From positions 124,001 through 188,000 of the forward strand of contig NZ_QTJU01000006.1 in assembly GCF_003412455.1 (NCBI RefSeq): a DNA stretch of 64,000 bases, written 5' to 3'. Source of the stretch: Deminuibacter soli (lineage in GTDB: Bacteria; Bacteroidota; Bacteroidia; Chitinophagales; Chitinophagaceae). The translations under genes and the position numbers were made by a program. Positions 1 to 64,000 of the stretch are shown in pieces. The notes under the pieces are model-generated. The model saw only the letters and a program-made list of their open reading frames with translations, ran no database searches and was not told where the DNA came from. The first letter of the stretch is position 1. Every line of letters begins with the position of its first letter.

Positions 1-388
1 AGGCTTTTGCGCCAATAGTCAAGGGTGGGGTGATGTGTGCTTTTCATACAGGTAAGTTGAAGTGTTAATGACTATCGGCACAGTCCGCAATTTTGCATGC
101 AACAGCCGAAACCAGACTGATAATATACATCTAAATAAATTAAAATACAAGGCTGGCTTCGCCGTTTAACGTTTGAAGGTTTCGCGTTTAATGTTTTCTA
201 TCCTGAACCGGCTGGATCGAACGCTCCGGGTAATCAATTGGAATCCCGGGGGCCACACCCAGGCCAGGAAGCACCGGCACAACAGGCCACTACGATCGGT
301 TGCAGACCAGCCCATTCATTTTATTCACAGCATTGTGAAACAGGGTAACCGGACTTACATTTATGCTGCATTCATAAACACCATCACC
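1..388. other. Leading non-coding stretch
   Basis: I see no convincing gene here. An open frame continuous with the following gene begins at a TTG near 173, but its first 72 codons have an atypical His/Arg-rich composition and no signal peptide. Positions 163-200 carry a degenerate copy of the TTTAATGTTT-type repeat found after stop codons elsewhere in the window. Confidence 0.4.
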
Positions 389-1009
389 ATGGCAGTTAAA
401 ACCGGCAGCACCCAGCAAAATGTTGTGCTTTATGCCAACGGGCATCCTACCTTGCTGGCAACTTATACCAGCAGGTATACCTGGATATATTCCGACCTGG
501 GTTCGGGTGCAGATATGGATGTAACCATTTACCGTCCTGTTGCGCCGGCGGGTTATTATATTGTGGGCGATTATGCACAGGGCAATTTTACTGCGCCTGT
601 AAACAATTCACTGATTGTATCGGTGGTTAACCAGGATCCCGCTTACCCGGTTATAGCAGCGCCGGCAAGCTGGCAGCAGGTATGGAATGATGCGGATTCC
701 GGCGGGGATTATGACGGTGCTATCTGGCGCGCAGTTGCACCCACCGGTTATGCATCCCTGGGCTGTGTCGGCACACTGGGTTATGATCCGCCGGTGATTA
801 AGAACTATGCCTGCATACGCCAGGACCTTATTGCAAACGGCAGTGTTGGTAACCTGATCTGGTCAGACAGCGGATCGGATGCAACGGAGGATATTTCGTT
901 GTACCTGCTGAACAATGTACAGGGTGCATTTGCAGCACAGGCCAACTATGATCCTTACAGGGGGCCGGCATTTCAGCTTGCCGGAGGTTTTCCCGGCCAC
1001 AGCAGCTAA
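389..1009 (+). CDS. Vps62/DUF946-like beta-repeat protein
   Basis: The product (about 206 residues from the ATG at 389) resembles the Vps62/DUF946 family, known from fungi, plants and scattered bacteria, with no established biochemical role. Three degenerate repeats are visible, each built as a WxDxGSG element, an acidic D-x-D segment and an R-P/A-VAPxGYxxxG element, for example WIYSDLGSGADMD then YRPVAPAGYY, and WNDADSGGDYD then WRAVAPTGY. The frame stays open upstream to a TTG near 173, but that extension is basic, lacks a secretion signal and overlaps an intergenic repeat, so I prefer the internal ATG. A terminator follows at 1068. The family call is moderately sure; cell location and start are uncertain. 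Confidence 0.6.
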   Translation: MAVKTGSTQQNVVLYANGHPTLLATYTSRYTWIYSDLGSGADMDVTIYRPVAPAGYYIVGDYAQGNFTAPVNNSLIVSVVNQDPAYPVIAAPASWQQVWNDADSGGDYDGAIWRAVAPTGYASLGCVGTLGYDPPVIKNYACIRQDLIANGSVGNLIWSDSGSDATEDISLYLLNNVQGAFAAQANYDPYRGPAFQLAGGFPGHSS

Positions 1010-1067
1010 ACTGCCACTTTCAACTTATTGCATTATACCCGGGAAACAATACAAGTGTACCAAACAA

Positions 1068-1102
1068 AAGCGCCCGGGTAATACCAGGCGCTTATTTTTT
1101 TC
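1068..1102 (+). terminator. Rho-independent terminator after the Vps62-like gene
   Basis: AAGCGCC at 1068-1074 pairs with GGCGCTT at 1087-1093 and is followed by a run of seven T. Confidence 0.75.
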
Positions 1103-1189
1103 CGCATTGCGCGGTTTAGCTATTGTACATTCAACGTTGTTGGCCAGGCCGCTTGTTCCCTGCAAAGTGCTTAAAAAATTAAACACTGA

Positions 1190-1250
1190 AACTATTGAAC
1201 CTTTTGAACCCCTTCCGCCCCAACGTTAAACTTTAAACATCAAACATCAC
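1190..1250 (-). repeat. Intergenic repeat, TTTGATGTTTAA family
   Basis: Read on the minus strand, the element starts at the TGA stop codon of the flavin oxidase gene (1247-1249) and continues as TGATGTTTGATGTTTAAAG and GTTTAACG. Related copies lie at 163-200, 51045-51090 and 61322-61362. Confidence 0.6.
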
Positions 1251-3316
1251 GATTTCCCACCCACTACCGGTATCTCCGTACTGGTCACTTTTACGGCAGA
1301 CGGCGCAACCGTTGTTCCGCACGGGCAAATAAACGGATACTCTTTGTTGTCGATGAGCGGCTCTATACCAAAGAAATCGTTAAGTACCGATTCAGCTGTG
1401 CAATACGCCCCTTCTACCCAGGCCTGGTCGTTGGAATAAGCCTCACCTACAATGAATATATTGGCATCTGCACCTTCAATAAGCTGCGATGGCTTTCTTA
1501 TTTTCTGCTGCACATCGCACACATCATAGTGCGCTGCATAAGCGTGGTAACCGGCATTAAAGGGCGGTAACGACCAGTCCATATACCTTGTTTCCAGCGG
1601 CTCGGGAACAGACGTATAATCAGCCTGCGGACCAAAGTGCACGGCAGCCAGTTGTGCACGCAGCATCTTCACCATTGTGGCTGAAGGCTTGCGCGGGCCG
1701 TCGAGTGTTTGCGTGTTTTCAGAGAGCGGTATTTTACGGTGTGCATTGGGGCCCAGCTCCAGCTCCTGCCAAAAGCTGGTGAACATTTCATCATCATAGG
1801 CAGCCAGCAGGCCATATACCTTTTCACCCGTTTGATCAAGTGCATTGTTGCCGAAATATACTACCTGGCGAATGGGCGTATCTGTAACGCTGGGGCCAAT
1901 GGTATTGCGCGTAGCGGCAGTGAGCAACATTTCTTCCTGTTTAATACCCAGGCGCTCCTGTACACACTGCTCTACCTGTTTAATAAATTCAGCAGCCGGG
2001 GCATACGGCGTTTCCATCATCTTGCTGTCTGCTTTCATGGCAGTAAGGTATTTCTCGGGGAAACCCTGCTGCTGCAATTGCGTAAGCACGGCTTGTGTAA
2101 CTTCATAACTGCTTACGCGCGCAGGATAACGGGGTGTCTTTTTTGCATTATCAGCCCACCAGGGTTCCCTGAAAAACATACCTACCTTATAAGAAGGCTG
2201 CATAATGGCAGATTCAAGGTACAGCTGCACTTTGCTGTGATTAAGTACATCTTCAGTACCATGATCTTCATAACGCGTAGCCTGCGCCACCAGCTCAATG
2301 GAATAACGCGGCATAGCCAGCCACGCAGCCTGCGTAATATGCGATGCTGCTTTTTTATTGGGATGTTCCCTTGTAGCCGTGGTGTAGTGAATACCGTCTT
2401 TCCTGTTTAAGATAGAATGCAGGCGTGTGTTGGGATAGTAGTTAAACTGCACATTCTTTTTCTGCGCCAGGTTTACGATCTCGGCAAACAGCGCATCAAA
2501 CATGCTGGAATAGCCGTGTGTAAGTGTGCGGTATTCGGTACCGGGTGTAAACTCGTTGTTGGCATCAAAAGCAACCGCGGAGTTCCAGTTAATCACGTTG
2601 GAGGTATAACCATTACCTGCCGAGGTATAAGCATATCCCTCAGAACCCAGCTGATCAAACATCAGGTTCCAGTAACCGATGTCTTTGAGGTGGTCGCCTT
2701 TTTTGTAAACAGATGATTCAGGCAAATCCACATCAATGCGGCCATGCTGGTAAAATGTACACCATTCAGTGCGCGTTTTGGGGCCTTTGTGTTTGGTAAC
2801 GGCCAGGCTCTCTACGGTATTAAACCCGCTGTCTGGCGAAGCTGCATTGGCAAAACCCGATGCATTGTAAGGTGCGGGGTTGCCGGAAGATATTTCATCA
2901 AGGTACATATTCTTTGTACGCAGGTAATACAGCGGGTTCTGCGATTCATTGAAGGGTACCGAATATTTGGTAAGACCCAGTTTGGCAATGGTAGTAGTTA
3001 CCAGCCTGTGGCCGCCGCCCCTAGGTGTACCATCCCATTCAGAATAACGCATGCCGCCTACTTCGAGGTAAGATTTGTTCTTATCATCCTGGTAGTGCCA
3101 GGTACACACACGCGCTCCGGGCGCACGGGTACCTTTGTGTTGCTGTGAAAAATTGTACTGGCCCCAGTCGTACAATTCAAGCACATCGTTTTCCAGCAAC
3201 AGCCCGGCATTTTTGCCTTTAACTTCAGTGGCTTTAATGTTCCCGCTGAGCAGCCGCCATGCAGTATACAAGCCTGCTGCGCCTGCTCCGAAGATGGAGT
3301 ACTTTTTGTTTGTCAT
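1247..3316 (-). CDS. FAD-dependent L-amino acid/amine oxidase
   Basis: A 689-residue flavoprotein of the amine oxidase/L-amino acid oxidase superfamily. It should oxidise an amino acid or amine, giving an imine or keto acid and reduced flavin. The N terminus has the dinucleotide-binding fingerprint FGAGAAGLYTAWRL (G10, G12, G15). A second flavin contact, RVCTWHYQ followed by EVGGMRYSE, lies near residue 75. The C-terminal FAD signature GEAYSNDQAWVEGAY is intact, with the usual W-V-E-G-A core. There is no signal peptide, so the enzyme is probably cytoplasmic. The tail adds a CPCGTT segment after the FAD domain that I cannot explain. It lies 103 bp downstream of the keto-acid decarboxylase on the same strand, and the pair would convert an amino acid to an aldehyde. 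Substrate unknown: an aromatic amino acid is a guess from context. Confidence 0.8.
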   Translation of the reverse strand: MTNKKYSIFGAGAAGLYTAWRLLSGNIKATEVKGKNAGLLLENDVLELYDWGQYNFSQQHKGTRAPGARVCTWHYQDDKNKSYLEVGGMRYSEWDGTPRGGGHRLVTTTIAKLGLTKYSVPFNESQNPLYYLRTKNMYLDEISSGNPAPYNASGFANAASPDSGFNTVESLAVTKHKGPKTRTEWCTFYQHGRIDVDLPESSVYKKGDHLKDIGYWNLMFDQLGSEGYAYTSAGNGYTSNVINWNSAVAFDANNEFTPGTEYRTLTHGYSSMFDALFAEIVNLAQKKNVQFNYYPNTRLHSILNRKDGIHYTTATREHPNKKAASHITQAAWLAMPRYSIELVAQATRYEDHGTEDVLNHSKVQLYLESAIMQPSYKVGMFFREPWWADNAKKTPRYPARVSSYEVTQAVLTQLQQQGFPEKYLTAMKADSKMMETPYAPAAEFIKQVEQCVQERLGIKQEEMLLTAATRNTIGPSVTDTPIRQVVYFGNNALDQTGEKVYGLLAAYDDEMFTSFWQELELGPNAHRKIPLSENTQTLDGPRKPSATMVKMLRAQLAAVHFGPQADYTSVPEPLETRYMDWSLPPFNAGYHAYAAHYDVCDVQQKIRKPSQLIEGADANIFIVGEAYSNDQAWVEGAYCTAESVLNDFFGIEPLIDNKEYPFICPCGTTVAPSAVKVTSTEIPVVGGKS

Positions 3317-3361
3317 AAGTGCTGTTTAAAATTTGTATAGAGGATCAATGTAGTATAGTCA

Positions 3362-3419
3362 ACGGCCCTTTGACCTTTGTGGGTTTTCGCCTTTGTGCCC
3401 TTTGTGGTTAAAGTGTTCG
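3362..3419 (-). repeat. Intergenic CAAAG-rich repeat (CGCAAAG/CACAAAG family)
   Basis: Directly after the decarboxylase stop codon the minus strand reads TTTAACCACAAAGGGCACAA and continues with further CAAAGG units. Related copies lie at 16985-17035 and 40428-40483, also just after stop codons. Confidence 0.6.
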
Positions 3420-5135
3420 CTACTCATTCCCCAGCCTGCGCATCTGGTCTGGCAGATCTTTCTCAGGAATCACCACTTCCACCAGTGCAGGCACATCTTT
3501 CAGGTCTTTTATCTGCGCCAGCACATTGTTCAACTCGCTCACCGTGGTAGCGCGGTAACCATTGGCACCAAAGGCTTTGGCCAGTGCCAGGTAGTCCCAC
3601 CCGGGTAACAGGTCAAACGTATCAAATTTGTGTTCCGGACCGGGCTCAAATGCATCTATGTTTACATATACCTGTTCAATGGCATACACGCCATTGCTCA
3701 TAACGAAGATCACTGCATTGAGTTTGTTGCGTACGAGCGTAGACAGCGACTGACATACCATCATAAACGCGCCATCACCCGCAACCGTCCATGCACGTTT
3801 GCCGCTGCCCAGCTGCGCGCCCGATGCAGCACCTGTTTCATAACCGATGATTTGCCAGGCTGCTGAAGAGAGAAAGGTGTTCTGGCGAAGCCCGTAGGCA
3901 TTGGTGGCTACATATTCGGCAGAGCTCACGCCGAAAGTCATTACGATCTTATCCAGCAGGTGGTTGTCTTTCAGGAACTTCATGGAGTACTGGAAGAAGC
4001 GGTTGTAGGTAATTACTTCGGGCTGATTGTTCCAGCGCGGATCTGAGTTGGCAGCCCAGGGGTTGGGATATACCGGCTGCGGCGGTGCGGTAACCTGCAG
4101 GGGGTAACCTTTGGTATGTTTAAACAGCTCAAGCAATGCTTCCATAAAATCTTTCATGGTCACATCCTTGTAAATAAAATAACCGGCGCGTATCTGGTCT
4201 GTAGTGGCCAGTACCATTTTGGAATACTTGTTTTCTACAAACCAGAGGTAATCATCAGTAATGATAGTGCCGAGGGTAAGAAAGCAATCGCTTGCTTTAA
4301 CAAGATCGCGTACTGATTCAATAGAGGCTGCATCTGAATACGTACCGATGAATTTATCACCCCCTTCATCCAGTACGGTTTTACCGAGCGTGGTGGTGGT
4401 GTACAGGAATCCGCTGGCGTCTATGATTTTCTGCAGCAGGTCTGCATAGCCATAACGCAGCACTTCCACACCGGCAAATATCAGGGGGTGTTTCGCTGCA
4501 GTGATCTGCGCCCAGGCTGTTGTTACGGCATTGCGCAATGCCAGCGGGTCACTCTTAAACACCAGTGGCTGCAGTGGTTTGGAGGAAGGCCGCTCGCATG
4601 GCTCGCCCCATACTTCTTTGTAGCACTCTATAAATACAGGGCGCTTGTGGGTAATAGCTGCAATAAGGAGGTTATCAATTTTCTCTGCTGCGCCTGCCGA
4701 GGTACTGAGCGTTTCGCAGGCAACAGTTACCTGTTTGTACACCTCCTGGTCTGCCGCCATATTACCGGTACTGTGGTGGTACAGCACATCGTACATTTTG
4801 GTAATGCGGCGCATATCGGCACCGGGTGTGGCGCTGATCACCACCACCGGGCTACGTTCAACATAAGAACCGGCAACGCCATTGAGTGCGATAAACGTGC
4901 TTACGCCATACTGCAGTGAAACAGCTGCCAAACCGCGTGTACGGCCATAGGCATCGGCTGCATAACCGGCATCCAGTTCATTAATACAGCCAACAGCATT
5001 TACACCGGGGAAATGTTCGAGCGTTTGTGTAAAGTGTTTAACATAATCACCCGGTATCTGGAATACCTCGGTAACATTCAATTGCAATAAACGGGTAAGC
5101 AAATAATCTGCGACGGTAAATGTCGTTTTTTCCAT
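3420..5135 (-). CDS. Thiamine-diphosphate 2-keto acid decarboxylase (IPDC/PDC family)
   Basis: A 571-residue enzyme of the pyruvate/indolepyruvate/phenylpyruvate decarboxylase family, of the usual length. It has the three family domains in order. The catalytic signatures are all present: D30 in IPGDY, the cofactor-activating glutamate E53 in NELDAGYAADAYGR, the paired histidines H120-H121 in YHHSTGN, the Mg/ThDP motif GDGAFMM at 453-459 ending at N481, and E487 in YAIEQ. The HH pair and E487 separate non-oxidative decarboxylases from acetolactate synthases. The product is an aldehyde plus CO2. It precedes the flavin oxidase on the same strand, which could supply the keto acid, so the two may form an Ehrlich-type or indole-3-acetaldehyde route. 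Which keto acid is used cannot be read from the motifs. Confidence 0.85.
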   Translation of the reverse strand: MEKTTFTVADYLLTRLLQLNVTEVFQIPGDYVKHFTQTLEHFPGVNAVGCINELDAGYAADAYGRTRGLAAVSLQYGVSTFIALNGVAGSYVERSPVVVISATPGADMRRITKMYDVLYHHSTGNMAADQEVYKQVTVACETLSTSAGAAEKIDNLLIAAITHKRPVFIECYKEVWGEPCERPSSKPLQPLVFKSDPLALRNAVTTAWAQITAAKHPLIFAGVEVLRYGYADLLQKIIDASGFLYTTTTLGKTVLDEGGDKFIGTYSDAASIESVRDLVKASDCFLTLGTIITDDYLWFVENKYSKMVLATTDQIRAGYFIYKDVTMKDFMEALLELFKHTKGYPLQVTAPPQPVYPNPWAANSDPRWNNQPEVITYNRFFQYSMKFLKDNHLLDKIVMTFGVSSAEYVATNAYGLRQNTFLSSAAWQIIGYETGAASGAQLGSGKRAWTVAGDGAFMMVCQSLSTLVRNKLNAVIFVMSNGVYAIEQVYVNIDAFEPGPEHKFDTFDLLPGWDYLALAKAFGANGYRATTVSELNNVLAQIKDLKDVPALVEVVIPEKDLPDQMRRLGNE

Positions 5136-5145
5136 GCGTATTGTT

Positions 5146-5358
5146 TTAGGTTAGGTATGCTGGCACTATGGGACCATTACAAGAATAACAGTTATTACAG
5201 GCGCCTGTGCATATACACCAGGCAAACAGCAGGTTGATACAGGCAGCGCAAACCACGGCTGCAGCTGCATTGCGGGCAGTAAGGTAAAATGCTTTTTGAA
5301 GAGATACAAGCAAATAAAACGGCAAACAAAAATTGAACAGCATGAATAAAACATTCAT
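5146..5358 (-). CDS. Possible small hydrophobic Cys-rich protein
   Basis: A 70-codon frame starts at an ATG at 5358 and ends 10 bp before the decarboxylase start; it could begin further upstream at a GTG (5397). The product is hydrophobic with about two membrane-like segments and eight cysteines, ending in a CICTGACNNCYSCNG cluster. I recognise no family. Tight spacing to the decarboxylase suggests co-translation, but composition and length are also compatible with a chance frame. Confidence 0.3.
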   Translation of the reverse strand: MNVLFMLFNFCLPFYLLVSLQKAFYLTARNAAAAVVCAACINLLFAWCICTGACNNCYSCNGPIVPAYLT

Positions 5359-5397
5359 TTCATGCTTACCTGAACAGACCTGTCTCACCGGGTACAC

Positions 5398-5804
5398 CCT
5401 TCCTGTTTCGTAATGTATTTATTAACAAGCATGCAATCATCCTGTCAAAAGCATTGCTATCATTACATTTCAGCAATCACTCACAATAAAGTGAATGTTA
5501 CCTGCTGAAATTTTAATTTCCTTTTACCGGAAAAAAGCACGTACTTTAAACCATCGATATTCAGCATTCTAACCACGCCCAATGCCTGCTCATTAACGTT
5601 CATTTTAAACACATCTTTTTATTGCATGCTCCGGAAGTATTGCTGTTGCTGCATTTCACGCAACCACCTGTGTGGCAGATGATGTGCTGCAACAAAAACA
5701 AGCCATACACCACCCGAAGCCTGAAGATCCATCGCTTATTATACCTGAAGCAAAAAAGCCAGTCTGTAAATGACTGGCTTTATTTAAACAACTATTGCAG
5801 CGTG
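5398..5804. other. Intergenic region without a recognised gene
   Basis: Apart from the terminator at 5750-5785 I see nothing convincing. It must hold the minus-strand promoter for the decarboxylase/oxidase pair, but no TAnnTTTG match was found. A 74-codon plus-strand frame from 5622 looks like chance. Confidence 0.4.
5750..5785 (-). terminator. Terminator after the lipoprotein gene
   Basis: AAGCCAGTC (5756-5764) pairs with GACTGGCTT (5772-5780). On the minus strand the stem is followed by a run of T, so it ends the 5805-6626 gene. Confidence 0.75.
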
Positions 5805-6626
5805 CTAGTAGTAACTGAATATAAATTTAGTATTCCCGTCGGCTGATGCCTGTTCGATAACCCTGCCTTTGTCATCCAGTTTGTATTGCAGGGTAGCATT
5901 ATCCTTGTATAAATTGCTGCCGTCCAACACATCTGTTGCAACAATAGCAATGGATTGCGGCAGGTTGGCAGATTCAACTGTTGTCATGGGAGGAAAAGGA
6001 TAGGCAGCGAACGGGTTCGCGTAGTTGGTATAGGTGTTGGTGGTTACAATATTTACCAGGTAACCGGATACCAGTTGCGTTGTAGTTTCTTTTGTGATAT
6101 TTCTTTTATCATCCAGGTAAAGTGTATCCATGGTGGTTGTTCCACCTGCAGTTTTGTCTATCATTGTGCGAATGGCTGTGTTACCCGTCCACGCGATACT
6201 TATGGTACTGCCGTTTATGATGGAGCTGTCAAATACCAGGCGTTTGTTTGCATCAAAACGAAACACTGCCATATCATGCTCCATAAAGCCATTGCCATTA
6301 TCTTCCTCACTGGTAGCTGCTGAGGGGTATTTACTGGTGCCGTCATAGTTATAAGTTAAAGCACCTGCATAACGCGCCCCATCTTTATTGTAGTTGGAAT
6401 CGAGCACACGTACCAGGCGTTGCCGGGCATCATACAGGTAGTTGATCGTGTGCAAGGTATCATCACCGGCCGCAACATTGTTATCAAGAAAATAAATGCG
6501 CACAGTTTTCAGCTGTGCCCCGGAAGCGGCATTGAGCGTATCAACAGAGTAGTCTTTCTGGCATCCGGTCAGGGTCAGCAGCAGGGCTGCCATTAAAAAA
6601 GGTACAGTTCTCATTCGCATGTTCAT
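5805..6626 (-). CDS. Hypothetical lipoprotein, YD-repeat-like strands
   Basis: A 273-residue protein starting with a lipoprotein signal peptide whose lipobox is LTGC (Cys22), so it is probably anchored in the outer membrane or exported to the surface. The body contains short beta-strand motifs of the form YLYDARQRLVRV, YKLDDKGRVIEQ and FRFDANKRLVF, which resemble the single YD-type or DUF4595-type strands common in Bacteroidetes lipoproteins. Function unknown. It sits downstream of the starch locus but has its own terminator, so I do not infer a role in starch use. Confidence 0.65.
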   Translation of the reverse strand: MNMRMRTVPFLMAALLLTLTGCQKDYSVDTLNAASGAQLKTVRIYFLDNNVAAGDDTLHTINYLYDARQRLVRVLDSNYNKDGARYAGALTYNYDGTSKYPSAATSEEDNGNGFMEHDMAVFRFDANKRLVFDSSIINGSTISIAWTGNTAIRTMIDKTAGGTTTMDTLYLDDKRNITKETTTQLVSGYLVNIVTTNTYTNYANPFAAYPFPPMTTVESANLPQSIAIVATDVLDGSNLYKDNATLQYKLDDKGRVIEQASADGNTKFIFSYY

Positions 6627-6717
6627 GTTTTGGTGCCGCCAAAATACATGCTTTCACAGGTAAGCGCAAGCAGGAATCCCGTAAAAGGGGTATTCATTTC
6701 TGTGAACGTTCTTAAAA

Positions 6718-6768
6718 GATAGTTATGAATGGTTGTATGGTTCGATGGTTGTATGGTTATGATAACTG
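6718..6768 (-). repeat. Intergenic ATGGTTGTATGGTT repeat
   Basis: Imperfect heptad-like units of ATGGTTG/C lie between the large amylase terminator and the next gene. The same family occurs at 30983-31075, 31554-31612, 40382-40425, 43379-43430 and 43943-43980. Confidence 0.6.
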
Positions 6769-6778
6769 AGATGATATA

Positions 6779-6810
6779 AAATAAAACAGGCCGGGAAGCC
6801 GGCCTGTTAC
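6779..6810 (-). terminator. Terminator of the starch locus
   Basis: AACAGGCCGG (6785-6794) pairs with CCGGCCTGTT (6799-6808) around GAAG. On the minus strand it is followed by TTATTTTAT, as expected for the end of the amylase transcript. Confidence 0.8.
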
Positions 6811-6838
6811 ACTTGTGAATTTATCCCGTAAAACAAAC

Positions 6839-9751
6839 TTATTTCGTAATAATCAGGTTCGCGGTGTGCTGTACGCTGGCTGACTGAATTTTTACCACGT
6901 ACATGCCTGCTGCGAGGTGATGTTCTATCCGTGCAATGCCGCTTATTTTTTTCAGCAACACCATTCTGCCATTTACATCCCACACACTTACCGTGGCCTG
7001 CCCGTTTTGTGGTATGCCCTGCACATCGATGTAAAACTGGTTGCCTGCTGCGGGGTTGGGGTACACTTTAATGGCATGTGCGGTAAGTGCCGCCTTGGCT
7101 GCAGTTACGGCCACCTCAGTTGATTGCTGCACAGTACCGCCGGTACGCGCTGCCTGACCCGTTTGCGGATTAATGAACTGCCACATGGCACTGTACCAGC
7201 CGCTTTGCACGCCGCTGTACTGTGCATAACCCAGCTGGCCCTCTACATGAATCCATTCAGATGGCTGCCACCTGTTTTGCAGGTAACTCCATCCGTCGGT
7301 TGCGGCGGCTACCGTCCACATAGCGCTGTACCAGCCGGGGGTAATGCCGCTGCATTGTACTGCACCGTTCTGGTTTTCTACATGCATGTAGTTGCCGGTA
7401 CTGCGGTTTTGCAATAAAATATAGCCACTGCCTGCATCTACCTTGGCCCATTGGTACAGGTTGTTGGCAGAAGATGGATTGGTACCGTATTTCACCTGGC
7501 CATTGCCACCATCATACAAAAACTGCGTAGGCTGCCAGCGGTTTTTGATCTGATAATACACGGTTCCGGTGGATGGTACGGTAATAGTGCTGGTGGCTGT
7601 TTTATTGCCATCCTGTGTAGTTACGGTGATCACAGCAGTTCCGCCTGCAACAGCGGTTACCAAACCACTGCTGTTTACCGTAGCCACAGCTGCATTACTG
7701 CTGCTCCAGCTCACTGTTTTGTTGGTTGCATTGGATGGCGATACGGTTGCCGTTAATTGCTGTGTGGCGCCTGCATTAACGGTTGCCGTGGTTGGACTAA
7801 CGCTAACGCCTGTTACTGCCACGGGTGTGCCGGGATTGGTATCGTACCAGGTATTGTTGAGGTACCAGCCGGTTTTGTTCCTGTTCAAATCTGCCGTTTG
7901 ATTGGTACCATCATTAAAGATCAGGTTGGTGGACGTAATGTTGGTGAAGGTGTAACTATACCAGCCGTTGCCTGCATTGGTCATGTTTACACCGGGCCAG
8001 GTGCCGTCTGCCAGTACGCCTGCGGGCAGCGCACTCCACCAGTATATTTTAATGCCCGTACCCCAGTTGGATGGTTTGTAGAAGTTCACCGTGAAACTGG
8101 TGGCAGCCGTTACCGTGATAGCAGCCGCAGCGGTTTTGTTGCCATCCTGCGTGGTGGCCGTAATGGTAGCTGTGCCTGCTGCAACCGCGGTTACCAGTCC
8201 GCTGGCATTCACGGTAGCTATGCTGTTGTTGCTTGAACTCCAGCTAACCGTTGTATTGGTGGCATTGGCCGGTGCCACCGTCGCGGTTAACTGCCTGGTT
8301 GTACCGGCGCTGATGCTGGCACTGGTTGGACTAACGGTAACACCGGTAACCGGCACCACCGGTACATTGGCATTGGTTAGTACTTTATACTGGTAAGCGC
8401 TTAAAGCCACACTGGCGCCAAGGGTTACCGTGGCGCCTGAATAGGCATCTTTCCAGGTAGAGTTGGCCAGTGCGGCGGGAAGTGTAAAATTGTTTGATGC
8501 ATTTCTGAGATTGGAAAACACCAGCACCTTTTCCGTGCCCGATGTTTTGGTGAACACACAGATATCGTTGTTGGTATAGGAAACAAGCGTGCCGCGCCGC
8601 AGCGCCGTGCTGCTGTTTCTGAAAGCAATGACTTTGGTATACTCTGCCGTAACATCGGGGTTAATGCTCCAATCGATGGTAACAGAAGTAAAGGGGAATG
8701 TAATACGTGTAGGAAAGGCTACTTCCTGCCCGTTGTAAATGAAGGGAACACCTTTCATGTAGGCAGCTACTACAAAAGCAGCCATGGAGCCGGTTTTACC
8801 GCCGAAGAGTTCAAGGGGTGTGCCTTCAGCACCGTTTACATCGTGGTTGGTGAGGTAACGGGTTATTTGCTGGTTGCCCGTTGCACTTGCGTACTCTACG
8901 TTGTTTGAATTGTCGATAGCGGTTGCAGCGCCGCCTGTGAAAATGGGTTTCAGGCTGTTGTAGTAAAACTGCATGCCGAAGTTGTAATCGAACCCGGCAG
9001 TGTAGTTGGCAGCGCGGGTACCTTCTGCCAGCAGCAACAGTTTGTGTGTAGTAATGCCGCGCAATGAACTGATGGCCTGCTGCCAGAAATCAAGCGGCGG
9101 GTTATCTGCAAAATCACAGCGAAAGCCGTCTACATTGGCATTGAACACCCAGGAGCGCATGGCATTGATCATGGCAGTACGCATGCTGGTGCTGGCGAAG
9201 TTGAGGGCTGCCACATCTGTCCAGCCGTTTAAGCTGGTGATGTTACCATTGCCATCGTGCAGGTACCAGTCGGGGTGCTGGGTAATCCAGGGGTGATCCC
9301 AGGAGGTTTGGTTTACCACCCAGTCGAGCATAACGGCCATGCCCCTGCTGTGTGCGCCATCTACCAGCGCGCGTAAATTGGTGAGTGAACCGAATTCACT
9401 GCCCACACTTTGAAAGTCTTTGATGCAGTAGGGAGAGTTAACCGCGTTTAACGTGCCCACGGGATAAACGGGCATCAGGTAAATCACGTTGGTGCCAAGG
9501 GCCTTGATCTGGTCAAGCCGGTTGATAACACCCTGTAAATTGTGAGAAGAACTGAACGCGCGCATGTTTACCTGGTAAATAACCGCGTCGCGTGTGTCGG
9601 GCACACCGGAGAAAGGTGTACCATACTGTGCGGGATCCTGTGCATGTGCCATACCTGCACACAGCAGCCACACAGTTAGCAAGGCATGCGCCAGCAGGCG
9701 CAGCGCCGGAAAGCCCATACGGCTCCCCGGCGATCGTTTTGTTGTTTTCAT
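6839..9751 (-). CDS. Modular T9SS-secreted alpha-amylase (GH13)
   Basis: A 970-residue secreted starch hydrolase. After a signal peptide ending MAHAQ comes a GH13 catalytic domain (about 45-460) with nucleophile D213 in GFRCD, acid/base E243 in AEGTR and TNHD (D304). Conserved region I reads DWVVNQT, with Gln where GH13 normally has His. Next come a Big_2 Ig-like domain (466-547), a CBM26-like starch-binding module (551-638, aromatic-rich with IYWWSALPAG), a second Big_2 (644-725), a beta-trefoil-like region of repeated NRWQP and GWYSAMW motifs (731-861) and a type A Por sorting domain beginning near KVYPNPAAG. It is the last gene of the starch locus, 43 bp after a paralogous lipoprotein amylase. 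I chose the ATG at 9751 because the frame upstream only offers TTG. Confidence 0.9.
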   Translation of the reverse strand: MKTTKRSPGSRMGFPALRLLAHALLTVWLLCAGMAHAQDPAQYGTPFSGVPDTRDAVIYQVNMRAFSSSHNLQGVINRLDQIKALGTNVIYLMPVYPVGTLNAVNSPYCIKDFQSVGSEFGSLTNLRALVDGAHSRGMAVMLDWVVNQTSWDHPWITQHPDWYLHDGNGNITSLNGWTDVAALNFASTSMRTAMINAMRSWVFNANVDGFRCDFADNPPLDFWQQAISSLRGITTHKLLLLAEGTRAANYTAGFDYNFGMQFYYNSLKPIFTGGAATAIDNSNNVEYASATGNQQITRYLTNHDVNGAEGTPLELFGGKTGSMAAFVVAAYMKGVPFIYNGQEVAFPTRITFPFTSVTIDWSINPDVTAEYTKVIAFRNSSTALRRGTLVSYTNNDICVFTKTSGTEKVLVFSNLRNASNNFTLPAALANSTWKDAYSGATVTLGASVALSAYQYKVLTNANVPVVPVTGVTVSPTSASISAGTTRQLTATVAPANATNTTVSWSSSNNSIATVNASGLVTAVAAGTATITATTQDGNKTAAAAITVTAATSFTVNFYKPSNWGTGIKIYWWSALPAGVLADGTWPGVNMTNAGNGWYSYTFTNITSTNLIFNDGTNQTADLNRNKTGWYLNNTWYDTNPGTPVAVTGVSVSPTTATVNAGATQQLTATVSPSNATNKTVSWSSSNAAVATVNSSGLVTAVAGGTAVITVTTQDGNKTATSTITVPSTGTVYYQIKNRWQPTQFLYDGGNGQVKYGTNPSSANNLYQWAKVDAGSGYILLQNRSTGNYMHVENQNGAVQCSGITPGWYSAMWTVAAATDGWSYLQNRWQPSEWIHVEGQLGYAQYSGVQSGWYSAMWQFINPQTGQAARTGGTVQQSTEVAVTAAKAALTAHAIKVYPNPAAGNQFYIDVQGIPQNGQATVSVWDVNGRMVLLKKISGIARIEHHLAAGMYVVKIQSASVQHTANLIITK

Positions 9752-9794
9752 ACGCAATATTTAATCGTTAGCAAATGACAAAGTCATTGGAGTA

Positions 9795-11183
9795 CTAGGG
9801 ATTCTGCAACACCAGGTACCCGTACGGCTGCAAAGCAACCTGGCTTTGAATGGTAATGGCGGTACCATCAAAAGCATTCTTCCAGCTGCTGTTGGCGAGC
9901 GCAGCAGGCAGCGTATAACTCACTGCCTTGTTGCGCAGGTTAACCAGCACCAGCACTTTCTGATTATTCAGCACACGTGTAAACGCACAAACATCCTGAT
10001 CGCTGTAACTGGTGTATGCACCCCTTCTCAGCGCTTCATTACTGTTGTGCAAAGCGATGATTCTCTTGTATTCCGCAGTCATATCAGCATTCAGTGTCCA
10101 GTCTATCACCGTGCTGTTGTTAAAGAAGTTCAGTTTAACCGGGCAGCCTTTTTCCTGCCCGTTATAGATCATGGGAACGGATGTAGTGAATGCAGCAGCT
10201 GCAAAGGCCGCAAGCGAACCCTGCTTACCGCCCAGTAAGTCCAGCGGTGTGCCATCGCTGTTGTCTACATCGTGGTTGCTGATGTAACGCACCGCGCGGC
10301 TGTCTGTACCGGCGAGGTTGTATTCAACGGTATTGACTGAATCAATGCTTTGCACTGATCCGTTCTTTGCGTAAATGTTGTTCACCAGGTTGTAGTAAAA
10401 GCCCATGGCGTATTTCAGCTGGAAGCCGCTGAGGAAATGATCCGTACGGGTGCCTTCTGCAAACAGCAGCAGTTTGTGTGTGCGGATGGCACGCAGCGAA
10501 TCGATGGCTTGTTTCCAGAAACCGGCAGGTACAAAATCAGCCGCATCACAACGGTAGCCATCAATATTGGCATTGTATACCCAGTATTTCATGGCTTTGA
10601 TCATGGCGCTGCGCATATCGGCATTGCCGTAGTTGAGTGCCGCCACATCGTTCCACCCGGTGTTTACAGGTGAGATGATGTTGCCTGCTGCATCCTGCTG
10701 GTACCAGCTTTTGTTGGCTGTCCATGCATTGTCCCAGGCGGTATGGTTGGCTACCCAATCGAACAGCACGGCCATGCCCCTGTTGTGTGCTTCCTGCACC
10801 AGGGTGCGCAAATCAGCGAGTGTACCAAACTCAGCGTTTACGCCTGTGTAGTCTTTCACGCAATACGGCGAGTTCACCGACTTAACGGTACCCACGGGAT
10901 AAACGGGCATCAGGTACAATACGTTTACACCAAGGGCCCTGATGGAATCGAGCCGGCTTTGTACGCCTTTAAAATCGTGCGTGCTGCTGAATGCGTGGAT
11001 GTTTACCTGGTAAATCACGGCATCCGGTGCATCGGGTACCTGTGCGTAAGGTGTGCCATATTGTACGGAATCTTTTACTGCGGGCACAGGCCCGGTGGTA
11101 TTGCCGGGCGCTGTGCTGCTGGTTTTGCTGCATGCAAGCAGCAGCCATGTAATTAATAATCCCAGTTTGTTCAAAGTAACCAT
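9795..11183 (-). CDS. Surface lipoprotein alpha-amylase, SusG-like (GH13)
   Basis: A 462-residue GH13 enzyme with a lipoprotein signal (LLAC, Cys18), so likely tethered to the outer membrane and acting on starch bound by SusD/SusE. Catalytic motifs are complete: FDWVANHT (D142, H147), GYRCD (D213, nucleophile), AEGTR (E243, acid/base) and ISNHD (D305). A short beta C-terminal domain ends the protein and no CBM is visible, unlike B. theta SusG, which carries an internal CBM58. It is closely similar to the catalytic domain of the next gene, sharing DAVIYQVN, HAFSSTH/RAFSSSH and YLMPVYPVGT, so the two are a tandem duplication. It is 14 bp after the SusE-like gene and clearly in the same operon. 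Confidence 0.88.
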   Translation of the reverse strand: MVTLNKLGLLITWLLLACSKTSSTAPGNTTGPVPAVKDSVQYGTPYAQVPDAPDAVIYQVNIHAFSSTHDFKGVQSRLDSIRALGVNVLYLMPVYPVGTVKSVNSPYCVKDYTGVNAEFGTLADLRTLVQEAHNRGMAVLFDWVANHTAWDNAWTANKSWYQQDAAGNIISPVNTGWNDVAALNYGNADMRSAMIKAMKYWVYNANIDGYRCDAADFVPAGFWKQAIDSLRAIRTHKLLLFAEGTRTDHFLSGFQLKYAMGFYYNLVNNIYAKNGSVQSIDSVNTVEYNLAGTDSRAVRYISNHDVDNSDGTPLDLLGGKQGSLAAFAAAAFTTSVPMIYNGQEKGCPVKLNFFNNSTVIDWTLNADMTAEYKRIIALHNSNEALRRGAYTSYSDQDVCAFTRVLNNQKVLVLVNLRNKAVSYTLPAALANSSWKNAFDGTAITIQSQVALQPYGYLVLQNP

Positions 11184-11197
11184 GGTTGCTGTTGCTT

Positions 11198-12289
11198 TTA
11201 GTTTTTCCGGAGGCTGTAGGTATACTTGCCGCCAGTATGTAAATCAAGTGTAATGGTGTAGTTGCCGTCTTCTGTTACAGAGAGATTGCTGAGGCCGTCT
11301 GTATAACCGAGGAAGGGGTTATCTGCATAAGCCAGTTTGCCGGTATTGTCTATGCCAAAGTCAATCTTCCATTCGTTGTTGGCCCTGAACTTGAAGGAGC
11401 CGTTCTTTTTCATGGCCGCCTGTACCGTCCATACCTGTGCGGTTGCATCGTATTGCAGCTGCGTATCGTTGTCCCAGCCGCCAGGTGTGGCGTCGCCGAT
11501 AATGCCCCAGGTTACGCGTGTGGCTGTCCATACGTTTTTGTTGAGGTCAGCAGTGAGGTAATAGTAACCGCCGTCTGGTACAGATAAACCGGCAGCATTG
11601 CCGTCTGTACTGAAGGTGCCGTTACCACCGTCTCCATAGTTGGTGTGGTTCCAGTCGGGTGCATTGGTGAACTTAAAGTAGTGCTGACCGGGCGCTGCCA
11701 TGTACACATATCCTTCGTACAAACCGGCTTTGCCGTTTACAGCGCCGAGTTTGGGTGCAGATGCAGGATCCCAGTTCTGGTAATCACCGGGTATATACAT
11801 GTCCAGCGCATAAGAGGTCACCTGCAGGGAAAGCGTGTTGGTATACACCGGCGGCACTGTTGAAGCTGTACCGTTGTATTGGTTCACCGTGGCTTTTACA
11901 CGCGCCACCAATGTGCTGGCAGCACCGGGTGTAAGGCCCATGCTATTGAGCAGGTTATTGAGGTCTTTACCCACAAAGGCATACTGCAGGCCGCTTACGG
12001 TATAGAACTTCGCATTGGCCCAGTCATTCGCCGTGTCTTTCGGCGCAGCGAGCTGAAAAGTATAACTCACTACAGCGCCATTGCCAAAGCTGGCAGCTTT
12101 CCACTGAAAGGTTACGGCCGTATCGTTTTCTGTTGCCTGTGTTAATACAATGGCGGCACTGGTTGAAGTAAGTGCATTGCCGGTTTGAAACTGCCCTGGC
12201 TGCAGGTTGTACTGCACGGCATCTTTTTTACATGACGCCACACTAAGCAGCGCCAGTACAGCAAGGATATATTTGGTTATTTTTTGCAT
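11198..12289 (-). CDS. susE: SusE/SusF-like starch-binding lipoprotein
   Basis: A 363-residue outer-membrane lipoprotein with lipobox SVASC in its first 25 residues. The N-terminal part has an Ig-like SusE fold, and the C-terminal half carries two starch-binding-type modules containing YIPGDYQNWDP and GIIGDATPGGWDND, each with aromatic residues that would stack on glucan. Proteins of this family hold starch at the cell surface next to SusCD. It lies 26 bp after susD and 14 bp before the lipoprotein amylase. The frame extends to a TTG overlapping the susD stop, but the ATG at 12289 gives a standard signal peptide. Two modules rather than three makes it SusE-like rather than SusF-like; the assignment is by family and position. 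Confidence 0.85.
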   Translation of the reverse strand: MQKITKYILAVLALLSVASCKKDAVQYNLQPGQFQTGNALTSTSAAIVLTQATENDTAVTFQWKAASFGNGAVVSYTFQLAAPKDTANDWANAKFYTVSGLQYAFVGKDLNNLLNSMGLTPGAASTLVARVKATVNQYNGTASTVPPVYTNTLSLQVTSYALDMYIPGDYQNWDPASAPKLGAVNGKAGLYEGYVYMAAPGQHYFKFTNAPDWNHTNYGDGGNGTFSTDGNAAGLSVPDGGYYYLTADLNKNVWTATRVTWGIIGDATPGGWDNDTQLQYDATAQVWTVQAAMKKNGSFKFRANNEWKIDFGIDNTGKLAYADNPFLGYTDGLSNLSVTEDGNYTITLDLHTGGKYTYSLRKN

Positions 12290-12315
12290 ACAAGCATGTT
12301 TAACAGCGTTAAAGA

Positions 12316-13911
12316 TCAATAGCCGCTATTCTGTTTAAGATTGGGGTTGGCAATGGTTTCAGCAGATGGAATGGGGAACAGCGCAAAGTGTGCATCTACA
12401 CCCGCACCGTTTTTCACACCGCCTTTCCACGGCCACAGGTAGGTATTGCCGGTAAATTGCTCAAAACGGATGAGGTCTGTTCTGCGAAAGCCTTCCCAGT
12501 ATAATTCACGCATGCGCTCGTTCAGCACATCCTGCAATGCAATGCTGCCGAGGTTGCCGCTGCTGTTCCCATAGGCCCTTGTGCGCAGCAGGTTGATGTA
12601 CTGTAATGCCGTTGCATTGCTGCCGCCCGCACCACCACGCAAAACTGCTTCTGCATATACCAGGTACATTTCTGCCAGCCTGAACAGCGGGAAGTCTGTA
12701 CGGCACAATACGCCGTTGGCTGATGGTGGTGTAGCACCTTTGGAGGTAAGGTTGTTGAATTTGTATACAGCCAGCCCGTCGTTGAAGGTGAGTACATCGT
12801 TTACTTCCAGGTTGCCCGGACCAAACTGTGCGCGGGAATCTGTTGCGCCACTGTAATCGCCGAATACCTGGGGCAGACTTTTGGTGCTCCTGTTACCCAG
12901 CCAGCCACCACCCGGTATGCCGTAAGCTTTGTTATCGGCTACATTGGTGCCATGTGCAGCGCAAATCAGGAAAGTAGTACCACCATAGTTTTGTGAGTTG
13001 ATAGCATCGTAAGCAATAGGCAGAATGACTTCGGTATTGGCTATATTGTTATCGCCCATGAACAGCGATTTAAAGCTGCCCTGCAATGCATAACCTGCGC
13101 CGATTACTTTCTGTGCATAGGTAATGGCATCTCCATAATGTTCTGTACCGGTATATACTTTTGCATTCAGGTACAGGCGCGCCAGCAAGGCCCATGCAGC
13201 ACCCTGATCGGCACGTGCGTATTCATTTTGCCGTGCAGGTACAAGGTCTGCATCAATGGCTTTCAGTTCAGCTTCTACATATTTAAACAGATCGGCCCTG
13301 GAAATCTGCGGGGGAATGAATTTACCAATGGGATCTTTCTCTGTAACAAAGGGCGGGTTGCCAAACAAATCCATCAGCACCCAGTACTGGTAAGCACGCA
13401 GGAAACGCGCTTCAGCCCTGAAGTTGCGGATGGTGGCAGCATCGCCTTCCTTAAAACCACGTGCGGCAATTTTATCATCGGCACTCTCCCTGATCAGTTC
13501 ATTACACACGGTGATCTGGTACAGGCTGCGCGCATACAATGCATTCACCAGTACATTGGAGGATGTCCAGTTAATGTTATGGAACGCCTGCAGATTGGCA
13601 TCGTTCCAGGCACATACGGCCTCATCAGTGGTAAGCTCCTGTAAGTTCCAGTAAGCACGTACAAAATCGGTAGTACCTGCATCGGTGATGCCGGCAATGT
13701 TGATATCGGAAACGCCCACGCCGCTGCTGCTCACCAGCGAGTAACTGCCGTATACTTTGGCAAGTACCTGTTTATAGCCATCCATGGTGGCGTATTGTTT
13801 ATCGGCAGTATTGGCATTGAGCGGCTGCAGGTTCAGGTCTTTGGTGCATGATGCAAAACCCAGCATCAGCGCCAGTACCGGCAGCAGTATAGGATAAGTG
13901 TATTTCTTCAT
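12316..13911 (-). CDS. susD: SusD-like starch-binding outer-membrane lipoprotein
   Basis: A 531-residue RagB/SusD family lipoprotein (lipobox GFASC, Cys22). It forms the lid of the SusC channel and binds glucan at the surface. Family hallmarks include the N-terminal SusD-like TPR region, the segment RAEARFLRAYQYWVLMDLFG with PPFV after it, and the C-terminal RERMRELYWEGFRRTDLIRF-type helix (seen as NERMRELYWEGFRRTDLIRF) followed by LFPIPSAE. It lies 21 bp downstream of susC. The conserved RELxWEGxRxxDLxR motif and length are typical. The substrate, starch or malto-oligosaccharide, is inferred from the flanking amylases and GH31 enzyme. Confidence 0.93.
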   Translation of the reverse strand: MKKYTYPILLPVLALMLGFASCTKDLNLQPLNANTADKQYATMDGYKQVLAKVYGSYSLVSSSGVGVSDINIAGITDAGTTDFVRAYWNLQELTTDEAVCAWNDANLQAFHNINWTSSNVLVNALYARSLYQITVCNELIRESADDKIAARGFKEGDAATIRNFRAEARFLRAYQYWVLMDLFGNPPFVTEKDPIGKFIPPQISRADLFKYVEAELKAIDADLVPARQNEYARADQGAAWALLARLYLNAKVYTGTEHYGDAITYAQKVIGAGYALQGSFKSLFMGDNNIANTEVILPIAYDAINSQNYGGTTFLICAAHGTNVADNKAYGIPGGGWLGNRSTKSLPQVFGDYSGATDSRAQFGPGNLEVNDVLTFNDGLAVYKFNNLTSKGATPPSANGVLCRTDFPLFRLAEMYLVYAEAVLRGGAGGSNATALQYINLLRTRAYGNSSGNLGSIALQDVLNERMRELYWEGFRRTDLIRFEQFTGNTYLWPWKGGVKNGAGVDAHFALFPIPSAETIANPNLKQNSGY

Positions 13912-13932
13912 AATGACTTTTTTTAACCGTTT

Positions 13933-16896
13933 TTAGAATTGCAGACTGGCACCGAGTACAAACGTGCGGGGTCTTGGGTAAATGGTGTTGTCGATACCGC
14001 CGTAGATTTCAGGATCAAGTCCTTTGTACCTGGTAATGGTGAACACGTTCTGGCAGTTGGCATTTAAACGCAGTCCCACCTTGTTGTTCAGTATGCGGCC
14101 TACGGTATAGGCTACACCAAGGTTGTCCATCTTCAGGAAAGAAGCGTTTTCGATGTAGTAATCAGATTGTGACTGACCATATACAAACTGTGTATTGTAC
14201 ACATCACGCAGGCTGTTGGCCAGGTAACCCAGCGGGTTCAGGATGTTTGACTTCAATGAACCGGTAGCAATGCCATTGTACATATAGTTACCGATATTGG
14301 CACGCAGCACGGTATTCACCGCCCATTTGCCATAGGTAAACTGCGTGGTAAAGCCCAGTACAAATTTGGGGAAGGGTGATTTGTAGCGGTACAGGTCGTT
14401 CTGGTTAATGATGCCATCACCATTAATGTCAGCGAACACGCCTTCAACAGGTTTGCCGTTGCGGTATTGCTGGTGATATACATAGAATGAATTGGCCTGG
14501 TAACCTACGGAGTTGATCTGGATAATGCCATTACCGGTTAAGGTACCCGGATAGGTAGAATCTTTGGTAGCAGTGAGGTTGGTGATCTTGTTCTGGTTGT
14601 ATGATGCATTAAAACCAATATCCCAGCTGTATTTGGCAGTCTTCAGCACGGTAGCATTGATGGCCATTTCCACACCTTTGTTCTCTACATTACCTACATT
14701 GGTTAAAATGGTGCTGCTGAAGTTAGAGCCTGAAGGAATAGGAATGGTGTTCAGCAGGTCTTTCGTTTTCTTGTAGTAGAAATCAAAGCTGCCGCTGATG
14801 CGGTTGTTGAGGAAACCATAATCTACACCGGCATTATAGCTGCTGGTCTGCTCCCATTTTATACCGGCATCATAGGCAGCAGGTGTGCCCATGTAATAGT
14901 ATTTATCGCCGAACTGTACGGCAGATCCGTTACCGCTTAAAGAATACACGCTCTGGTAAGGATAGTTGTAAATACCATCCTGGTTACCGGTAACACCATA
15001 GCTCAAGCGCAGCTTCAGATCGCTGAGCGCTTTGGCATTTTCCAGGAAAGATTCTTTGTTTACACGCCAGGTAAACGCTACCGAAGGGAAGGTTCCCCAA
15101 CGCGTGGCAGGCGCAAAACGGGAAGATCCATCTGAACGGATAGAGGCAGCAACAATGTATTTGCCATCATACGTATAAATCAAACGGCCGTAGTAAGAGA
15201 TGAGAGTATTCTCCGGTTTATCCATCTTGTACAGTGGTATGCTGCCGGGAATGGTATCGCCATTGGCCCTGATGGCGGGATAGTTATAGTTGGTGGTTAG
15301 GTTGTTGTAGTAGCCATAACCCGCTGTTACATTCACATTGCTTTTCAGGGGCTTGATGTCTTTGGTATAGTTCAGGTAAAACTCCCCTACTTTATTACCA
15401 ATTTTATTGGCGTATTGGTTGTGCTGACCACCATCAAGGAAGTTCTGTGCGGCATAGGCAGGCACATCAATTTTACCGTCGCCTTTGGCAATATCATAAC
15501 CCAGGTTCAGGTTGGCATGCAGTTCGGGTAAGAAATGAAAGCTGTAATCAAACTGTATGTTGCCATAGCTGCGCTGCACGGTGCTGCGGTTGTTGTACAA
15601 CTCAAGCAGGGCAACCGGGTTGCGCGGTGCCAGCTTGTTCAGCGTAACATCGCCGGAAGCTGCATCTACAGATGCCCACTCAAAATAGTTGCCATAGGGT
15701 GAAGCGGCATGAACGGGCTGTGTGGGATCGAAGTAGGCGGCCGAGCTGATGGCTGCGTTGTTGGCAAAACGTGTTTTGTTGTAGGCGCCTTTCAGGTTCA
15801 GGTCTATTTTCAGGTGGTTATCCAGCAGGCGCGGACTTAATGAGATACCTGCTGAAATACGCTGCAGGTTGTCTGTTTTCAGCAGACCATCCTGGTTTAG
15901 GTAGCCTACGGAGAAACGGTAAGGCATGTTCTTTAACGCACCGGATACGCTCAGGTTATTGTCGGTACTAATGGCTGTCTGGTATATCTCTTTCTGCCAA
16001 TCGGTATTGGCGCTGCCCAGTAAAGATTTATAGGTATGCGTGTTGTCAAATGTACCGCCACCCAGTGAATCTACATAACTGCGGAACTCGGCAGCAGACT
16101 GCACATCCATTTTTTTAGCCAGTGTTGCGGCAGACACCTGTGTACTGAAACTGAATGTGGGCGTGCCTCTTGTGCCTTTCTTGGTAGTAATGATAATAAC
16201 ACCATTCGACGCCCTTGAACCATAGATGGCGGTAGACGCCGCATCTTTCAGTACGGTGAAAGATTCAATATCGTTGGGGTTAATCAAACTGAGTGAATTG
16301 GAAGCGCCATAAATGTTATTGCCGCTCAGGGGCACACCATCTATCACAATCAGCGGGTCGTTACTGGCATTGAGTGAAGCACCGCCGCGTATGCGAATGG
16401 TACTGCCTGCACCTGGTGAGCCGCTGTTGGAGGTGATGCTTACACCGGCCACTTTACCGGCGATGAGTTGCTCAGGCGTGGTAATACTGCCCTGCTGAAA
16501 GTCCTTCGCAGTTACAGTGGCAATAGCGCCGGTTACTTCTTTGCGGCGTGCGGTACCATAACCAATCACCACCACATCGTTCAATGGTGATGCATTGGAA
16601 GTAAGTGTAACACTGAGTTGTGCTGCGGCTTTCACCAGCAAGGTATCGTACCCGATATGTGTTAGCTGCAGCTGCGCATCGGCAGGTGCAGTTAAGGTAA
16701 AATTGCCTTTGGCATCCGAGACTGTTCCTTTTTCTGTTCCGGCAATACGCACTGAGACATAATCCACCGGTTCTCCTTTTTCATTCTTTACAGAACCGTG
16801 TACCTGTATGCCAGGTGACTGCGCCTTTGCCTTCAGCAGCAGTGCGCTGCACAGGCATAGCAGTAAGAGCATCGTTGAAATGCGGGGTAAATTCAT
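13933..16896 (-). CDS. susC: SusC-like TonB-linked outer-membrane transporter
   Basis: A 987-residue TonB-dependent transporter of the SusC/RagA class. In order: signal peptide ending KAKAQ, a CarboxypepD_reg beta-sandwich (GSVKNEKGEPVDYVSVRI), the SusC signature VIGYGTARRKEVTGA, a plug domain with RIRGGASLNASNDPLIVIDG and VLKDAASTAIYGSR, and a 22-strand barrel ending in a terminal Phe (LGASLQF). It imports oligosaccharides released by the surface amylases, paired with SusD, energised by TonB. I use the ATG at 16896 rather than the TTG at 16905. It follows the GH31 gene by 153 bp, a gap that holds an intergenic repeat. A promoter may lie there, although no TAnnTTTG match was seen. Confidence 0.93.
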   Translation of the reverse strand: MNLPRISTMLLLLCLCSALLLKAKAQSPGIQVHGSVKNEKGEPVDYVSVRIAGTEKGTVSDAKGNFTLTAPADAQLQLTHIGYDTLLVKAAAQLSVTLTSNASPLNDVVVIGYGTARRKEVTGAIATVTAKDFQQGSITTPEQLIAGKVAGVSITSNSGSPGAGSTIRIRGGASLNASNDPLIVIDGVPLSGNNIYGASNSLSLINPNDIESFTVLKDAASTAIYGSRASNGVIIITTKKGTRGTPTFSFSTQVSAATLAKKMDVQSAAEFRSYVDSLGGGTFDNTHTYKSLLGSANTDWQKEIYQTAISTDNNLSVSGALKNMPYRFSVGYLNQDGLLKTDNLQRISAGISLSPRLLDNHLKIDLNLKGAYNKTRFANNAAISSAAYFDPTQPVHAASPYGNYFEWASVDAASGDVTLNKLAPRNPVALLELYNNRSTVQRSYGNIQFDYSFHFLPELHANLNLGYDIAKGDGKIDVPAYAAQNFLDGGQHNQYANKIGNKVGEFYLNYTKDIKPLKSNVNVTAGYGYYNNLTTNYNYPAIRANGDTIPGSIPLYKMDKPENTLISYYGRLIYTYDGKYIVAASIRSDGSSRFAPATRWGTFPSVAFTWRVNKESFLENAKALSDLKLRLSYGVTGNQDGIYNYPYQSVYSLSGNGSAVQFGDKYYYMGTPAAYDAGIKWEQTSSYNAGVDYGFLNNRISGSFDFYYKKTKDLLNTIPIPSGSNFSSTILTNVGNVENKGVEMAINATVLKTAKYSWDIGFNASYNQNKITNLTATKDSTYPGTLTGNGIIQINSVGYQANSFYVYHQQYRNGKPVEGVFADINGDGIINQNDLYRYKSPFPKFVLGFTTQFTYGKWAVNTVLRANIGNYMYNGIATGSLKSNILNPLGYLANSLRDVYNTQFVYGQSQSDYYIENASFLKMDNLGVAYTVGRILNNKVGLRLNANCQNVFTITRYKGLDPEIYGGIDNTIYPRPRTFVLGASLQF

Positions 16897-16984
16897 ATAT
16901 GACAAGTTAAAGTGAAGAAGCGCTGTTAGTTAATATGTGGTGATTAATATTGAATCAATGTTGCTAGTTAAGCATTATCTATTT

Positions 16985-17038
16985 TTTAACCGCAAAGTGC
17001 GCAGGGAACAAACACAGAGCGCACAAAGAGGCGGCTTA
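16985..17038 (-). repeat. Intergenic CGCAAAG/CTTTGCG repeat
   Basis: Shortly after the GH31 stop codon the minus strand reads CTCTTTGTGCGCTCTG then GCGCACTTTGCGGTTAAAA. It belongs to the same family as 3362-3419 and 40428-40483, here in opposite orientation relative to the gene. Confidence 0.55.
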
Positions 17039-17049
17039 ACTAAACTACA

Positions 17050-19449
17050 TTAATAGTTAATGGTGATTGTATTGTTGCTGTTATCCAGTACCACTGTTTG
17101 TGCTGTATACGTATAGCCGGGCATTACAGATCCTGTTATATTGGCTGCTGTATAGGTTTTGCCGTTTACCTGCAGGCTGCCGTTGTTAAAGCCGTGCAGT
17201 ACCAGTTGTATTTGATGAAACTTAGAACCATTGCTGCCGCTGGGTTTATCCAGTACAATGCTGTTGTTCGCCGTATTGATATGTATGTTTCTTTTGTAGA
17301 AATAGCCCTGCTCGTATTTGTAGGTTTCGCCATCATCTTCGTAATAAGTAAAGCTGTTGCTGCCGCCGTTGTAAATGTGCAGCGTAAGCGTATCCGTAGG
17401 TTGTTCTTTTGTGCTTTGTATCAGCGACTGCATGGGCACAATGCTGCCTGCTTTTACATATACCGGTAAGGTGGCGGCAGACAACCCGATCAGTTTTTCC
17501 GTGTTACCGTTTTCTTTTACATCGTTGTACAGGTTGTACCACTGCCCCGCAGGCAAATACACTTTGGCATATTGCTGCACACTCTCCTGCGGTATTACCA
17601 GGAAGGCCTGTCCTAACTGAAATTCGTTCTGGTAAGCGGGTTTGTATACATTGGCATCGTGCGTGTAATCAATGGCGAGCGAGCGCACCACCGGCATACC
17701 GGTTTGCGTAGCTTCATAAAAAGTAGAATAGATATATGGCAGCAGGTGATAACGCAGGTTGATGTAGTTGCGTGCAATATCCTGTATGGTTTCACCGAAC
17801 GACCATGGCTCTGCTGCCTTGCTGTCAAGCGCCGTATGGTTTCTGTAATAAGGAATAAATGCACCCAGCTGCATCCAGCGGCTGTACAATGCGGCTGAGG
17901 GGTTGCCGGTAAAGCCACCAATGTCCATACCGGTAAATGCCACACCACTTAGTCCCAAACTATTCAGCAAACGCACACCTGCCAGCATGTGATCATCTTC
18001 TGCGCGGTTATCGCCTGTCCATATTGCTGTATACCGTTGCAGTCCTGCATAACCGGAGCGTGTTAAAATAAAGGGGCGTTTCTGTAAATCGTTGCGTGTG
18101 CCTTCGTAACTGCTGCGCGCCATTTCCAAACCAAACACATTGTGACCTTTGAGGTGTGTGGTGGGGTGGCCATCAAAATCGAATAGTACGTTGTTGGGCA
18201 TCTTCTGTCCCCAGGTAGAAATCTCGTTCATATCGTTCCAGATACCTGCAACGCCCTGGCGGGTGTATTTCGTTACCTGTTGCCTCCACCAGCTGCGGCC
18301 CTTTTCGCTGGTAAAGTCAGGGAAGTGGCACCAGCCCGGCCACACCTGGCCGGTATAGGGTTGTCCGTCGGCATACTTCAGGAAAATGTTTTCCTGCATA
18401 CCGCTTTCATATGCCGCGTATCCCTTTTCGGTTTTAATACCGGGGTCTACAATCACGGTTGTTTTAAAACCCATACCAGCCAGGCTGTCGAGCATTTTTT
18501 CGGGGTTGGGGAAGCGTTCTTTGTTCCAGGTAAACAGCTTGTAGGCATCCATGTAATGAATGTCGAGGGTAATGCCGTCTGCCGGAATCTTTTTCTCGCG
18601 AAGCGTATGGGCTATGCGGTACACTTCGGTATCGGGATAATACGAATAGCGGTTTTGCTGGTAACCGAGCGCCCACATGGGGGGCATGGGCATACGGCCG
18701 GTAAGCCAGGTGTACGATTCAATGATACCTGCCACGCTGCTGTTGTACAGGAAATAGTAATTCATTTCACCGCTTTTGGCCCCGAACGAGGAGAAGCGGT
18801 TATTGCTGGCGCCGAAATTAAAATCGGTCTGCGCCGTATTGTCGAGGAATATGCCGTACTGCAACCCGTGGTGCAGCCCCATGTAAAACGGGATGGTGCT
18901 GTACAGCGGGTCCTGCGCTGCGTTGTAGCCATACACATCCGAGTTCCAGTTGGTATAGGCATTGCCCTGGCGGTCGAGGTTGCCTGTTTTTTCACCGAGG
19001 CCGATAAAGCGTTCGCCTTCCTGCAGGTGTTTATAGGCAGTTACCTCCGACCCTATCCAGGAGGTGGTTAAACCGGGCTCATCTTCACTGATGAGCCGGT
19101 TATCGGGGGTATAGAAACTAACAGAAAACGGCTTTTTGCCAATATGTATACGAATGGAATCTGTGCTGAATTGAATATCCTGCGCCGTTTCAACCGGGGT
19201 TATTTTACCGGAGGCTTTGGCAGTTACGGCATAGGAAAAATCATCACCCAATGGCTGGCCGGATATACGCACCCGTACCACCGAAGCGCTGTATACCTGT
19301 AAACGGACAAAGGCATGCGTGGTGGCAATATCGAGCCGGCCGTTGGCTGCCGACACTTTTTTTACATCCCCAACGGGCAGTACCTGGTCTTGTGCACGGG
19401 TGGCTAACGCAGCAACCGCAAACGAACATAACAGTAGAAAACGTCTCAT
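17050..19449 (-). CDS. GH31 alpha-glucosidase
   Basis: A 799-residue exported glycoside hydrolase family 31 enzyme (signal peptide ending ATRAQ, probably periplasmic). It has the N-terminal galactose-mutarotase-like domain, the catalytic barrel with nucleophile D406 in GIWNDMNE and acid/base D480 in WTGDNRAEDD, and C-terminal beta domains with a DUF5110-type tail (YYEDDGETYKYEQG). It would cleave glucose from the non-reducing end of malto-oligosaccharides imported by SusC. In B. thetaiotaomicron this step is done by SusA/SusB; here no GH97 SusB is present and a GH31 stands in its place. It is the first structural gene after the susR-like regulator. ATG at 19449 is preferred over the upstream TTG. 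Confidence 0.92.
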   Translation of the reverse strand: MRRFLLLCSFAVAALATRAQDQVLPVGDVKKVSAANGRLDIATTHAFVRLQVYSASVVRVRISGQPLGDDFSYAVTAKASGKITPVETAQDIQFSTDSIRIHIGKKPFSVSFYTPDNRLISEDEPGLTTSWIGSEVTAYKHLQEGERFIGLGEKTGNLDRQGNAYTNWNSDVYGYNAAQDPLYSTIPFYMGLHHGLQYGIFLDNTAQTDFNFGASNNRFSSFGAKSGEMNYYFLYNSSVAGIIESYTWLTGRMPMPPMWALGYQQNRYSYYPDTEVYRIAHTLREKKIPADGITLDIHYMDAYKLFTWNKERFPNPEKMLDSLAGMGFKTTVIVDPGIKTEKGYAAYESGMQENIFLKYADGQPYTGQVWPGWCHFPDFTSEKGRSWWRQQVTKYTRQGVAGIWNDMNEISTWGQKMPNNVLFDFDGHPTTHLKGHNVFGLEMARSSYEGTRNDLQKRPFILTRSGYAGLQRYTAIWTGDNRAEDDHMLAGVRLLNSLGLSGVAFTGMDIGGFTGNPSAALYSRWMQLGAFIPYYRNHTALDSKAAEPWSFGETIQDIARNYINLRYHLLPYIYSTFYEATQTGMPVVRSLAIDYTHDANVYKPAYQNEFQLGQAFLVIPQESVQQYAKVYLPAGQWYNLYNDVKENGNTEKLIGLSAATLPVYVKAGSIVPMQSLIQSTKEQPTDTLTLHIYNGGSNSFTYYEDDGETYKYEQGYFYKRNIHINTANNSIVLDKPSGSNGSKFHQIQLVLHGFNNGSLQVNGKTYTAANITGSVMPGYTYTAQTVVLDNSNNTITINY

Positions 19450-19698
19450 AAACTGGCTTGGCAATCTCTTGAAAAGGGTTAGAAATTGAATAACCAGTCA
19501 AAGAAACTGAGCAAGCAAGCCGCTACCAATTTGTAAAAGGGTTATGGCAAAAAAATAGGCAAAATCGAGAAAATTAAAAATGTAAGATATTTTATATCAA
19601 CAAGTTAATAAACATTAAGATTTTAACTAATAGAATAAAAAAAGACAGGAAAACCAAGAGTTTAGCGGATGTACCGGCTTCGCCCGGGCGGAATTTTT

Positions 19699-19743
19699 CT
19701 CACTCACCACTCACTACTCACCACTGACTACTCACTACTCACC
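19699..19743 (-). repeat. Stop-anchored GTGAG repeat
   Basis: On the minus strand the last codons of the susR-like gene are written by the repeat: GTG AGT AGT GAG TAG, followed by more GTGAGTAGTGAG units. The repeat therefore supplies both the C-terminal residues and the stop codon. Confidence 0.65.
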
Positions 19744-21407
19744 GGCCTCGGGCTTACGCTTTTTACCTGCATAATCTTTTCTTCAAAAACGTCGCCCGGC
19801 ATGGTTGCCTTGTTTTTGATGCGGGATTTGTAGCTGTAAATGGTTTTAACGGAATACTCGAGTATCTGGGCTATCTTTTCGGGGTCGGTTACACCCATGC
19901 GCATCAGGGCGAAAATGCGGAGGTCGGTGCTCATCAGCTCACCGTCTTTCAATACAATACGTTCGTCATCGCGCAGCAGGGAATTTACCTCTGCCACAAA
20001 ATCGGGAAACAGCTTCAGGAATATTTTGTCGAAACTGAGCAGCAGTTCTTCTTTTTCCTTGCGGGCGTCTATTTTATTTAATACAAAACGGATATCCTCG
20101 TATTTGCGTTCATGCAGTTTTTGCTCGATGGTCATTTTAATCTTATCGAGCTTGCCGTAAAACTCGGAATCCATGTTAAAGAAATAACCGATGTATTCCT
20201 GTTTAATCTTATTGGCGTCTTCCAGTTCATCGTTTACCAGCGCCAGTTGCCGGTTGGCCTGGCCCAGCTGTTCATTGGCCTGCTGCTGCAGGGTATTGGC
20301 GGCTTTTAATGCCTGCTGTGCCAGCTGCAGTTTTTTTACCTGGCGCAATACCACAAAGGCCAGTACTACCAGGGCAACTACCAGTAAAGTAACGAGTATG
20401 GCGTAATTGGCCAGCCTGTTTTTCTGCGCTTCAATACCGCTGATGCGGGCACCTTCAATTAAAGGAAGGATAGAACTGGCCTGTACTTTACGCTGGCGTG
20501 CGCCGTAAAACTCTGCATTGGAAATAGCACTCTCAATACACATCACCGCATGTTTGAGATCGCCTTTTTTATACAACAGCTCAGACAGGTGGAAGATGGC
20601 CACTGTTTCCTTGGTGCTGGATTCGATATCGGCCACGGTTGCACGTATCAGTAGGCTGATGGCATTGTCCATATCACCCTTGCCCTGGTAAATGGCACTT
20701 AAGGTTGATGCAGTAAGCGCCAGCTGGTGTGCGGTTAAACCCGGTTGCTGCATCAGCTGCTCCAGGTAATGACTGGCTTCTGACGTTTTACCGCGTTTCA
20801 GGTTAAGCAGCCCGTTGTAATAAATAGCTTCAAAAGAGCCGGGTATATAATAATGTAAGGCAGAATCAAGGTATTTGCTGCCTTCAATATCGTAGTTAAC
20901 CGAGTGGTAGTTGTCGTTGGCATAACCGGCGAGGTCGTAATAATAGCGGCCCCACAAAGTGTAGTACTCCCCTTTCAATGCATCTGGCACAGGCTGGCGC
21001 GACAAGGCAAGCAGGGAATCGTAGGTTTCCTTGTACAAACCGGCAGACAATAATATAAAGCTGAGTTTGAGTTTGGCTGCGGCTGTATAATTGTTGCCGC
21101 CAATATGCCGGGAAAGCTGAATCAGTCTGCGTGCATAGGTATAGGCAGAATCGTAATTGAATACCTTGTACGCCTCATATATTTTTTCGTAGCTGCTGAA
21201 TATGGTGGTGTCGGTAACATGGTCAGACTGGAGGGCCTGTGTAAGCTGCTGAATTTCCTTCACCCTTGCAGCATCGTATTGGGGAGCAGCATGAATGGTG
21301 GCAGCCAGCCTGGTTAACAAACTGTCATTAGTATTGGCATAGGCGCCGGGGGTAAGGGCGGCCAGCAGGCATAAGCAAACAAGCAATGGTTTCATAAATC
21401 GATACAT
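19728..21407 (-). CDS. susR: SusR-like membrane-bound TPR/HTH regulator (DUF6377 type)
   Basis: A protein of about 559 residues with the layout of SusR-type starch regulators: a signal peptide (MKPLLVCLCLLAALTPGAYA), a periplasmic all-helical TPR-like sensor of about 300 residues, one membrane segment (YAILVTLLVVALVVLAFVVL), a coiled coil (QQALKAANTLQQQANEQL and following) and a cytoplasmic DUF6377 domain ending in a LuxR-like helix-turn-helix (PEKIAQILEYSVKTIYSYKS). It should bind a starch breakdown product in the periplasm and switch on the sus genes that follow. The start is either the ATG at 21407 or 21395; the longer frame to 21515 is unlikely. A TAGATTTG promoter element lies just upstream at 21425. 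The C terminus is formed by an intergenic repeat. Confidence 0.85.
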   Translation of the reverse strand: MYRFMKPLLVCLCLLAALTPGAYANTNDSLLTRLAATIHAAPQYDAARVKEIQQLTQALQSDHVTDTTIFSSYEKIYEAYKVFNYDSAYTYARRLIQLSRHIGGNNYTAAAKLKLSFILLSAGLYKETYDSLLALSRQPVPDALKGEYYTLWGRYYYDLAGYANDNYHSVNYDIEGSKYLDSALHYYIPGSFEAIYYNGLLNLKRGKTSEASHYLEQLMQQPGLTAHQLALTASTLSAIYQGKGDMDNAISLLIRATVADIESSTKETVAIFHLSELLYKKGDLKHAVMCIESAISNAEFYGARQRKVQASSILPLIEGARISGIEAQKNRLANYAILVTLLVVALVVLAFVVLRQVKKLQLAQQALKAANTLQQQANEQLGQANRQLALVNDELEDANKIKQEYIGYFFNMDSEFYGKLDKIKMTIEQKLHERKYEDIRFVLNKIDARKEKEELLLSFDKIFLKLFPDFVAEVNSLLRDDERIVLKDGELMSTDLRIFALMRMGVTDPEKIAQILEYSVKTIYSYKSRIKNKATMPGDVFEEKIMQVKSVSPRPVSSE

Positions 21408-21424
21408 ACACTTTCCGGAACGGA

Positions 21425-21453
21425 CAAATCTATCTTTTTTTTCAACACAAAAA
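21425..21453 (-). promoter_or_regulatory. Promoter of the susR-like gene
   Basis: Minus-strand TAGATTTG (21425-21432) matches the Bacteroidetes -7 element TAnnTTTG exactly, with TTTTTG upstream at 21448-21453 as a candidate -33 element. Spacing of about 15 bases is shorter than the usual 19. Confidence 0.5.
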
Positions 21454-21552
21454 GTTGCGGTTACAGTATATGCAGCCAATGCTTTGGGGCTGCAACGGCC
21501 AATACGTTTTAGCAAGGCCGGCAGCTGATATCAAATGACGGGAGAAAGAGGT

Positions 21553-21702
21553 TTACAGGTCTTTATCCCTGAGCGGTTTGGTATTTACATGGTTGCCGCT
21601 GGCAGAAGGGCAACCGCAATGGCTTTTACCTGAGCTGCTGCACGATGTAAAAGTGATGGCAGCAACAAGCAGCAAAGCAGCAGCAGAAAAGAGTTGTTTC
21701 AT
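21553..21702 (-). CDS. Small 49-residue lipoprotein
   Basis: A short frame encodes MKQLFSAAALLLVAAITF followed by the lipobox TSC (Cys21) and a 28-residue mature part containing a HCGCP motif and many Ser, Lys and Gly residues. The signal peptide and lipobox are textbook, so I regard it as a real lipoprotein despite its size. It is divergent from the orphan plug gene and upstream of the susR-like gene on the same strand. I recognise no function; similar tiny lipoproteins with a CxCP-type motif are common but uncharacterised in this phylum. Confidence 0.65.
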   Translation of the reverse strand: MKQLFSAAALLLVAAITFTSCSSSGKSHCGCPSASGNHVNTKPLRDKDL

Positions 21703-21860
21703 GAAGGATAATTTAGGAACGGTAAATATATAAATTATTGATCAATTGAAATACGCGGCATGCACCACTTGCCGCCATCCTAATCAGAAACGCGCAGCAG
21801 GCGGATTTATTACCTGCATATGAATTTTTCGGTATATTTATAGCACTAGCATAATTACTT

Positions 21861-22175
21861 ATGAAATACTATATCCTCGCTTTAGGCGGTTTACTGTTCG
21901 GCTACATGGCACATGCACAGGTTTCAACTCCCAACAACAATCCCCGGCAGTACACTTACAAACACGAACCCCTGGTAATTGTAGACAGTGTTGAACTGAA
22001 GGGCGCCAATGCATTGCAACAGCTGGACCCCGGTATCATACAAACCATGACGGTGCTGAAAGATTCTGTTGCTACCAAAAAATACGGACTGCGCGGCCAA
22101 TATGGTGTTATACTGGTGAGCACTAAACCCGAAGCGCATTGGAAACCTGCTGCCAATACAGACAACAGGCAGTAA
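21861..22175 (+). CDS. Stand-alone TonB-plug-like secreted protein 1
   Basis: A 104-residue protein with signal peptide (cleavage near MAHAQ) and then little more than the C-terminal half of a TonB receptor plug. PLVIVDSVELKG, QQLDPGIIQTMTVLKD and KKYGLRGQYGVILVSTK match position by position the plug pattern PLIVIDGVPL, NPNDIESFTVLKD and YGSRASNGVIIITTK seen in SusC in this window. No barrel follows, so it cannot be a transporter. It may be a periplasmic decoy, a partner of a receptor, or a peptidase-associated domain detached from its parent. A second copy follows at 22344. Function unknown. Confidence 0.7.
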   Translation: MKYYILALGGLLFGYMAHAQVSTPNNNPRQYTYKHEPLVIVDSVELKGANALQQLDPGIIQTMTVLKDSVATKKYGLRGQYGVILVSTKPEAHWKPAANTDNRQ

Positions 22176-22343
22176 TTACAGCCAGCGGTAAAGCATCCCG
22201 TGCTATTGCCAAGGCAGCTTTCGCCGCACTTTATAGTCGCCTATTGCTACGATGGGTGAACTGCGCCCAAGAAGAACGCAAAATAGTAAAGTAAACAGCC
22301 TGAACAGTAGTGAATACCTAAATTGCCTGCTCAAGTTAACCCG

Positions 22344-22775
22344 ATGAAATACTTTTTACTACTTTTTGTTTTATTTACCTGTGTTTGTGCACAGGCGCAG
22401 AAAAAGAGCAAGGGCTTTACCAGGATCGATACGATTGTGGTAGCACCGCCTAAATTTACCACCAGGGACAGCCGGGCCACGCAGCAACCGGAGAACAACG
22501 CCAATACAGTGTACTTCAACAGGCCACCCGATACCACCAATCACCCGCTGTACGTGGTAGACGGCACTGAATTTAACACGCCTGCTTTTCCTACAATTGA
22601 CCCGATGACCATCACGGGCATCGACCAGGTAAAAGATTCGGCTGCACTGAAAAAATATGGCGAACGCGGCAAAAACGGCGTATACCTGATTACCACCAGG
22701 GGTGGCATCTACCGCACCAAAACGCGCCCCGCCAGGCAAACGGGCAACACTGCGAAGGACAGTGCCACGCATTAA
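22344..22775 (+). CDS. Stand-alone TonB-plug-like secreted protein 2
   Basis: A 143-residue paralogue of the preceding gene: signal peptide ending CAQAQ, a low-complexity linker of about 50 residues, then the plug-like segment HPLYVVDGTEF, PMTITGIDQVKDSAALKKYG and ERGKNGVYLITTRGG. As in the first copy, no beta-barrel follows. The basic tail (RTKTRPARQTG) is unlike receptors. ATG at 22344 gives a clean signal peptide; the TTG at 22323 is in frame but less likely. The 168 bp between the two genes contains no further frame. Tandem arrangement suggests duplication with divergence. Confidence 0.7.
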   Translation: MKYFLLLFVLFTCVCAQAQKKSKGFTRIDTIVVAPPKFTTRDSRATQQPENNANTVYFNRPPDTTNHPLYVVDGTEFNTPAFPTIDPMTITGIDQVKDSAALKKYGERGKNGVYLITTRGGIYRTKTRPARQTGNTAKDSATH

Positions 22776-22866
22776 TGTAATTGTTGGCATTTCATTGGGC
22801 GGTGCATGACAGCGGGAGTGCTCAAAGGGCTTTCCGCAATCCTGTTCAACCGGCTATACGAGCCGG

Positions 22867-23880
22867 TTATACCACCAATAAACTACAGCCGCGTATATCG
22901 CTGTTGTCCATACGGCCCCATACTTCAAAACTGCCGTCCGGATGCACCTGTCCCACATCTTCCGTGGCGATAAAGGAACAGCTGTGTATGTTGGCCAGGT
23001 CAATAATGTTGAGTACTCCACGCCCATGCCGGTGCAGCAGCAAGGGGTCTTCTTCATCCCTTGGCAACACCTTCATCCATGGCGGGCAGTGAAAACGGCC
23101 CTCCCCCTTTGCATACGCCTGGCTCAGCAATTCCGTCATTCCATATTCTGCATGCACGCTGCTTATACCCAGCTGCTGCTTCAGGTAATCGTGCAATTCG
23201 TACCGCGTAATCTCTTTACGGCGCCCCTTCATGCCACCGGTTTCCATTACCACCGTATGTTGCAACTGCATGGGAAAACCTTCGGCAAAATCAAGCAGTC
23301 CAAACGTAACACCTATCAGTAATACCGGCGTTCCAGCCTGTTCCAGCACACTCAGGTTGGCAGCCAGCTTATCATGATCGTACAGGTAAAAACCGCTGTC
23401 GGCATGGCCGGACAGCTGTATCATATCATCCACCATTTTCACCAGCGAAGAATGTTGCCGTTCCAGGTAAGCAGGCAGCAGGCCTATCACACACCAATTG
23501 CTGATGGGACCATATTCGCGCTCAAAAGCTTTAACAAAACTTTGCCGGTATACCTCCAGCGACTTCACCAGGTGTTTGCTGTTAATGGTTTGCGTGGTGC
23601 CGCTGCTTTCAAACACAATCTCAGGCTCAAAAATGCCTGATACCACCGTGTGTGTTTTAAAAAAAGAGATAGGCAGAAAAGGAATGTCGGCCACTTGTTG
23701 TACCATGCTGCTGCTTACACCCAACGTATCGCACCATGCGCGGTACACCGGGTTGTGCGAATACTGGTACCGGAATATTTCCAGGGCAGCGCCGGGAAAA
23801 TCAATGGTATCTTTAAAAATATTGTCAACAATACTTTCGTTTAAAGGATACTGATCGGTGGTTTTATTTAAATTTGACAT
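22867..23880 (-). CDS. LuxE/PaaK-family acyl-protein synthetase
   Basis: A 337-residue member of the LuxE acyl-protein synthetase branch of the ANL adenylating superfamily, full length for the family. The nucleotide-binding loop VFESSGTTQT and the motif VHAEYGMTELLSQAY are clear, and the C-terminal IDLANIHSCSFIATEDVG and EVWGRMDNSDIRGC segments fit the ANL C-terminal region. LuxE activates a fatty acid as acyl-AMP and passes it to an enzyme cysteine. No luciferase or reductase genes are nearby, so this is a non-luminescence homologue, probably acylating an unknown partner. It is transcribed alone, convergent with the plug genes. The ATG at 23880 begins the recognisable protein. Confidence 0.8.
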   Translation of the reverse strand: MSNLNKTTDQYPLNESIVDNIFKDTIDFPGAALEIFRYQYSHNPVYRAWCDTLGVSSSMVQQVADIPFLPISFFKTHTVVSGIFEPEIVFESSGTTQTINSKHLVKSLEVYRQSFVKAFEREYGPISNWCVIGLLPAYLERQHSSLVKMVDDMIQLSGHADSGFYLYDHDKLAANLSVLEQAGTPVLLIGVTFGLLDFAEGFPMQLQHTVVMETGGMKGRRKEITRYELHDYLKQQLGISSVHAEYGMTELLSQAYAKGEGRFHCPPWMKVLPRDEEDPLLLHRHGRGVLNIIDLANIHSCSFIATEDVGQVHPDGSFEVWGRMDNSDIRGCSLLVV

Positions 23881-23970
23881 GCAACTGTAAATAGATTGCG
23901 CCGGGCATTTGCATAAAACGGTATAAAACCATTGAAACAACAACCGGCTGAAAATAAAAACTACAAACTG

Positions 23971-24423
23971 GTGAAAGCAAAATTATTTATTATTGGCCTA
24001 ATCGCAATCGCACTGGCAGCATGCAGCAAAGATCAATTCAGCACCAAACCGCAACTTACCTTTAAAAGCGTGAATGATACCAGCTTTGTACAACGCCAGC
24101 TCATGACCTTTAAAATTGATTTTACCGATAAAGAAGGCGATATACAGGATACACTTTGGGTTCAGAAAATTTCTTTCACCTGCTCAGACGGCGATTTTAC
24201 TTCAGGTTACCAGGTGCCTGATTTTACGGCGACCAAAAACCTGCAGGGCCAGTTTGAAATCAATTACGTATACAATGCAAGCGATGGCGGTTACCCCAGC
24301 ATTAATGCATGCCCTACTGCCGCGCGTGTAGATTCCTGTTATTTCCGTTTCTGGTTAAAAGACAAAGGCAATCACATCAGCGATACGGTAAGATCTCCTG
24401 TCATTAAATTGCTGGCACAATAA
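23971..24423 (+). CDS. Hypothetical lipoprotein
   Basis: About 150 residues. A lipoprotein signal (KAKLFIIGLIAIALAAC) begins at a GTG at 23971; an in-frame TTG at 23932 is the alternative. The mature part has beta-sandwich character (FKIDFTDKEGDIQDTLWVQ, then FRFWLKDKGNHISDTV) typical of short Ig-like Bacteroidetes lipoproteins. No function recognised. It ends 7 bp before the next gene, so the lipoprotein, the UbiA-like gene and the M42 peptidase probably form one operon, divergent from the LuxE-like gene. Confidence 0.65.
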   Translation: MKAKLFIIGLIAIALAACSKDQFSTKPQLTFKSVNDTSFVQRQLMTFKIDFTDKEGDIQDTLWVQKISFTCSDGDFTSGYQVPDFTATKNLQGQFEINYVYNASDGGYPSINACPTAARVDSCYFRFWLKDKGNHISDTVRSPVIKLLAQ

Positions 24424-24430
24424 CAACAGT

Positions 24431-25339
24431 TTGCTAAAAAAGATATCATGGCTGCTGATTTTCGGCAATTATTTTTATGCACTGTGTGCGGTGGCACTCG
24501 CCATTGAATCGAACCTGCAGATAGGTTTCACACTCAACAGCGGCCTGTTTTACCTGATGTTGTTCACCGGAACCGTGGTGTATTATACCCGTGCCTACAT
24601 CAGCGAACAATATGTGCACAGCACCAACCCGCGTACGCTCTGGTACAGCAATCACCGGCGGCTGGTATTTGCCACACAGCTTATCTTAACCATTGTCTGC
24701 GCAATTGCAGCATTGCTGTACCTGTGGGAAATACGTTCCGATGTCTTCCACATATCGCCCTGGCACTGGGTTATTGCCGCACTGGTGCCCCTGGTTGCGG
24801 CTTTTTATTACGATATACCACTATTGGGTTTTATGCACCTGAACCTGCGTAAAACCGGCTGGATGAAACCCTTTGTCATCGGCTTTGTATGGGCAGGGGC
24901 CGTAACCCTGTACCCTGTTATCTTCCGCGTAACAGAAACCCGCTCTGCCTACATCATCTCCCTGCTCGAAGCCTGGTTCTTTCTCAAAAACTGGATGTTT
25001 ATTACCGTACTGTGCATTATGTTCGACATCAAAGACTATGCTTCCGATTCGAACCTGCAGCTCAAAACCTTTGTAGTACAATACGGACTGCGGAAAACGC
25101 TTTTTTTTATCATTATCCCGCTTACCATCACCGGTTTAATTTCTTTGCAGATATTTGCACATATCAATCATTTTCCTGCTTTAAAAATAGCGATCAACAC
25201 CATTCCCTTTATCGCATTGCTGGTGGTGGCTTACTCACTGCACCGCCGCAAAAACATTGTTTATTACCTTACCGTGATAGACGGGTTGATGTTGCTGAAA
25301 GCAGTGTGTGGCATTTTAGGTGTTGAACTGGTAAAATAA
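24431..25339 (+). CDS. UbiA-like polytopic membrane protein with one Asp motif missing
   Basis: A 302-residue protein with about eight or nine membrane segments. The loop segment MFDIKDYASDSN carries DxxDxxxD, the second Asp-rich motif of UbiA prenyltransferases, and the protein has the right length and hydropathy. The first motif, normally NDxxDxxxD after TM2, has no counterpart (that loop reads YYTRAYISEQYVHS). Either this is a catalytically altered UbiA relative or a different intramembrane enzyme. The start is a TTG at 24431; no ATG is available upstream. It lies 7 bp after the lipoprotein gene and 5 bp before the M42 peptidase gene. Confidence 0.55.
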   Translation: MLKKISWLLIFGNYFYALCAVALAIESNLQIGFTLNSGLFYLMLFTGTVVYYTRAYISEQYVHSTNPRTLWYSNHRRLVFATQLILTIVCAIAALLYLWEIRSDVFHISPWHWVIAALVPLVAAFYYDIPLLGFMHLNLRKTGWMKPFVIGFVWAGAVTLYPVIFRVTETRSAYIISLLEAWFFLKNWMFITVLCIMFDIKDYASDSNLQLKTFVVQYGLRKTLFFIIIPLTITGLISLQIFAHINHFPALKIAINTIPFIALLVVAYSLHRRKNIVYYLTVIDGLMLLKAVCGILGVELVK

Positions 25340-25344
25340 ATACT

Positions 25345-26475
25345 ATGGCAAAAGAGAAAAAAAACAAAGACAAAAGTACCAAAGAACCGTCCGTTGTTTT
25401 AACAGAAACCGCTATGGGTTTCTTTAAAAACTATATCAACAATCCCTCGCCTGTTGGCTTTGAAAGCGCCGGGCAAAAGCTGTGGCTCGAATACCTGAAA
25501 CCTTATGTAGATACGCATTTCACCGACCCCTATGGCACTGCTGTGGGTGTTATTAACCCCGATGCCCCGTTTAAAGTGGTGATTGAAGCGCATGCCGATG
25601 AAATAAGCTGGTTTGTAAACTATATTAACGACCAGGGCTTGATTTACCTGAAACGCAATGGCGGTGTTGACCACCAGGTGGCCCCCGCCAAACGCGTGTT
25701 GGTTCATGGTAAAAAAGGCCCGGTTAAAGCTGTATTCGGCTGGCCAGCCATTCACACCCGCATTGGCAACCCTGATCACAAAGAACCGCAGCCCCGGGTA
25801 GACAACCTGTTTCTCGACTGCGGTGCACGTTCTAAAAAAGAAGTGGAAGACCTCGGCATACACATCGGCTCTGTGGTTACCTACGAAGAAGGGTATGATG
25901 AACTGGCGTACGATTACCTGATCGGCCGTGCATTCGACAACCGCGTAGGTGGCTTTATGATTGCCGAAGTAGCCCGCCTGCTGAAACAAAACAAAAAGAA
26001 ACTGCCTTTTGGTTTATACATTGTAAACGCAGTACAGGAAGAGATTGGCCTGCGTGGCGCAGAAATGATCGCCCGCCGCATTAAACCCAATATCGCCATC
26101 ATTACCGACGTTACGCACGATACCAATACGCCGATGGTGAACAAGATTATTGAAGGGGATATCTGGTGCGGCAAAGGCCCTTCACTGGCCTATGGCCCTG
26201 CTGTACACAACAAATTGCTGAACCTGGTACAGGATGTGGCTGAGAAGGCCGAAATACCTGTACAGATGCGCACCGTAAGCAGAAGCACCGGCACCGATAC
26301 CGACAGTTTTGCCTATGCCAACGACGGCTGCCCTTCGGTACTTATCTCCATACCGCTGCGCTACATGCATACCACGGTAGAAATGATCCACAAAAAAGAC
26401 ATTGAAAATACCATTCTGCTGATGTATGAAACCTTGCTGGCTTTAACGCCGCAAACAAATCTCAGCTACCTGTAG
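25345..26475 (+). CDS. M42 family metallo-aminopeptidase
   Basis: A 376-residue cytoplasmic binuclear-zinc aminopeptidase of family M42 (glutamyl/TET aminopeptidase type). The metal ligands are visible in order: H in VIEAHADE, bridging D in GRAFDNRVGG, the catalytic pair in VNAVQEEIGLRG, D in IAIITDVTHD and the last H in RYMHTTVEM. The enzyme trims N-terminal residues from peptides, usually as a dodecamer. A lysine-rich N-terminal tail (AKEKKNKDKSTKE) precedes the fold. It is the last gene of a short operon and is followed by a terminator. Confidence 0.9.
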   Translation: MAKEKKNKDKSTKEPSVVLTETAMGFFKNYINNPSPVGFESAGQKLWLEYLKPYVDTHFTDPYGTAVGVINPDAPFKVVIEAHADEISWFVNYINDQGLIYLKRNGGVDHQVAPAKRVLVHGKKGPVKAVFGWPAIHTRIGNPDHKEPQPRVDNLFLDCGARSKKEVEDLGIHIGSVVTYEEGYDELAYDYLIGRAFDNRVGGFMIAEVARLLKQNKKKLPFGLYIVNAVQEEIGLRGAEMIARRIKPNIAIITDVTHDTNTPMVNKIIEGDIWCGKGPSLAYGPAVHNKLLNLVQDVAEKAEIPVQMRTVSRSTGTDTDSFAYANDGCPSVLISIPLRYMHTTVEMIHKKDIENTILLMYETLLALTPQTNLSYL

Positions 26476-26498
26476 GCCCTGCCTCCATGTAATGGCAT

Positions 26499-26540
26499 AT
26501 CCCCCCTGTGGTATTCCTGCAGGGGGGATTTCTGTTTAAT
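26499..26540 (+). terminator. Terminator after the M42 peptidase
   Basis: ATCCCCCCTG (26499-26508) pairs with CAGGGGGGAT (26520-26529), followed by TTCTGTTT. Confidence 0.75.
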
Positions 26541-26616
26541 TGCTTCAGCGCGAACGCCGTTCAGCCATGTAACTGCCCGGTTATCAATCAGCCCGGCTAA
26601 CGCGCTGTTACTTTCC

Positions 26617-26624
26617 TATCTTTG
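26617..26624 (+). promoter_or_regulatory. Promoter -7 element of the AraC-type gene
   Basis: TATCTTTG matches TAnnTTTG exactly, about 100 bases upstream of the preferred ATG. No clear -33 TTTG was found. Confidence 0.45.
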
Positions 26625-26725
26625 CGCCTGCAAATCCTGTATTGGCTAAGTCATTCCTTTAAACAGGAATGGCCTCAGGTACGCTGTATTCCAAATATTT
26701 TGAAGGGTTATTCGTCAGGTGCAGT

Positions 26726-27586
26726 ATGAAAAGAAAACAAGCGGCAATTCCCAGGCATCATATTATTGAAGGCGCCCGTGCAGGCATCTTTATCCGGGGC
26801 ATTGCAGAAATACACACCCTGCACCTGCATGCTATTACCGAACCACACCGCGACAATCATTTCCTGCTGTTTGTAATGGACGAAGGGTATGTTGATATGC
26901 TCATCGATTTTAAGCGGCACCAGCTCCAGGCACCTTCCATCAGTTTAATATGGCCCGGCCAGGTACACAGCCTGGTAGAATACCGCAACGCAGGTGGTTA
27001 CACCATTTCATTCGATGCCCCGCTAATGCCTGTTCCCCTGCAGCGCGCCCTGCAACAGGCTATTGCACACAAACCCGTATTCAGCATTTCGCCCGGCCTG
27101 CACCAGCAGCTGATGCAACTCTGCTGTATTTTACACCAGCTCAATAACGATAACCAGGGCATTTTCACCGTACCGGCCAGGCACAGCATACTGCAAAGCA
27201 TACTTACCCTGCTGGCCAATGAAGCCACTGTTCCCGACCCCTGCAACCGGCCTGCCGATACCCGTAGTGTGGTAATTGAACAGGATTTCAGGGAACTGCT
27301 GCATACCCGCTTTAAGGAATGGAAAAAACCGGCCGAATATGCCGGTGCTCTTGCCATTTCTACCTCGCACCTGAACGATATGGTGCACCAGGTATCCGGC
27401 TTTTCCGTATCGCACCATATTCAGCAGGTCGTAATGCTCGAAGCCAAACGGTTGCTGTACCATACGCCCCTGAGTGTAAAGGAAATCAGCAATGAGCTGG
27501 GGTATGACGACCATGGCTATTTCTCCCGCCTGTTCAAAAAAGTTACCGGGTGTACCCCATTGGGGTTCAGGCAGCAATACCGGTAA
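26726..27586 (+). CDS. AraC-family transcriptional regulator
   Basis: A 286-residue regulator: an N-terminal cupin-like sensing domain (HRDNHFLLFVMDEGYVDM and SLIWPGQVHSLVEY are typical) and a C-terminal pair of AraC helix-turn-helix motifs (PAEYAGALAISTSHLNDMV, then VKEISNELGYDDHGYFSRLF with a closing GCTPLGFRQQYR). It is likely a cytoplasmic activator responding to a small molecule. No target gene is evident in the neighbourhood; the next gene overlaps only by frame. The frame is open from an ATG at 26669, but the ATG at 26726 starts the recognisable fold. The protein is complete. Confidence 0.88.
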   Translation: MKRKQAAIPRHHIIEGARAGIFIRGIAEIHTLHLHAITEPHRDNHFLLFVMDEGYVDMLIDFKRHQLQAPSISLIWPGQVHSLVEYRNAGGYTISFDAPLMPVPLQRALQQAIAHKPVFSISPGLHQQLMQLCCILHQLNNDNQGIFTVPARHSILQSILTLLANEATVPDPCNRPADTRSVVIEQDFRELLHTRFKEWKKPAEYAGALAISTSHLNDMVHQVSGFSVSHHIQQVVMLEAKRLLYHTPLSVKEISNELGYDDHGYFSRLFKKVTGCTPLGFRQQYR

Positions 27587-27633
27587 ACAGGATATTTTCC
27601 GGCGTTGCAGTATCTTTTGTATACCTTGCACCC

Positions 27634-28143
27634 TTGAATACCATTACCACCCAACTGGACTTTATTGCCCGCGAAGCGGAGGAGAAAGAAGCTGAAAATG
27701 CCGCTTTCAAAGATTTTGTACGGGCGCTTCCCTCCGATGAGGTAGACACCCTGGTGCTGCGGCTGAGCAATGAAGTTTCCCCGCAAATTGATTGTACTAC
27801 CTGCGGCAACTGCTGCCGTTCCCTGATGGTAAATATTACCGCACCCGAAGTAAAAGCCCTCGCCGCCCACCTGCAAACCACCGAGGAAGATGTAAAAGAA
27901 CGTTATGTGGAATGCAGCAGCAGTGGCGAAATAATGGTGCTTAATTCCATTCCCTGCCATTTTCTAAAAGGCAACAGCTGCTCTATTTACGAGCACCGTT
28001 TTACCGAATGCCGGGAATTTCCCAGCTTTCACCAGCCCCATTTCCAGGGCCGCCTGTTTGCTACCTTTATGCACTATGGCCGCTGCCCTATTATTTACAA
28101 TGTAATGGAGCAAATGAAGCAGGAGTTGGGATTTTTCAAGTGA
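27634..28143 (+). CDS. YkgJ-type Cys-cluster protein
   Basis: About 169 residues with the CxxCxxCC cluster DCTTCGNCC, then PCHFLKGNSCSIYEHRF with TECREFP after it, and a final GRCPI. This is the UPF0153/YkgJ (Fe-S or zinc-binding CxxCxxCC) family, whose role is unknown; the cysteines probably bind a metal or cluster. A frame upstream to a GTG at 27550 overlaps the AraC gene; I prefer the TTG at 27634. Its TGA stop is the first triplet of an intergenic repeat. Confidence 0.8.
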   Translation: MNTITTQLDFIAREAEEKEAENAAFKDFVRALPSDEVDTLVLRLSNEVSPQIDCTTCGNCCRSLMVNITAPEVKALAAHLQTTEEDVKERYVECSSSGEIMVLNSIPCHFLKGNSCSIYEHRFTECREFPSFHQPHFQGRLFATFMHYGRCPIIYNVMEQMKQELGFFK

Positions 28144-28207
28144 ATAGTCAGTGGTGAGTGATTTTAGCGGGTCCGTAGGTGAATACTGAATAGTCAATAG
28201 TGAATAA
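28141..28207 (+). repeat. Stop-anchored composite repeat (GTGAG core and GAATAG block)
   Basis: The element begins at the TGA of the YkgJ gene and contains a GGTGAGTGAT segment, the core TTAGCGGGTCCGTAGGTGAA and a GAATAGTCAATAGTGAATAA block that runs directly into the hairpin at 28212. The core is also present at 48150-48190. Confidence 0.65.
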
Positions 28208-28211
28208 ATAC

Positions 28212-28244
28212 AAAAGCGCTGCAGTCGTTGACTGCGGCGCTTTG
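28212..28244 (-). terminator. Terminator hairpin between the YkgJ gene and tcdA
   Basis: AAGCGC-T-GCAGTC pairs with GACTGC-G-GCGCTT around GTT. On the minus strand it is followed by TTTGTATTT, so it probably ends tcdA; it may also stop the convergent YkgJ transcript. Confidence 0.7.
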
Positions 28245-28254
28245 CTCGACGCCT

Positions 28255-28276
28255 GCGCGGGTGTCCTCACCTGCGC
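28255..28276. repeat. GTG-tetraloop-CAC hairpin
   Basis: GCGC-G-GGTG pairs with CACC-T-GCGC around a four-base loop (TCCT on plus, AGGA on minus). It is one of at least four intergenic hairpins of this form; see also 48067, 49831 and 55347. Confidence 0.5.
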
Positions 28277-28326
28277 CTATATATTTGTAAGCCATCTTTC
28301 CATCAAACAATCCAGCAATGGCACTA

Positions 28327-29046
28327 TCAATCCATCAGTTCCCTGATCGCTACGCTGGCCAGTGTGCAACCGAATATGGCGGGCATATAGCTGATGGTAC
28401 CGATGAGTGTTTTCTTGAGAAAGGCTTTTTCGGTAACGATCACCCTGTCTTCATCAATCTTTTCGGGACTGAATACCACCTGTATGCCTTCGCGCACACC
28501 TTTTTCGTTGAGGCGCTTGCGTACGTATTTGGCCAGTTTGCAATCGTAAGATTGCTGGATATCGGCCACCCTTACCTGCGAGGGATCTGTTTTGCCGCCT
28601 GCGCCCATGGCACTGGCAACCGGCAGTCCGCGTTCAACGCAAATACGCAGCAGCGCTACTTTGGGGCCAAGGGTATCAATGCAATCCAGCACATAACTGA
28701 AAGCACCGGGCTGCAATAATGCTTCCAGCTGTTCTTCCTGCAGGTATTGCGGCAGTACAGTTAAATCCAGTTCAGGATTAATGGCGCGCAGGCGCTGGGC
28801 CAGTACTTCTGCCTTACGCAAACCGGCGGTAGTATGCAGCGCGGCTATTTGCCTGTTACAATTGCTGAGATCTACCACATCGGCATCTACAATAGTCATT
28901 TTACCGATGCCTGCACGGGCTATCATTTCGGCACAAATGCCGCCAACACCACCCAATCCTACCACCAGCACATGCTGTTGCATTAAATGGGTTATCTTCT
29001 CATCGCCCAGCAATAACTGGGACCTGCTCATCCAGTAAGGGATCAT
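28327..29046 (-). CDS. tcdA: tRNA threonylcarbamoyladenosine dehydratase TcdA
   Basis: A 239-residue E1-like (ThiF/MoeB superfamily) enzyme. It cyclises the N6-threonylcarbamoyladenosine at tRNA position 37 to ct6A using ATP. The nucleotide-binding motif VLVVGLGGVGGICAEMI, the adenylation segment DADVVDLSNCNRQ and the C-terminal PAIFGCTLAS cysteine segment are characteristic, and the short length without a rhodanese domain points to TcdA rather than MoeB or ThiF. No neighbour adds information. ATG at 29046; an alternative ATG lies five codons in. Confidence 0.9.
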   Translation of the reverse strand: MIPYWMSRSQLLLGDEKITHLMQQHVLVVGLGGVGGICAEMIARAGIGKMTIVDADVVDLSNCNRQIAALHTTAGLRKAEVLAQRLRAINPELDLTVLPQYLQEEQLEALLQPGAFSYVLDCIDTLGPKVALLRICVERGLPVASAMGAGGKTDPSQVRVADIQQSYDCKLAKYVRKRLNEKGVREGIQVVFSPEKIDEDRVIVTEKAFLKKTLIGTISYMPAIFGCTLASVAIRELMD

Positions 29047-29154
29047 AAAGGTTGTTTAACTGCTATGGTGTTTGCAACAAATATTTTCTTTTACGGCACC
29101 TGCACCGTAGTTTGCAATCACCAGTTTTATAATTTTTGCAAAAATGTTGGTTCA

Positions 29155-30201
29155 ATGCGGTTTATAAAAATATTTTTCCTGTTATCAATGGTTGTTGCGT
29201 TACAACCCGCCCATGCACAGCAACCCGTACAGCTGCTCGATTCTGCGCACAAAACCAGCCTCCGCGGCTTGTCGGTGGTAAACGACAGCGTGTTCTGGGC
29301 AAGCGGCAGCAATGGTATGGTAGCCCGCAGTACCGATGGCGGTAAACACATACAATGGATACAGGTACCGGGGTTTGAGAAGCGTGATTTCCGCGATATA
29401 GAAGCCCTGAATGATAAAATTGCCGTGATCATGGCAGTGGCCGAACCGGCCGTTTTATTGCAAACCACCGATGGCGGCAGCAGCTGGACCAAAGTATTTG
29501 AAGACACAGCCAAAGGCATGTTTCTCGATGCCATGGCCTTTTCGCCCGATGGCCGCAGGGGATTTGTTATAGGTGATCCCCTGCAAAACAACCGCCCTTA
29601 CCTGGCAGCCACGGAAGACGGCGGTTACAGCTGGTTTAAGGTGAACACTATTGCCGACAAGCAGCTGCCCCTGCTCAGCACAGGTGAAGCGTTCTTTGCA
29701 TCAAGCGGAACCAATCTTTGTTTTATGCAACAGAAACTGGTGTTTGTAACAGGCGGCATCAAATCGCGCATCGTGTTATACAATAACCTGCGCAACGATT
29801 CACTGCCCATCATGCAGGGACAAACCAGCACAGGCGCCAACTCCATTGCCAGTGCGGCTTCCGGCAACTATGCCGTGGTAGTAGGCGGCGATTTTGCAAA
29901 AGATACCATTGCGCATGATAACTGTGTACTCGTTAAATTAACCGGCAAGGGTTTCAGTTTTAACAAACCTGTTACATCTCCGCACGGCTATCGCTCATGC
30001 GTTATATTCACCGGCAAACATTCGCTTGTAACCTGCGGCACCAGTGGGGTTGACGTATCGGGTGATGATGGCAGCAACTGGCAGTTATTAACACGACAGG
30101 GGTTTCATGTAGTACAGCAGGCCAGGAACGGGCACCGTGTATATTTCGCAGGAAGTAATGGCAGAATCGCCGTGATGAATGCGGGTTATACCGATAAATA
30201 G
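29155..30201 (+). CDS. Exported Ycf48/BNR-like beta-propeller protein
   Basis: A 348-residue secreted protein (signal peptide ending PAHAQ) with sialidase-type Asp-box repeats: ARSTDGGKHIQW, LQTTDGGSSWTKV, AATEDGGYSWFKV and VSGDDGSNWQLL. These belong to a six- or seven-bladed propeller of the Ycf48/photosystem II stability factor family, which in non-photosynthetic Bacteroidetes has no known role. No sialidase catalytic residues are apparent, so I read it as a binding or scaffolding protein. ATG at 29155 gives the signal peptide. A poor promoter match (AATTTTTG) lies just upstream. Confidence 0.78.
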   Translation: MRFIKIFFLLSMVVALQPAHAQQPVQLLDSAHKTSLRGLSVVNDSVFWASGSNGMVARSTDGGKHIQWIQVPGFEKRDFRDIEALNDKIAVIMAVAEPAVLLQTTDGGSSWTKVFEDTAKGMFLDAMAFSPDGRRGFVIGDPLQNNRPYLAATEDGGYSWFKVNTIADKQLPLLSTGEAFFASSGTNLCFMQQKLVFVTGGIKSRIVLYNNLRNDSLPIMQGQTSTGANSIASAASGNYAVVVGGDFAKDTIAHDNCVLVKLTGKGFSFNKPVTSPHGYRSCVIFTGKHSLVTCGTSGVDVSGDDGSNWQLLTRQGFHVVQQARNGHRVYFAGSNGRIAVMNAGYTDK

Positions 30202-30234
30202 CAAAATATTTTTTTTTGCTCATTAAACACTTCT

Positions 30235-30490
30235 ATCTTTACACCGTCTCAATTGTACTTCGTTTGGATATAGGGCAAATACTTCTGCCCGAACAACTAC
30301 TACTCTTAACAGGCAATGGTTACAAGCCATAAAAGAACCTGTTACAATTAACAACAATATCGTATCATTTATATCAGCCATGTACTGTTGTACCTGCAAC
30401 AACCGCACATGGCAGTGTATACACCAACTTTTTTTTATGCAGCAGGGTTAATAGGGCTGTCCTGTTTCGATCAGGATGCCCTTTTTCTTT
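30235..30490 (+). ncRNA. Candidate structured RNA or long 3'UTR
   Basis: This non-coding stretch after the Ycf48-like gene folds into four consecutive hairpins: GGGCA/TGCCC (30273-30290), TAACAGG/CCTGTTA with inner ATGG/CCAT (30307-30344), GCCATGT/ACATGGC with inner GTTGT/ACAAC (30377-30413) and a terminator AGGGC-T-GTCCTG/CAGGAT-GCCCT (30453-30482) followed by TTTTTCTTTTT. A TATCTTTA sequence at 30234, close to TAnnTTTG, could start a separate transcript, with TTTG at 30215. No ORF is seen. It may equally be the 3'UTR of the upstream gene. Confidence 0.45.
30451..30490 (+). terminator. Terminator at the end of the structured region
   Basis: An eleven-pair stem with one bulge, loop TTTCGAT, followed by two T-runs on the plus strand. 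Confidence 0.75.
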
Positions 30491-30536
30491 TTCGAGACAT
30501 CGAGACGTCGACAGTCGAGATGATCTGAGCGAATTT
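30490..30536. repeat. Intergenic CGAGAATCGAC family repeat
   Basis: CGAGACATCGAGACG followed by TCGACAGTCGAGATGATC and GAGCGAAT. Related copies follow topA (55245-55290) and lie upstream of mlaD (61437-61475, inverted). Confidence 0.55.
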
Positions 30537-30578
30537 AATTTTCTAAGCACCGGTACACTAACGTTGCACTTCGCTCCG

Positions 30579-30643
30579 TCCTCACCACTCACAACTCACC
30601 ACTCACTATTTTTATTCACCATTGACTATTCACTATTCACTGG
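30579..30643 (-). repeat. GTGAG/GAATAG composite repeat after the DUF486 gene
   Basis: On the minus strand, about 10 bases after the stop codon at 30652, GTGAATAGTGAATAGTCAAT is followed by a GTGAGTGGTGAGTTGTGAG block, so the two blocks are in the reverse order of the copy at 28141. Confidence 0.6.
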
Positions 30644-30651
30644 TTTTCCCC

Positions 30652-30981
30652 TCATTTCTTAAATGCAAAATACACCGCCCCCATAATGCATGCAAAGCTC
30701 AGCAGGTATTTCCAGTGAAAGGGCTCTTTCAGGTACAGTATCGCGAATATGGTAAAGATCACCAGGGTAATTACCTCTTGTATAATCTTCAGCTGGAAGC
30801 CGTTAAACCCATTGGCAAAGCCCATGCGGTTGGCAGGCACGGTTAAACAATATTCAAAAAAAGCAATGCCCCAGCTTATTAAAATGGCCTTCCATAACGG
30901 AACACCTTTCTCCTTTAAATGCCAGTACCAGGCAAAGGTCATAAACACATTCGAGCAAATCAGCATCACAATGGTGCGCAT
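30652..30981 (-). CDS. DUF486 (DMT-like) small membrane protein
   Basis: A 109-residue protein with about four membrane segments, matching DUF486 (a half-size drug/metabolite-transporter relative): MRTIVMLICSNVFMTFAWYW, AILISWGIAFFEYCLTVPAN, QLKIIQEVITL and EPFHWKYLLSFACIMGAVYF. Substrate unknown; such proteins are thought to dimerise. The open frame extends far upstream through the preceding repeat, but the ATG at 30981 gives the family length. It is 95 bp downstream of the two-TM protein on the same strand. Confidence 0.82.
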   Translation of the reverse strand: MRTIVMLICSNVFMTFAWYWHLKEKGVPLWKAILISWGIAFFEYCLTVPANRMGFANGFNGFQLKIIQEVITLVIFTIFAILYLKEPFHWKYLLSFACIMGAVYFAFKK

Positions 30982-30982
30982 G

Positions 30983-31075
30983 GGAATGACGGTTTGATGG
31001 TTGTATGGTTTGATTGTTGTATGGTTTAATGGCTCGATGGTTTCAACAATCAGGCCATCAAACAATGAAGCCATC
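30983..31075 (-). repeat. ATGGTTGTATGGTT repeat between two membrane-protein genes
   Basis: It begins right after the TGA stop of the gene ending at 31077. About ten imperfect units of ATGGTT(T/G) and its complement alternate over 90 bases, ending at the next start codon. Confidence 0.6.
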
Positions 31076-31076
31076 T

Positions 31077-31508
31077 TCACGAATACTTCCTTTTTTTGCG
31101 GCGGGGAAATTCGGCTTCGTCTTTTACATTGGGATCGGGATTGCTGGTAATAGCCATGGCCCCGCGCAGGCCAACGACCAGCAAAACAACAGAAGCCAGC
31201 AGCTCCTGCCAGCGTATCCAGTAACCCCATATGGCATAAATGGCAGCCTTTTCGGGTTGTGCATTTTCGTATATCACGTGTACGGTTTCCCCCTCTTTAA
31301 ACTGCCTGAAAGTATAGTCTGCATTCACGCTGTAATGAACACCGATCATCTCAAAAGTGGCCCTGGGAACGGGTTTGGCATGTGCACTATCTGCAGCAAA
31401 ATGTATAACAGCCGGGATAACCTCGCCATCAAAATAATCAGGCTCACGCGAAAAAAGCACATACAGGCCAAAACACACAACGTATAAAACAATCACTAAT
31501 TTGTACAA
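31077..31508 (-). CDS. Hypothetical two-TM protein, DUF3592-like
   Basis: A 143-residue protein with one N-terminal and one C-terminal membrane segment (KLVIVLYVVCFGLYVLF and WQELLASVVLLVVGLRG). They flank a periplasmic beta domain containing HYSVNADYTFRQFKEGETVHVIYE, the same organisation as DUF3592 proteins, where a short beta-domain sits between two helices. The tail is basic (FPRRKKRKYS). Function unknown. The only available start near the membrane helix is a TTG at 31508. Confidence 0.65.
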   Translation of the reverse strand: MYKLVIVLYVVCFGLYVLFSREPDYFDGEVIPAVIHFAADSAHAKPVPRATFEMIGVHYSVNADYTFRQFKEGETVHVIYENAQPEKAAIYAIWGYWIRWQELLASVVLLVVGLRGAMAITSNPDPNVKDEAEFPRRKKRKYS

Positions 31509-31553
31509 GGTAATCTGGTATTAAGGGAGCAAAATAAGACAATTTGAAGAAAT

Positions 31554-31612
31554 GGCTGGATGGCTGAATGGTTTATGGTTGAACGATCGGACAATGAAAC
31601 CATTGAACCTGC
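31554..31612. repeat. ATGGTT-family intergenic repeat
   Basis: GGATGGCTGAATGGTTTATG followed by GTTGAACGATCGG and AATGAAACCATTGAACC. Confidence 0.5.
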
Positions 31613-31622
31613 TAAAACAAGC

Positions 31623-31646
31623 GGGGCCGGGTAAAAACCCAGCCCC
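31623..31646 (-). terminator. Terminator of the barrel-receptor gene
   Basis: GGGGC-C-GGGT pairs with ACCC-A-GCCCC around an A-rich loop. On the minus strand TTGTTTT follows. Confidence 0.65.
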
Positions 31647-31669
31647 TTGTACTAATGCACGTGAGAAAA

Positions 31670-34048
31670 CTATTTTTTAATATCGTCGTTGTTAACACCT
31701 CTTTTGCGGCTGGTACTTTCGGTGAGCTTGCCAAAGTTCCAGCGGATATTGAACCCGATGTTGCTGTAGCGGTTGCGCACCTCTTTTGTCTGAACGAAAT
31801 TTTCGTCCTTGAAAGTACTTTTCTGTACAAAATATTGTTGTAAAAAGCCGCCTGCCCGTACTGTAAACAACAATTGCTTCTTAAAGGTTTTCAGCGTTAT
31901 ACCGGTATTGTAACCGTAGTTGAGCGCATTTTTACCCTGCAATTGTATCGGTGGTTGCCAGAAGCCGCCATTGAGTAACCACGAGAAGTTTTTGGTTATA
32001 TCTACTGTATTGTTAATCCACCCGTTACCGCTGATGCCCGAATTGTGCTGCGCGCTGTTGTTGCGGTTGCGGATTGAATTGTACTGTATGCCGGTGTTAC
32101 CACTGAGGTTCCATATTTTATACAATTTCACATTTACGTTCAGGTTTAAGGCGGTAAACCTGTTTTCACCCACATTGTCAGGCGTGGTGGAGGATACACC
32201 TGTTTCATCGTTAAATGTGGTGTATTTGATCACCTGTGAGTTACAAATATTTTCAGACAGGCGGATATTGATGCTGTTGCTGCCTTTGAACACGCTGTAG
32301 CCTACTTCCAGCGAATGCGTTACTTCAGGTTTCAGGTTCGGGTTGCCATAGGTGATGTTCAGGGTGTCGGTATTGTCGGTAAAGGGGTTCAGATCCCAGA
32401 TATATGGCCTGCGTAAACGCTTGCTGTAGCTGAAACTGATATCCTGCTGTGTGCCTATTTTGCGCGATACGTACACAGACGGGATGTAGTTGAAATAGTT
32501 CTGGCGCAGGGATACGGACTGGCTTTCAAAATCGCCTTTTACCTCGGTATGTTCCAGCCTGCTGCCCAGTTTCACCTGCCATTTTTTGATATTGAACAGG
32601 TAGGTGAAATAGGCTGCCCATACATCCTGGCTGTAATGAAAACGGTTGGTATTGCTGCTGTCGTACGTAAACTTGTCCTGCGGACTGTTGCGGTACAGGC
32701 TTATGTAATCGGCGGCTGCGTTACGCAGTATTACTTTAGCGCCCAGTTCCAGCTTTGTTTTCTTTGGCAGCGGCAGCACAAAGTCTGTTTGGAACGTGTA
32801 CTGGGCGTTGTGCGACTGGTTATCGTTTAAAATGTAGCGGTTTGCGTCTGCCAGTTGATCGCTGTTACCCGTAACATTGTCGCGCGCAAACTGGCGGTTG
32901 AGTTTAACAGACCATTCTTTTTCTGCGTTGCCTGAGAACTTGTGTATATAATCCATCCCGATATCATTCCACGGGTACTTCTCTGCGTTATTGGTGTTGA
33001 GCTTGCTGTGCGCGGTATCTTTAAAATCAGGTGATATAATACGCACATCGCTTTGCAGGCCATTGTAATCATGATCGTAACCGCCGTTCAGGTATGCACT
33101 CATGGTGTTAAGGCTGTCAATATCATAACTCAGTTCGCTGGTGCCATACAGCCATCCCCACGATTGGGTACTGGTGCCATCTATAATGCGTTTGGCGTAG
33201 GCTACGGGCTGCAGGGATTCTGTTTCCTGGTGGGTTTGGGCAGGGCGGTTGCGGCCCTCTCCTATACCCAGGTAACTGGTAAAACCAAACTTGCCCCATT
33301 TTACATTCATTGAACCATTGCCATTGTGTGTGCCGATGGTATTCTGGTACACACTCAGCGAACCGTTGTAACCTGCCACTTTCTTTTTGGTGATGATATT
33401 GATTACACCACCTACCCCTTCTGCATCGTATTTTGCCGATGGATTGGTGGTTACTTCTATGCGCTTGATAGCATTGGCAGGAAAGGACTTCAGCGCTTCC
33501 TTCGGGTCTTTGGCAAACAGGCCGGATTCCTTGCCATTGAGCAGTATTTTGAAATTAGACTGTCCTTTCAGTTGCACATTGCCATCTGCATCTACCGTTA
33601 CAAAGGGCGTTTTGGCCAGTACATCGGTAGCCATCAGCCCATCAATGCCCACATCGCTTTCTACATTGTATACCAGTTTATCATCTACTTTTTCTACCAG
33701 CTGTTTGCGGATGCCGGTGACCACTACACTGCCGGCACTTTGTGTAGCGGGTGCCAGTGCAATAGATGCCGGCAATGCACCTTTAATGGGGTAGAGATAA
33801 GTGGCATATGAAGCATGTGTGATTACCAGCACATGCTGCGCGGTATCTTTTACTTTAATGGTGAACGAACCATCTTCTTTACTGATGCTCTGGACAATGG
33901 CTTTCGAAGTGTCATTTGCTTTGTACAGTCCAATGGTAGCAAAACTTACAGGCTTTCCTGTTGAACTGTCTGTTAACCTGGAGGCCAGCTGTTGTGAATG
34001 GGCAGCCAGCCCCAAGGTGATAAGCAGCAGTGTTAAAATGGTTTTCAT
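31670..34048 (-). CDS. Outer-membrane beta-barrel receptor (OMP_b-brl_3 type)
   Basis: A 792-residue TonB-receptor-like protein. In order: signal peptide (ending AAHSQQ), a carboxypeptidase-regulatory-like domain (RLTDSSTGKPVSFATIGLYK), a plug (DVLAKTPFVTVDADGNVQLK, then LLNGKESGL and SAKYDAEGVGGVINIITKK) and a long barrel of the OMP_b-brl_3 class. It would be the last gene of the sigma/anti-sigma/DUF4097-like operon, 127 bp after that gene. Proteins of this class import or sense ligands and often signal to an ECF sigma factor. Ligand unknown. The ATG at 34048 is preferred over the upstream TTG. Confidence 0.85.
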   Translation of the reverse strand: MKTILTLLLITLGLAAHSQQLASRLTDSSTGKPVSFATIGLYKANDTSKAIVQSISKEDGSFTIKVKDTAQHVLVITHASYATYLYPIKGALPASIALAPATQSAGSVVVTGIRKQLVEKVDDKLVYNVESDVGIDGLMATDVLAKTPFVTVDADGNVQLKGQSNFKILLNGKESGLFAKDPKEALKSFPANAIKRIEVTTNPSAKYDAEGVGGVINIITKKKVAGYNGSLSVYQNTIGTHNGNGSMNVKWGKFGFTSYLGIGEGRNRPAQTHQETESLQPVAYAKRIIDGTSTQSWGWLYGTSELSYDIDSLNTMSAYLNGGYDHDYNGLQSDVRIISPDFKDTAHSKLNTNNAEKYPWNDIGMDYIHKFSGNAEKEWSVKLNRQFARDNVTGNSDQLADANRYILNDNQSHNAQYTFQTDFVLPLPKKTKLELGAKVILRNAAADYISLYRNSPQDKFTYDSSNTNRFHYSQDVWAAYFTYLFNIKKWQVKLGSRLEHTEVKGDFESQSVSLRQNYFNYIPSVYVSRKIGTQQDISFSYSKRLRRPYIWDLNPFTDNTDTLNITYGNPNLKPEVTHSLEVGYSVFKGSNSINIRLSENICNSQVIKYTTFNDETGVSSTTPDNVGENRFTALNLNVNVKLYKIWNLSGNTGIQYNSIRNRNNSAQHNSGISGNGWINNTVDITKNFSWLLNGGFWQPPIQLQGKNALNYGYNTGITLKTFKKQLLFTVRAGGFLQQYFVQKSTFKDENFVQTKEVRNRYSNIGFNIRWNFGKLTESTSRKRGVNNDDIKK

Positions 34049-34175
34049 ATACTTTTTTTTAGGCAATAGTCTGCCATCATGAAAAGTGCATTTTCAAAAC
34101 AGGAATCAGGATGTTGTTGGTTAATTTAAGAAGCCGGTATAACGGTATACCCTGCCAGATGTTACAGCTTATTTA

Positions 34176-35579
34176 TTATTTAAAATCTACCGTACACGAT
34201 ACACAATTGATCATGAATTTTGGTCCGCCGCCACTGCCTACTTTGGCGGTAAAATGGCGCGGGTTGTCATTGTCCTGGAAACCGCTCATAGCAGTCATGC
34301 GTGGCTTTGGGCTGGCAGCATACATGCCCGATTTTTCGCCTTTCTCGCCCTTGTCCCTGTCGCTCTTATCGCCCTTGTCCCCTTTTTCTCCTTTATCGCC
34401 TTTGTCTTCAGTATCGGCTACAGGCACCTTTTCAAACGAGCCATATACGTTATTGTAATTACCCTGCATTTCTACAGAATAGTTCTGCAAATCGCGCACA
34501 GGCAGGCGTACATCGGCATATTTGTTATCAATTTTTACGGTGCTTACAGAAGATGCAGTATTGCGGATGCGGATGTCTGCATTGCTGCCTTCTATATCAA
34601 TGCTTTTGGTGAGTGTACCTATACGCAGGTTGCCATAGTTTTTGCGGCCGGTTAACGTACCCACGCTTTCAATATCATAGTCTTCGCTGTTGCTGCGGAT
34701 GTTGAGGCTGGTAATGGTACCCAGCTCAATAGTACCGTATTTGCTGTCGATATCAATTTTATCGCCATTCTTAATGGTCATACGGCCATTTTCATTTTCT
34801 ATTTCACCGTCTTTACAGCTGTGAATGGCAGTGTTGCCGTATTTGGTGCGCAGGAGCAGTTTGTCTACGTCTTCAATTTCAACCTGTGAGCGGTTGGCCA
34901 CCAGCTTCAATTCTGCGTGTTTGCCACTAATGGTTACAGGTGCATCACGGTTGTCAATTTCAAGACGGCAATCGGCAGGCACGTATACCGTGTAAACAGA
35001 TTTACGCGGGGTTTTGGAAGTACTGCCTTCTTTACCGGCGCTGGCATCGGTATTTTCGCTTTTATTGTATGAACCGCCATAGGCACCCACCCTGAATTTC
35101 GGGCCATAGCTGTAGAGGTAGCCATTGTCCCTGTTGTTTGCTATAATCTGCAGGCCATCTGTATAGCTTTTAACACTGATGCCTATTTTTTCAAGCAATT
35201 CATCTTCCGAAATATCATCGGCATTGCGCGCGAGCGAAAAGCTGGCCACCAGCTTTACCTTGTTTTCACCCCAGGTTTTTATCTCAAAGTTGCGGTTGTT
35301 GTTCTCAATCAGCACTTCGCCTGATTTTCCAACCGTGTACTCGCGGGTAATGGTTTTGTCGGTGTAGGTTATTTTTCCCTGTTCGTCGTTGTTGTCGCTG
35401 TTGTCTCTAACATTGCCGTAACCGCTTACATTGTATTCACTGTGTGTAATAACCCTGGTTTTGGCGCGCACGGTGTCTACGCGGACATTGACTGTAGTAG
35501 TGGTTTGCGCGCAAACTGCGCCGCCAAGGATGGTTAAAACGAGGGATAATGTGTAGAATATTCTCATATCGTTGCGCAT
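34176..35579 (-). CDS. Secreted DUF4097-like protein with collagen-like tail
   Basis: A 467-residue exported protein (signal peptide ending GAVCAQ). The middle is a repetitive right-handed beta-solenoid of the DUF4097/adhesin type (rungs such as KLLLRTKYGNTAIHSC, KIDIDSKYGTIELG and KSIDIEGSNADIRI). After it, around residues 395-425, comes a low-complexity run of G-D/E-K triplets, collagen-like in periodicity, then a short Cys-containing end (NCVSC). DUF4097-type proteins often follow ECF sigma/anti-sigma pairs, as here (10 bp after the anti-sigma candidate). Its role is unknown; surface exposure is likely. Starts at 35579 or 35567. Confidence 0.72.
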   Translation of the reverse strand: MRNDMRIFYTLSLVLTILGGAVCAQTTTTVNVRVDTVRAKTRVITHSEYNVSGYGNVRDNSDNNDEQGKITYTDKTITREYTVGKSGEVLIENNNRNFEIKTWGENKVKLVASFSLARNADDISEDELLEKIGISVKSYTDGLQIIANNRDNGYLYSYGPKFRVGAYGGSYNKSENTDASAGKEGSTSKTPRKSVYTVYVPADCRLEIDNRDAPVTISGKHAELKLVANRSQVEIEDVDKLLLRTKYGNTAIHSCKDGEIENENGRMTIKNGDKIDIDSKYGTIELGTITSLNIRSNSEDYDIESVGTLTGRKNYGNLRIGTLTKSIDIEGSNADIRIRNTASSVSTVKIDNKYADVRLPVRDLQNYSVEMQGNYNNVYGSFEKVPVADTEDKGDKGEKGDKGDKSDRDKGEKGEKSGMYAASPKPRMTAMSGFQDNDNPRHFTAKVGSGGGPKFMINCVSCTVDFK

Positions 35580-35589
35580 AAAGCGTTAA

Positions 35590-36315
35590 TTAAATGTTCA
35601 TGAAACTGGGTGATGACTGATCATCCTGGTGTTGTTTCCAGGCATTGTTGGTTTTGATGATTTCGTTCTGCAGCTGTTTCAGCACGTTTATCTTTTGCTG
35701 GTAAATATCAATGAGCGCACTTAACTGTTCATCGGTAATTCCGGTTTTAGCGATGCTGCGTTTTAATGCTTTCTCATCTTCTTCCAGCTGCTGGAACTGG
35801 TGTTTAAAACTGCTGTAGTACTGTGGCCCTTCGGCGTACATAGGCATGCTGCGTACTTTATCGAGCTGCATGTTAATTACAGAAATAAATCCCGCTTCCA
35901 GGTGGTGCAGTACCAGTGTTTCATCGGGATGCGTTGGCACTTGTTCAGGCTTTGCTGCAGCAGTGCCTGTTTTACGTATGCTTTCGCCATTGGTGTTTTT
36001 ATGTGCTGCTATGGTGCTGTGTTCTTCCGTTGCCGCCTGCGGCTGTTCAGCCATAGCGGGTGTTTCAGGTGTATGGCTTACAGCCGGTTGCGTTGTTACA
36101 GCTACCGTATTGGTGTGGCGGGGTATTACCAGCCATACCATGCAGCCCAGCAACACGGCAATACTTGCCGCTACTGCCCAGCGCAGGTACAGGCGAACAG
36201 GCGCTTTTTTGGTGGCATTGATATCCTGTTCAATGCGCTGCCACACCATGGGGCGCGGCGCGTCTGTATCCAGCTCATCCGCATGCTGTTGCAGGTATTG
36301 TTTAAATGGATCCAT
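35590..36315 (-). CDS. Putative membrane anti-sigma factor
   Basis: A 241-residue single-pass protein: an N-terminal cytoplasmic part (DPFKQYLQQHADELDTDAPR, then WQRIEQDI), a membrane helix (WAVAASIAVLLGCMVWLVIP), a Pro/Thr/Ala-rich periplasmic linker and a C-terminal coiled coil (QQLEEDEKALKRSIAKTG, then ALIDIYQQKINVLKQLQNEI). No zinc-finger motif is present. The position immediately after the sigma factor, overlapping it by 14 bp, and the topology are what suggest an anti-sigma role; sequence alone does not prove it. The ATG at 36315 is used. Confidence 0.68.
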   Translation of the reverse strand: MDPFKQYLQQHADELDTDAPRPMVWQRIEQDINATKKAPVRLYLRWAVAASIAVLLGCMVWLVIPRHTNTVAVTTQPAVSHTPETPAMAEQPQAATEEHSTIAAHKNTNGESIRKTGTAAAKPEQVPTHPDETLVLHHLEAGFISVINMQLDKVRSMPMYAEGPQYYSSFKHQFQQLEEDEKALKRSIAKTGITDEQLSALIDIYQQKINVLKQLQNEIIKTNNAWKQHQDDQSSPSFMNI

Positions 36316-36859
36316 CTGATACAAGTTTTCTGGTGATGCGCTCTTTCAGCAATTGCCTTGCCCGCAGGTACTGCGATTTGCTGGTAGATTCTGATATGCC
36401 CAGCTGCTCGGCAATTTGCCGGTGACCAAAGTCTTCCAGCACGTATAAATTAAATATCTGCCTGCACCCGTCGGGCAGGCTTCTTATTTCCTGTTGCATT
36501 AAATCAAACGGGATCTGTGTGTACCAGTCTGCCCCGCTGTCGCTCAGTTCATCTTCGTATTTTTCATCCCAGTCGTTCCAGTAAAAATGTTTTTTGGCAA
36601 AACGGATACATTCTGTGATCACTATCCTGCGCAGCCAGCCGCCGAACTGTTGTTCTTCTTTCAGCTGGTGCAGTTTCTGGAAAGCGATGATGAACGATTC
36701 GTGCAATACATCTTCTGCATCGTTACGGGTGCCGGTCATCCGGATGCAAATACTGAACATGGCCTTGCTGAACTGGTTGTACAAGTGCTCGAAGGCCTTT
36801 GTATCACCCGTCCGGGCTTTTCTCACTGTTGCTGTTAGTATATGTTGTGCCTGTTCCAA
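36302..36859 (-). CDS. ECF-type RNA polymerase sigma factor
   Basis: A 185-residue extracytoplasmic-function sigma factor. Region 2 (DAEDVLHESFIIAFQKLHQL) and region 4 (LPDGCRQIFNLYVLEDFGHR, then QIAEQLGISESTSKSQYLRA) are both clear. It should direct RNA polymerase to a small regulon probably including its own operon. The start is a TTG at 36859, since no ATG lies near. It overlaps the anti-sigma candidate by 14 bp, the usual sign of translational coupling. Confidence 0.9.
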   Translation of the reverse strand: MEQAQHILTATVRKARTGDTKAFEHLYNQFSKAMFSICIRMTGTRNDAEDVLHESFIIAFQKLHQLKEEQQFGGWLRRIVITECIRFAKKHFYWNDWDEKYEDELSDSGADWYTQIPFDLMQQEIRSLPDGCRQIFNLYVLEDFGHRQIAEQLGISESTSKSQYLRARQLLKERITRKLVSDGSI

Positions 36860-36944
36860 ATTTATTTCCTGATAGTAAGAGTAGGCAGTTGTAAAAAGGT
36901 TGGAAAACGTTGCCGCCTTTTTTTACTTTTTTTTAAAACCCCGG

Positions 36945-38021
36945 TTATTTCGCGTGCATCCCTGCATCGGGCGCTGCCGGCAAAACCATGCTGGCAGGAA
37001 TGCCAAACCGCTTGTCGGTGATAAAAGCGCTGTCTGTAAGGGTATATAAAAAGGCTTTCAACTGGCCTATTTCAAAATTAGACAAAGGAATGCCCTTCTG
37101 CAAAAGAGGGTCGGTGGTGGGGGTATTAACCACGCCGCTGCGGTAATGCTGCAGTACATCGTCAATGCTGTAAAAACGGCCGTCGTGCCCGTAAGGGGCT
37201 GTAACAGCCACATTGCGCAGGCTCGGCACTTTGAATTTCAGTGAATCGGTACTGTGGTGGGTAATGCGCATACGGCCCAGATCGTTCAGGGTGGTATCTG
37301 CCGGCAGACCAATATTGCGGTAGCTGAAATCGGTAAACAGCGGCTCCGCATGGCAGGAAGCGCATTTTTGCCGGAAAATGGCATAGCCGAGACGTTCCGG
37401 CAGGTTAAAACTGGCTGTGCCGCGTTGTACCCGGTCGTATTTGCTGCCGGCGCTTACCAGGGTAAGCAGAAACTGGCTCAGCGCCTGCATGGTGCGGCGC
37501 GTATTGATGGTGGCATCGCCAAAGGCAGCGGTAAACTGTTTGCGGTAGCTGGTATCTGCCCGCAGTTTTTTAAGCACACTATCTATGGTTTCGGCCATTT
37601 CGTTGGGTGCGGTAAGGGGTGCTAAAGGCTGCAGATCAAGATGGTTGATGCCCCCATCGTGCATAAAGGAGGCCTGCCAGGCCAGGTTAAACAGGGCCGG
37701 TGCGTTGCGGGTAGTCAAGGTATAATTATAGCCATGGCTTAAACTATGGTCGTAGGTAGAGAAGGCGGCGAATTGCTGGTGACAGCTGGCGCAGGGGAAA
37801 TTGCCGTCTTTGCTTAAACGGCCATCGTAAAACAGGCGCCGCCCCAGGGCAATACCTTCCTGTGTCAACGGGTTTTCTTTAAAGGGGTAAACCGGCTTAG
37901 GCCAGCCTTCCGGGATATCGAAATGAACAATCGTGGGTGTATGCACGGCTTCACGGGCAATAAAACTGCTGCCGGCGGCTATACAGGCCGTAATGAATAA
38001 TATGTACAACCAGCGCTTCAT
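36945..38021 (-). CDS. MauG/MbnH-type diheme cytochrome c
   Basis: A 358-residue exported diheme protein (signal region MKRWLYILFITACIAAGSS) of the cytochrome c peroxidase/MauG family. Both heme sites are CASCH (C77, C80, H81 and C220, C223, H224). A C-terminal VPSLRNVAVTAPYGHDGRF segment is typical. In methanotrophs MbnH is a MauG-family enzyme that oxidises a tryptophan of the copper protein MbnP; this gene starts one base inside an mbnP homologue (stop and start share an A), so I read it as the MbnH partner. Length is slightly above MauG. Distal heme ligands could not be assigned, and peroxidase rather than MauG-type chemistry cannot be excluded. Confidence 0.85.
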   Translation of the reverse strand: MKRWLYILFITACIAAGSSFIAREAVHTPTIVHFDIPEGWPKPVYPFKENPLTQEGIALGRRLFYDGRLSKDGNFPCASCHQQFAAFSTYDHSLSHGYNYTLTTRNAPALFNLAWQASFMHDGGINHLDLQPLAPLTAPNEMAETIDSVLKKLRADTSYRKQFTAAFGDATINTRRTMQALSQFLLTLVSAGSKYDRVQRGTASFNLPERLGYAIFRQKCASCHAEPLFTDFSYRNIGLPADTTLNDLGRMRITHHSTDSLKFKVPSLRNVAVTAPYGHDGRFYSIDDVLQHYRSGVVNTPTTDPLLQKGIPLSNFEIGQLKAFLYTLTDSAFITDKRFGIPASMVLPAAPDAGMHAK

Positions 38022-38728
38022 TACCGTTCGGCTGCAATATAGAACATGCCAGCATAATTATCGGCCAGTTGCATGGCCAGGGCACCGGGTTCATGGCAAA
38101 CCGGGTGCTGTGCAATTGTTACGGTATGTGCCCCGTAAAAAAAGCGCAGGGCATCGGCTGCAATAACAATATGATCACCCGCTATGGCAGGTAATTGCAA
38201 TGTTACCGTACGGTTGCTGCATTCGCCTTCGCGAAAGCCGCCCACATCATAAGTACAGTAATGACCGGGTGCGCCAGATGCAGGCGATCTGCCTTCCAGC
38301 CTGGCCATGATATAACCGCTGTTCCAGGTCCAGAACATGCCCCTGGCAGGATCGAGGGTACCGGTTTGCACACCTTCCGTATTTTTATTACTGTCGACCC
38401 CGATGGTAAACCTGACAAATGCGGGTTGCGCCACCGCTTGCTGTAAAACAATGTTCTGAGAGGTGGTATCGGCCAGGTCAACCAGGTAAGTACTGTCGCC
38501 CAACGAGTGAAATACTTCATCTTTCCCTGCTACTTCCAAATGGCTTACATAAAATTTGAAAGCACGCACGGTAAGTTGTTCTCCATGTATATTGATATAG
38601 GTATGGCCCGGGAGCAGGATTGAATCTGCCGCCTTCGCCGCAAACTGCCATACCCAGGTAAGCTGGCTGTTTTGTGCCACAGCCAGCTTACTGAGTAATG
38701 CCAATAAACAAATAAACAACCCTTTCAT
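38021..38728 (-). CDS. mbnP: MbnP-like copper-binding protein
   Basis: A 235-residue secreted protein (signal ending AVAQ) with the MbnP signature: TIGVDSNKNTEGVQTG followed by GMFWTWNSGYIMARLEG (W133, W135). MbnP from methanotrophs binds copper and carries a tryptophan converted to kynurenine by MbnH. Here two tryptophans lie in the signature segment, and a C158/C170 pair and several His (H43, H157, H208, H212) could assist folding or metal binding. The diheme gene follows with a one-base stop/start overlap, as expected for a modifier and its substrate. No methanobactin precursor is visible, so the role is probably general copper uptake or storage. Which Trp, if any, is modified is unknown. 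Confidence 0.85.
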   Translation of the reverse strand: MKGLFICLLALLSKLAVAQNSQLTWVWQFAAKAADSILLPGHTYINIHGEQLTVRAFKFYVSHLEVAGKDEVFHSLGDSTYLVDLADTTSQNIVLQQAVAQPAFVRFTIGVDSNKNTEGVQTGTLDPARGMFWTWNSGYIMARLEGRSPASGAPGHYCTYDVGGFREGECSNRTVTLQLPAIAGDHIVIAADALRFFYGAHTVTIAQHPVCHEPGALAMQLADNYAGMFYIAAER

Positions 38729-38734
38729 GCGCTG

Positions 38735-40381
38735 TTACGCCTGCTTTTGTGCCAGGCGTTTTTTACGAACGAAATATAACACTAATCCCACAACCACCAG
38801 CAGTATTTGCAGCGAAGCAGCCACAATGGTACTGCCGTCTCGCACCTGTTTGCCTGCCCAGTCCATAAAATGGTGTTTGTGCAGCAGCGCAAAGCTGTAG
38901 CCTTCATACATATCGAGGTTGTTGATATGTGCCGCGAGTGCGCCGGAAGTGGTTTCTACAAAAAAACGTTCATCGTGATGGGCGGCATAGGCAATCTTCC
39001 ATACAGGCAGGCGTTTGTTGATAAAACCATACTCATCGGTAAACGCGGTTACCTGGCTGCTGCTTTGTACTTCATTAACGGTATGGTGCCCCAGCATATT
39101 GGCCAGGTATACGGCATACTGCCGGTCGCCCTCTGGCAGCTGCGTATAATCGCCTGCATCAATGTAGCGGATATCTGGGGCTGCGGCCTTCATGTCTTTC
39201 ATCAAATCCATATGATGTGCCGGTGCCTGCATGTGTTGCTGTGCGGGCAGCAGCAGTATCTGCCAGTAAGGCCTGCCGTTCATTTGTACCAGTGCAATGT
39301 TGGCGATGCGTGCAGTACTGTCGTCCAATGCCTGGCTCACGCGTGCGAAATCCCATTGTATATTTTTTGTATGAAACACCTGTGCCACGGCCTGTGGTTT
39401 TTCTTCGGGCCTGGTGAGCTTGGTAAATGCATGGTAGCCTCCGCTGAAAGAAAACATCAGCGTAAAAACTGATGCCACCACGGCGGTATAACGATGTCTT
39501 TTCCTGGCCTTCACCAATGTATTGCCGCTGGCCTTGCCAGACTTTGTATTGAAAAACAGATACAAACCAGCCACTGCAGTTAAAAAGGCCAGCAGGGCCA
39601 AACCCACTTCCACAGCGAATTTGCCGCTGCCCAGGAACTGTATCCACGACCAGGTATGAAACAATTGAAAGAAGGTGTCAAAAGCTGCACGGTTATGATC
39701 TACGGCAAAAGCAAAGCGGCTTTGTGCTGTTTCAACATAGATCCTGATGCCGTCTGCACGCGCAAAATCCACGCGGTACACAGGTAGCAGATGATTGATG
39801 GGTTTATATTCGCTGGTAAAGCCTTCCACAAAACTCACGTTGTTTATTGCTGCCCCGCCCTGCGTATCATTGGCCATGCTGCTTGCAGCACTGCAACAAT
39901 CTTCCTCAGCAGCGGGTGCAGCTGCCTGCGGTACACTTGCAGCAGCCGTGGCAGGCATTGCCATGTGCCGGTGCTGCATGTTGTCTTTACCGGCTGCATT
40001 GCCATTGCCTTCCAGGAATTGTTTGGCGAGGTAACGTGCATACAGGGCATCCCCGTTGTTCAGCAGTTTGCCATTCAGTGTACTGAAATACAGCAGTCCG
40101 CTGAACTGCGGCACTTTTACCTGGTAAAACCAGAAACGCCCGATATTCACCAGCCGCATGCTGGTAAATGAATCAATATGGCTCTGCTGCAATACCTGTT
40201 GCAGCGGCACTTTCAGCATAGCTGTATCAACAGCCTGTGCCTGTATGGACTGCTGTTTTACCTTGGGCCGCATATTCGTCATCAACGGGTGCATTAACCC
40301 GCTGGTAGCCCAGAGCAAAACAGGTACAGCAATGATAATGCTTAGTTTGCGGTGCCAGTTATAGAGTTGTTTGATGGTCAT
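38735..40381 (-). CDS. PepSY-associated membrane protein with Met/His-rich insert
   Basis: A 548-residue inner-membrane protein. It begins with a PepSY-type membrane helix (WHRKLSIIIAVPVLLWATSG), has a periplasmic PepSY domain, then further helices (VEVGLALLAFLTAVAGLYLF, FTLMFSFSGGYHAF) and a C-terminal helix (LQILLVVVGLVLYF). Two Met/His-rich stretches stand out: DNMQHRHMAMP plus a CCS pair after it (about residues 133-165) and QQHMQAPAHHMDLMKDM in the second periplasmic loop. Both are typical of copper-binding segments. It lies 6 bp before mbnP and just downstream of a TonB receptor gene, so it may help pass metal across the inner membrane or reduce it. The frame runs upstream to a TTG inside a repeat; ATG at 40381 is preferred. 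Confidence 0.8.
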   Translation of the reverse strand: MTIKQLYNWHRKLSIIIAVPVLLWATSGLMHPLMTNMRPKVKQQSIQAQAVDTAMLKVPLQQVLQQSHIDSFTSMRLVNIGRFWFYQVKVPQFSGLLYFSTLNGKLLNNGDALYARYLAKQFLEGNGNAAGKDNMQHRHMAMPATAAASVPQAAAPAAEEDCCSAASSMANDTQGGAAINNVSFVEGFTSEYKPINHLLPVYRVDFARADGIRIYVETAQSRFAFAVDHNRAAFDTFFQLFHTWSWIQFLGSGKFAVEVGLALLAFLTAVAGLYLFFNTKSGKASGNTLVKARKRHRYTAVVASVFTLMFSFSGGYHAFTKLTRPEEKPQAVAQVFHTKNIQWDFARVSQALDDSTARIANIALVQMNGRPYWQILLLPAQQHMQAPAHHMDLMKDMKAAAPDIRYIDAGDYTQLPEGDRQYAVYLANMLGHHTVNEVQSSSQVTAFTDEYGFINKRLPVWKIAYAAHHDERFFVETTSGALAAHINNLDMYEGYSFALLHKHHFMDWAGKQVRDGSTIVAASLQILLVVVGLVLYFVRKKRLAQKQA

Positions 40382-40483
40382 GATGGATTGATGGTTCAAT
40401 TGTTTAATAGTTCCATGGTTTCATTTTTTGCTTTTCCCTGCGCTCTTTGCGTAAAAACTTTGCGTTCTTTGCGGTTAAAAAAA
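40382..40483 (-). repeat. Two intergenic repeats between the TonB receptor and PepSY genes
   Basis: On the minus strand the TGA stop of the receptor gene is followed by TTTTTTTAACCGCAAAGAAC and several CGCAAAG units (40428-40483), then by a ATGGTT/AACCAT-type repeat (40382-40425) ending at the PepSY start codon. Confidence 0.6.
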
Positions 40484-42814
40484 TCACCTTCCCAGCCTGT
40501 ACGAAACGCCTACCGTTATTTCCCGGGGATCGCCGAGGTTATAGCTGTAGCCGTAGGCTGATTTGGTGGCCAGGATGGAATAATATTTATTCAACACATT
40601 CAGCGCGTTTACCCATATATCCATGCGTTGCAGGTTGTAGCCGGCGCGCACATTGAAGATGTCAAACCCGCTGTACTGCTTGCTGTTCGCATTGTCCATG
40701 TAATATTTACCCAGGTGCTGCCATTCAATACCAATGCGGAAGCCTTTAATAAATACAGGCTTGTACATCACTTCTGCATTGGCTATGAATTTTGGCGCTG
40801 CGCTCATATCATTGCCACTGTAATCCACGTTACCGCGGCCGTTTTTCTCGATGTCTTCTACCAGCGTATGGTGTGCATTGGTAGCACTCAAACGAAACAG
40901 CCACTGGGCGGTGGGTTTATAATTAATACCGTATTCAATACCCTTGTGCCTGGTTTTACCGGCGTTCTGGTTTTGTGTGGTGCCATCGTTCTGCAATACG
41001 GAGATGATTTCATTGGTACCGTTCATGAGGTAAGCACTCCAGTCAGCATACAGTTTGTTCTGTACCAGTGAAAACCAGCCACCCACTTCATAGTTGAAAA
41101 AGGTTTGCGGTTTCAGGTATGGCACTTTTACACTGTTGAACAACTCGGTAACCTGCGGCGGTACATAGCCCTGGCTGTAGTTGCCGTATACACCTATGCC
41201 GTGATAATTGTACGTAAAGCCCAGCTTGGGTGTTACGCGGTTAAAATCATTTTTGGCAGAAGGTGATCCGGTAGAAGCTGATGGTGGCAGGTGGTTGGTG
41301 AAATTGTAATGATAGAAATCATACCGCAGTGCACCGGTGAATTTCAGGTGACGAAGGGGCGTTATTTCAAACTGCGCATACGATGCCAGGTTGCTGATAC
41401 CGGTAGCGTAATTGCTCAGCAATGAATCCGTTGGCGTGTAACTGGTGTAGTTGCCCTTGGGATCGCGCTGTACGCTGATGTAATTGGCTACATAGGTACT
41501 CGGACTAATATCTGCACTAATGCCGCCGGTTATTTTACTGCCCAGCCAGTTCAGCTTTTGCTGATGCTGTGCAATAAACAGGTAGCTGTGAAAAGAGCTG
41601 TTGTTGATTTGCCCGTTGGCCTGTAATGCAGTGGCACCGGGTGTTATATAGTACGATGGGTTTTGTTTGATGCTGTTGTTGCGGTATAATATGGCTACCT
41701 GCGTTTGGCTGTTGTTGTTCCAGGCTTGTGTAAGCTGTGACTTCACCCGCAATGCATCTGTTTTGCGATAGGTGAATGAATAAGGTGTTGAATAATCCTT
41801 ATGGGCAAAATGCGCACTGTCCAGTGCGCCGGTCATATCGCTGTAGTAATGAATATAACTTACCGCGTTGGTCCATGTGGTTTTATCGGTGGGCTTGTAA
41901 TCGGCGCGTACAGTGACCGCAGTTTTGTTGTAGTCGCTGTAATCAATCGGGCCATCATGCCGGTTGGCATAATAACCGGTGGCCACCACACCCCATTTGC
42001 CAAAGCTGGTGCCTGCCTGTATATCTGCCCTTTTGTAGCCGTTGTTGTTGGCCTGTATGCCAATGGTGGCGCCAGGTAAGGCCGGTGGTGCTGCGGTTAA
42101 AATATTCACTGCCCCTCCCACAGCTTCTGCACCATACAGGGCCGATGCAGGGCCGCGGATCACTTCTATCTGCCTGGCTGCAGCCATGTTCATTTCAAGC
42201 AGGGCGTTGTGGTTGTACAAGCCCGTGGTGCGGATGGGAATGCCATCTTCCAGGTACAAAAAAAGGCTCTTGGTGGTGAGCGGCTGGCGGATGCTCATTT
42301 CATGCTGTTCGTTACCCAGGCTAACCATAAATACACCGGTGGCTTTGTTCAGCAACTGGTCTAACCGGTTCGCCCTGGTGTCGCTGATGGTTTGTGCATT
42401 AATGGTGCTGATGGCTACCGGCACATCGGTGCGTTTTTGTTCTGTACGGCTGCCGGTGACCACGACTTCCGCCAGTTTATTGTTTACCGGCTGCAATGCA
42501 ATATGCTGCTGTGTTTTACTGATGCTGAGCTGTACCGTAGCATAGCCCATGCAGCTGATGAACACTTCTTCATTATTGTTTACCTGCAGAGAAAAGTTAC
42601 CCGATGCATCACTGAAACTGCCTTTGCCGGTGCCTTTCACCTGTATGGCGGCATGGCTGATGGGTTCGCGCGTAATGCTGTCGAACACCTTACCGGTGAT
42701 TAAAGTTTGTGCAGTTACGGCATGCGCAATGCATAGCAATAAAATGGTTAATACGTACGCAAACGCCTTTCTGCCGGTTGTTATGGCTGATCTGTTATTC
42801 CTGAAGCGATTCAT
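40484..42814 (-). CDS. TonB-dependent receptor (putative copper uptake)
   Basis: A 776-residue TonB-dependent outer-membrane receptor. After a long signal region (ending AHAVTAQ) come a carboxypeptidase-regulatory-like domain (GKVFDSITREPISHAAIQVK), a plug with the TonB-box-like VVVTGSR and IRGPASALYGAEAVGGAVNI, and a barrel ending REITVGVSYRLG. The operon with PepSY, MbnP and MbnH makes a metal, probably copper, complex the best guess for its ligand; the sequence itself does not say. B. theta-like SusC features are absent, so it is of the classical siderophore/metal receptor type. Confidence 0.85.
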   Translation of the reverse strand: MNRFRNNRSAITTGRKAFAYVLTILLLCIAHAVTAQTLITGKVFDSITREPISHAAIQVKGTGKGSFSDASGNFSLQVNNNEEVFISCMGYATVQLSISKTQQHIALQPVNNKLAEVVVTGSRTEQKRTDVPVAISTINAQTISDTRANRLDQLLNKATGVFMVSLGNEQHEMSIRQPLTTKSLFLYLEDGIPIRTTGLYNHNALLEMNMAAARQIEVIRGPASALYGAEAVGGAVNILTAAPPALPGATIGIQANNNGYKRADIQAGTSFGKWGVVATGYYANRHDGPIDYSDYNKTAVTVRADYKPTDKTTWTNAVSYIHYYSDMTGALDSAHFAHKDYSTPYSFTYRKTDALRVKSQLTQAWNNNSQTQVAILYRNNSIKQNPSYYITPGATALQANGQINNSSFHSYLFIAQHQQKLNWLGSKITGGISADISPSTYVANYISVQRDPKGNYTSYTPTDSLLSNYATGISNLASYAQFEITPLRHLKFTGALRYDFYHYNFTNHLPPSASTGSPSAKNDFNRVTPKLGFTYNYHGIGVYGNYSQGYVPPQVTELFNSVKVPYLKPQTFFNYEVGGWFSLVQNKLYADWSAYLMNGTNEIISVLQNDGTTQNQNAGKTRHKGIEYGINYKPTAQWLFRLSATNAHHTLVEDIEKNGRGNVDYSGNDMSAAPKFIANAEVMYKPVFIKGFRIGIEWQHLGKYYMDNANSKQYSGFDIFNVRAGYNLQRMDIWVNALNVLNKYYSILATKSAYGYSYNLGDPREITVGVSYRLGR

Positions 42815-42978
42815 ATAGTTGGTTAAAGTTGATACCGCCCTGTTACAGCATCACTTGTGCAAGTGCCTGCTGCCGGGCGTGCAGAGAACAAGAAACAGGG
42901 AATCTGCATGCTGAAACAGGCACAGGCCACTACAGGCATATTTATTATGCCATGCAGCTGCAATGGTGCGCGCCATTA

Positions 42979-43341
42979 TCAGCACAAACCAGCTTTATCA
43001 GGGGGATGAAAATAACCGGCAGGCATATCTACCGGGCGGCCAATGGTGCGTATACCGGGCCATTTAACCTTCAATGGAGTATAATGCAAAATGACAATGT
43101 CAGCAGTTACGGCATCAAACGCACCGGCATTTATTTCAATGCTTTTGCGGCCATTGCTATCCTGGTCTTTGTTCTCTTCCTGGCGCAGTTTTTTGTTCAG
43201 CTGGCATTTGCCACAACAGTTTAGCTGTGGCTTGCTGCGGTTTTCGCACAGGTTTTGTGCAATATAACTGCGGTTGGCATAAAAGTTCAGCACCACAAAG
43301 CCTGCGCTGAAAGTTTGTACCAGCAGTACCAGTAATAGCAA
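42979..43341 (-). CDS. Cys-rich small secreted protein B
   Basis: About 120 residues: hydrophobic leader (LLLVLLVQTFSAG), FYANRSYIAQNLCENR, then KPQLNCCGKCQLNKKLRQE, and a His-Pro-Pro end (YFHPPDKAG). It is a paralogue of the gene at 43518. The C-x8-CCGKC motif suggests metal binding; linkage to the copper operon supports this. The start is unclear: no ATG is present. The frame opens after a TAA at about 43378, and the segment starting at an ATC (IKQTVTILLLL) aligns best with the paralogue's signal peptide. The TTG at 43341 is the first conventional alternative. No known family recognised. Confidence 0.65.
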   Translation of the reverse strand: MLLLVLLVQTFSAGFVVLNFYANRSYIAQNLCENRSKPQLNCCGKCQLNKKLRQEENKDQDSNGRKSIEINAGAFDAVTADIVILHYTPLKVKWPGIRTIGRPVDMPAGYFHPPDKAGLC

Positions 43342-43378
43342 TATGGTGACCGTTTGTTTGATCGGGGGAAACTGTTAA

Positions 43379-43430
43379 TAGTTGTATGGTTGCATGGTTA
43401 AATTGCTGCATGGCCGGATGGTTTTCGCCG
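43379..43430. repeat. ATGGTT-family intergenic repeat
   Basis: GTTGTATGGTTGCATGG followed by TTAAATTGCTGCATGG and CCGGATGG, between the two Cys-rich small genes. Confidence 0.5.
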
Positions 43431-43517
43431 TTCCGTCATTACATAGATTTACCTGTGCAAAGCACCTGCGTTTATGGTTGTGTTACTTTGCCTGAAGTGG
43501 CAATAAGGAAGTTGTTT

Positions 43518-43892
43518 TTAAGCGCAGGGCGGATGAAAACAGGCGCTGTTGGTACCTGCTGCAGTAACAGCTGCGTAAACAGGATAAGTGCGCTTAATGG
43601 TGTAGTATATCTTTTCAGGATGCGTTAGGGCAAGCAGGGTTTCACAGAATATTTCGCTGCGGCTTTCGGCCTTGCGTTCCGGGTTCTGCTCGTCTTTTTT
43701 GTCTTCCTGTTTTAATTTCTTGTGAAGCTGGCATTTACCGCAGCAGTTCAACTTGGGTTTGCCACGGTTTTCGCAGAGTTCTTTGGCGATGTAATCCCGG
43801 TTGGCATAAAAATCCAGCACAATCACCACTTTACTGAAGGTTTGCGCCACAAGGCCAAGGAGTAATATGCACGCTGTTAAATACTTTAACAT
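43518..43892 (-). CDS. Cys-rich small secreted protein A
   Basis: A 124-residue protein with a signal peptide (MLKYLTACILLLGLVAQTFS) followed by FYANRDYIAKELCENR and KPKLNCCGKCQLHKKL (C40, C50, C51, C54), a charged EDKKDEQNPERK linker, and a C-terminal CFHPPC (C118, C123). It is the first gene of the copper-type operon and a tandem paralogue of the next gene. The clustered cysteines and HPP ending are suited to Cu(I) binding or to a disulfide-stabilised periplasmic peptide. No established family name could be assigned from the motifs. A TACCTTTG promoter sits directly upstream. Confidence 0.72.
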   Translation of the reverse strand: MLKYLTACILLLGLVAQTFSKVVIVLDFYANRDYIAKELCENRGKPKLNCCGKCQLHKKLKQEDKKDEQNPERKAESRSEIFCETLLALTHPEKIYYTIKRTYPVYAAVTAAGTNSACFHPPCA

Positions 43893-43906
43893 CCCGGTAA
43901 TTGCCG

Positions 43907-43914
43907 CAAAGGTA
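43907..43914 (-). promoter_or_regulatory. Promoter -7 element of the copper-type operon
   Basis: Minus-strand TACCTTTG matches TAnnTTTG exactly, 14 bases upstream of the first start codon. The -33 region overlaps the lipA terminator stem and no TTTG is visible there. Confidence 0.5.
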
Positions 43915-43917
43915 TAA

Positions 43918-43941
43918 AAAAAGGGCCTTCAGGCCCTTTTT
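43918..43941 (-). terminator. lipA terminator
   Basis: GGGCC pairs with GGCCC around TTCA, flanked by complementary A- and T-runs. It sits between lipA and the downstream operon. Confidence 0.75.
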
Positions 43942-43983
43942 AATTGTTGTATTGTTCAATGGTTTACATGGCTTACAATCCAA

Positions 43984-44916
43984 CTAGCCTACCATCGCAT
44001 TTTTCTCTTCCATCCATTTTTTGCGGCCGTATCCTGCAAATACATGACGCTCGCTGTGGTAAGAAGAACGTACCAGCGGACCGCTTTCCACGTAGTCAAT
44101 ACCCATCTGGTAGCCTATTTCACGCAGTTCTGCAAACTCGTCGGGGTGTACAAAACGGTGTACAGGCAGGTGTTTCTGTGTAGGCTGCAGGTACTGGCCA
44201 ATGGTTACCACGTCGATGTTAACAGCGGCAAGGTCTTCCAGGGTTTGCACCACTTCTTCTTTTGTTTCACCCAGTCCCAGCATAATGCCGGTTTTGGTAC
44301 GCATGCCGCCTTCTTTCAGCACACGCAATACTTCCAGGCTGCGGCGGTATTTGGCCTGTATACGCACCTGGCGGGTAAGGCGTTCTACTGTTTCCATGTT
44401 GTGGCTTACCACTTCAGGGGCAGCATCAATAATGCGCTGGATATTTTCTACCTGGCCTTTAAAATCAGGTACCAGGGTTTCGAGCGTGGTACCGGGGTTT
44501 AATGCTTTTACGGCTTTAATGGTGTTGTACCATATAATAGAACCGCCGTCTTTCAGTTCATCCCTGTCAACGCTGGTTAATACCGCGTGTTTTACCTTCA
44601 TCAGGTTAATGGCTTCTGCCACGCGCTGGGGTTCGTCCCAGTCAACCGCGTCGGGGCGGCCGGTAGCTACGGCGCAAAAACCGCAGCTGCGGGTACAGGT
44701 GTTACCCAGGATCATAAAAGTGGCGGTGCCTGCACCCCAGCATTCGCCCATATTGGGACAGTTGCCGCTTTCGCAAATGGTGTGCAGTTTATGTGTATCA
44801 ACCAGGTTGCGTACATGCTTATAGCTTTCGCCAATGGGCAGTTTAACGCGTAACCAGTCAGGTTTTTTTACTCTTGTTTCGGCTTCAATCTTCGCTACTA
44901 CCGGTAATTCTTGCAT
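43984..44916 (-). CDS. lipA: Lipoyl synthase
   Basis: A 310-residue radical-SAM enzyme that inserts two sulphurs into protein-bound octanoyl groups, making lipoate for pyruvate dehydrogenase and similar complexes. The auxiliary cluster ligands [12 protein letters not shown] and the radical-SAM motif CTRSCGFC are intact, as are GLGETKEEV and the C-terminal RSSYHSERH serine ligand region. It is monocistronic, with its own promoter and terminator. The ATG at 44916 is used; a GTG lies one codon upstream. Confidence 0.96.
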
Positions 44917-44972
44917 CACTTCTTATTTGAATGGTTCCATTGTTCTTTTGCAAAAACAAATTAATCAGGCTG

Positions 44973-45000
44973 CAAAAATAGGTCACTTTCGCTTACCAAA
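44973..45000 (-). promoter_or_regulatory. Promoter of lipA
   Basis: Minus-strand TATTTTTG (44973-44980) matches TAnnTTTG exactly. TTTG (44997-45000) lies 16 bases upstream. Confidence 0.5.
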
Positions 45001-45801
45001 CACCAGGGCCACATATCCATTGAAGAAGAACTGTTTAGCAGGTACCAGTATCAAAATCGGCATCTTTTGGGTGTAATATTCTGCGTTTACCCCTACCTCG
45101 ATGGCCGAAAGCAGTTCGTTATAGCGGCCGTAATCAAATCGCAGGGCAACCCTGGCATGGGCACCGGCTACAATTTTGGTTTCCCCGATACCCTTGAAAA
45201 AACCGGCCGAACCGGCGATAATGGTGGGGTCGGTAAACACAGTGTCTTTGTCACCGGAATATTTAACCGTTTGCTCCTGTCCGCCCGGACCGGTCAGCAC
45301 TTTCAGGTAATAGGGTTTCAGCAAACCGGCAGTAAGTCCTGCACCGTAAATGGCAGAAACAGCCACGCCGTTTTTGTTGCCCTTGCCACCGATAAGCAGC
45401 TGCTGGCCGAGACCTGCCTTGAGGTAATAAAAGTTATTCTGCTTGCCGAAAATATAGGAGTTGCCGATTACATAACCCGAAGCATCCTGGTACTGGGTGG
45501 TTACCCTTGATTCTTTCTGGTTTCTTCTTTCACCCAGTTCAATCCACCAGAGATTGGTTTTATCAATCGTTTTGTATTTGCCGTGTTCATAAAAAATACC
45601 ATAGCCATCGGTATTCAGTTTAATGCCAAAAGCACCCTGCTTGTTATAGATAAGAGCACCCTCTTCTTCCTGTTTCATCAACTGGTTGATGCGCTCCCTG
45701 CGTTGCTCTTTTTTGATCTGTTTTGCTGACTTACCCGAATCCTGTCCGAAGCTGATAACCGCAACAATACTAAGCAGTAATACCAAATATGACTTCTTCA
45801 C
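44983..45801 (-). CDS. Hypothetical exported beta-barrel-like protein
   Basis: A 272-residue protein with signal peptide (VLLLSIVAVISFGQ) followed by a basic coiled segment (KSAKQIKKEQRRERINQLMK) and many amphipathic beta strands with alternating aromatics (GYGIFYEHGKYKTIDKTN, FYYLKAGLGQQLLIGG, VGVNAEYYTQKMPIL). It could be a small outer-membrane barrel. The last strand ends LVFGKRK, so the usual C-terminal Phe is absent. I recognise only a conserved Bacteroidetes hypothetical protein. The start is a GTG at 45801. It ends 67 bp before lipA. Confidence 0.65.
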   Translation of the reverse strand: MKKSYLVLLLSIVAVISFGQDSGKSAKQIKKEQRRERINQLMKQEEEGALIYNKQGAFGIKLNTDGYGIFYEHGKYKTIDKTNLWWIELGERRNQKESRVTTQYQDASGYVIGNSYIFGKQNNFYYLKAGLGQQLLIGGKGNKNGVAVSAIYGAGLTAGLLKPYYLKVLTGPGGQEQTVKYSGDKDTVFTDPTIIAGSAGFFKGIGETKIVAGAHARVALRFDYGRYNELLSAIEVGVNAEYYTQKMPILILVPAKQFFFNGYVALVFGKRK

Positions 45802-45802
45802 G

Positions 45803-45831
45803 TTTGAATTGATTTGATAGGCGTAAATTTA
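45803..45831 (+). promoter_or_regulatory. Promoter of the OsmC-like gene
   Basis: TTTG (45803-45806), 17 bases, then TAAATTTA (45824-45831), one mismatch from TAnnTTTG. The start codon follows 16 bases later. Confidence 0.4.
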
Positions 45832-45847
45832 GGCAAATTTTCGTCCA

Positions 45848-46261
45848 ATGACCGCACAAATAATTTACAGAGGCGACCTTAGAACAGAAGCACGGCACCT
45901 GCAGAGTGGATCAATTGTAGAAACAGATGCACCAACAGACAACCATGGTAAAGGAGAACGTTTTTCTCCAACCGATATTGTGGCAACAGCACTTGGCAGC
46001 TGTATGCTTACCATCATGGGCATTAAGGCAAAAGAACTGAACATAGATCTTACAGGCACTAGCATCGATATAACCAAGGTTATGGCCGCCGAACCACGCC
46101 GCATCGGCGAAGTGAAAGTGACCTTAAAATTCCCGGCCCAGCTACATCCCGATGAAAAAACACGCACCATCCTCGAACGCGCAGCACACACCTGCCCGGT
46201 AGCCAAAAGCCTGCACCCCGACCTGCTGCAGAACGTAGTGTTTGAGTGGGCGGCGCAGTGA
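45848..46261 (+). CDS. OsmC/Ohr-family peroxide reductase
   Basis: A 137-residue OsmC-family protein. The two redox cysteines are in ALGSCMLTIMGIKAKE and AAHTCPVAKSLHP, and the N-terminal strand and GEKRFSP-like segment (KGERFSPTDIV) fit the fold. These proteins reduce organic hydroperoxides using a lipoyl or dithiol donor. It is divergent from the hypothetical gene at 44983 and has its own terminator. Its proximity to lipA may be meaningful because some family members use lipoylated partners. The TGA stop forms the start of an intergenic repeat. Confidence 0.85.
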   Translation: MTAQIIYRGDLRTEARHLQSGSIVETDAPTDNHGKGERFSPTDIVATALGSCMLTIMGIKAKELNIDLTGTSIDITKVMAAEPRRIGEVKVTLKFPAQLHPDEKTRTILERAAHTCPVAKSLHPDLLQNVVFEWAAQ

Positions 46262-46323
46262 GTGGTGAGTAGTGAGTGGTGAGAAGCCAAAGCAGTGAAT
46301 AGTCAATAGTGAATAGTGAATAA
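46258..46323 (+). repeat. Stop-anchored GTGAG/GAATAG repeat after the OsmC gene
   Basis: From the TGA stop codon: GTGAGTAGTGAGTGGTGAG, then AAGCCAAAGC, then GTGAATAGTCAATAGTGAAT, leading directly into the terminator stem. Confidence 0.65.
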
Positions 46324-46360
46324 AAAGTCAAGCGCTCCTGCGGGAGCGCTTGGCTTTTTT
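46323..46360 (+). terminator. Strong terminator after the OsmC gene
   Basis: A near-perfect stem of about 17 pairs centred on the loop TGCG (AAGTCAAGCGCTCC / GGAGCGCTTGGCTT), followed by TTTT. Confidence 0.85.
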
Positions 46361-46499
46361 GTACCGGTTCACAGCTAAGGCACAAAGCCCCGCTGGCGTT
46401 TACTGGCGTTCTGCAAATTAAATGTCGCTAAAATCTTCGCTCTGGTAATTCCGTGCTTTCCGCGGATTCCGTCCCAAAGGGACTTCTTCGGAGCGAGCA

Positions 46500-46566
46500 A
46501 CCACCTCCGCACCGGTCTTCGCTCCGGTAAAAGCTAACCGCTAACCGCTATCAGCTAACAGCTGCT
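46500..46566 (-). repeat. TTAGCTGATAGCGG repeat, copy 1
   Basis: On the minus strand, right after the DUF2851 stop: TGTTAGCTGATAGCGGTTAG, CGGTTAGCTTTTACCGG, then AGCGAAGACCGGTGCGG. An inverted second copy lies at 47929-48000 on the other side of the same gene. The remaining 140 bases upstream of it (46361-46499) hold nothing I can identify. Confidence 0.65.
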
Positions 46567-46567
46567 C

Positions 46568-47872
46568 TCACACATTTTTCAACAGCTGGTTACCCACCGG
46601 GCATTGCAGGCAGTTGCGTTTGTCGCAATAGTTATTTTTGAGTTCAATCAGTGCCTGTGAATCGAGGGCATTGTAGTTGGTTACCCCTGCCCTTTTCCAT
46701 TCAGTAGTAATATTGTTTTGCTCAGGCGCAACCTGGGCCAGCCATTGAATGGCGCGCTGTTTCAGCTCTTCGTCATGAACAGACAAGCCATAGGCAAACA
46801 ACACCGGCACTACGGTATTGATCACCAGGTTGCCCGTCATGGCATTGCCGAGTTTTTTAGGTGCGCAGTTGCCGGCAGGTTCATTCAACCGGTAATGGTA
46901 ATGCCAGTAATCATTGGCCGTAACATTAAACAGGGTTTGAACATCACTGAGTTTGGGTGTATCACGGATATGCGCAAACAAATGAACAGACTGGTGAATG
47001 AGCATGGCCAGCTGCGCCAGCCGCACCGCAGGAAAATTGGCAGGCCGCATGCGCAGCAGTGAAGGTGTTTGCCTGATGGGTTGCAGCTGGTATTTTTTCC
47101 GCAGGTAGCGGTACTCCCGCTGCAACAGTTTGGGATAGGCTTCTGCAAAATCCTCTTCCAGCATGCCTGCCTGGCCCAGCAGCAATGCTTCTACCTGGTG
47201 TATCTGTATTTTGTGGCGCGATAGCAAATTCACCGGTAATGAACGGGCCATCCCTTCAAAACAATCACCGTTTACTTTCATCCCGAAATTACGTGCCAGC
47301 AGCCACCAGAACACTTCTTCCCAATGATTGGCTGCGCCCTGCAGCATTTTTGCAAGCACAGCTGCCTTTCGTTGCAATCGTTCAGCTGCCAGCCGTTCTT
47401 TCCACGACAGCCAGGCCAATGGTGACAGCACCGGCAACTGTGCAGCGCAGGGCACAAAATCTTTCGATTCCATCAGTTGTATATACTGTTGCAGCATGAT
47501 AGAGGATACCCTCGGCTGCAGTTCCAGTGCAGGCAAGGGTTCACCGTTGTTGTCGGTAATGATGGTATCCTGCTCCCACACTACATGCAGTATCACATTG
47601 TCGTAATGCACATCACCCGAATGTGCATGCTGATGCCATTCTGAAGCGCGCACATGCAGTTCTACATTACCCGCCCATAAGGTACTGCCAATGCGCAGGC
47701 GGGCATTGGTAAAATCCGGTCCCTGGTTGGTGTTAAGCGTTCCGGTATGAATAAGCTGGAGTGGTTCACCGTCTGTTGTGACCAATGATTGCTTGCTGAA
47801 GTACTGGTATTGCCATATAAATTGGAGCAGCCTTTCCGTTATGAAAGGAATGTGTTGCTGATAGGTTAACAT
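46568..47872 (-). CDS. DUF2851 family protein
   Basis: A 434-residue conserved Bacteroidetes protein of the DUF2851 family. The N-terminal segment (GTLNTNQGPDFTNARLRIGS, then WAGNVELHVRASEWHQH) is highly characteristic, including GNVE and the HVRxSEW motif, and resembles a PD-(D/E)xK-like fold by pattern only. The C terminus ends with a CDKRNCLQCPVG cysteine cluster that could bind zinc. Function is unknown. The gene is flanked by two inverted copies of a 50-70 bp intergenic repeat. No operon partners. Confidence 0.85.
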   Translation of the reverse strand: MLTYQQHIPFITERLLQFIWQYQYFSKQSLVTTDGEPLQLIHTGTLNTNQGPDFTNARLRIGSTLWAGNVELHVRASEWHQHAHSGDVHYDNVILHVVWEQDTIITDNNGEPLPALELQPRVSSIMLQQYIQLMESKDFVPCAAQLPVLSPLAWLSWKERLAAERLQRKAAVLAKMLQGAANHWEEVFWWLLARNFGMKVNGDCFEGMARSLPVNLLSRHKIQIHQVEALLLGQAGMLEEDFAEAYPKLLQREYRYLRKKYQLQPIRQTPSLLRMRPANFPAVRLAQLAMLIHQSVHLFAHIRDTPKLSDVQTLFNVTANDYWHYHYRLNEPAGNCAPKKLGNAMTGNLVINTVVPVLFAYGLSVHDEELKQRAIQWLAQVAPEQNNITTEWKRAGVTNYNALDSQALIELKNNYCDKRNCLQCPVGNQLLKNV

Positions 47873-47928
47873 GGGAAAAAAGTAAAAAGAATTTACTGAA
47901 CAGGCAAGAGGGAGCAGAAAATTTAAGG

Positions 47929-48000
47929 AGCAGGGGTTAGCTGATAGCGGTTAGCTGATAGCGGTTAGCTTTTACCGGTGCGGAGATCGGTGCGGAATTT
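47929..48000 (+). repeat. TTAGCTGATAGCGG repeat, copy 2
   Basis: GGGTTAGCTGATAGCGGTTA, then GCTGATAGCGGTTAGCTTTT and ACCGGTGCGGAG. In inverted orientation relative to copy 1 at 46500-46566. The rest of the 325-base gap to 48198 holds GCCGG-rich hairpins, a terminator and a GTGAG/GAATAG repeat. Confidence 0.65.
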
Positions 48001-48066
48001 AATACGCTGAACGCCGGCAAACGCCGGCGCAGCTCCGGGCCTGCGGCTGTGCATTTGTAAGCCAGG

Positions 48067-48090
48067 AATGCCGGTGAGGACACCGGCGTT
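48067..48090. repeat. GTG-tetraloop-CAC hairpin
   Basis: GCCGGTG (48070-48076), loop AGGA, CACCGGC (48081-48087), extended by A-T pairs on each side. Confidence 0.55.
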
Positions 48091-48097
48091 GGCATCT

Positions 48098-48136
48098 TAA
48101 AAAGCAATAGTCCCGGCCGGGACTATTGCTTTTATT
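48098..48136 (-). terminator. maf terminator
   Basis: A perfect 17-bp palindrome, AAAAGCAATAGTCCCGG and its complement. On the minus strand it follows the maf gene and the repeat module. Confidence 0.8.
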
Positions 48137-48209
48137 CACTATTGACTATTGACTATTCACCCACGAACCCGCTACGATCACTCACCGCTCACCACGCACT
48201 ACTCACCAC
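48135..48209 (-). repeat. Stop-anchored GTGAG/GAATAG repeat after maf
   Basis: On the minus strand the last codons of maf (GGT GGT GAG TAG) begin the repeat. It continues through GGTGAGTGATCGTAGCGGGT and a GAATAGTCAATAGTCAATAG block into the terminator. The middle core matches the copy at 28141-28207. Confidence 0.65.
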
Positions 48210-48789
48210 CCAGCTGTTCAAGCGCCTGCACCACGCGGCTCACAGGCAACCCCATTACATTGTAAAAGTCGCCGTTAATGCGGGCGATGCCGGTTACGCC
48301 GATCCATTCCTGTATGGCATAGGCGCCGGCCTTATCGTAGGGCTGGTAAGTATCTACATAGTATTCTATCTGCTCTTGCGTAAGCGGATGAAAACTTACT
48401 TCGGTGGTATCCTGGAAAGCAATTTCACCACCTGCATGCAGTATAACCACACCGGTAATTACAAGATGGGTATTACCTGCCAGTTCGGTTAAAATGGCAA
48501 CGGCATCATCACGGTCTTTGGGTTTGCCAATCACCTTATCACCCAGCATAACCAATGTATCGGCTGCAAGAATAGTCTCTTTTGCATGTTGCGCATGAAA
48601 AGCATGCTGCACCATTTTCTTTACGGCCAGTGCTTTTTCACGGGCAATATGTACCGGTATTTCAGGCAGGGCCATACCGGCAGGATAGGTTTCGTCGGTT
48701 GACTGGGTTACCACTTCAAAAGGCACCTCAGCCCATTCGAGCAATTGTTTGCGGCGGGGCGATTGGGATGCAAGGATAATCGATTTCAT
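48199..48789 (-). CDS. maf: Maf-like nucleoside triphosphate pyrophosphatase
   Basis: A 196-residue Maf/HAM1-type house-cleaning pyrophosphatase that hydrolyses dTTP/UTP or modified nucleotides. Recognisable segments are LASQSPRRKQLLEWA, STDETYP, IAREKALAV, AADTLVMLGDKVIGKP and the C-terminal YDKAGAYAIQEWIG. It is full length. It lies 23 bp downstream of the UbiA prenyltransferase gene. Its stop codon and last Gly-Gly-Glu are contributed by an intergenic repeat. Confidence 0.93.
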   Translation of the reverse strand: MKSIILASQSPRRKQLLEWAEVPFEVVTQSTDETYPAGMALPEIPVHIAREKALAVKKMVQHAFHAQHAKETILAADTLVMLGDKVIGKPKDRDDAVAILTELAGNTHLVITGVVILHAGGEIAFQDTTEVSFHPLTQEQIEYYVDTYQPYDKAGAYAIQEWIGVTGIARINGDFYNVMGLPVSRVVQALEQLGGE

Positions 48790-48812
48790 TTATGATTAAA
48801 GTTGCGTGTATA

Positions 48813-49748
48813 TTATTGATAGTAGCTGAAAAACAGCATGGACAAAATACCGGTGAACATCACCATTTTTATTACTGAACTGAGGCGGTGATAATCGGCC
48901 GGTTCATTGGCCGTAAACAGTTTGCGGAATACCCACAGCAAGGGTAAGGTAACCAGTACAATAAAGTAAATGGAGATCATCCACCAGCCAAACAGCAGCA
49001 CGTACACCAGCACAATCACCAGCAGTGCAATCAGCACCACCATCCATACAGCTACAAAAACCTTGGTAGCATTGATGCCCCAGGCAATAGGCATGGTGTT
49101 GCAGCCATAGCGGCGGTCGCCTTCCACATCTTCCATGTCTTTCACCACTTCACGTATCAGTGAAATGATAAAGGCAAAGCCTGCATACAAAAACGTAATG
49201 CGGGTTATTTTGTTTACCTGCGGCAGGTGCAGGGAAATGGTCTGTATCAGGTTGCTGCTTTCGCACCAGGTTACGCCCAGTACCGACCATGCTGTGAGCA
49301 GTGATACAAGAATATTGCCCCAGAGCAATTTTCTTTTCAGGGAAATGGAATACAAAAACAGCAATGCCGCTGTAAGCAACATACCCGGACCCATTAAATG
49401 AATACGCGTAGTGATATCCATATAAAAGCCCAGCGCTACAGCTGACAGACTGAATACCAGGTGCCAGATGATGGTCCACCGGCGGCTGATGATTTTGCCT
49501 ACAACAACTTTGTTAGGCTTGTTAACGATATCGATGTTATAATCGAAATAATCATTGATGATATAACCTGCCGCTGCCACCAGCCAGAATGCAAGTGCCA
49601 GTGCTGCAAACGCACAGCCCTGCAGGTTAGGCTGCAAGCCGGCATGCAACAACACAGGCCTTATTACCGCGTAATTAAACAGCACTTGTGTAAGCGCAAT
49701 AAAAACCAGGTTAGGCCAGCGTATTAAACGGAAAAAAGCTACAATCAT
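48813..49748 (-). CDS. UbiA-family prenyltransferase
   Basis: A 311-residue membrane prenyltransferase with nine predicted helices and both Asp-rich motifs: NDYFDYNID and DMEDVEGDRRYG. Members of this subgroup near Bacteroidetes maf/kdsC are usually annotated as geranylgeranylglycerol-phosphate geranylgeranyltransferase-like; the acceptor is not deducible from sequence. The ATG at 49748 is used, with a GTG two codons upstream as an alternative. It lies between kdsC and maf on the same strand, so the three may be co-transcribed. Contrast with the degenerate UbiA-like protein at 24431. Confidence 0.86.
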   Translation of the reverse strand: MIVAFFRLIRWPNLVFIALTQVLFNYAVIRPVLLHAGLQPNLQGCAFAALALAFWLVAAAGYIINDYFDYNIDIVNKPNKVVVGKIISRRWTIIWHLVFSLSAVALGFYMDITTRIHLMGPGMLLTAALLFLYSISLKRKLLWGNILVSLLTAWSVLGVTWCESSNLIQTISLHLPQVNKITRITFLYAGFAFIISLIREVVKDMEDVEGDRRYGCNTMPIAWGINATKVFVAVWMVVLIALLVIVLVYVLLFGWWMISIYFIVLVTLPLLWVFRKLFTANEPADYHRLSSVIKMVMFTGILSMLFFSYYQ

Positions 49749-49830
49749 TTTCACGCGTTGGAGGTTTTATTTAGCTGCGAGCTGCAAGCCTTTTACAAGA
49801 GCCGCCTTCGGCGGAAACAACATTCACTTA

Positions 49831-49858
49831 CCTGTGGCTGTGGGGACACAGCCGCAGG
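49831..49858. repeat. GTG-tetraloop-CAC hairpin
   Basis: CCTG-T-GGCTGTG, loop GGGA, CACAGCC-G-CAGG, between kdsC and the prenyltransferase gene. Confidence 0.55.
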
Positions 49859-49882
49859 CAGCCCAATGACGCACGATTCACG

Positions 49883-50404
49883 CTACTTGCTGCTCACCGA
49901 AGTATCAATTGTCCAGTGTCCCCGCAGTTTCATTACTTTTTCAATTACATCCCTGGCGCAGCCATCACCGCCCTTGCGTGGCGAAGTGTACTGGGCAATA
50001 TTGCGCACATCGGGCACTGCATCTTCAGGGCAACAGGCTATGCCCGATGCCAGCATACACTCATAATCCGGCACATCATCACCCATAAACAACACCTCGT
50101 CTCTGGTAAGCTGGTACTGCTCCATCAGCTGGTGCATCCGTTCGAGCTTGTTTTCCACCTTCATAAACACTTCCTTTACGCCCAGCTTATTCAGCCGGTC
50201 CTGTACTTCGGGAGAATTGCCGCCGGAGATTACAAAAATGTGATACCCCTGTTTAATGGCCAGTGCCAGTGCATAGCCATCTTTTGTATTCATGGCCCTT
50301 GCCATTACACCGCCGGGCAGCAGCATCAGTTTTCCGTCTGTAAGCACGCCATCAACATCAAACACAAACGTGGTAACCTGCTTAAACAGTGTAAGTACAT
50401 TCAT
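49883..50404 (-). CDS. kdsC: KDO 8-phosphate phosphatase (HAD family)
   Basis: A 173-residue HAD phosphatase of subfamily C0, without a cap domain. Motifs: VFDVDGVLTDGKL (nucleophile D in DxDGVLTDG), ISGGNSP, K in FMKVENK, and FMGDDVPD. KdsC removes phosphate from 3-deoxy-manno-octulosonate 8-phosphate in inner-core lipopolysaccharide synthesis and acts as a tetramer. The length is standard. Its identity is secure by family. It lies upstream of the prenyltransferase. Confidence 0.93.
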   Translation of the reverse strand: MNVLTLFKQVTTFVFDVDGVLTDGKLMLLPGGVMARAMNTKDGYALALAIKQGYHIFVISGGNSPEVQDRLNKLGVKEVFMKVENKLERMHQLMEQYQLTRDEVLFMGDDVPDYECMLASGIACCPEDAVPDVRNIAQYTSPRKGGDGCARDVIEKVMKLRGHWTIDTSVSSK

Positions 50405-50733
50405 ATAATCTAATAATTAGGAAGTTCCGTAACTTAAACAGCCAATTGCTGGGTTTTGTACGGGCAGAAAGATAGTCATTGCCTTGCAACAGCAGTCTAT
50501 CTCCCATTGTTTTATGCCGGAAAAACATCCGGTATAATTTATTGTAATATCAGTTTTTGCAGCCGGCTTCGCACAAATTCAACATCGCACAGGGATTTAC
50601 ACGGCTGTTTGCCGGGCAAAATTAGGTTATCGAACCATACCTAAACCAAAAGAGTGTGAAAACCAATCAATTTAACCAATTGATAGCGTAAAGCCGCCTC
50701 TAAAAGATTGACTAAATTTTTAGCGAACGGCTG
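50405..50733. other. Intergenic region without a recognised gene
   Basis: No convincing ORF on either strand. It must contain the kdsC promoter (no TAnnTTTG match seen) and leads into the promoter of the candidate non-coding RNA. Confidence 0.4.
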
Positions 50734-50764
50734 TTTGTTTTCTCACAAAAACGCTTAATTTTAT
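50734..50764 (+). promoter_or_regulatory. Promoter of the orphan non-coding RNA
   Basis: TTTG at 50734-50737 and TAATTTTA at 50756-50763 are separated by 18 bases, close to the Bacteroidetes consensus TTTG-N19-TAnnTTTG with one mismatch in the last base. A start near 50768 is predicted. Confidence 0.5.
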
Positions 50765-50767
50765 ATA

Positions 50768-50932
50768 CACGCTGGTAAAAGAGCTTCAGCGCCTCTGCAA
50801 CACCAGCCCTGACGCATTGCTGAAACAGTGAAGAAAAGATGAAGTGAACCTGCAATGCTATTACATCGTGATCGGTTGCTTGCTCATAACAATCCTCCCC
50901 GTGTGGTTTCTACCACGGGGATTTTTTTTGCC
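50768..50932 (+). ncRNA. Orphan non-coding RNA
   Basis: About 165 nt between a promoter and a strong terminator, containing no ORF. Predicted folding: hairpin GCTGGT/ACCAGC (50771-50807) with inner AGAG/CTCT; a seven-pair stem GCATTGC/GCAATGC (50814-50858) closing a large A-rich loop (GTGAAGAAAAGATGAAGTG); and a terminator CCCCGTG/CACGGGG with an eight-T run. It lies between kdsC and a DUF2520 gene, with no gene on its own strand for 1 kb. I could not match it to a known class such as 6S, tmRNA or RNase P. Confidence 0.6.
50890..50930 (+). terminator. Terminator of the orphan RNA
   Basis: CCCCGTG pairs with CACGGGG around a ten-base loop, followed by ATTTTTTTTG. The minus strand has no T-run, so it acts on the plus strand. 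Confidence 0.8.
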
Positions 50933-51044
50933 CTTCACTTCCCACAAGTATCCCCCTGCCACGCCTTCAATATGCACCGGCTCATGATTCGATACGCACA
51001 GCATCGCGGTTCGGGATTCCCTGCGCTAAGCCCCACCGGTATAC

Positions 51045-51090
51045 TCCTTAAAACGTTAAACATTAAACATCAAACCTTTCAACAATCCAA
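51045..51090 (-). repeat. TTTGATGTTTAA-family repeat
   Basis: On the minus strand, starting at the TGA stop of the DUF2520 gene: TGAAAGGTTTGATGTTTAAT then GTTTAACGTTTTAAGG. Confidence 0.6.
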
Positions 51091-51858
51091 CCTCAAACCA
51101 TAATAACGGCTGATACTCTCTGTAAGCACCCGGTATACCTCCGCAGCATCGGTATTGTTGTGCAGCAGGGCCAGGTGTTTGGCAATGGTGCCCTGGTCGT
51201 TGCGGATGGCCGGACCGGTTTGTGTTTGAGAGGGAGGGTAATGCGAGAGGCGGGCTGCGGTTTCCTGGATAAGGGGCAGCAACAGGTCAAAATCAAGCTT
51301 TTGCGCCTTGCAGTAATCGGCTGCCAGGGTGTATAAATGATTGCTGAAGTTAGACGTAAACACCGCAGCCAGGTGCAGTTTCAGCCGGTCAGCAGCACTG
51401 GCATGGTCTACCAGGGGCGACAGGGTTCGGGCAAAACCGGTAATGGTGTCCAGCACGGCAGGTGACGAGCCTTCGGTTAAAAAAGGGGTCACCGGTACCT
51501 GCGCCGTTTCCCTGCGGATGCTTTGCAGCGGGTACAGCACGCCGTAACCGGGGGCTGTGCCGCGTAAAATATCCATATCCGATGCGCCCGATGTGTGTAC
51601 GGCAATACCCTTGCTCAGCCGCAGCGTGGGTGCAATTACCTGCAGGGCGGTATCGGCCACGGCAATTATGCAGATATCAGCCTGGGCTGTTTCCACGGCT
51701 TCCAGTGTGTCAACGGCAGTAGCTTCCAGTTCACCGGCCAGTACCTCCGCTTTTTCCAGCTGCCTGCTGTATACCATGGCAATGGTGTGATGTGCCGCTT
51801 TTATTTTCCTGCCCAGTACTGTAGCCACATTTCCCGACCCGATGAGTGCAACCTTCAT
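51079..51858 (-). CDS. Rossmann-fold and DUF2520 dehydrogenase-like protein
   Basis: A 259-residue NADP-binding protein: an N-terminal Rossmann domain (MKVALIGSGNVATVLGRKI) followed by IIAVADTALQ and VHTSGASDMD, and a C-terminal DUF2520 helical domain (GYGVLYPLQSIRR, HLAAVFTSNFSNHLYTLA). It resembles pyrroline-5-carboxylate reductase/6-phosphogluconate dehydrogenase folds, but the substrate is unknown. The ATG at 51858 is chosen because the longer frame begins with unrelated residues. It is divergent from the hydrolase gene (57 bp between starts). Confidence 0.85.
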   Translation of the reverse strand: MKVALIGSGNVATVLGRKIKAAHHTIAMVYSRQLEKAEVLAGELEATAVDTLEAVETAQADICIIAVADTALQVIAPTLRLSKGIAVHTSGASDMDILRGTAPGYGVLYPLQSIRRETAQVPVTPFLTEGSSPAVLDTITGFARTLSPLVDHASAADRLKLHLAAVFTSNFSNHLYTLAADYCKAQKLDFDLLLPLIQETAARLSHYPPSQTQTGPAIRNDQGTIAKHLALLHNNTDAAEVYRVLTESISRYYGLRLDC

Positions 51859-51915
51859 ATCTTTGGTTTCATGCACAGGTGCAAAGCCTGTACCGTAATA
51901 AAACTGGTTCAAAGG

Positions 51916-52773
51916 ATGAAATTAGCACAAAGAATGGTGTTGGGTTACTACAGGTCCAAATTCAGGGCAATGGAAAGGATATCACCGCGCAAGGCTGCTG
52001 AATCGGCTTTCCGCCTGTTTTGCACACCATTTGTCAAATTGCGGATAGACACCCCGCCGGTGTTTGCGCATGCGGAGAAAAGGCATTTCAATTTTCATGG
52101 CAACCCCATCAGTGGTTTTTATATGAAGGCACCACAGCCTAACGGCAGGTGTATATTAATTGTACATGGCTTTAACAGCGGCAGCTACCGTTTTGCCGAT
52201 TATGCCACTGCCCTGCTGCAATTGGGCTACGATGTGCAGGCCTACGATGCGCCGGCGCACGGCACCAGCGGAGGTAAATATATTACCGCGCTGCTGTACA
52301 GGGATATGATTGTGCACATTGTAAAGCAATACGGCCCTTTTCATGGTATTATGGCACACTCCCTCGGCGGGCTGGCCACGGCCCTCGCTGCCGAAGTGCT
52401 GCAACGCCCCGAAATGCGTATTGTGCTCATTGCCCCGGCCACCGAAACCACCACGGCCATGCAGCATTATTTTAAAATGGTGCAGTTAAGCCCCCGTTTG
52501 CAGCCCTTTATTGCCCAAATCATCGAAAACCTGGCCCACCGCCCGGCAGAATGGTTTTCGGTAAACCGGGCGGTAAGTACCTTCAAAAACCCGGTTTTAT
52601 GGCTGCACGATGAGTTGGACAACCTTTGCCCGTACCTGGATACGGCCCCAACCAGGAATTCACAATTAGATAATATTCAATTCGTTACAACAAAAGGACT
52701 GGGACATAGCGGTATTTACCGCGACAAGGCTAACCAGCAGCGCATTATTGAATTTTTAACCGCCCGGGCGTAA
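51916..52773 (+). CDS. Alpha/beta hydrolase
   Basis: A 285-residue alpha/beta hydrolase fold protein. The oxyanion segment LIVHGFNSGSYRF, the nucleophile elbow AHSLGGLA, an acid in LWLHDELDNLCP and the catalytic H in GLGHSGIYR form a full triad. No signal peptide, so cytoplasmic. The substrate is unknown; the family includes esterases and lysophospholipases. An N-terminal helix (MERISPRKAAESAFRLFCTP) precedes the fold. The ATG at 51916 begins this protein; the frame extends further upstream through the divergent gene. Confidence 0.85.
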   Translation: MKLAQRMVLGYYRSKFRAMERISPRKAAESAFRLFCTPFVKLRIDTPPVFAHAEKRHFNFHGNPISGFYMKAPQPNGRCILIVHGFNSGSYRFADYATALLQLGYDVQAYDAPAHGTSGGKYITALLYRDMIVHIVKQYGPFHGIMAHSLGGLATALAAEVLQRPEMRIVLIAPATETTTAMQHYFKMVQLSPRLQPFIAQIIENLAHRPAEWFSVNRAVSTFKNPVLWLHDELDNLCPYLDTAPTRNSQLDNIQFVTTKGLGHSGIYRDKANQQRIIEFLTARA

Positions 52774-52814
52774 AATAAAGGGGGCTTCCGGGGAATGCTT
52801 CACATGGCAGATGA

Positions 52815-52877
52815 TTTTTTATTTTAAATTATTTGTTATCCTTGCAAAAAAAGAAGGGGGCAATTTCCCCCGTTTTT
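52815..52877 (+). promoter_or_regulatory. topA promoter and GGGGG/CCCCC leader hairpin
   Basis: TATCCTTG (52837-52844) is one mismatch from TAnnTTTG. A transcript from about 52850 would immediately form GGGGG-CAATTT-CCCCC followed by GTTTTT (52856-52876), 17 bases before the topA start codon. It could be the terminator of the upstream hydrolase gene or an attenuator in the topA leader. Confidence 0.45.
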
Positions 52878-52893
52878 CACCACCCTGATTGTT

Positions 52894-55236
52894 ATGGCAA
52901 AAAATTTACTGATTGTAGAGTCCCCTGCAAAGGCTAAAACCATCGAAAAGATTCTTGGCAACGATTTCGAGGTAAAAAGCAGCTACGGCCATATCCGCGA
53001 CCTTGAAAAAGACGACATGGGTATTGACCTTAATAATAATTATGCCCCCCGCTATACCGTTCCCGAAGACAAGGAAAAAGTAGTGAAAGAGCTGAAACAA
53101 CTCGCCAAGAAAGCAGGCGAAGTGTGGTTAGCATCGGATGAGGACCGCGAAGGGGAAAGTATCAGCTGGCACCTGGCCGAGGTGCTGGGTTTAGACCCTG
53201 CGGTAACCAAGCGTATTGTTTTCCATGAAATTACCAGTCCGGCCATTAAAAAGGCAGTAGCCAATCCCCGTCTCATCGATATGAACCTGGTAAATGCACA
53301 GCAGGCCAGGCGCGTGTTAGACAGGCTGGTGGGTTTTGAGCTGAGCCCGGTATTGTGGCGCAAAATAGGCATGCAGCGCAGTCTTAGTGCCGGCCGTGTG
53401 CAAAGCGTAGCCGTTCGCCTTATTGTAGAACGCGAAAGGGAAATCAACAACTTCACCGCAGAAAGCAGCTTTAAAGTAGAAGCCCTGTTTGCGGCGAAGG
53501 ATATCAACGGTAAAAACGTCACCTTTAAAGCAGACGGCCCCTCCAAACTCAACTCCGCCCAATCGGCAGAGCAGTTCCTGGCCAGCTGTAAAAGTGCCGA
53601 TTACAAGGTGGCCGACATACAGGTTAAACCCGCCAAACGTACCCCGGCAGCGCCGTTTACCACTTCTACCCTGCAACAGGAAGCCAGCCGCAAGCTGGGT
53701 TACAGCGTGGGCAAAACCATGTTGCTGGCGCAGAAACTGTACGAAAGCGGTAAAATTACCTACATGCGTACTGACAGCGTAAACCTGAGCGATACCGCCA
53801 TACAGGATATTCAGCAGGAGATTACGCAGAGCTACGGCAAAAACTATTACCAGCCGCGCAAATACAAAAACAAGAACGAAGGCGCACAGGAAGCGCACGA
53901 AGCCATTCGCCCCACTTATATGAACAGTCATACAGTGGATGATGCCGATGCCCGCCGCCTGTACGAGCTGATCTGGAAAAGAACCATCGCCTCACAAATG
54001 AGTGATGCAGAGTTCGAGAAAACCATTGCCAAAATCAGCATCTCTACCAATAAAGACCAGCTCACTGCCACCGGTGAAGTACTCAAATTCGACGGCTTCC
54101 TGAAAGTATACATGGAAGGCAAAGACGACGAAGAGGAAGAAGACACAGAAGGCATGCTGCCACCGCTTGCCGTTCAGCAGCAGCTTGACTTTAAAGAGAT
54201 GACCGCTACCGAGAAATTTACCCGCCCGCAGCCCCGCTACACGGAAGCTTCGCTGGTAAAAAAACTCGAAGAGCTCGGTATTGGTCGCCCCAGTACCTAT
54301 GCCCCTACCATTTCTACCATCATGAAACGCAACTATGTGGAGAAAAGGGATAAGGAAGGTGTTAAACGCAAAGTGAACCTGCTGCGTTTGGATAAAAAGA
54401 ACGAGATAGCAAAAGAAGTACTGGAAGAAAATACCGGTGCGGAAAAATCTAAACTGTTTCCTACCGATCTGGGCATGGTGGTAACCGACTTTCTGAAACA
54501 GCATTTCCAGAAAGTGATGGACTACAATTTCACGGCCCGCATTGAGGAAGAGTTTGATGAAATTGCAGAAGGCAAAATGAAGTGGAACAACATGATTGAT
54601 GCCTTCTATAAACCCTTCCACAGCAATATTGAAGTAACACTCGAAACAGCCGAACGCGCCAAGGGCGAACGTGAACTGGGTACCGACCCCACCACCGGTA
54701 AAAGGGTGATTGCACGCATGGGACGTTATGGCCCGATGGTACAGATAGGCGAAGCCAACGATGAAGAGAAACCACGTTTTGCCAAGCTGAAAGCCACGCA
54801 GAGCATTGAAACCATTTCTATTGACGAAGCAATGGAACTGTTTAAACTGCCCCGCAATCTTGGCTTGTTTGAAGGGCAGGATGTTACCGTAAACATCGGT
54901 CGCTTTGGTCCGTATGCGGCGCACGATAAAAAATTCTACTCCCTCAATAAAGAAATGGACCCCTATTCCGTATCACTGGAAGAGGTGGCGCCCATGATTG
55001 AAGAAAAACGCAAGGCAAAAGACGAACGCACCATCAAGGTATTTGAGAAAGAAAAAATACAGCTGCTGCGTGGCCCTTACGGCCCGTACATAAAACAGGG
55101 CCTGCGCAATTACAAACTCAGCAAGGAGCAGCAGGAAAAAGCCGCTGACCTTACCATTGAAGAAGTAAAAGCGATTATTGAAGACCTGAAAGCGAACCCG
55201 CCTAAAAAAGTAGCGCGGAAGAAGAAGGCGAAATAG
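52894..55236 (+). CDS. topA: DNA topoisomerase I
   Basis: A 780-residue type IA topoisomerase that relaxes negative supercoils. The Toprim domain has LLIVESPAKAKTIEKILG (E9) and SDEDREGE (81-88), and the active-site tyrosine is Y290 in ITYMRTDS. C-terminal zinc ribbons of E. coli TopA are absent; instead three short Gly-rich repeats (IARMGRYGPMVQIG, VNIGRFGPYAAHD, LLRGPYGPYIKQG) and a lysine-rich end (KKVARKKKAK) are present, the usual form in Bacteroidetes. Reading frame and length are complete. It is followed by the CGAGAATCGAC-type repeat and a strong terminator. Confidence 0.97.
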   Translation: MAKNLLIVESPAKAKTIEKILGNDFEVKSSYGHIRDLEKDDMGIDLNNNYAPRYTVPEDKEKVVKELKQLAKKAGEVWLASDEDREGESISWHLAEVLGLDPAVTKRIVFHEITSPAIKKAVANPRLIDMNLVNAQQARRVLDRLVGFELSPVLWRKIGMQRSLSAGRVQSVAVRLIVEREREINNFTAESSFKVEALFAAKDINGKNVTFKADGPSKLNSAQSAEQFLASCKSADYKVADIQVKPAKRTPAAPFTTSTLQQEASRKLGYSVGKTMLLAQKLYESGKITYMRTDSVNLSDTAIQDIQQEITQSYGKNYYQPRKYKNKNEGAQEAHEAIRPTYMNSHTVDDADARRLYELIWKRTIASQMSDAEFEKTIAKISISTNKDQLTATGEVLKFDGFLKVYMEGKDDEEEEDTEGMLPPLAVQQQLDFKEMTATEKFTRPQPRYTEASLVKKLEELGIGRPSTYAPTISTIMKRNYVEKRDKEGVKRKVNLLRLDKKNEIAKEVLEENTGAEKSKLFPTDLGMVVTDFLKQHFQKVMDYNFTARIEEEFDEIAEGKMKWNNMIDAFYKPFHSNIEVTLETAERAKGERELGTDPTTGKRVIARMGRYGPMVQIGEANDEEKPRFAKLKATQSIETISIDEAMELFKLPRNLGLFEGQDVTVNIGRFGPYAAHDKKFYSLNKEMDPYSVSLEEVAPMIEEKRKAKDERTIKVFEKEKIQLLRGPYGPYIKQGLRNYKLSKEQQEKAADLTIEEVKAIIEDLKANPPKKVARKKKAK

Positions 55237-55244
55237 TGAGTTGG

Positions 55245-55292
55245 AAAACTGTCGAGAATCGAGAATCGACAGTCGAGACGATTTTAGCGAAT
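55245..55292 (+). repeat. CGAGAATCGAC repeat after topA
   Basis: Starting a few bases after the TAG stop: CTGTCGAGAATCGAGAATCG, then ACAGTCGAGACGATTTTAGC and GAATATAAAAGC, which leads into the terminator. Confidence 0.6.
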
Positions 55293-55338
55293 ATAAAAGC
55301 AAACCCCTCCCGCAACTGCGGGAGGGGTTTGCTTTTAG
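55293..55338 (+). terminator. topA terminator
   Basis: A perfect 20-bp stem from AAAAGCAAACCCCTCCCGCA (55295 onward) to its complement ending GCTTTT (55336). Confidence 0.85.
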
Positions 55339-55346
55339 GGTATGCC

Positions 55347-55370
55347 TGTGCCGGTGGAGACACCGGCACA
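55347..55370. repeat. GTG-tetraloop-CAC hairpin
   Basis: TGTGCCGGTG, loop GAGA, CACCGGCACA: a perfect ten-pair stem next to the topA terminator. Confidence 0.6.
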
Positions 55371-55440
55371 TAAACAGTGAAAAAACCTGGCCGCACAATG
55401 CCGGGTTTTTCCTATCTTTTCATCATCCAAACTGACGCAC

Positions 55441-56091
55441 ATGAAAAAAACTTCCAACCTGCTGGCAATACTGGTTTGCACCTTTATCTTTTCTGCCAGT
55501 CATGCCCAATCGTTAAGCGATACGCTGAAAGCCAATGGCTACCTGTACGAGCATTTTGAACCCGGTTTTGTTGTACTGCACGGCGGCACTACACAACAGG
55601 CACCGGTGAATTACAATACCAACACCCAGGAAATAGCCTTTATACAGGATGGTCACCTGCTCATTCTTTCCAACCTGGATGCCATTGACACCGTGTTCAT
55701 GGGCGAGCGGAAATTCATTGCCCATGAAGGCAAATTTTATGAAGTAGGTGCTGCCGGTAATATGCCGCTGCTCATCAGTTACGATAACCGGAAAGTGCCG
55801 GTCTCTGCCACTGTTGACCACAATGGTACTTCCAAACAATATGACCGTGAGGTTAGCAATACCGTATCTGAAGTTTATATGAACCGCCGGTACAAGGGCA
55901 ACTTCGTATTGGAATTCGTTCCCCAGTTCTGGATAAGAAGAGGACACACGCTGTACAAAGCGAACAGTGAAAAACAGCTGGAAAAAATATTCCCGCAAAA
56001 AACAAATACCATTAAAGATTATGTAGCCGCACACCATACTGTTTTCAGCAATACCAGTGAGCTGGCCCAACTGGTTACCACCCTGCAATAA
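55441..56091 (+). CDS. Hypothetical secreted protein
   Basis: A 216-residue protein with a clear signal peptide (KTSNLLAILVCTFIFSASHA, cleavage near AQS). The mature part looks like an all-beta domain (FIQDGHLLILSNLDAIDT, KFYEVGAAGNMPLLISYDN), then a basic helix-rich end (LEKIFPQKTNTIKDYVAA). I recognise no family. It is transcribed alone between topA and the convergent lptD and is followed by a terminator. Confidence 0.65.
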   Translation: MKKTSNLLAILVCTFIFSASHAQSLSDTLKANGYLYEHFEPGFVVLHGGTTQQAPVNYNTNTQEIAFIQDGHLLILSNLDAIDTVFMGERKFIAHEGKFYEVGAAGNMPLLISYDNRKVPVSATVDHNGTSKQYDREVSNTVSEVYMNRRYKGNFVLEFVPQFWIRRGHTLYKANSEKQLEKIFPQKTNTIKDYVAAHHTVFSNTSELAQLVTTLQ

Positions 56092-56123
56092 GCTGTCGGT
56101 AAAAAATTGTTCTGCCGGCAAAA

Positions 56124-56165
56124 GCAAAACGCATACAAGTTTCAGGCCTGTATGCGTTTTTGTTA
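56124..56165 (+). terminator. Terminator between the secreted-protein gene and lptD
   Basis: AAAACGCATACA (56127-56138) pairs with TGTATGCGTTTT (56149-56160), then TTGTT. A second hairpin, GCT-G-CCCC/GGGG-AGC, follows at about 56167-56190. Confidence 0.75.
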
Positions 56166-56205
56166 AGGCTGCCCCGGTTCAACAGGGGAGCTTTTGTATT
56201 TCATT

Positions 56206-56278
56206 CACTATTGACTATTCTCCAAAGGAGTCCTATGGACACTATTCACCAGCTTTGGCTTTCACTCACCACTCACTA
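56206..56278 (-). repeat. Stop-anchored GTGAG/GAATAG repeat after lptD
   Basis: On the minus strand the TAG of lptD begins TTAGTGAGTGGTGAGTGA, followed by AAGCCAAAGCTGGTGAATAG, a 30-base insert and GAATAGTCAATAGTGAATG. The AAGCCAAAGC spacer is shared with the copy at 46258. Confidence 0.65.
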
Positions 56279-59014
56279 ATATCCATAACTATTGTTATAG
56301 AAGTACCTCGACCTGTTGATCTTCAGATCGCGCAGGATGCCTGACTTCGGATTCAGCACAATGCTGAACGATTTACGGATGCCGATGGGCGTAATGTTGA
56401 TGGCCATTTGCCAGCAGTGCATTTCACGCGTTACAAACATCGTGAGCGATTGTATCTGGCTTGTTCTGAAATCATAGTAAGCACTGCCGCCTATCTTCCA
56501 CTTGGGCGTTAAACTGAAATCACCATTCAGGTTGATGTTACTGTTTACCTGTGTATAAAAATGCTGGAGGTTCAGTGTTTGCAGCCTGGTGAAACTAACG
56601 GATAAAGAGGTTTGCAGGTTCCAGGGAATGTTGAAGTCAACAAACTCGGCCGGGTTGCTGCGCACATAATCCAGCTGGCGTTGCTGCTCGTCAGGTGTCA
56701 TGTATTGATCTTCCGGTATGCGGTCGCCATCTTTTCGCTTGTCATTGGCACCACCGCGGAACGATGATGAAATGGCGATATTACCACCGGTAAAACGGCC
56801 CAGGCTTCCGCGTTTCAGCAACAGGCGGTCTATTTTCTGGCCCACACTGTCAATATCGTATGGGTCAACGGTTGCGTTGGCTGTAATGTTGATTTTTTCA
56901 AACAGCGTACTCCTGAAGTTGAACAGGAAGGGCTGCAGTTTCAAACTATCGGCCAGGAAGTTATAACCAGAGGTTACGCCAAACCCGTCTATCAGGCGCA
57001 CTTTTTTGGTAGGAGTTTCGCCTGTAGAATCTTTCCTGTTTTTCACCTTCATTTCAAGCAGGTTGTCGATACCGAAGTTCAGGCTTCCCGACTGACCTGA
57101 ACCGAACGAGCCCAGCAAACTTCCGTCGAATGCAGATACCATCTGCGTGTGCCCCAGTGTGTCAATCTTTATCTTGGTATAGTATTGCTTCATCAGGTCG
57201 GGCTTGTAAGAGAAACCGATAAAAGGTTTCACCTCGTGGCGGATTGCCACGATATTGCTGTTCTTCCCGAACTGATACGTACCGAAAATGCGTGTGTTCA
57301 TCGACATGCCCACGGTTACCTCTCTTGCAGTGAAGAAGCCTTTTTCCAGTTTACGCTGAATGGTATCCACCCCTTTTACATCACCTACCTGGTTGTACTG
57401 GTATTTCTGCGCATACCATCTTTCAGAATAACTGAGTGATGGCGAGAAAATCAACGGGCCAACAGGCGGCAATGACAAGGAAATAGGAATATTGTGCTGC
57501 GCACCCCATTGCAGGGTATCCAGTATTTTACGGATGCTTACGGCTGAATCGATAAAAGTTACCTGGTTTAAAAAACTACCGTTGTAAGAGATGCCGGTTT
57601 TCTCGTACCATTTGGCTTTACCCACTGATTCCTTTTTCTGGAAAGGATAAAATGTATTGGCCGTAAAGTTTACCGTGGGCAAACTCACATTAATGGTACC
57701 CGGACTGGCTGTACCGTCTGGTCGGCTGCTCGTATTCTGGCTGTGGTTACCGCTCACAGTAAGGTTGTACTTACCCTGGTCCCATGTTTTGCTGTAGGCG
57801 ATGGAAGAAGACAGCTGGTTTTGATAGTTCAGCAGCGGGTTATTGGCAACGTTCTGGTTAAAACGCGTACTACCTGCATTTACGCTGGCCGAAAACGAGG
57901 TACCTGGCCTTGCCCTGCTGTCGTTTGAGTGGCTCCAGTTTACCATGAATGTATTGCTCTTGGTAAACTCATCTTTCGACAGCGAATTGGAGTTCAGAAT
58001 TTTGGTATGCTGTATAGAGATGTTGAGGTTACCGCTGTATTTATAACGCACCAGGTATTTGGGGTTCACATACAGGTTCCAGCCGCCATAGGTGTAAATG
58101 TTGGCGCGGGTAATTACATCCCAGTTATCGTTTACTACTTTGTAATATCCCAGTCCTTCCAGGCCCAGGCCATAATCCTGGCTCGAAGTATATTGCGGCG
58201 GCAGCAGTCCTGAGTGGCGGCCTGTGCTCATGGGATAAATACCGAAAGGAATGGCCACCGGCATAGGCACCCCTTCAAACTCGGGAAAGGCCGGGCCGGA
58301 TACCGCCAGCTTATTATTGATGATTTTTACTTTGCGTGCCCTGATGCCGAAGTGTGGTATATCGTAGTTACAGGTTGTAAACAGGGTGCGGTAGGCATAC
58401 TCAACCCCGTCATCTACCTTTTTCATTTTCTCGGCGTTCACAAACATCTCCCCCTGCTTGTAATATACATTCTGCGTAAGACCGCGCATGGTTTTAAGAT
58501 TAAACCGTATGCTGTCCATGATAGAAGTGGCATCCCCCTGTGTCATCTGGGGTTTGTTGAGCGGATTCTTTGACGTATCTACGCCGCCGAATGCCTTTAC
58601 CTGCTGGTTGGCCTGGTCGTATTCAATGGTATGGGCATCAAGCTTGATGTCTTTGTATTTGGTAGATGCTTTATTATACAGGTAAAAGTTACGGCTGTCA
58701 ACCATAAGCACGGCGCTGTCAGCTGCACTGTATTCAACCGGTGCATCCAGGGAATCCCTGGATATTTTGGTAGAATCGATGCGCTGTACCGTTGAATCTG
58801 CAACGGTAGAATCTTTTACTTTCCGGGTGGTATCAGCTCCCTGGTTAATGTTGTTATTTACCCTGTTTGCACTGTCAATTTTATTTACCTGTTCTTTCTT
58901 TGCCTCTTGTTTTTTCTGCACCTGAGCACCTGCATGTGCTGCTATAAACAGCAACAACAACGATGTAACACCGCCGAAAACATATTTTACACTAACTTTA
59001 CAAAGTATGCCCAT
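56276..59014 (-). CDS. lptD: LPS-assembly protein LptD (Bacteroidetes type)
   Basis: A 912-residue outer-membrane protein. After an exported N terminus (signal region ending AHAGAQ) and a Lys/Asp/Ser-rich linker, an OstA/LptD N-terminal jellyroll (LDAHTIEYDQANQQVKAFGG) precedes a large LptD-type beta-barrel (VSGPAFPEFEGVPMPVAIPF, GIYPMSTGRHSGLLPPQY). LptD with LptE inserts lipopolysaccharide into the outer leaflet. Ending in GY rather than Phe, it lacks the usual terminal signal. Its divergent neighbours are amidases, an MlaD-like and an OstA-like gene, the standard envelope cluster of the phylum. Confidence 0.88.
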   Translation of the reverse strand: MGILCKVSVKYVFGGVTSLLLLFIAAHAGAQVQKKQEAKKEQVNKIDSANRVNNNINQGADTTRKVKDSTVADSTVQRIDSTKISRDSLDAPVEYSAADSAVLMVDSRNFYLYNKASTKYKDIKLDAHTIEYDQANQQVKAFGGVDTSKNPLNKPQMTQGDATSIMDSIRFNLKTMRGLTQNVYYKQGEMFVNAEKMKKVDDGVEYAYRTLFTTCNYDIPHFGIRARKVKIINNKLAVSGPAFPEFEGVPMPVAIPFGIYPMSTGRHSGLLPPQYTSSQDYGLGLEGLGYYKVVNDNWDVITRANIYTYGGWNLYVNPKYLVRYKYSGNLNISIQHTKILNSNSLSKDEFTKSNTFMVNWSHSNDSRARPGTSFSASVNAGSTRFNQNVANNPLLNYQNQLSSSIAYSKTWDQGKYNLTVSGNHSQNTSSRPDGTASPGTINVSLPTVNFTANTFYPFQKKESVGKAKWYEKTGISYNGSFLNQVTFIDSAVSIRKILDTLQWGAQHNIPISLSLPPVGPLIFSPSLSYSERWYAQKYQYNQVGDVKGVDTIQRKLEKGFFTAREVTVGMSMNTRIFGTYQFGKNSNIVAIRHEVKPFIGFSYKPDLMKQYYTKIKIDTLGHTQMVSAFDGSLLGSFGSGQSGSLNFGIDNLLEMKVKNRKDSTGETPTKKVRLIDGFGVTSGYNFLADSLKLQPFLFNFRSTLFEKINITANATVDPYDIDSVGQKIDRLLLKRGSLGRFTGGNIAISSSFRGGANDKRKDGDRIPEDQYMTPDEQQRQLDYVRSNPAEFVDFNIPWNLQTSLSVSFTRLQTLNLQHFYTQVNSNINLNGDFSLTPKWKIGGSAYYDFRTSQIQSLTMFVTREMHCWQMAINITPIGIRKSFSIVLNPKSGILRDLKINRSRYFYNNSYGY

Positions 59015-59025
59015 AAGTAGTCGGA

Positions 59026-59033
59026 CAAAAATA
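59026..59033 (-). promoter_or_regulatory. Promoter -7 element of lptD
   Basis: Minus-strand TATTTTTG matches TAnnTTTG exactly, 11 bases upstream of the lptD start. No -33 TTTG is visible. Confidence 0.4.
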
Positions 59034-59084
59034 GGGCTTAAAGAATAAATGAGTTGTGAAGATATTCCCTAAACTAAAGCAATT

Positions 59085-60020
59085 ATGATAAAAAAGACTT
59101 TTTTGCTGTCTGTTACCCTTTTGCTTGCCGTTGTGCTTACTTCTTTCGCCCCTGTCAGTCTTCACGAAACTGCCGCCAAACCTGCACTTCGCACCATTGT
59201 GATTGATCCCGGTCATGGCTTTCCCGACGGTGGTGCGGAAGGACAATTCAGCAATGAAAGTTCTGTTGCTTTAATCATCGCCCTGAAGCTCGGCAAGCTG
59301 CTTGAAGAAGAGTTGCCGGACTGCAAAATAGTCTATACCCGCACAGGCGAAAACCTGCCCGGTGGCCTCAAAGATAAAAACGAAGCCAACCGCCTGCGTG
59401 CCCGTATGGCCAATGAAGCACATGGCGACCTGTTTATTTCCATTCACCTCAACGAAGGCGGCGCGCGCTACCGCTCTAAAGTAACCGGCTACCGCACGGA
59501 GACTTACTACAGCAAAAAATCGAAAAAGAAAAAAACACGCCGCGTTCCCATTGTAAAACGCTACCGTTTGCCCGGCGTGGTAAGCGGCACCGAAACCTAC
59601 GTGTGGTCGGTAGATAAAAACGATCAGAAAAAACAGTTTGTAGGATCTGCCGAAGAAGAAGAGCACGAAAGTGAAAAAGGTGACAGCGATTATCATTATT
59701 TCGATTCGCCTGAAGCAAAAATCATGGCTTCATTACGCACCCGCAAATATTTCGACAACAGCTGCCTTATTGCCAGCTATGTGGAAGAAGAATTTGTAAA
59801 ATCGGGCAGAAGCAGCCGCGGTGTAAAACAGCGCGACTGGGAAGGCATCTGGGTATTACAGGCAACAGCCATGCCCAGTATACTCGTAGAAACCGGTTTC
59901 ATCAACACCCCTGCAGATGAAGCGTACCTGAACAGCGAAAAAGGGCAAAACGAGGTAAGCAACTGTATTAAAAAAGCAGTGCTCCGCTACAAGGCTCATC
60001 TCGAAAACCAGGGAAAATAA
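59085..60020 (+). CDS. N-acetylmuramoyl-L-alanine amidase 1
   Basis: A 311-residue exported zinc amidase of the Amidase_3 family. It removes stem peptides from peptidoglycan. The zinc ligands and catalytic Glu are in VIDPGHGFPDGGAEG (H), SNESSVAL (E), ISIHLNEGG (H) and ILVETGFINTP (E). Between the second His and the last Glu lies a long insert with a lysine-rich stretch (TYYSKKSKKKKTRRVP) ending at TETYVWSVDK. The signal peptide ends near LTSFAP. A close paralogue follows. It is divergent from lptD. Confidence 0.9.
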   Translation: MIKKTFLLSVTLLLAVVLTSFAPVSLHETAAKPALRTIVIDPGHGFPDGGAEGQFSNESSVALIIALKLGKLLEEELPDCKIVYTRTGENLPGGLKDKNEANRLRARMANEAHGDLFISIHLNEGGARYRSKVTGYRTETYYSKKSKKKKTRRVPIVKRYRLPGVVSGTETYVWSVDKNDQKKQFVGSAEEEEHESEKGDSDYHYFDSPEAKIMASLRTRKYFDNSCLIASYVEEEFVKSGRSSRGVKQRDWEGIWVLQATAMPSILVETGFINTPADEAYLNSEKGQNEVSNCIKKAVLRYKAHLENQGK

Positions 60021-60061
60021 CCGGGAACCTTATTGTTTTAAATTGCAGTCATATTCATTTT

Positions 60062-60090
60062 GCCTGTGGCTTTCGCATGCCCGCAGGCAC
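60062..60090. repeat. GC-rich hairpin between the amidase genes
   Basis: GCCTGTGG, then CTTTCGCATG, then CC-C-GCAGGC, a weaker relative of the GTG/CAC hairpins. The remaining 60021-60295 gap holds only the promoter of the second amidase. Confidence 0.35.
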
Positions 60091-60174
60091 CTGCTGAATG
60101 CCCAATCGTTAAAGAAATACAAAAGCCTGCATTGCTATTCCAATTGACAGCAGGCGCAACGCAAAACCCTTATA

Positions 60175-60206
60175 TTGCAAAGACGTGGCAGAATTATATA
60201 GGTTTG
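60175..60206 (+). promoter_or_regulatory. Promoter of amidase 2
   Basis: TTG at 60175-60177, 21 bases, then TAGGTTTG at 60199-60206, an exact match to TAnnTTTG. The start codon is 90 bases further on. Confidence 0.55.
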
Positions 60207-60295
60207 GTTAAAATATCGATGTATTTACCTTATTTCCGTCACAGTTGGTAATTTTAAGCACAGTTTTCCCGTTTAAGCAGTAAGTAGTGCAGGCA

Positions 60296-61318
60296 ATGAA
60301 GAAAAAATTCTTAGGCATATTGTTATTGTGGATTGTGAGCAGTTCGTTTTTGGAAATAAGGTCTTTTAACCAGGGAGCCTTTCAAAAAAACACCCTCAAA
60401 ACCATTGTCATCGACGCCGGGCATGGTGGCCGTGATGAAGGTGCGCCCGGTGACTATTCTTATGAAAAAGATATAGCCCTTGCCGTAGCGCTGAAGCTGC
60501 GCGATAAAATAACACGTGAGTTTCCTGAAATCCGCGTAATTATGACGCGAACCACGGATAGCTACCCTACCCTACATGAGCGTGCAGACCTCGCCAACCA
60601 GTCAAAAGCCGATTTATTTATCTCTATTCACTGCAACAGCGCCGACCCTATCAGGCACAGTGAACAAACCGGTTACCGCACCGAAACCTATTACCGCGGC
60701 AAAGGCAAAAAACGTAAAAAGTATACCCATAAAGTACCTACTTACCGTTACTGGACCACCCCCAACCCTGCCGAAGGCACAGAAACCTATATATGGGCAG
60801 CACATAAAAGCGAAGCCAAGGAAGTGGCCATGCGTGAAAATGAATCATTGTTTGTAGATAGCTCTACCGCCAGCTCGATGAAAGATTTTGACATGGATTC
60901 ACCGCAGAAACGCATTTTATACGCGCTGAAAACCCAGCAATATTTTACCCGCAGCGCCAATCTTGCGTTAACAGTAGAAGATGAGTTTAAAAAAATTGGC
61001 CGCATCAGCCGTGAAGCACGCCAGCGCCAGGTAGGCATATGGGTATTGCAGGCCACAGCCATGCCCAGCATACTGGTAGAAACCGGCTACATCAGCAACC
61101 CGCGCGAAGAAAATTACCTCAACAGCGAAAAAGGCCAGAACGAAATAACCGACGTACTTGTAAAAGCACTGGGCCGTTATAAATACTCACTCGAAAACAA
61201 CACCCTGATACCACCTGCAGCCATAGAAGCAGCCAACGATTCAGCCGCTGCAGAAACCAATACCCCGGCCGCAGCCGCAGATGCCGATTCAACAACCCAA
61301 CCGCGGGGACAGCAATAA
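60296..61318 (+). CDS. N-acetylmuramoyl-L-alanine amidase 2
   Basis: A 340-residue paralogue of the preceding amidase, exported (signal IVSSSFLEIRSFNQG). Zinc ligands and catalytic residues: VIDAGHGGRDEGAP (H), YEKDIAL (E), ISIHCNSADP (H) and ILVETGYISNP (E). The insert is again lysine-rich (RGKGKKRKKYTHKVP) and ends in TETYIWAAHK. A long alanine-rich tail follows (AAAETNTPAAAADAD). Its own promoter lies upstream. Duplication with preserved inserts suggests a specific role, possibly at different cell-cycle stages; I cannot separate them from sequence. Confidence 0.9.
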   Translation: MKKKFLGILLLWIVSSSFLEIRSFNQGAFQKNTLKTIVIDAGHGGRDEGAPGDYSYEKDIALAVALKLRDKITREFPEIRVIMTRTTDSYPTLHERADLANQSKADLFISIHCNSADPIRHSEQTGYRTETYYRGKGKKRKKYTHKVPTYRYWTTPNPAEGTETYIWAAHKSEAKEVAMRENESLFVDSSTASSMKDFDMDSPQKRILYALKTQQYFTRSANLALTVEDEFKKIGRISREARQRQVGIWVLQATAMPSILVETGYISNPREENYLNSEKGQNEITDVLVKALGRYKYSLENNTLIPPAAIEAANDSAAAETNTPAAAADADSTTQPRGQQ

Positions 61319-61321
61319 GAG

Positions 61322-61480
61322 ACAGTTTAAGGTGTAAGGTTTCATGTTTAATGTTAAGGCCGTTTCAGCCTTACATTGGCTTGCCCTTAGCGTACTTTGG
61401 GGGGCCCTTTGTGTTCTTCGTCCAAATCTTCGCTCAGGTAGTCTCGACTGTCGATTCTCGATTCTCGACGGTATTCCTAT
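61322..61480. repeat. Three intergenic repeat families in tandem
   Basis: Within 160 bases after the amidase stop lie a TTTAATGTT-type copy (61322-61362), a CTTTGTG-type copy (61362-61430) and an inverted CGAGAATCGAC-type copy (61437-61475). The remainder of the gap to 61631 shows no gene. Confidence 0.55.
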
Positions 61481-61631
61481 CATCCATCACGACTGCTTTC
61501 CAGCTCACGCTTTTTGCCTACTTTTGCCGAGGTTCATTTGATATGGTATAAAGCTTGTACTGGCCATTGAAAGGAACAGACCTTTAAAAAGACATCACAA
61601 CTGTGATTTACTTTCAAATTATTAATTACAA

Positions 61632-62651
61632 ATGAAAGTCTCAAACGAAACCAAAATCGGTGCATTAACGGTGATTGCTGTAGCCCTTCTTTTTTTAGGA
61701 TTTAACTTCCTGAAAGGAAAAAGCCTTTTCAAAAGCGGTCATTTCCTGTATGCCAAATACGCCGACACCAAAGGACTTGTTTCCAGCAATGCCGTAATGA
61801 TTAACGGATACCAGGCAGGTACCGTGAATGACATACAAACACAAAACGGGGATTTACAGCAAATCGTTGTTACCATCAAATTAAATGAAGACTACCATAT
61901 ACCTGTTAACTCTGTAGCCAGCATAGCCAGCAACCCGCTGGGCAGCCCTAATGTAGAAATAAAACTGGGCAACGCCACTACCTTTCTGAAAGCAGGCGAT
62001 ACCGTGCTCACTGCCAACAATGGCGGCGTACTGGGTGAATTGACCAATAAAGTCGGGCCCGTAGCTGACCAGCTGAAAGCCACCCTCAGTTCGCTCGATA
62101 CTGTGCTTAAAAATGTAAACACCGTGCTCGACCCTGCTACCAAGGGCAACCTGCAAAGCGTAATCGGCAACCTGAGCAAGGCTACTGCCGGACTGGTAAC
62201 TGCTTCTGCTTCGCTGCAGACATTGCTCAACAACGAAACAGGCGCCCTCAGCCAGTCGCTCAATAACGTAAACAGCTTTACCAAAAACCTGGCTGATAAC
62301 AACAGCAAAATCTCCGGGGTAATGGATAACCTTGAAGCTACCACCAACCACCTGAGCAAGGCAGACATTGATGGCGTGGTAAACAAACTGAAAGCATCGG
62401 TTGACAACCTCAACAACGCGATGACCAAACTCAACTCAACCGACGGTTCGATGGGTGCCCTCATCAACGATAAAACATTATACAATAACCTTAACAGCAC
62501 CATACGCAGCCTTAATACACTCATGGATGACTTTAGACTACATCCCAAACGTTATGTAAGTCTTTCTGTTTTTGGCAAAAAAGACAAAAGCACACCGCTT
62601 GCAGGCCCAACGGATAGTACGTACAAAACAACCACACCAACAAACCATTAA
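61632..62651 (+). CDS. mlaD: MlaD-family MCE domain lipid transporter subunit
   Basis: A 339-residue MCE protein. It has a short N-terminal membrane helix (KIGALTVIAVALLFLGFNFL), then the MCE domain (YAKYADTKGLVSSNAVMING and VTIKLNEDYHIPVNSVASI). The rest is a long amphipathic helical region that fits a periplasm-spanning coiled coil, as in Mla/Pqi systems. It should shuttle phospholipid between inner and outer membrane. Its partner permease and ATPase are not in this window. The stop overlaps the next ATG by one base (TAATG). Confidence 0.88.
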   Translation: MKVSNETKIGALTVIAVALLFLGFNFLKGKSLFKSGHFLYAKYADTKGLVSSNAVMINGYQAGTVNDIQTQNGDLQQIVVTIKLNEDYHIPVNSVASIASNPLGSPNVEIKLGNATTFLKAGDTVLTANNGGVLGELTNKVGPVADQLKATLSSLDTVLKNVNTVLDPATKGNLQSVIGNLSKATAGLVTASASLQTLLNNETGALSQSLNNVNSFTKNLADNNSKISGVMDNLEATTNHLSKADIDGVVNKLKASVDNLNNAMTKLNSTDGSMGALINDKTLYNNLNSTIRSLNTLMDDFRLHPKRYVSLSVFGKKDKSTPLAGPTDSTYKTTTPTNH

Positions 62652-64000
62652 TGAGGCGATTTTCTTTTGCGGCTGTTATTATTACCCTGCTGATATTTCC
62701 TGCACACCGCCTGTTTGCGCAGGGGAAGGATTCATCACAGGAAAAAAAGACCATCATTATATCACATGCCGACCGGTTTACCAATGAAAAAAAGGATACG
62801 TCTGAACTGTTTTCTGCTACCGGCAATGTAGTAGGCTCACAGGGCACTACCCTTTTTTACTGCGATAGCATGGTGCAGGACAGGAAGCACAACACTGTTG
62901 AAGCTTTTGGCCATGTACACATCAATGACAACGACAGTGTGCACACCTACTCCGATTACATGAAGTACATTGGTGCAGACAGGCAAACCTTTCTGAAAAA
63001 GAATGTCAAACTCACCGATGGCAGGGGCGTGTTAACCACCAACGACCTCAGTTATAACCTGAACAGCAAACTGGGTATTTACCTGGCCGGCGGTAAACTG
63101 GTGAATGACAGCACCACCCTTACCAGCACAGAAGCCTATTACCATGGCGATACCCGTGATGTTACCTTCAAAAAGAAAGTAAAGCTGGTAAACCCGCAAT
63201 ACACGGTTACTACCGATACCCTGCTGTACAACACCTACACCAAGGTAGCTACCTTTACCGTACCAACGGTAATCACAGGTAAAGACAAGCAGCAGATACA
63301 TACTACCGACGGGTATTACGACATGCTCAATAAAAAAAGCTACTTCGGCAAACGCTCCGAGCTGGTTGACGACAGCACCAGCCTGGTGGCAGATGATATT
63401 GTAAACGATTCATCCGGTTATTCTGAAGCAGCGGGCAATGTATTTATCCGTGATTTGAAACAGGGGTATACACTAATTGCCAACAACGTAAAGAGCAATA
63501 AAAAAGAAGGTTCCTTTCTCGCCACACAAAAACCGGTACTGATTATTAAGCAGGATGCAGATTCGATTTTCGTAGCGGCAGATACCTTTTACTCAGCCCA
63601 CCTGAGCGCTTTGCGTAAAGAACGTAATGTGCCGGATGTGCTGGATACAACGGATCTTAAAAAATTGCTGCAGCTGAAACCAGACAGCGCCCGCGACCGT
63701 TTTATAGAAGGCTATTACCATGTGCACATTTTCTCTGATTCGTTACAGGCAGTGGGCGACAGTCTTTTTTATTCTTCAGAGGATTCTGTTTTCCGGCTGT
63801 TTAAAAACCCGGTGTTATGGGCACAGGAAAGCCAGATTACGGGCGATACCATTTACCTGTTTACGCAGGATAAAAAGCCCAAACGCATGTACGCCTTTGA
63901 AAACGGGCTGGTACTGAACCGCGTGGGCAAAGACAGTTTTTATAACCAGGTAAAAGGCCGTACCATCAACGGTTATTTTAAAAACGGCCAGATAGATTAC
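62651..64000 (+). CDS. OstA-like (LptA-type) protein, partial at the window end
   Basis: The frame starts at the ATG overlapping the mlaD stop and runs open to base 64000 (450 codons, no stop in the window). It has a signal peptide (ending HRLFAQ) and several OstA/LptA jellyroll repeats of the form TTLFYCDSMVQDRKHNTVEA, GHVHINDNDSVHTYSDYM and VKLTDGRGVLTTNDLSYN. Such proteins form the periplasmic LPS bridge feeding LptD. It belongs to the same envelope cluster as lptD and mlaD. The C-terminal part is missing here. Confidence 0.85.
   Translation, partial: MRRFSFAAVIITLLIFPAHRLFAQGKDSSQEKKTIIISHADRFTNEKKDTSELFSATGNVVGSQGTTLFYCDSMVQDRKHNTVEAFGHVHINDNDSVHTYSDYMKYIGADRQTFLKKNVKLTDGRGVLTTNDLSYNLNSKLGIYLAGGKLVNDSTTLTSTEAYYHGDTRDVTFKKKVKLVNPQYTVTTDTLLYNTYTKVATFTVPTVITGKDKQQIHTTDGYYDMLNKKSYFGKRSELVDDSTSLVADDIVNDSSGYSEAAGNVFIRDLKQGYTLIANNVKSNKKEGSFLATQKPVLIIKQDADSIFVAADTFYSAHLSALRKERNVPDVLDTTDLKKLLQLKPDSARDRFIEGYYHVHIFSDSLQAVGDSLFYSSEDSVFRLFKNPVLWAQESQITGDTIYLFTQDKKPKRMYAFENGLVLNRVGKDSFYNQVKGRTINGYFKNGQIDY

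Follow-up and report, generated by a model that had tools for sequence, protein, structure and literature searches.

In Deminuibacter soli, six adjacent minus-strand ORFs of contig NZ_QTJU01000006.1, running from position 43892 down to 36945 of the window (the whole 64,000-nucleotide stretch that was analyzed), begin with two Cys-rich ORFs that are, judging from their sequence features, probably copper-responsive upstream ORFs (uORFs) of the CruR/CutF kind and not structural parts. A preliminary description of this DNA had read the Cys-rich proteins as secreted uptake components. Their conserved CxGxC motif, fixed motif spacing and terminal PP point to regulatory leader peptides instead. The gene inventory of that description was confirmed, in identity and position, by the ORF list and Pfam: two Cys ORFs, a TonB receptor, a PepSY_TM protein, MbnP and a MauG/MbnH-type protein.

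Two proposed Cys uORFs at the head of the locus

The first ORF, uORF1 (43518..43892, minus strand), encodes a 124-aa Cys leader peptide with an ATG start, a hydrophobic N-terminus and the C-terminal sequence ...ACFHPPCA. Its CCGKC codons (residues 50-54; 43731..43745, minus) are proposed to specify a copper-binding motif on the basis of Cys/Gly conservation, and its FHPP codons (residues 119-122; 43527..43538, minus) are, from the sequence, a proposed arrest motif. The second Cys leader peptide is encoded by uORF2 (42979..43341, minus; 120 aa), which ends in ...GYFHPPDKAGLC and carries CCGKC codons at 43204..43218 and FHPP codons at 43000..43011, both on the minus strand. The two peptides are 48% identical and share a distance of 66 residues from CxGxC to PP; from the start of the PP to the C-terminus there are 4 residues in uORF1 and 8 in uORF2. 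The start of uORF2 is uncertain; it may be the listed TTG (43341) or lie farther upstream at a non-standard codon. The open frame upstream of this TTG contains no Met, and the lack of an ATG start in uORF2 counts against the leader-peptide reading. Neither Cys ORF matched Pfam or NCBIfam at E<=0.1.

The lipA gene (43984-44919, minus; Pfam Radical_SAM and LIAS_N) precedes the first Cys ORF. Between lipA and uORF1 sits an intrinsic-terminator-like hairpin (43918..43941; 10 pairs, 5 of them G-C, loop of 4) with A/T tails on both sides, which was scored on the plus strand only, the hairpin being symmetric. Seven T follow it in the direction of lipA, and it probably ends lipA transcription. A guess that the sequence near 43947 is a dispersed repeat was unsupported (1 match). 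A Bacteroidota-type -7 element, TACCTTTG (43907..43914, minus), lies 14 nt before the uORF1 ATG and fits TAnnTTTG, which we take to be the Bacteroidota -7 promoter consensus. The window holds 26 occurrences of this pattern, including the one before uORF1, where 58.5 would be expected. Across the leader family described below, with leader starts chosen by script, 52 of 140 homologues have it in the 100 nt preceding the start, compared to 119 of 2800 random windows (4.25%). From the layout, the terminator-like hairpin and the promoter element, we infer that the leader heads an operon with the TonB receptor and PepSY_TM genes.

A family of proposed leaders with fixed motif spacing

A first search for relatives of the Cys ORFs listed 39 places, of which 30 were aligned, and a family search of 296 Bacteroidota genomes found the family in 118. 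The 150 strongest places listed from the latter lie in 114 of the 118 positive genomes, and 148 of them are outside the window; the regions around 140 were read, the 8 lowest-ranked being left out. The first 30 homologues and these 140 overlap at four places. C50, G52 and C54 (uORF1 numbering) were invariant in 30/30 aligned homologues and CxGxC was present in 140/140, while the middle Cys of the window CCGKC is not conserved in the family. A PP within the last 20 residues was found in 30/30 and 140/140 homologues, and also in 57/57 that were recovered with an N-terminal model, blind to the C-terminal end. These 57 were read from 118 listed places, all in genomes that first turned up in that search (40 hand-picked across the score range and 17 among given loci). 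By contrast, among 419 other ORFs of these regions, just 18 had PP in the last 20 residues.

The distance between the two motifs was 60-74 residues in 188/193 homologues (mean 66.8, sd 3.5, n=193) and 49-56 in five of the 140, and the stretch between them is hardly conserved. Among the 140, the commonest C-terminal ending was FHPP (48), followed by DHPP (21) and FRPP (17), so that 65/140 end in FHPP or FRPP. The residues before PP therefore vary, since even the commonest ending accounts for only 48/140. We know of no report of ribosome stalling by FHPP, and both points weigh against the leader-peptide reading. NCBIfam returned only stray matches of one or two members among the 30, at E 0.009 or weaker. 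No match to DUF2946 (PF11162) was obtained at E<=1 for the 30 members, the two window Cys ORFs having no Pfam match; DUF2946 itself exceeded its own cut-off in 5 of the 296 Bacteroidota genomes, and was seen in 22 at E<=0.01.

DUF2946 is the family of CruR (bp2923), which heads the cruR-crtA(bfrG)-crpH operon of Bordetella pertussis (PMC9426467, PMC12914433, PMC13038864). The CruR type is marked by a translation arrest that copper relieves and by termination through Rho. Like CruR, the window leaders are small exported-type ORFs at the head of an operon-like set with a TonB receptor and a PepSY_TM protein, with a Cys pair, a fixed Cys-to-PP spacing and a PP just before the stop. The gap to the next gene is also long in both cases: 162 nt after cruR in the cruR-crtA-PepSY_TM operon of Proteobacteria (PMC9426467, PMC12914433) and 164 nt after uORF2. 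They differ from CruR in a spacing of ~66 residues instead of 45, in CxGxC instead of CXXC (although the window CCGKC does contain CGKC), and in ending with FHPP, FRPP, DHPP and others, where CruR has RAPP 3 residues before its end; no RAPP or RGPP ending was found among the 140 leader homologues. Two leaders in tandem, along with MbnP and MbnH, further set the window apart from the CruR operon.

The family also resembles CutF of Rhodobacter capsulatus, which has a CxxxC site, needs Sec export, and precedes a multicopper oxidase gene whose translation is raised by copper (PMC9973294). The leader family shares the CxxxC-type site, whereas its ~66-residue spacing differs from the 45 of CutF. Bacteroidota make up 40% (normalised; 19% otherwise) of the published CutF-like list, which was filtered for peptides of <150 aa with PP in the last 15 residues, an N-terminal signal and a same-strand gene within <1,000 nt (PMC9973294). 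Both window uORFs pass these printed filters, with the signal judged by the hydrophobic N-terminus alone. Because CutF-like Bacteroidota peptides are already in print, the leader family is a variant and not a new kind. RAPP/RGPP arrest peptides share with it a small secreted uORF, a C-terminal PP and downstream TonB/copper genes, and in a survey of such leaders the copper-related ones were missing in Bacteroidota (PMC12992588), a gap that the Cys leader family may fill under a different ending.

Genes downstream of the proposed leaders and the MbnP-MbnH pair

Of the 140 regions, two had no next gene and three had it on the other strand; the next gene thus lay on the same strand as the leader in 135/138, with a median gap of 121 nt, and where uORFs are in tandem this "next gene" may be a second uORF. 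In 57 of the 135, the first downstream gene encoded a TonB receptor (Plug), and in 29 it encoded MbnP. The window receptor (40484..42814, minus; 776 aa; TonB_dep_Rec_b-barrel 1.5e-36, Plug 1.2e-17) is a TonB-dependent outer-membrane protein that, from its sequence, probably imports a copper chelate. Its M163, H171, M173, H202 and H649 were conserved in 21/21 aligned uORF-linked receptors; two genes appear twice in these rows, once through each of their two tandem uORFs. Receptors of this type, keeping M163, M173 and several His, differ from the published CrtA logo, which has no conserved Met and two conserved His (PMC12914433). The PepSY_TM protein (38735..40399, minus; PF03929 4.4e-13) has a listed TTG start and an in-frame ATG at 40381. 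It carries the Met/His-rich stretch noted in the preliminary description, plus a DCC; among five relatives compared, DCC was present in two and the Met/His insert was absent from three. Six His residues (H16, H37, H248, H302, H323 and H507) are conserved. The protein found no sequence match in the PDB at E<=1, and we regard it as a candidate copper-chelate reductase similar to CrpH/FoxB.

MbnP (38021..38728, minus; 235 aa) and the MbnH/MauG-type diheme protein (36945..38021, minus; 358 aa) overlap by one base, at 38021, as previously described. The assignment of MbnP stood in family and fold: it matched PF20243 at 2.7e-38 (132.2 bits, cut-off 27), and its closest solved structure was 7l6g, the MbnP of Methylosinus trichosporium (Foldseek E 9e-7). 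A PDB sequence search with the window MbnP alone gave chance matches only, while a profile recovered 7l6g. Both Trp of the WxW motif are where the preliminary description put them, W133 and W135, and were invariant in 83/83 aligned MbnPs. The earlier idea that MbnH would oxidise a Trp of this MbnP to kynurenine is weakened: the window MbnP has Asp at residue 161, where 77 of the 83 have a His that aligns with a His of 7l6g and 6 have Asp. The protein scored below the NCBIfam equivalog TIGR04052 (29.2 bits vs cut-off 140). The diheme protein matched CCP_MauG (2.1e-48) and contains two CXXCH motifs, W115 and Y293; C77/C80/H81 and C220/C223/H224 were found in 77/77 aligned sequences and Y293 in 75/77. 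Y293 aligns with a Tyr of 6e1c and is presumably the MauG-type heme-ligand Tyr. The protein was below cut-off for both TIGR04039 (186.9 vs 362.85 bits) and the MauG model (181.4 vs 443.85 bits).

The WxW MbnP domain and its adjacent MauG-type partner recall MbnP-MbnH, CorA-CorB and MopE-SACCP; differences from these are the Asp at the near-invariant His and the lack of an MbnB-type gene. The genome has no protein of the MbnB family (PF05114; 0/1), so the earlier statement that no methanobactin is present holds as far as this marker goes. Published work had recorded MbnP-MbnH pairs well outside the methanobactin producers (PMC3621798), and operons headed by CruR homologues can carry MbnPH-like genes (PMC9426467).

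The co-occurrence of small Cys ORFs with mbnP, proposed earlier as a check, was borne out in Bacteroidota at large: among 101 MbnP places in the 296 genomes, at least 42 had a same-strand Cys ORF upstream within 8 kb, a lower bound because just the 150 strongest Cys-ORF places were listed. In 36 of these the Cys ORF lay within 500 bases. No Cys ORF was found on the strand opposite to MbnP within 15 kb among the 150 strongest places listed. One genome has a second Cys ORF copy downstream of MbnP. A different picture emerged near the window MbnP itself, from the best 80 of at least 570 confirmed relatives, which were kept for closeness and therefore lean to MbnPs near that of the window: 75 had a same-strand MbnH next to MbnP, while relatives of the window TonB receptor or PepSY protein were found at 0 of the 80 (E<=1e-8, 40% coverage, flanks of up to 7 kb). 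Among the 72 of these close loci with at least 2.5 kb upstream, one had a Cys ORF upstream, and this rarity counts against the leader-peptide reading as well as the earlier reading of MbnP. The combined copper system of the preliminary description is weakened by these loci; the window brings together two modules that are normally found separately.

Proposed mechanism and competing readings

In the mechanism that we propose, two tandem copper-responsive uORFs, each specifying a peptide with a predicted export-type N-terminus, would control a copper-acquisition operon. Transcription of uORF1 would start from a promoter that nearly abuts the start codon, and the ribosome would tend to arrest at the FHPP codons beside the stop. 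At arrest, CxGKC, 66 residues back, would be outside the ribosome, probably level with the outer opening of SecYEG or past it, and copper bound there would alter the arrest. If the leader behaves like CruR of Bordetella, a ribosome stalled without copper would keep the downstream genes on, and copper would release the ribosome and turn them off; the TonB receptor, PepSY protein, MbnP and MbnH would therefore be made at copper scarcity. A copper chelate would enter through the receptor and be reduced by the PepSY_TM protein; MbnP, completed by MbnH, would then keep the copper or pass it on, with heme-copper oxidases as a possible destination. Two COX1 genes are present in the genome.

Within the leader-peptide reading, this copper-off direction appears about twice as likely as copper-on, and we consider the latter, CutF-like direction unlikely, though it deserves weight. 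There, copper on the exported nascent chain would prolong the arrest and turn the downstream genes on, so that the operon would respond to too much copper (defence or storage) rather than too little. The CxxxC-type site of CutF, which the family shares, and its need for Sec export (PMC9973294) agree with this, as does a 66-residue distance that suits sensing on the periplasmic side. However, the downstream genes are often of import type (a TonB receptor in 57/135, and PepSY_TM in the window), the very set that copper represses through CruR (PMC9426467), and there was no sign of occlusion of the downstream start (n=107).

Two further readings were judged less probable again. That the Cys ORFs encode mature periplasmic copper-binding proteins, resembling a chaperone or metallothionein and acting beside MbnP and the TonB receptor, would explain their hydrophobic N-termini, invariant Cys and association with copper-type genes; we think it quite improbable, because conservation is limited to one Cys region, the fixed distance and the terminal PP, with a middle that is hardly conserved, because PP beside the stop in every homologue examined is unexpected for a chaperone, and because the next gene is co-directional in 135/138. 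Slightly less credible still is that a different metal or chelate is handled by the receptor and its leader, with MbnP-MbnH placed beside them by a chance joining of modules. The close MbnP loci, with MbnH at 75 and window-type TonB/PepSY at 0 of the best 80, speak for it, but in other Bacteroidota the leader directly precedes MbnP in 29/135 and TonB receptors in 57/135. In one genome (G162), moreover, a leader, a TonB receptor (24% identical) 1.2 kb away from it, a DJ-1/PfpI gene, MbnP and MbnH all run in one direction.

A broader proposal, to which we give somewhat less than an even chance, is that a separate class of copper-sensing arrest peptides exists in Bacteroidota, with a new F-[H/R]-P-P ending, a 66-residue ruler, a double gate and a role as a common MbnP switch. 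If true, this class would be unrelated in sequence to DUF2946 and typically end in F-[H/R]-P-P, and its ruler would carry the copper site past SecYEG, making translation itself the reader of periplasmic copper. Two peptides in a row would form a double gate on one operon in D. soli, and in other Bacteroidota the class would be a common switch of MbnP. For a large phylum, the family would offer a switch of copper import and of MbnP that can be tested, as well as a candidate new ribosome-arrest sequence, and nascent-chain rulers of 45 and 66 residues would provide a built-in comparison of cytoplasmic and periplasmic sensing.

Finally, we analyzed the RNA of the gaps. In the window, the stretch surrounding the 164 nt that separate uORF2 from the TonB receptor gene (42815..42978, minus) had a fold z of -2.65 relative to shuffles, and the 176-nt gap after uORF1 had -0.29. 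Leader-family gaps averaged -2.52 (n=123) vs -0.39 inside genes; because other same-strand gaps of 40-400 nt at the same loci were equally folded (mean -2.72, n=110), an RNA switch or hairpin in the gap was dropped as evidence. Pairing of the downstream start was not unusual (0.57 vs 0.54 in shuffles, n=107). With gap structure and start pairing both matching controls, the RNA gives no support for the coupling step, whether it works through Rho, a hairpin or another route. Intrinsic attenuators, in 5/123 gaps (shuffled expectation 0.2), were too few for a general mechanism. The C-over-G bias, small and without a matched control, was 0.043 in uORFs vs -0.006 in next genes, a hint that Rho may be involved.

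Operon layout and upstream element

ORF positions and Pfam and NCBIfam searches of the window confirmed the six genes and the order given in the preliminary description: on the minus strand (36945-43892), two small Cys ORFs are followed by genes for a TonB-dependent receptor, a PepSY_TM protein, MbnP and a MauG/MbnH-type diheme protein, the last two overlapping by one base. Upstream of the operon, a terminator-like hairpin (43918-43941) lies after lipA, which was identified by Pfam, and directly after the hairpin comes a Bacteroidota-type element, TACCTTTG (43907-43914), 14 nt ahead of the first ATG. With the hairpin and the element so placed, the six genes look like one unit, with a Cys ORF as its first translated ORF. 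The TAnnTTTG consensus of this element was found within 100 nt before the script-chosen start in 52 of 140 places of the Cys ORF family (the best 140 of 148 listed), vs 119 of 2800 random windows from the same regions, and in 47 of these 52 it was within 22 nt of that start. TAnnTTTG is also markedly depleted on both strands of the 64-kb window (26 copies vs 58.5 expected), which would fit a promoter-element role. The next same-strand gene 3' of the operon encodes a sigma-70-type factor, probably ECF (36302-36859, minus), followed by two ORFs (35590-36324 and 34176-35579), neither of which matched Pfam at E<=0.001.

A family of small Cys ORFs

Neither uORF1 (43518-43892) nor uORF2 (42979-43341) matched any Pfam or NCBIfam family. 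Homologues were present in 26 of 39 genomes, the window's own among them, in a first search, and a model from 30 aligned Cys ORFs found members in 118 of 296 Bacteroidota genomes. Seven columns of this alignment were invariant (C40, N42, C50, G52, C54, P121 and P122), PP was found near the stop in 30/30 sequences (as FHPP in 24), and the region between CxGxC and PP was poorly conserved. All 140 fully read places had both CxGxC and PP within the last 20 residues, vs a PP so placed in only 18 of 419 other ORFs from the same regions; the endings were FHPP (48), DHPP (21), FRPP (17) or mixed, with 2-4 residues after PP in 120. Because the 30-sequence model had included the C-terminal end, we repeated the search with a model of the N-terminal part only, and all 57 places read, each from a genome that first appeared in that search, ended in PP (53 by script, the other four separately). 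The CxGxC-to-PP spacing was 60-74 residues in 188 of 193 cases (mean 66.8, sd 3.5) and exactly 66 in both uORF1 and uORF2.

The next gene was co-directional in 135 of 138 family places, at a median gap of 121 nt, and encoded a TonB receptor in 57, MbnP in 29, a YtkA-like protein in 9, SCO1/SenC in 3 and a YHS-domain protein in 3 of these 135. Co-occurrence of the small Cys proteins with mbnP elsewhere, a check proposed in the preliminary description, was borne out: at least 42 of 101 MbnP places (296 genomes) had a same-strand Cys ORF within 8 kb upstream, and in 36 of these 42 it was within 500 bases. Among the matches listed for these places, no Cys ORF was seen on the opposite strand within 15 kb of MbnP, and one genome had a second copy downstream of MbnP. 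The window has its leaders in tandem, about 0.5-0.6 kb apart, and among the matches listed two further genomes (G285 and G242) do too.

The Cys proteins had been proposed as new components of a copper uptake system. The gene observation was right, but the best explanation of these proteins, which we consider probable, is that they are copper-responsive leader peptides, a Bacteroidota form of the CruR/CutF type. Within this reading, copper-off is about twice as likely as copper-on. Counted against it are the family-wide variation in the residues preceding PP and the absence from uORF2 of an ATG, or of any Met in the open frame upstream of the TTG at 43341; RNA structure gave it no support once proper controls were applied. 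The TTG start leaves a shortened signal, and alignment with uORF1 suggests that the true start is further upstream, at a non-standard codon (43341-43375, minus).

Comparison with CruR and CutF

The nascent chain of CruR (Bordetella pertussis) senses copper through CXXC, requires RAPP for expression of downstream genes and can dispense with its signal sequence (PMC9426467), the in vitro demonstration of arrest having come later (PMC12992588). CutF of Rhodobacter has CxxxC and a proline-rich end and requires export; estimating that the ribosome holds 30 residues and that 17 span the membrane, its authors place the Cys site in the SecY outer vestibule (PMC9973294). About 45 residues separate the motifs in both peptides (PMC9426467, PMC9973294). 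The Cys ORFs resemble CruR in their two Cys, exported-type N-terminus, fixed ruler, PP at the stop and position heading a TonB receptor and PepSY_TM operon. However, they have CxGxC rather than CXXC, no DUF2946 profile match and no RAPP or RGPP ending (0/140), and their Cys-to-PP ruler is longer than those of CruR and CutF by about 20 residues. By the 30 + 17 estimate, a 66-residue ruler would put CxGKC fully outside; if so, the family should need its signal sequence, a clear prediction.

The filters published for the broad CutF-like set retain the Cys ORFs, and the set already includes Bacteroidota (PMC9973294), so the general idea of CutF-like peptides in this phylum is already in print. The Bacteroidota clusters named in a study of Sec/YidC-linked arrest peptides are of another kind (PMC10987492), and our literature searches, one of them sampled in part, recognised no published account of the FHPP ending or of this family. 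Some TonB receptors of this phylum may still have RAPP-type leaders, alongside this family. In one genome (G278), a DUF2946-type ORF (locus L315, about 1480-1863; 25.4 bits vs a cut-off of 23.7) ends in RGPPGLLA directly before MbnP, as if filling the slot used elsewhere by the FHPP family, the leader kinds being seemingly interchangeable.

Downstream proteins and the junction of two modules

Receptor residues M163, H171, M173, H202 and H649, conserved in 21/21 aligned rows, would suit a copper ligand. The PepSY_TM protein has six conserved His; CrpH, its proteobacterial relative, supports heme-copper oxidases (PMC13038864). Two COX1 genes are present in the Deminuibacter soli genome.

MbnP matched PF20243, and its predicted model (mean pLDDT 78.9) matched the fold of 7l6g, MbnP of Methylosinus trichosporium (Foldseek E 9e-7, TM-score about 0.5). 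WxW was found in 83/83 aligned MbnPs. In the MbnH alignment, two CXXCH were present in 77/77, W115 in 76/77 and Y293 in 75/77. In methanotrophs, MbnH makes a kynurenine in MbnP. CorA holds copper between two His with a kynurenine nearby (PMC3912023). Codon 161 of the window's MbnP (38246-38248) encodes Asp, as in five other sequences, at a column that is His in 77 of 83; a complete standard copper site here is therefore doubtful. Asp161 is a natural variant of the putative MbnP metal site.

Among the best 80 of 570 relatives of this MbnP, MbnH was adjacent in 75, none had a relative of the window's receptor or PepSY protein in the flanking stretches searched (0 of 80), and a Cys leader lay upstream in 1 of the 72 with 2.5 kb or more of upstream sequence, which counts against the leader reading. 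Two modules thus meet in the window. In the nearest comparable arrangement seen (genome G162), 1.2 kb separates a leader from a receptor gene, after which come a DJ-1/PfpI gene, MbnP and MbnH, all five being co-directional. Longitalea luteola carries two MbnP genes in opposite directions (locus L272, 4185-7612), the reverse one preceded by an FHPP leader and followed by MbnH.
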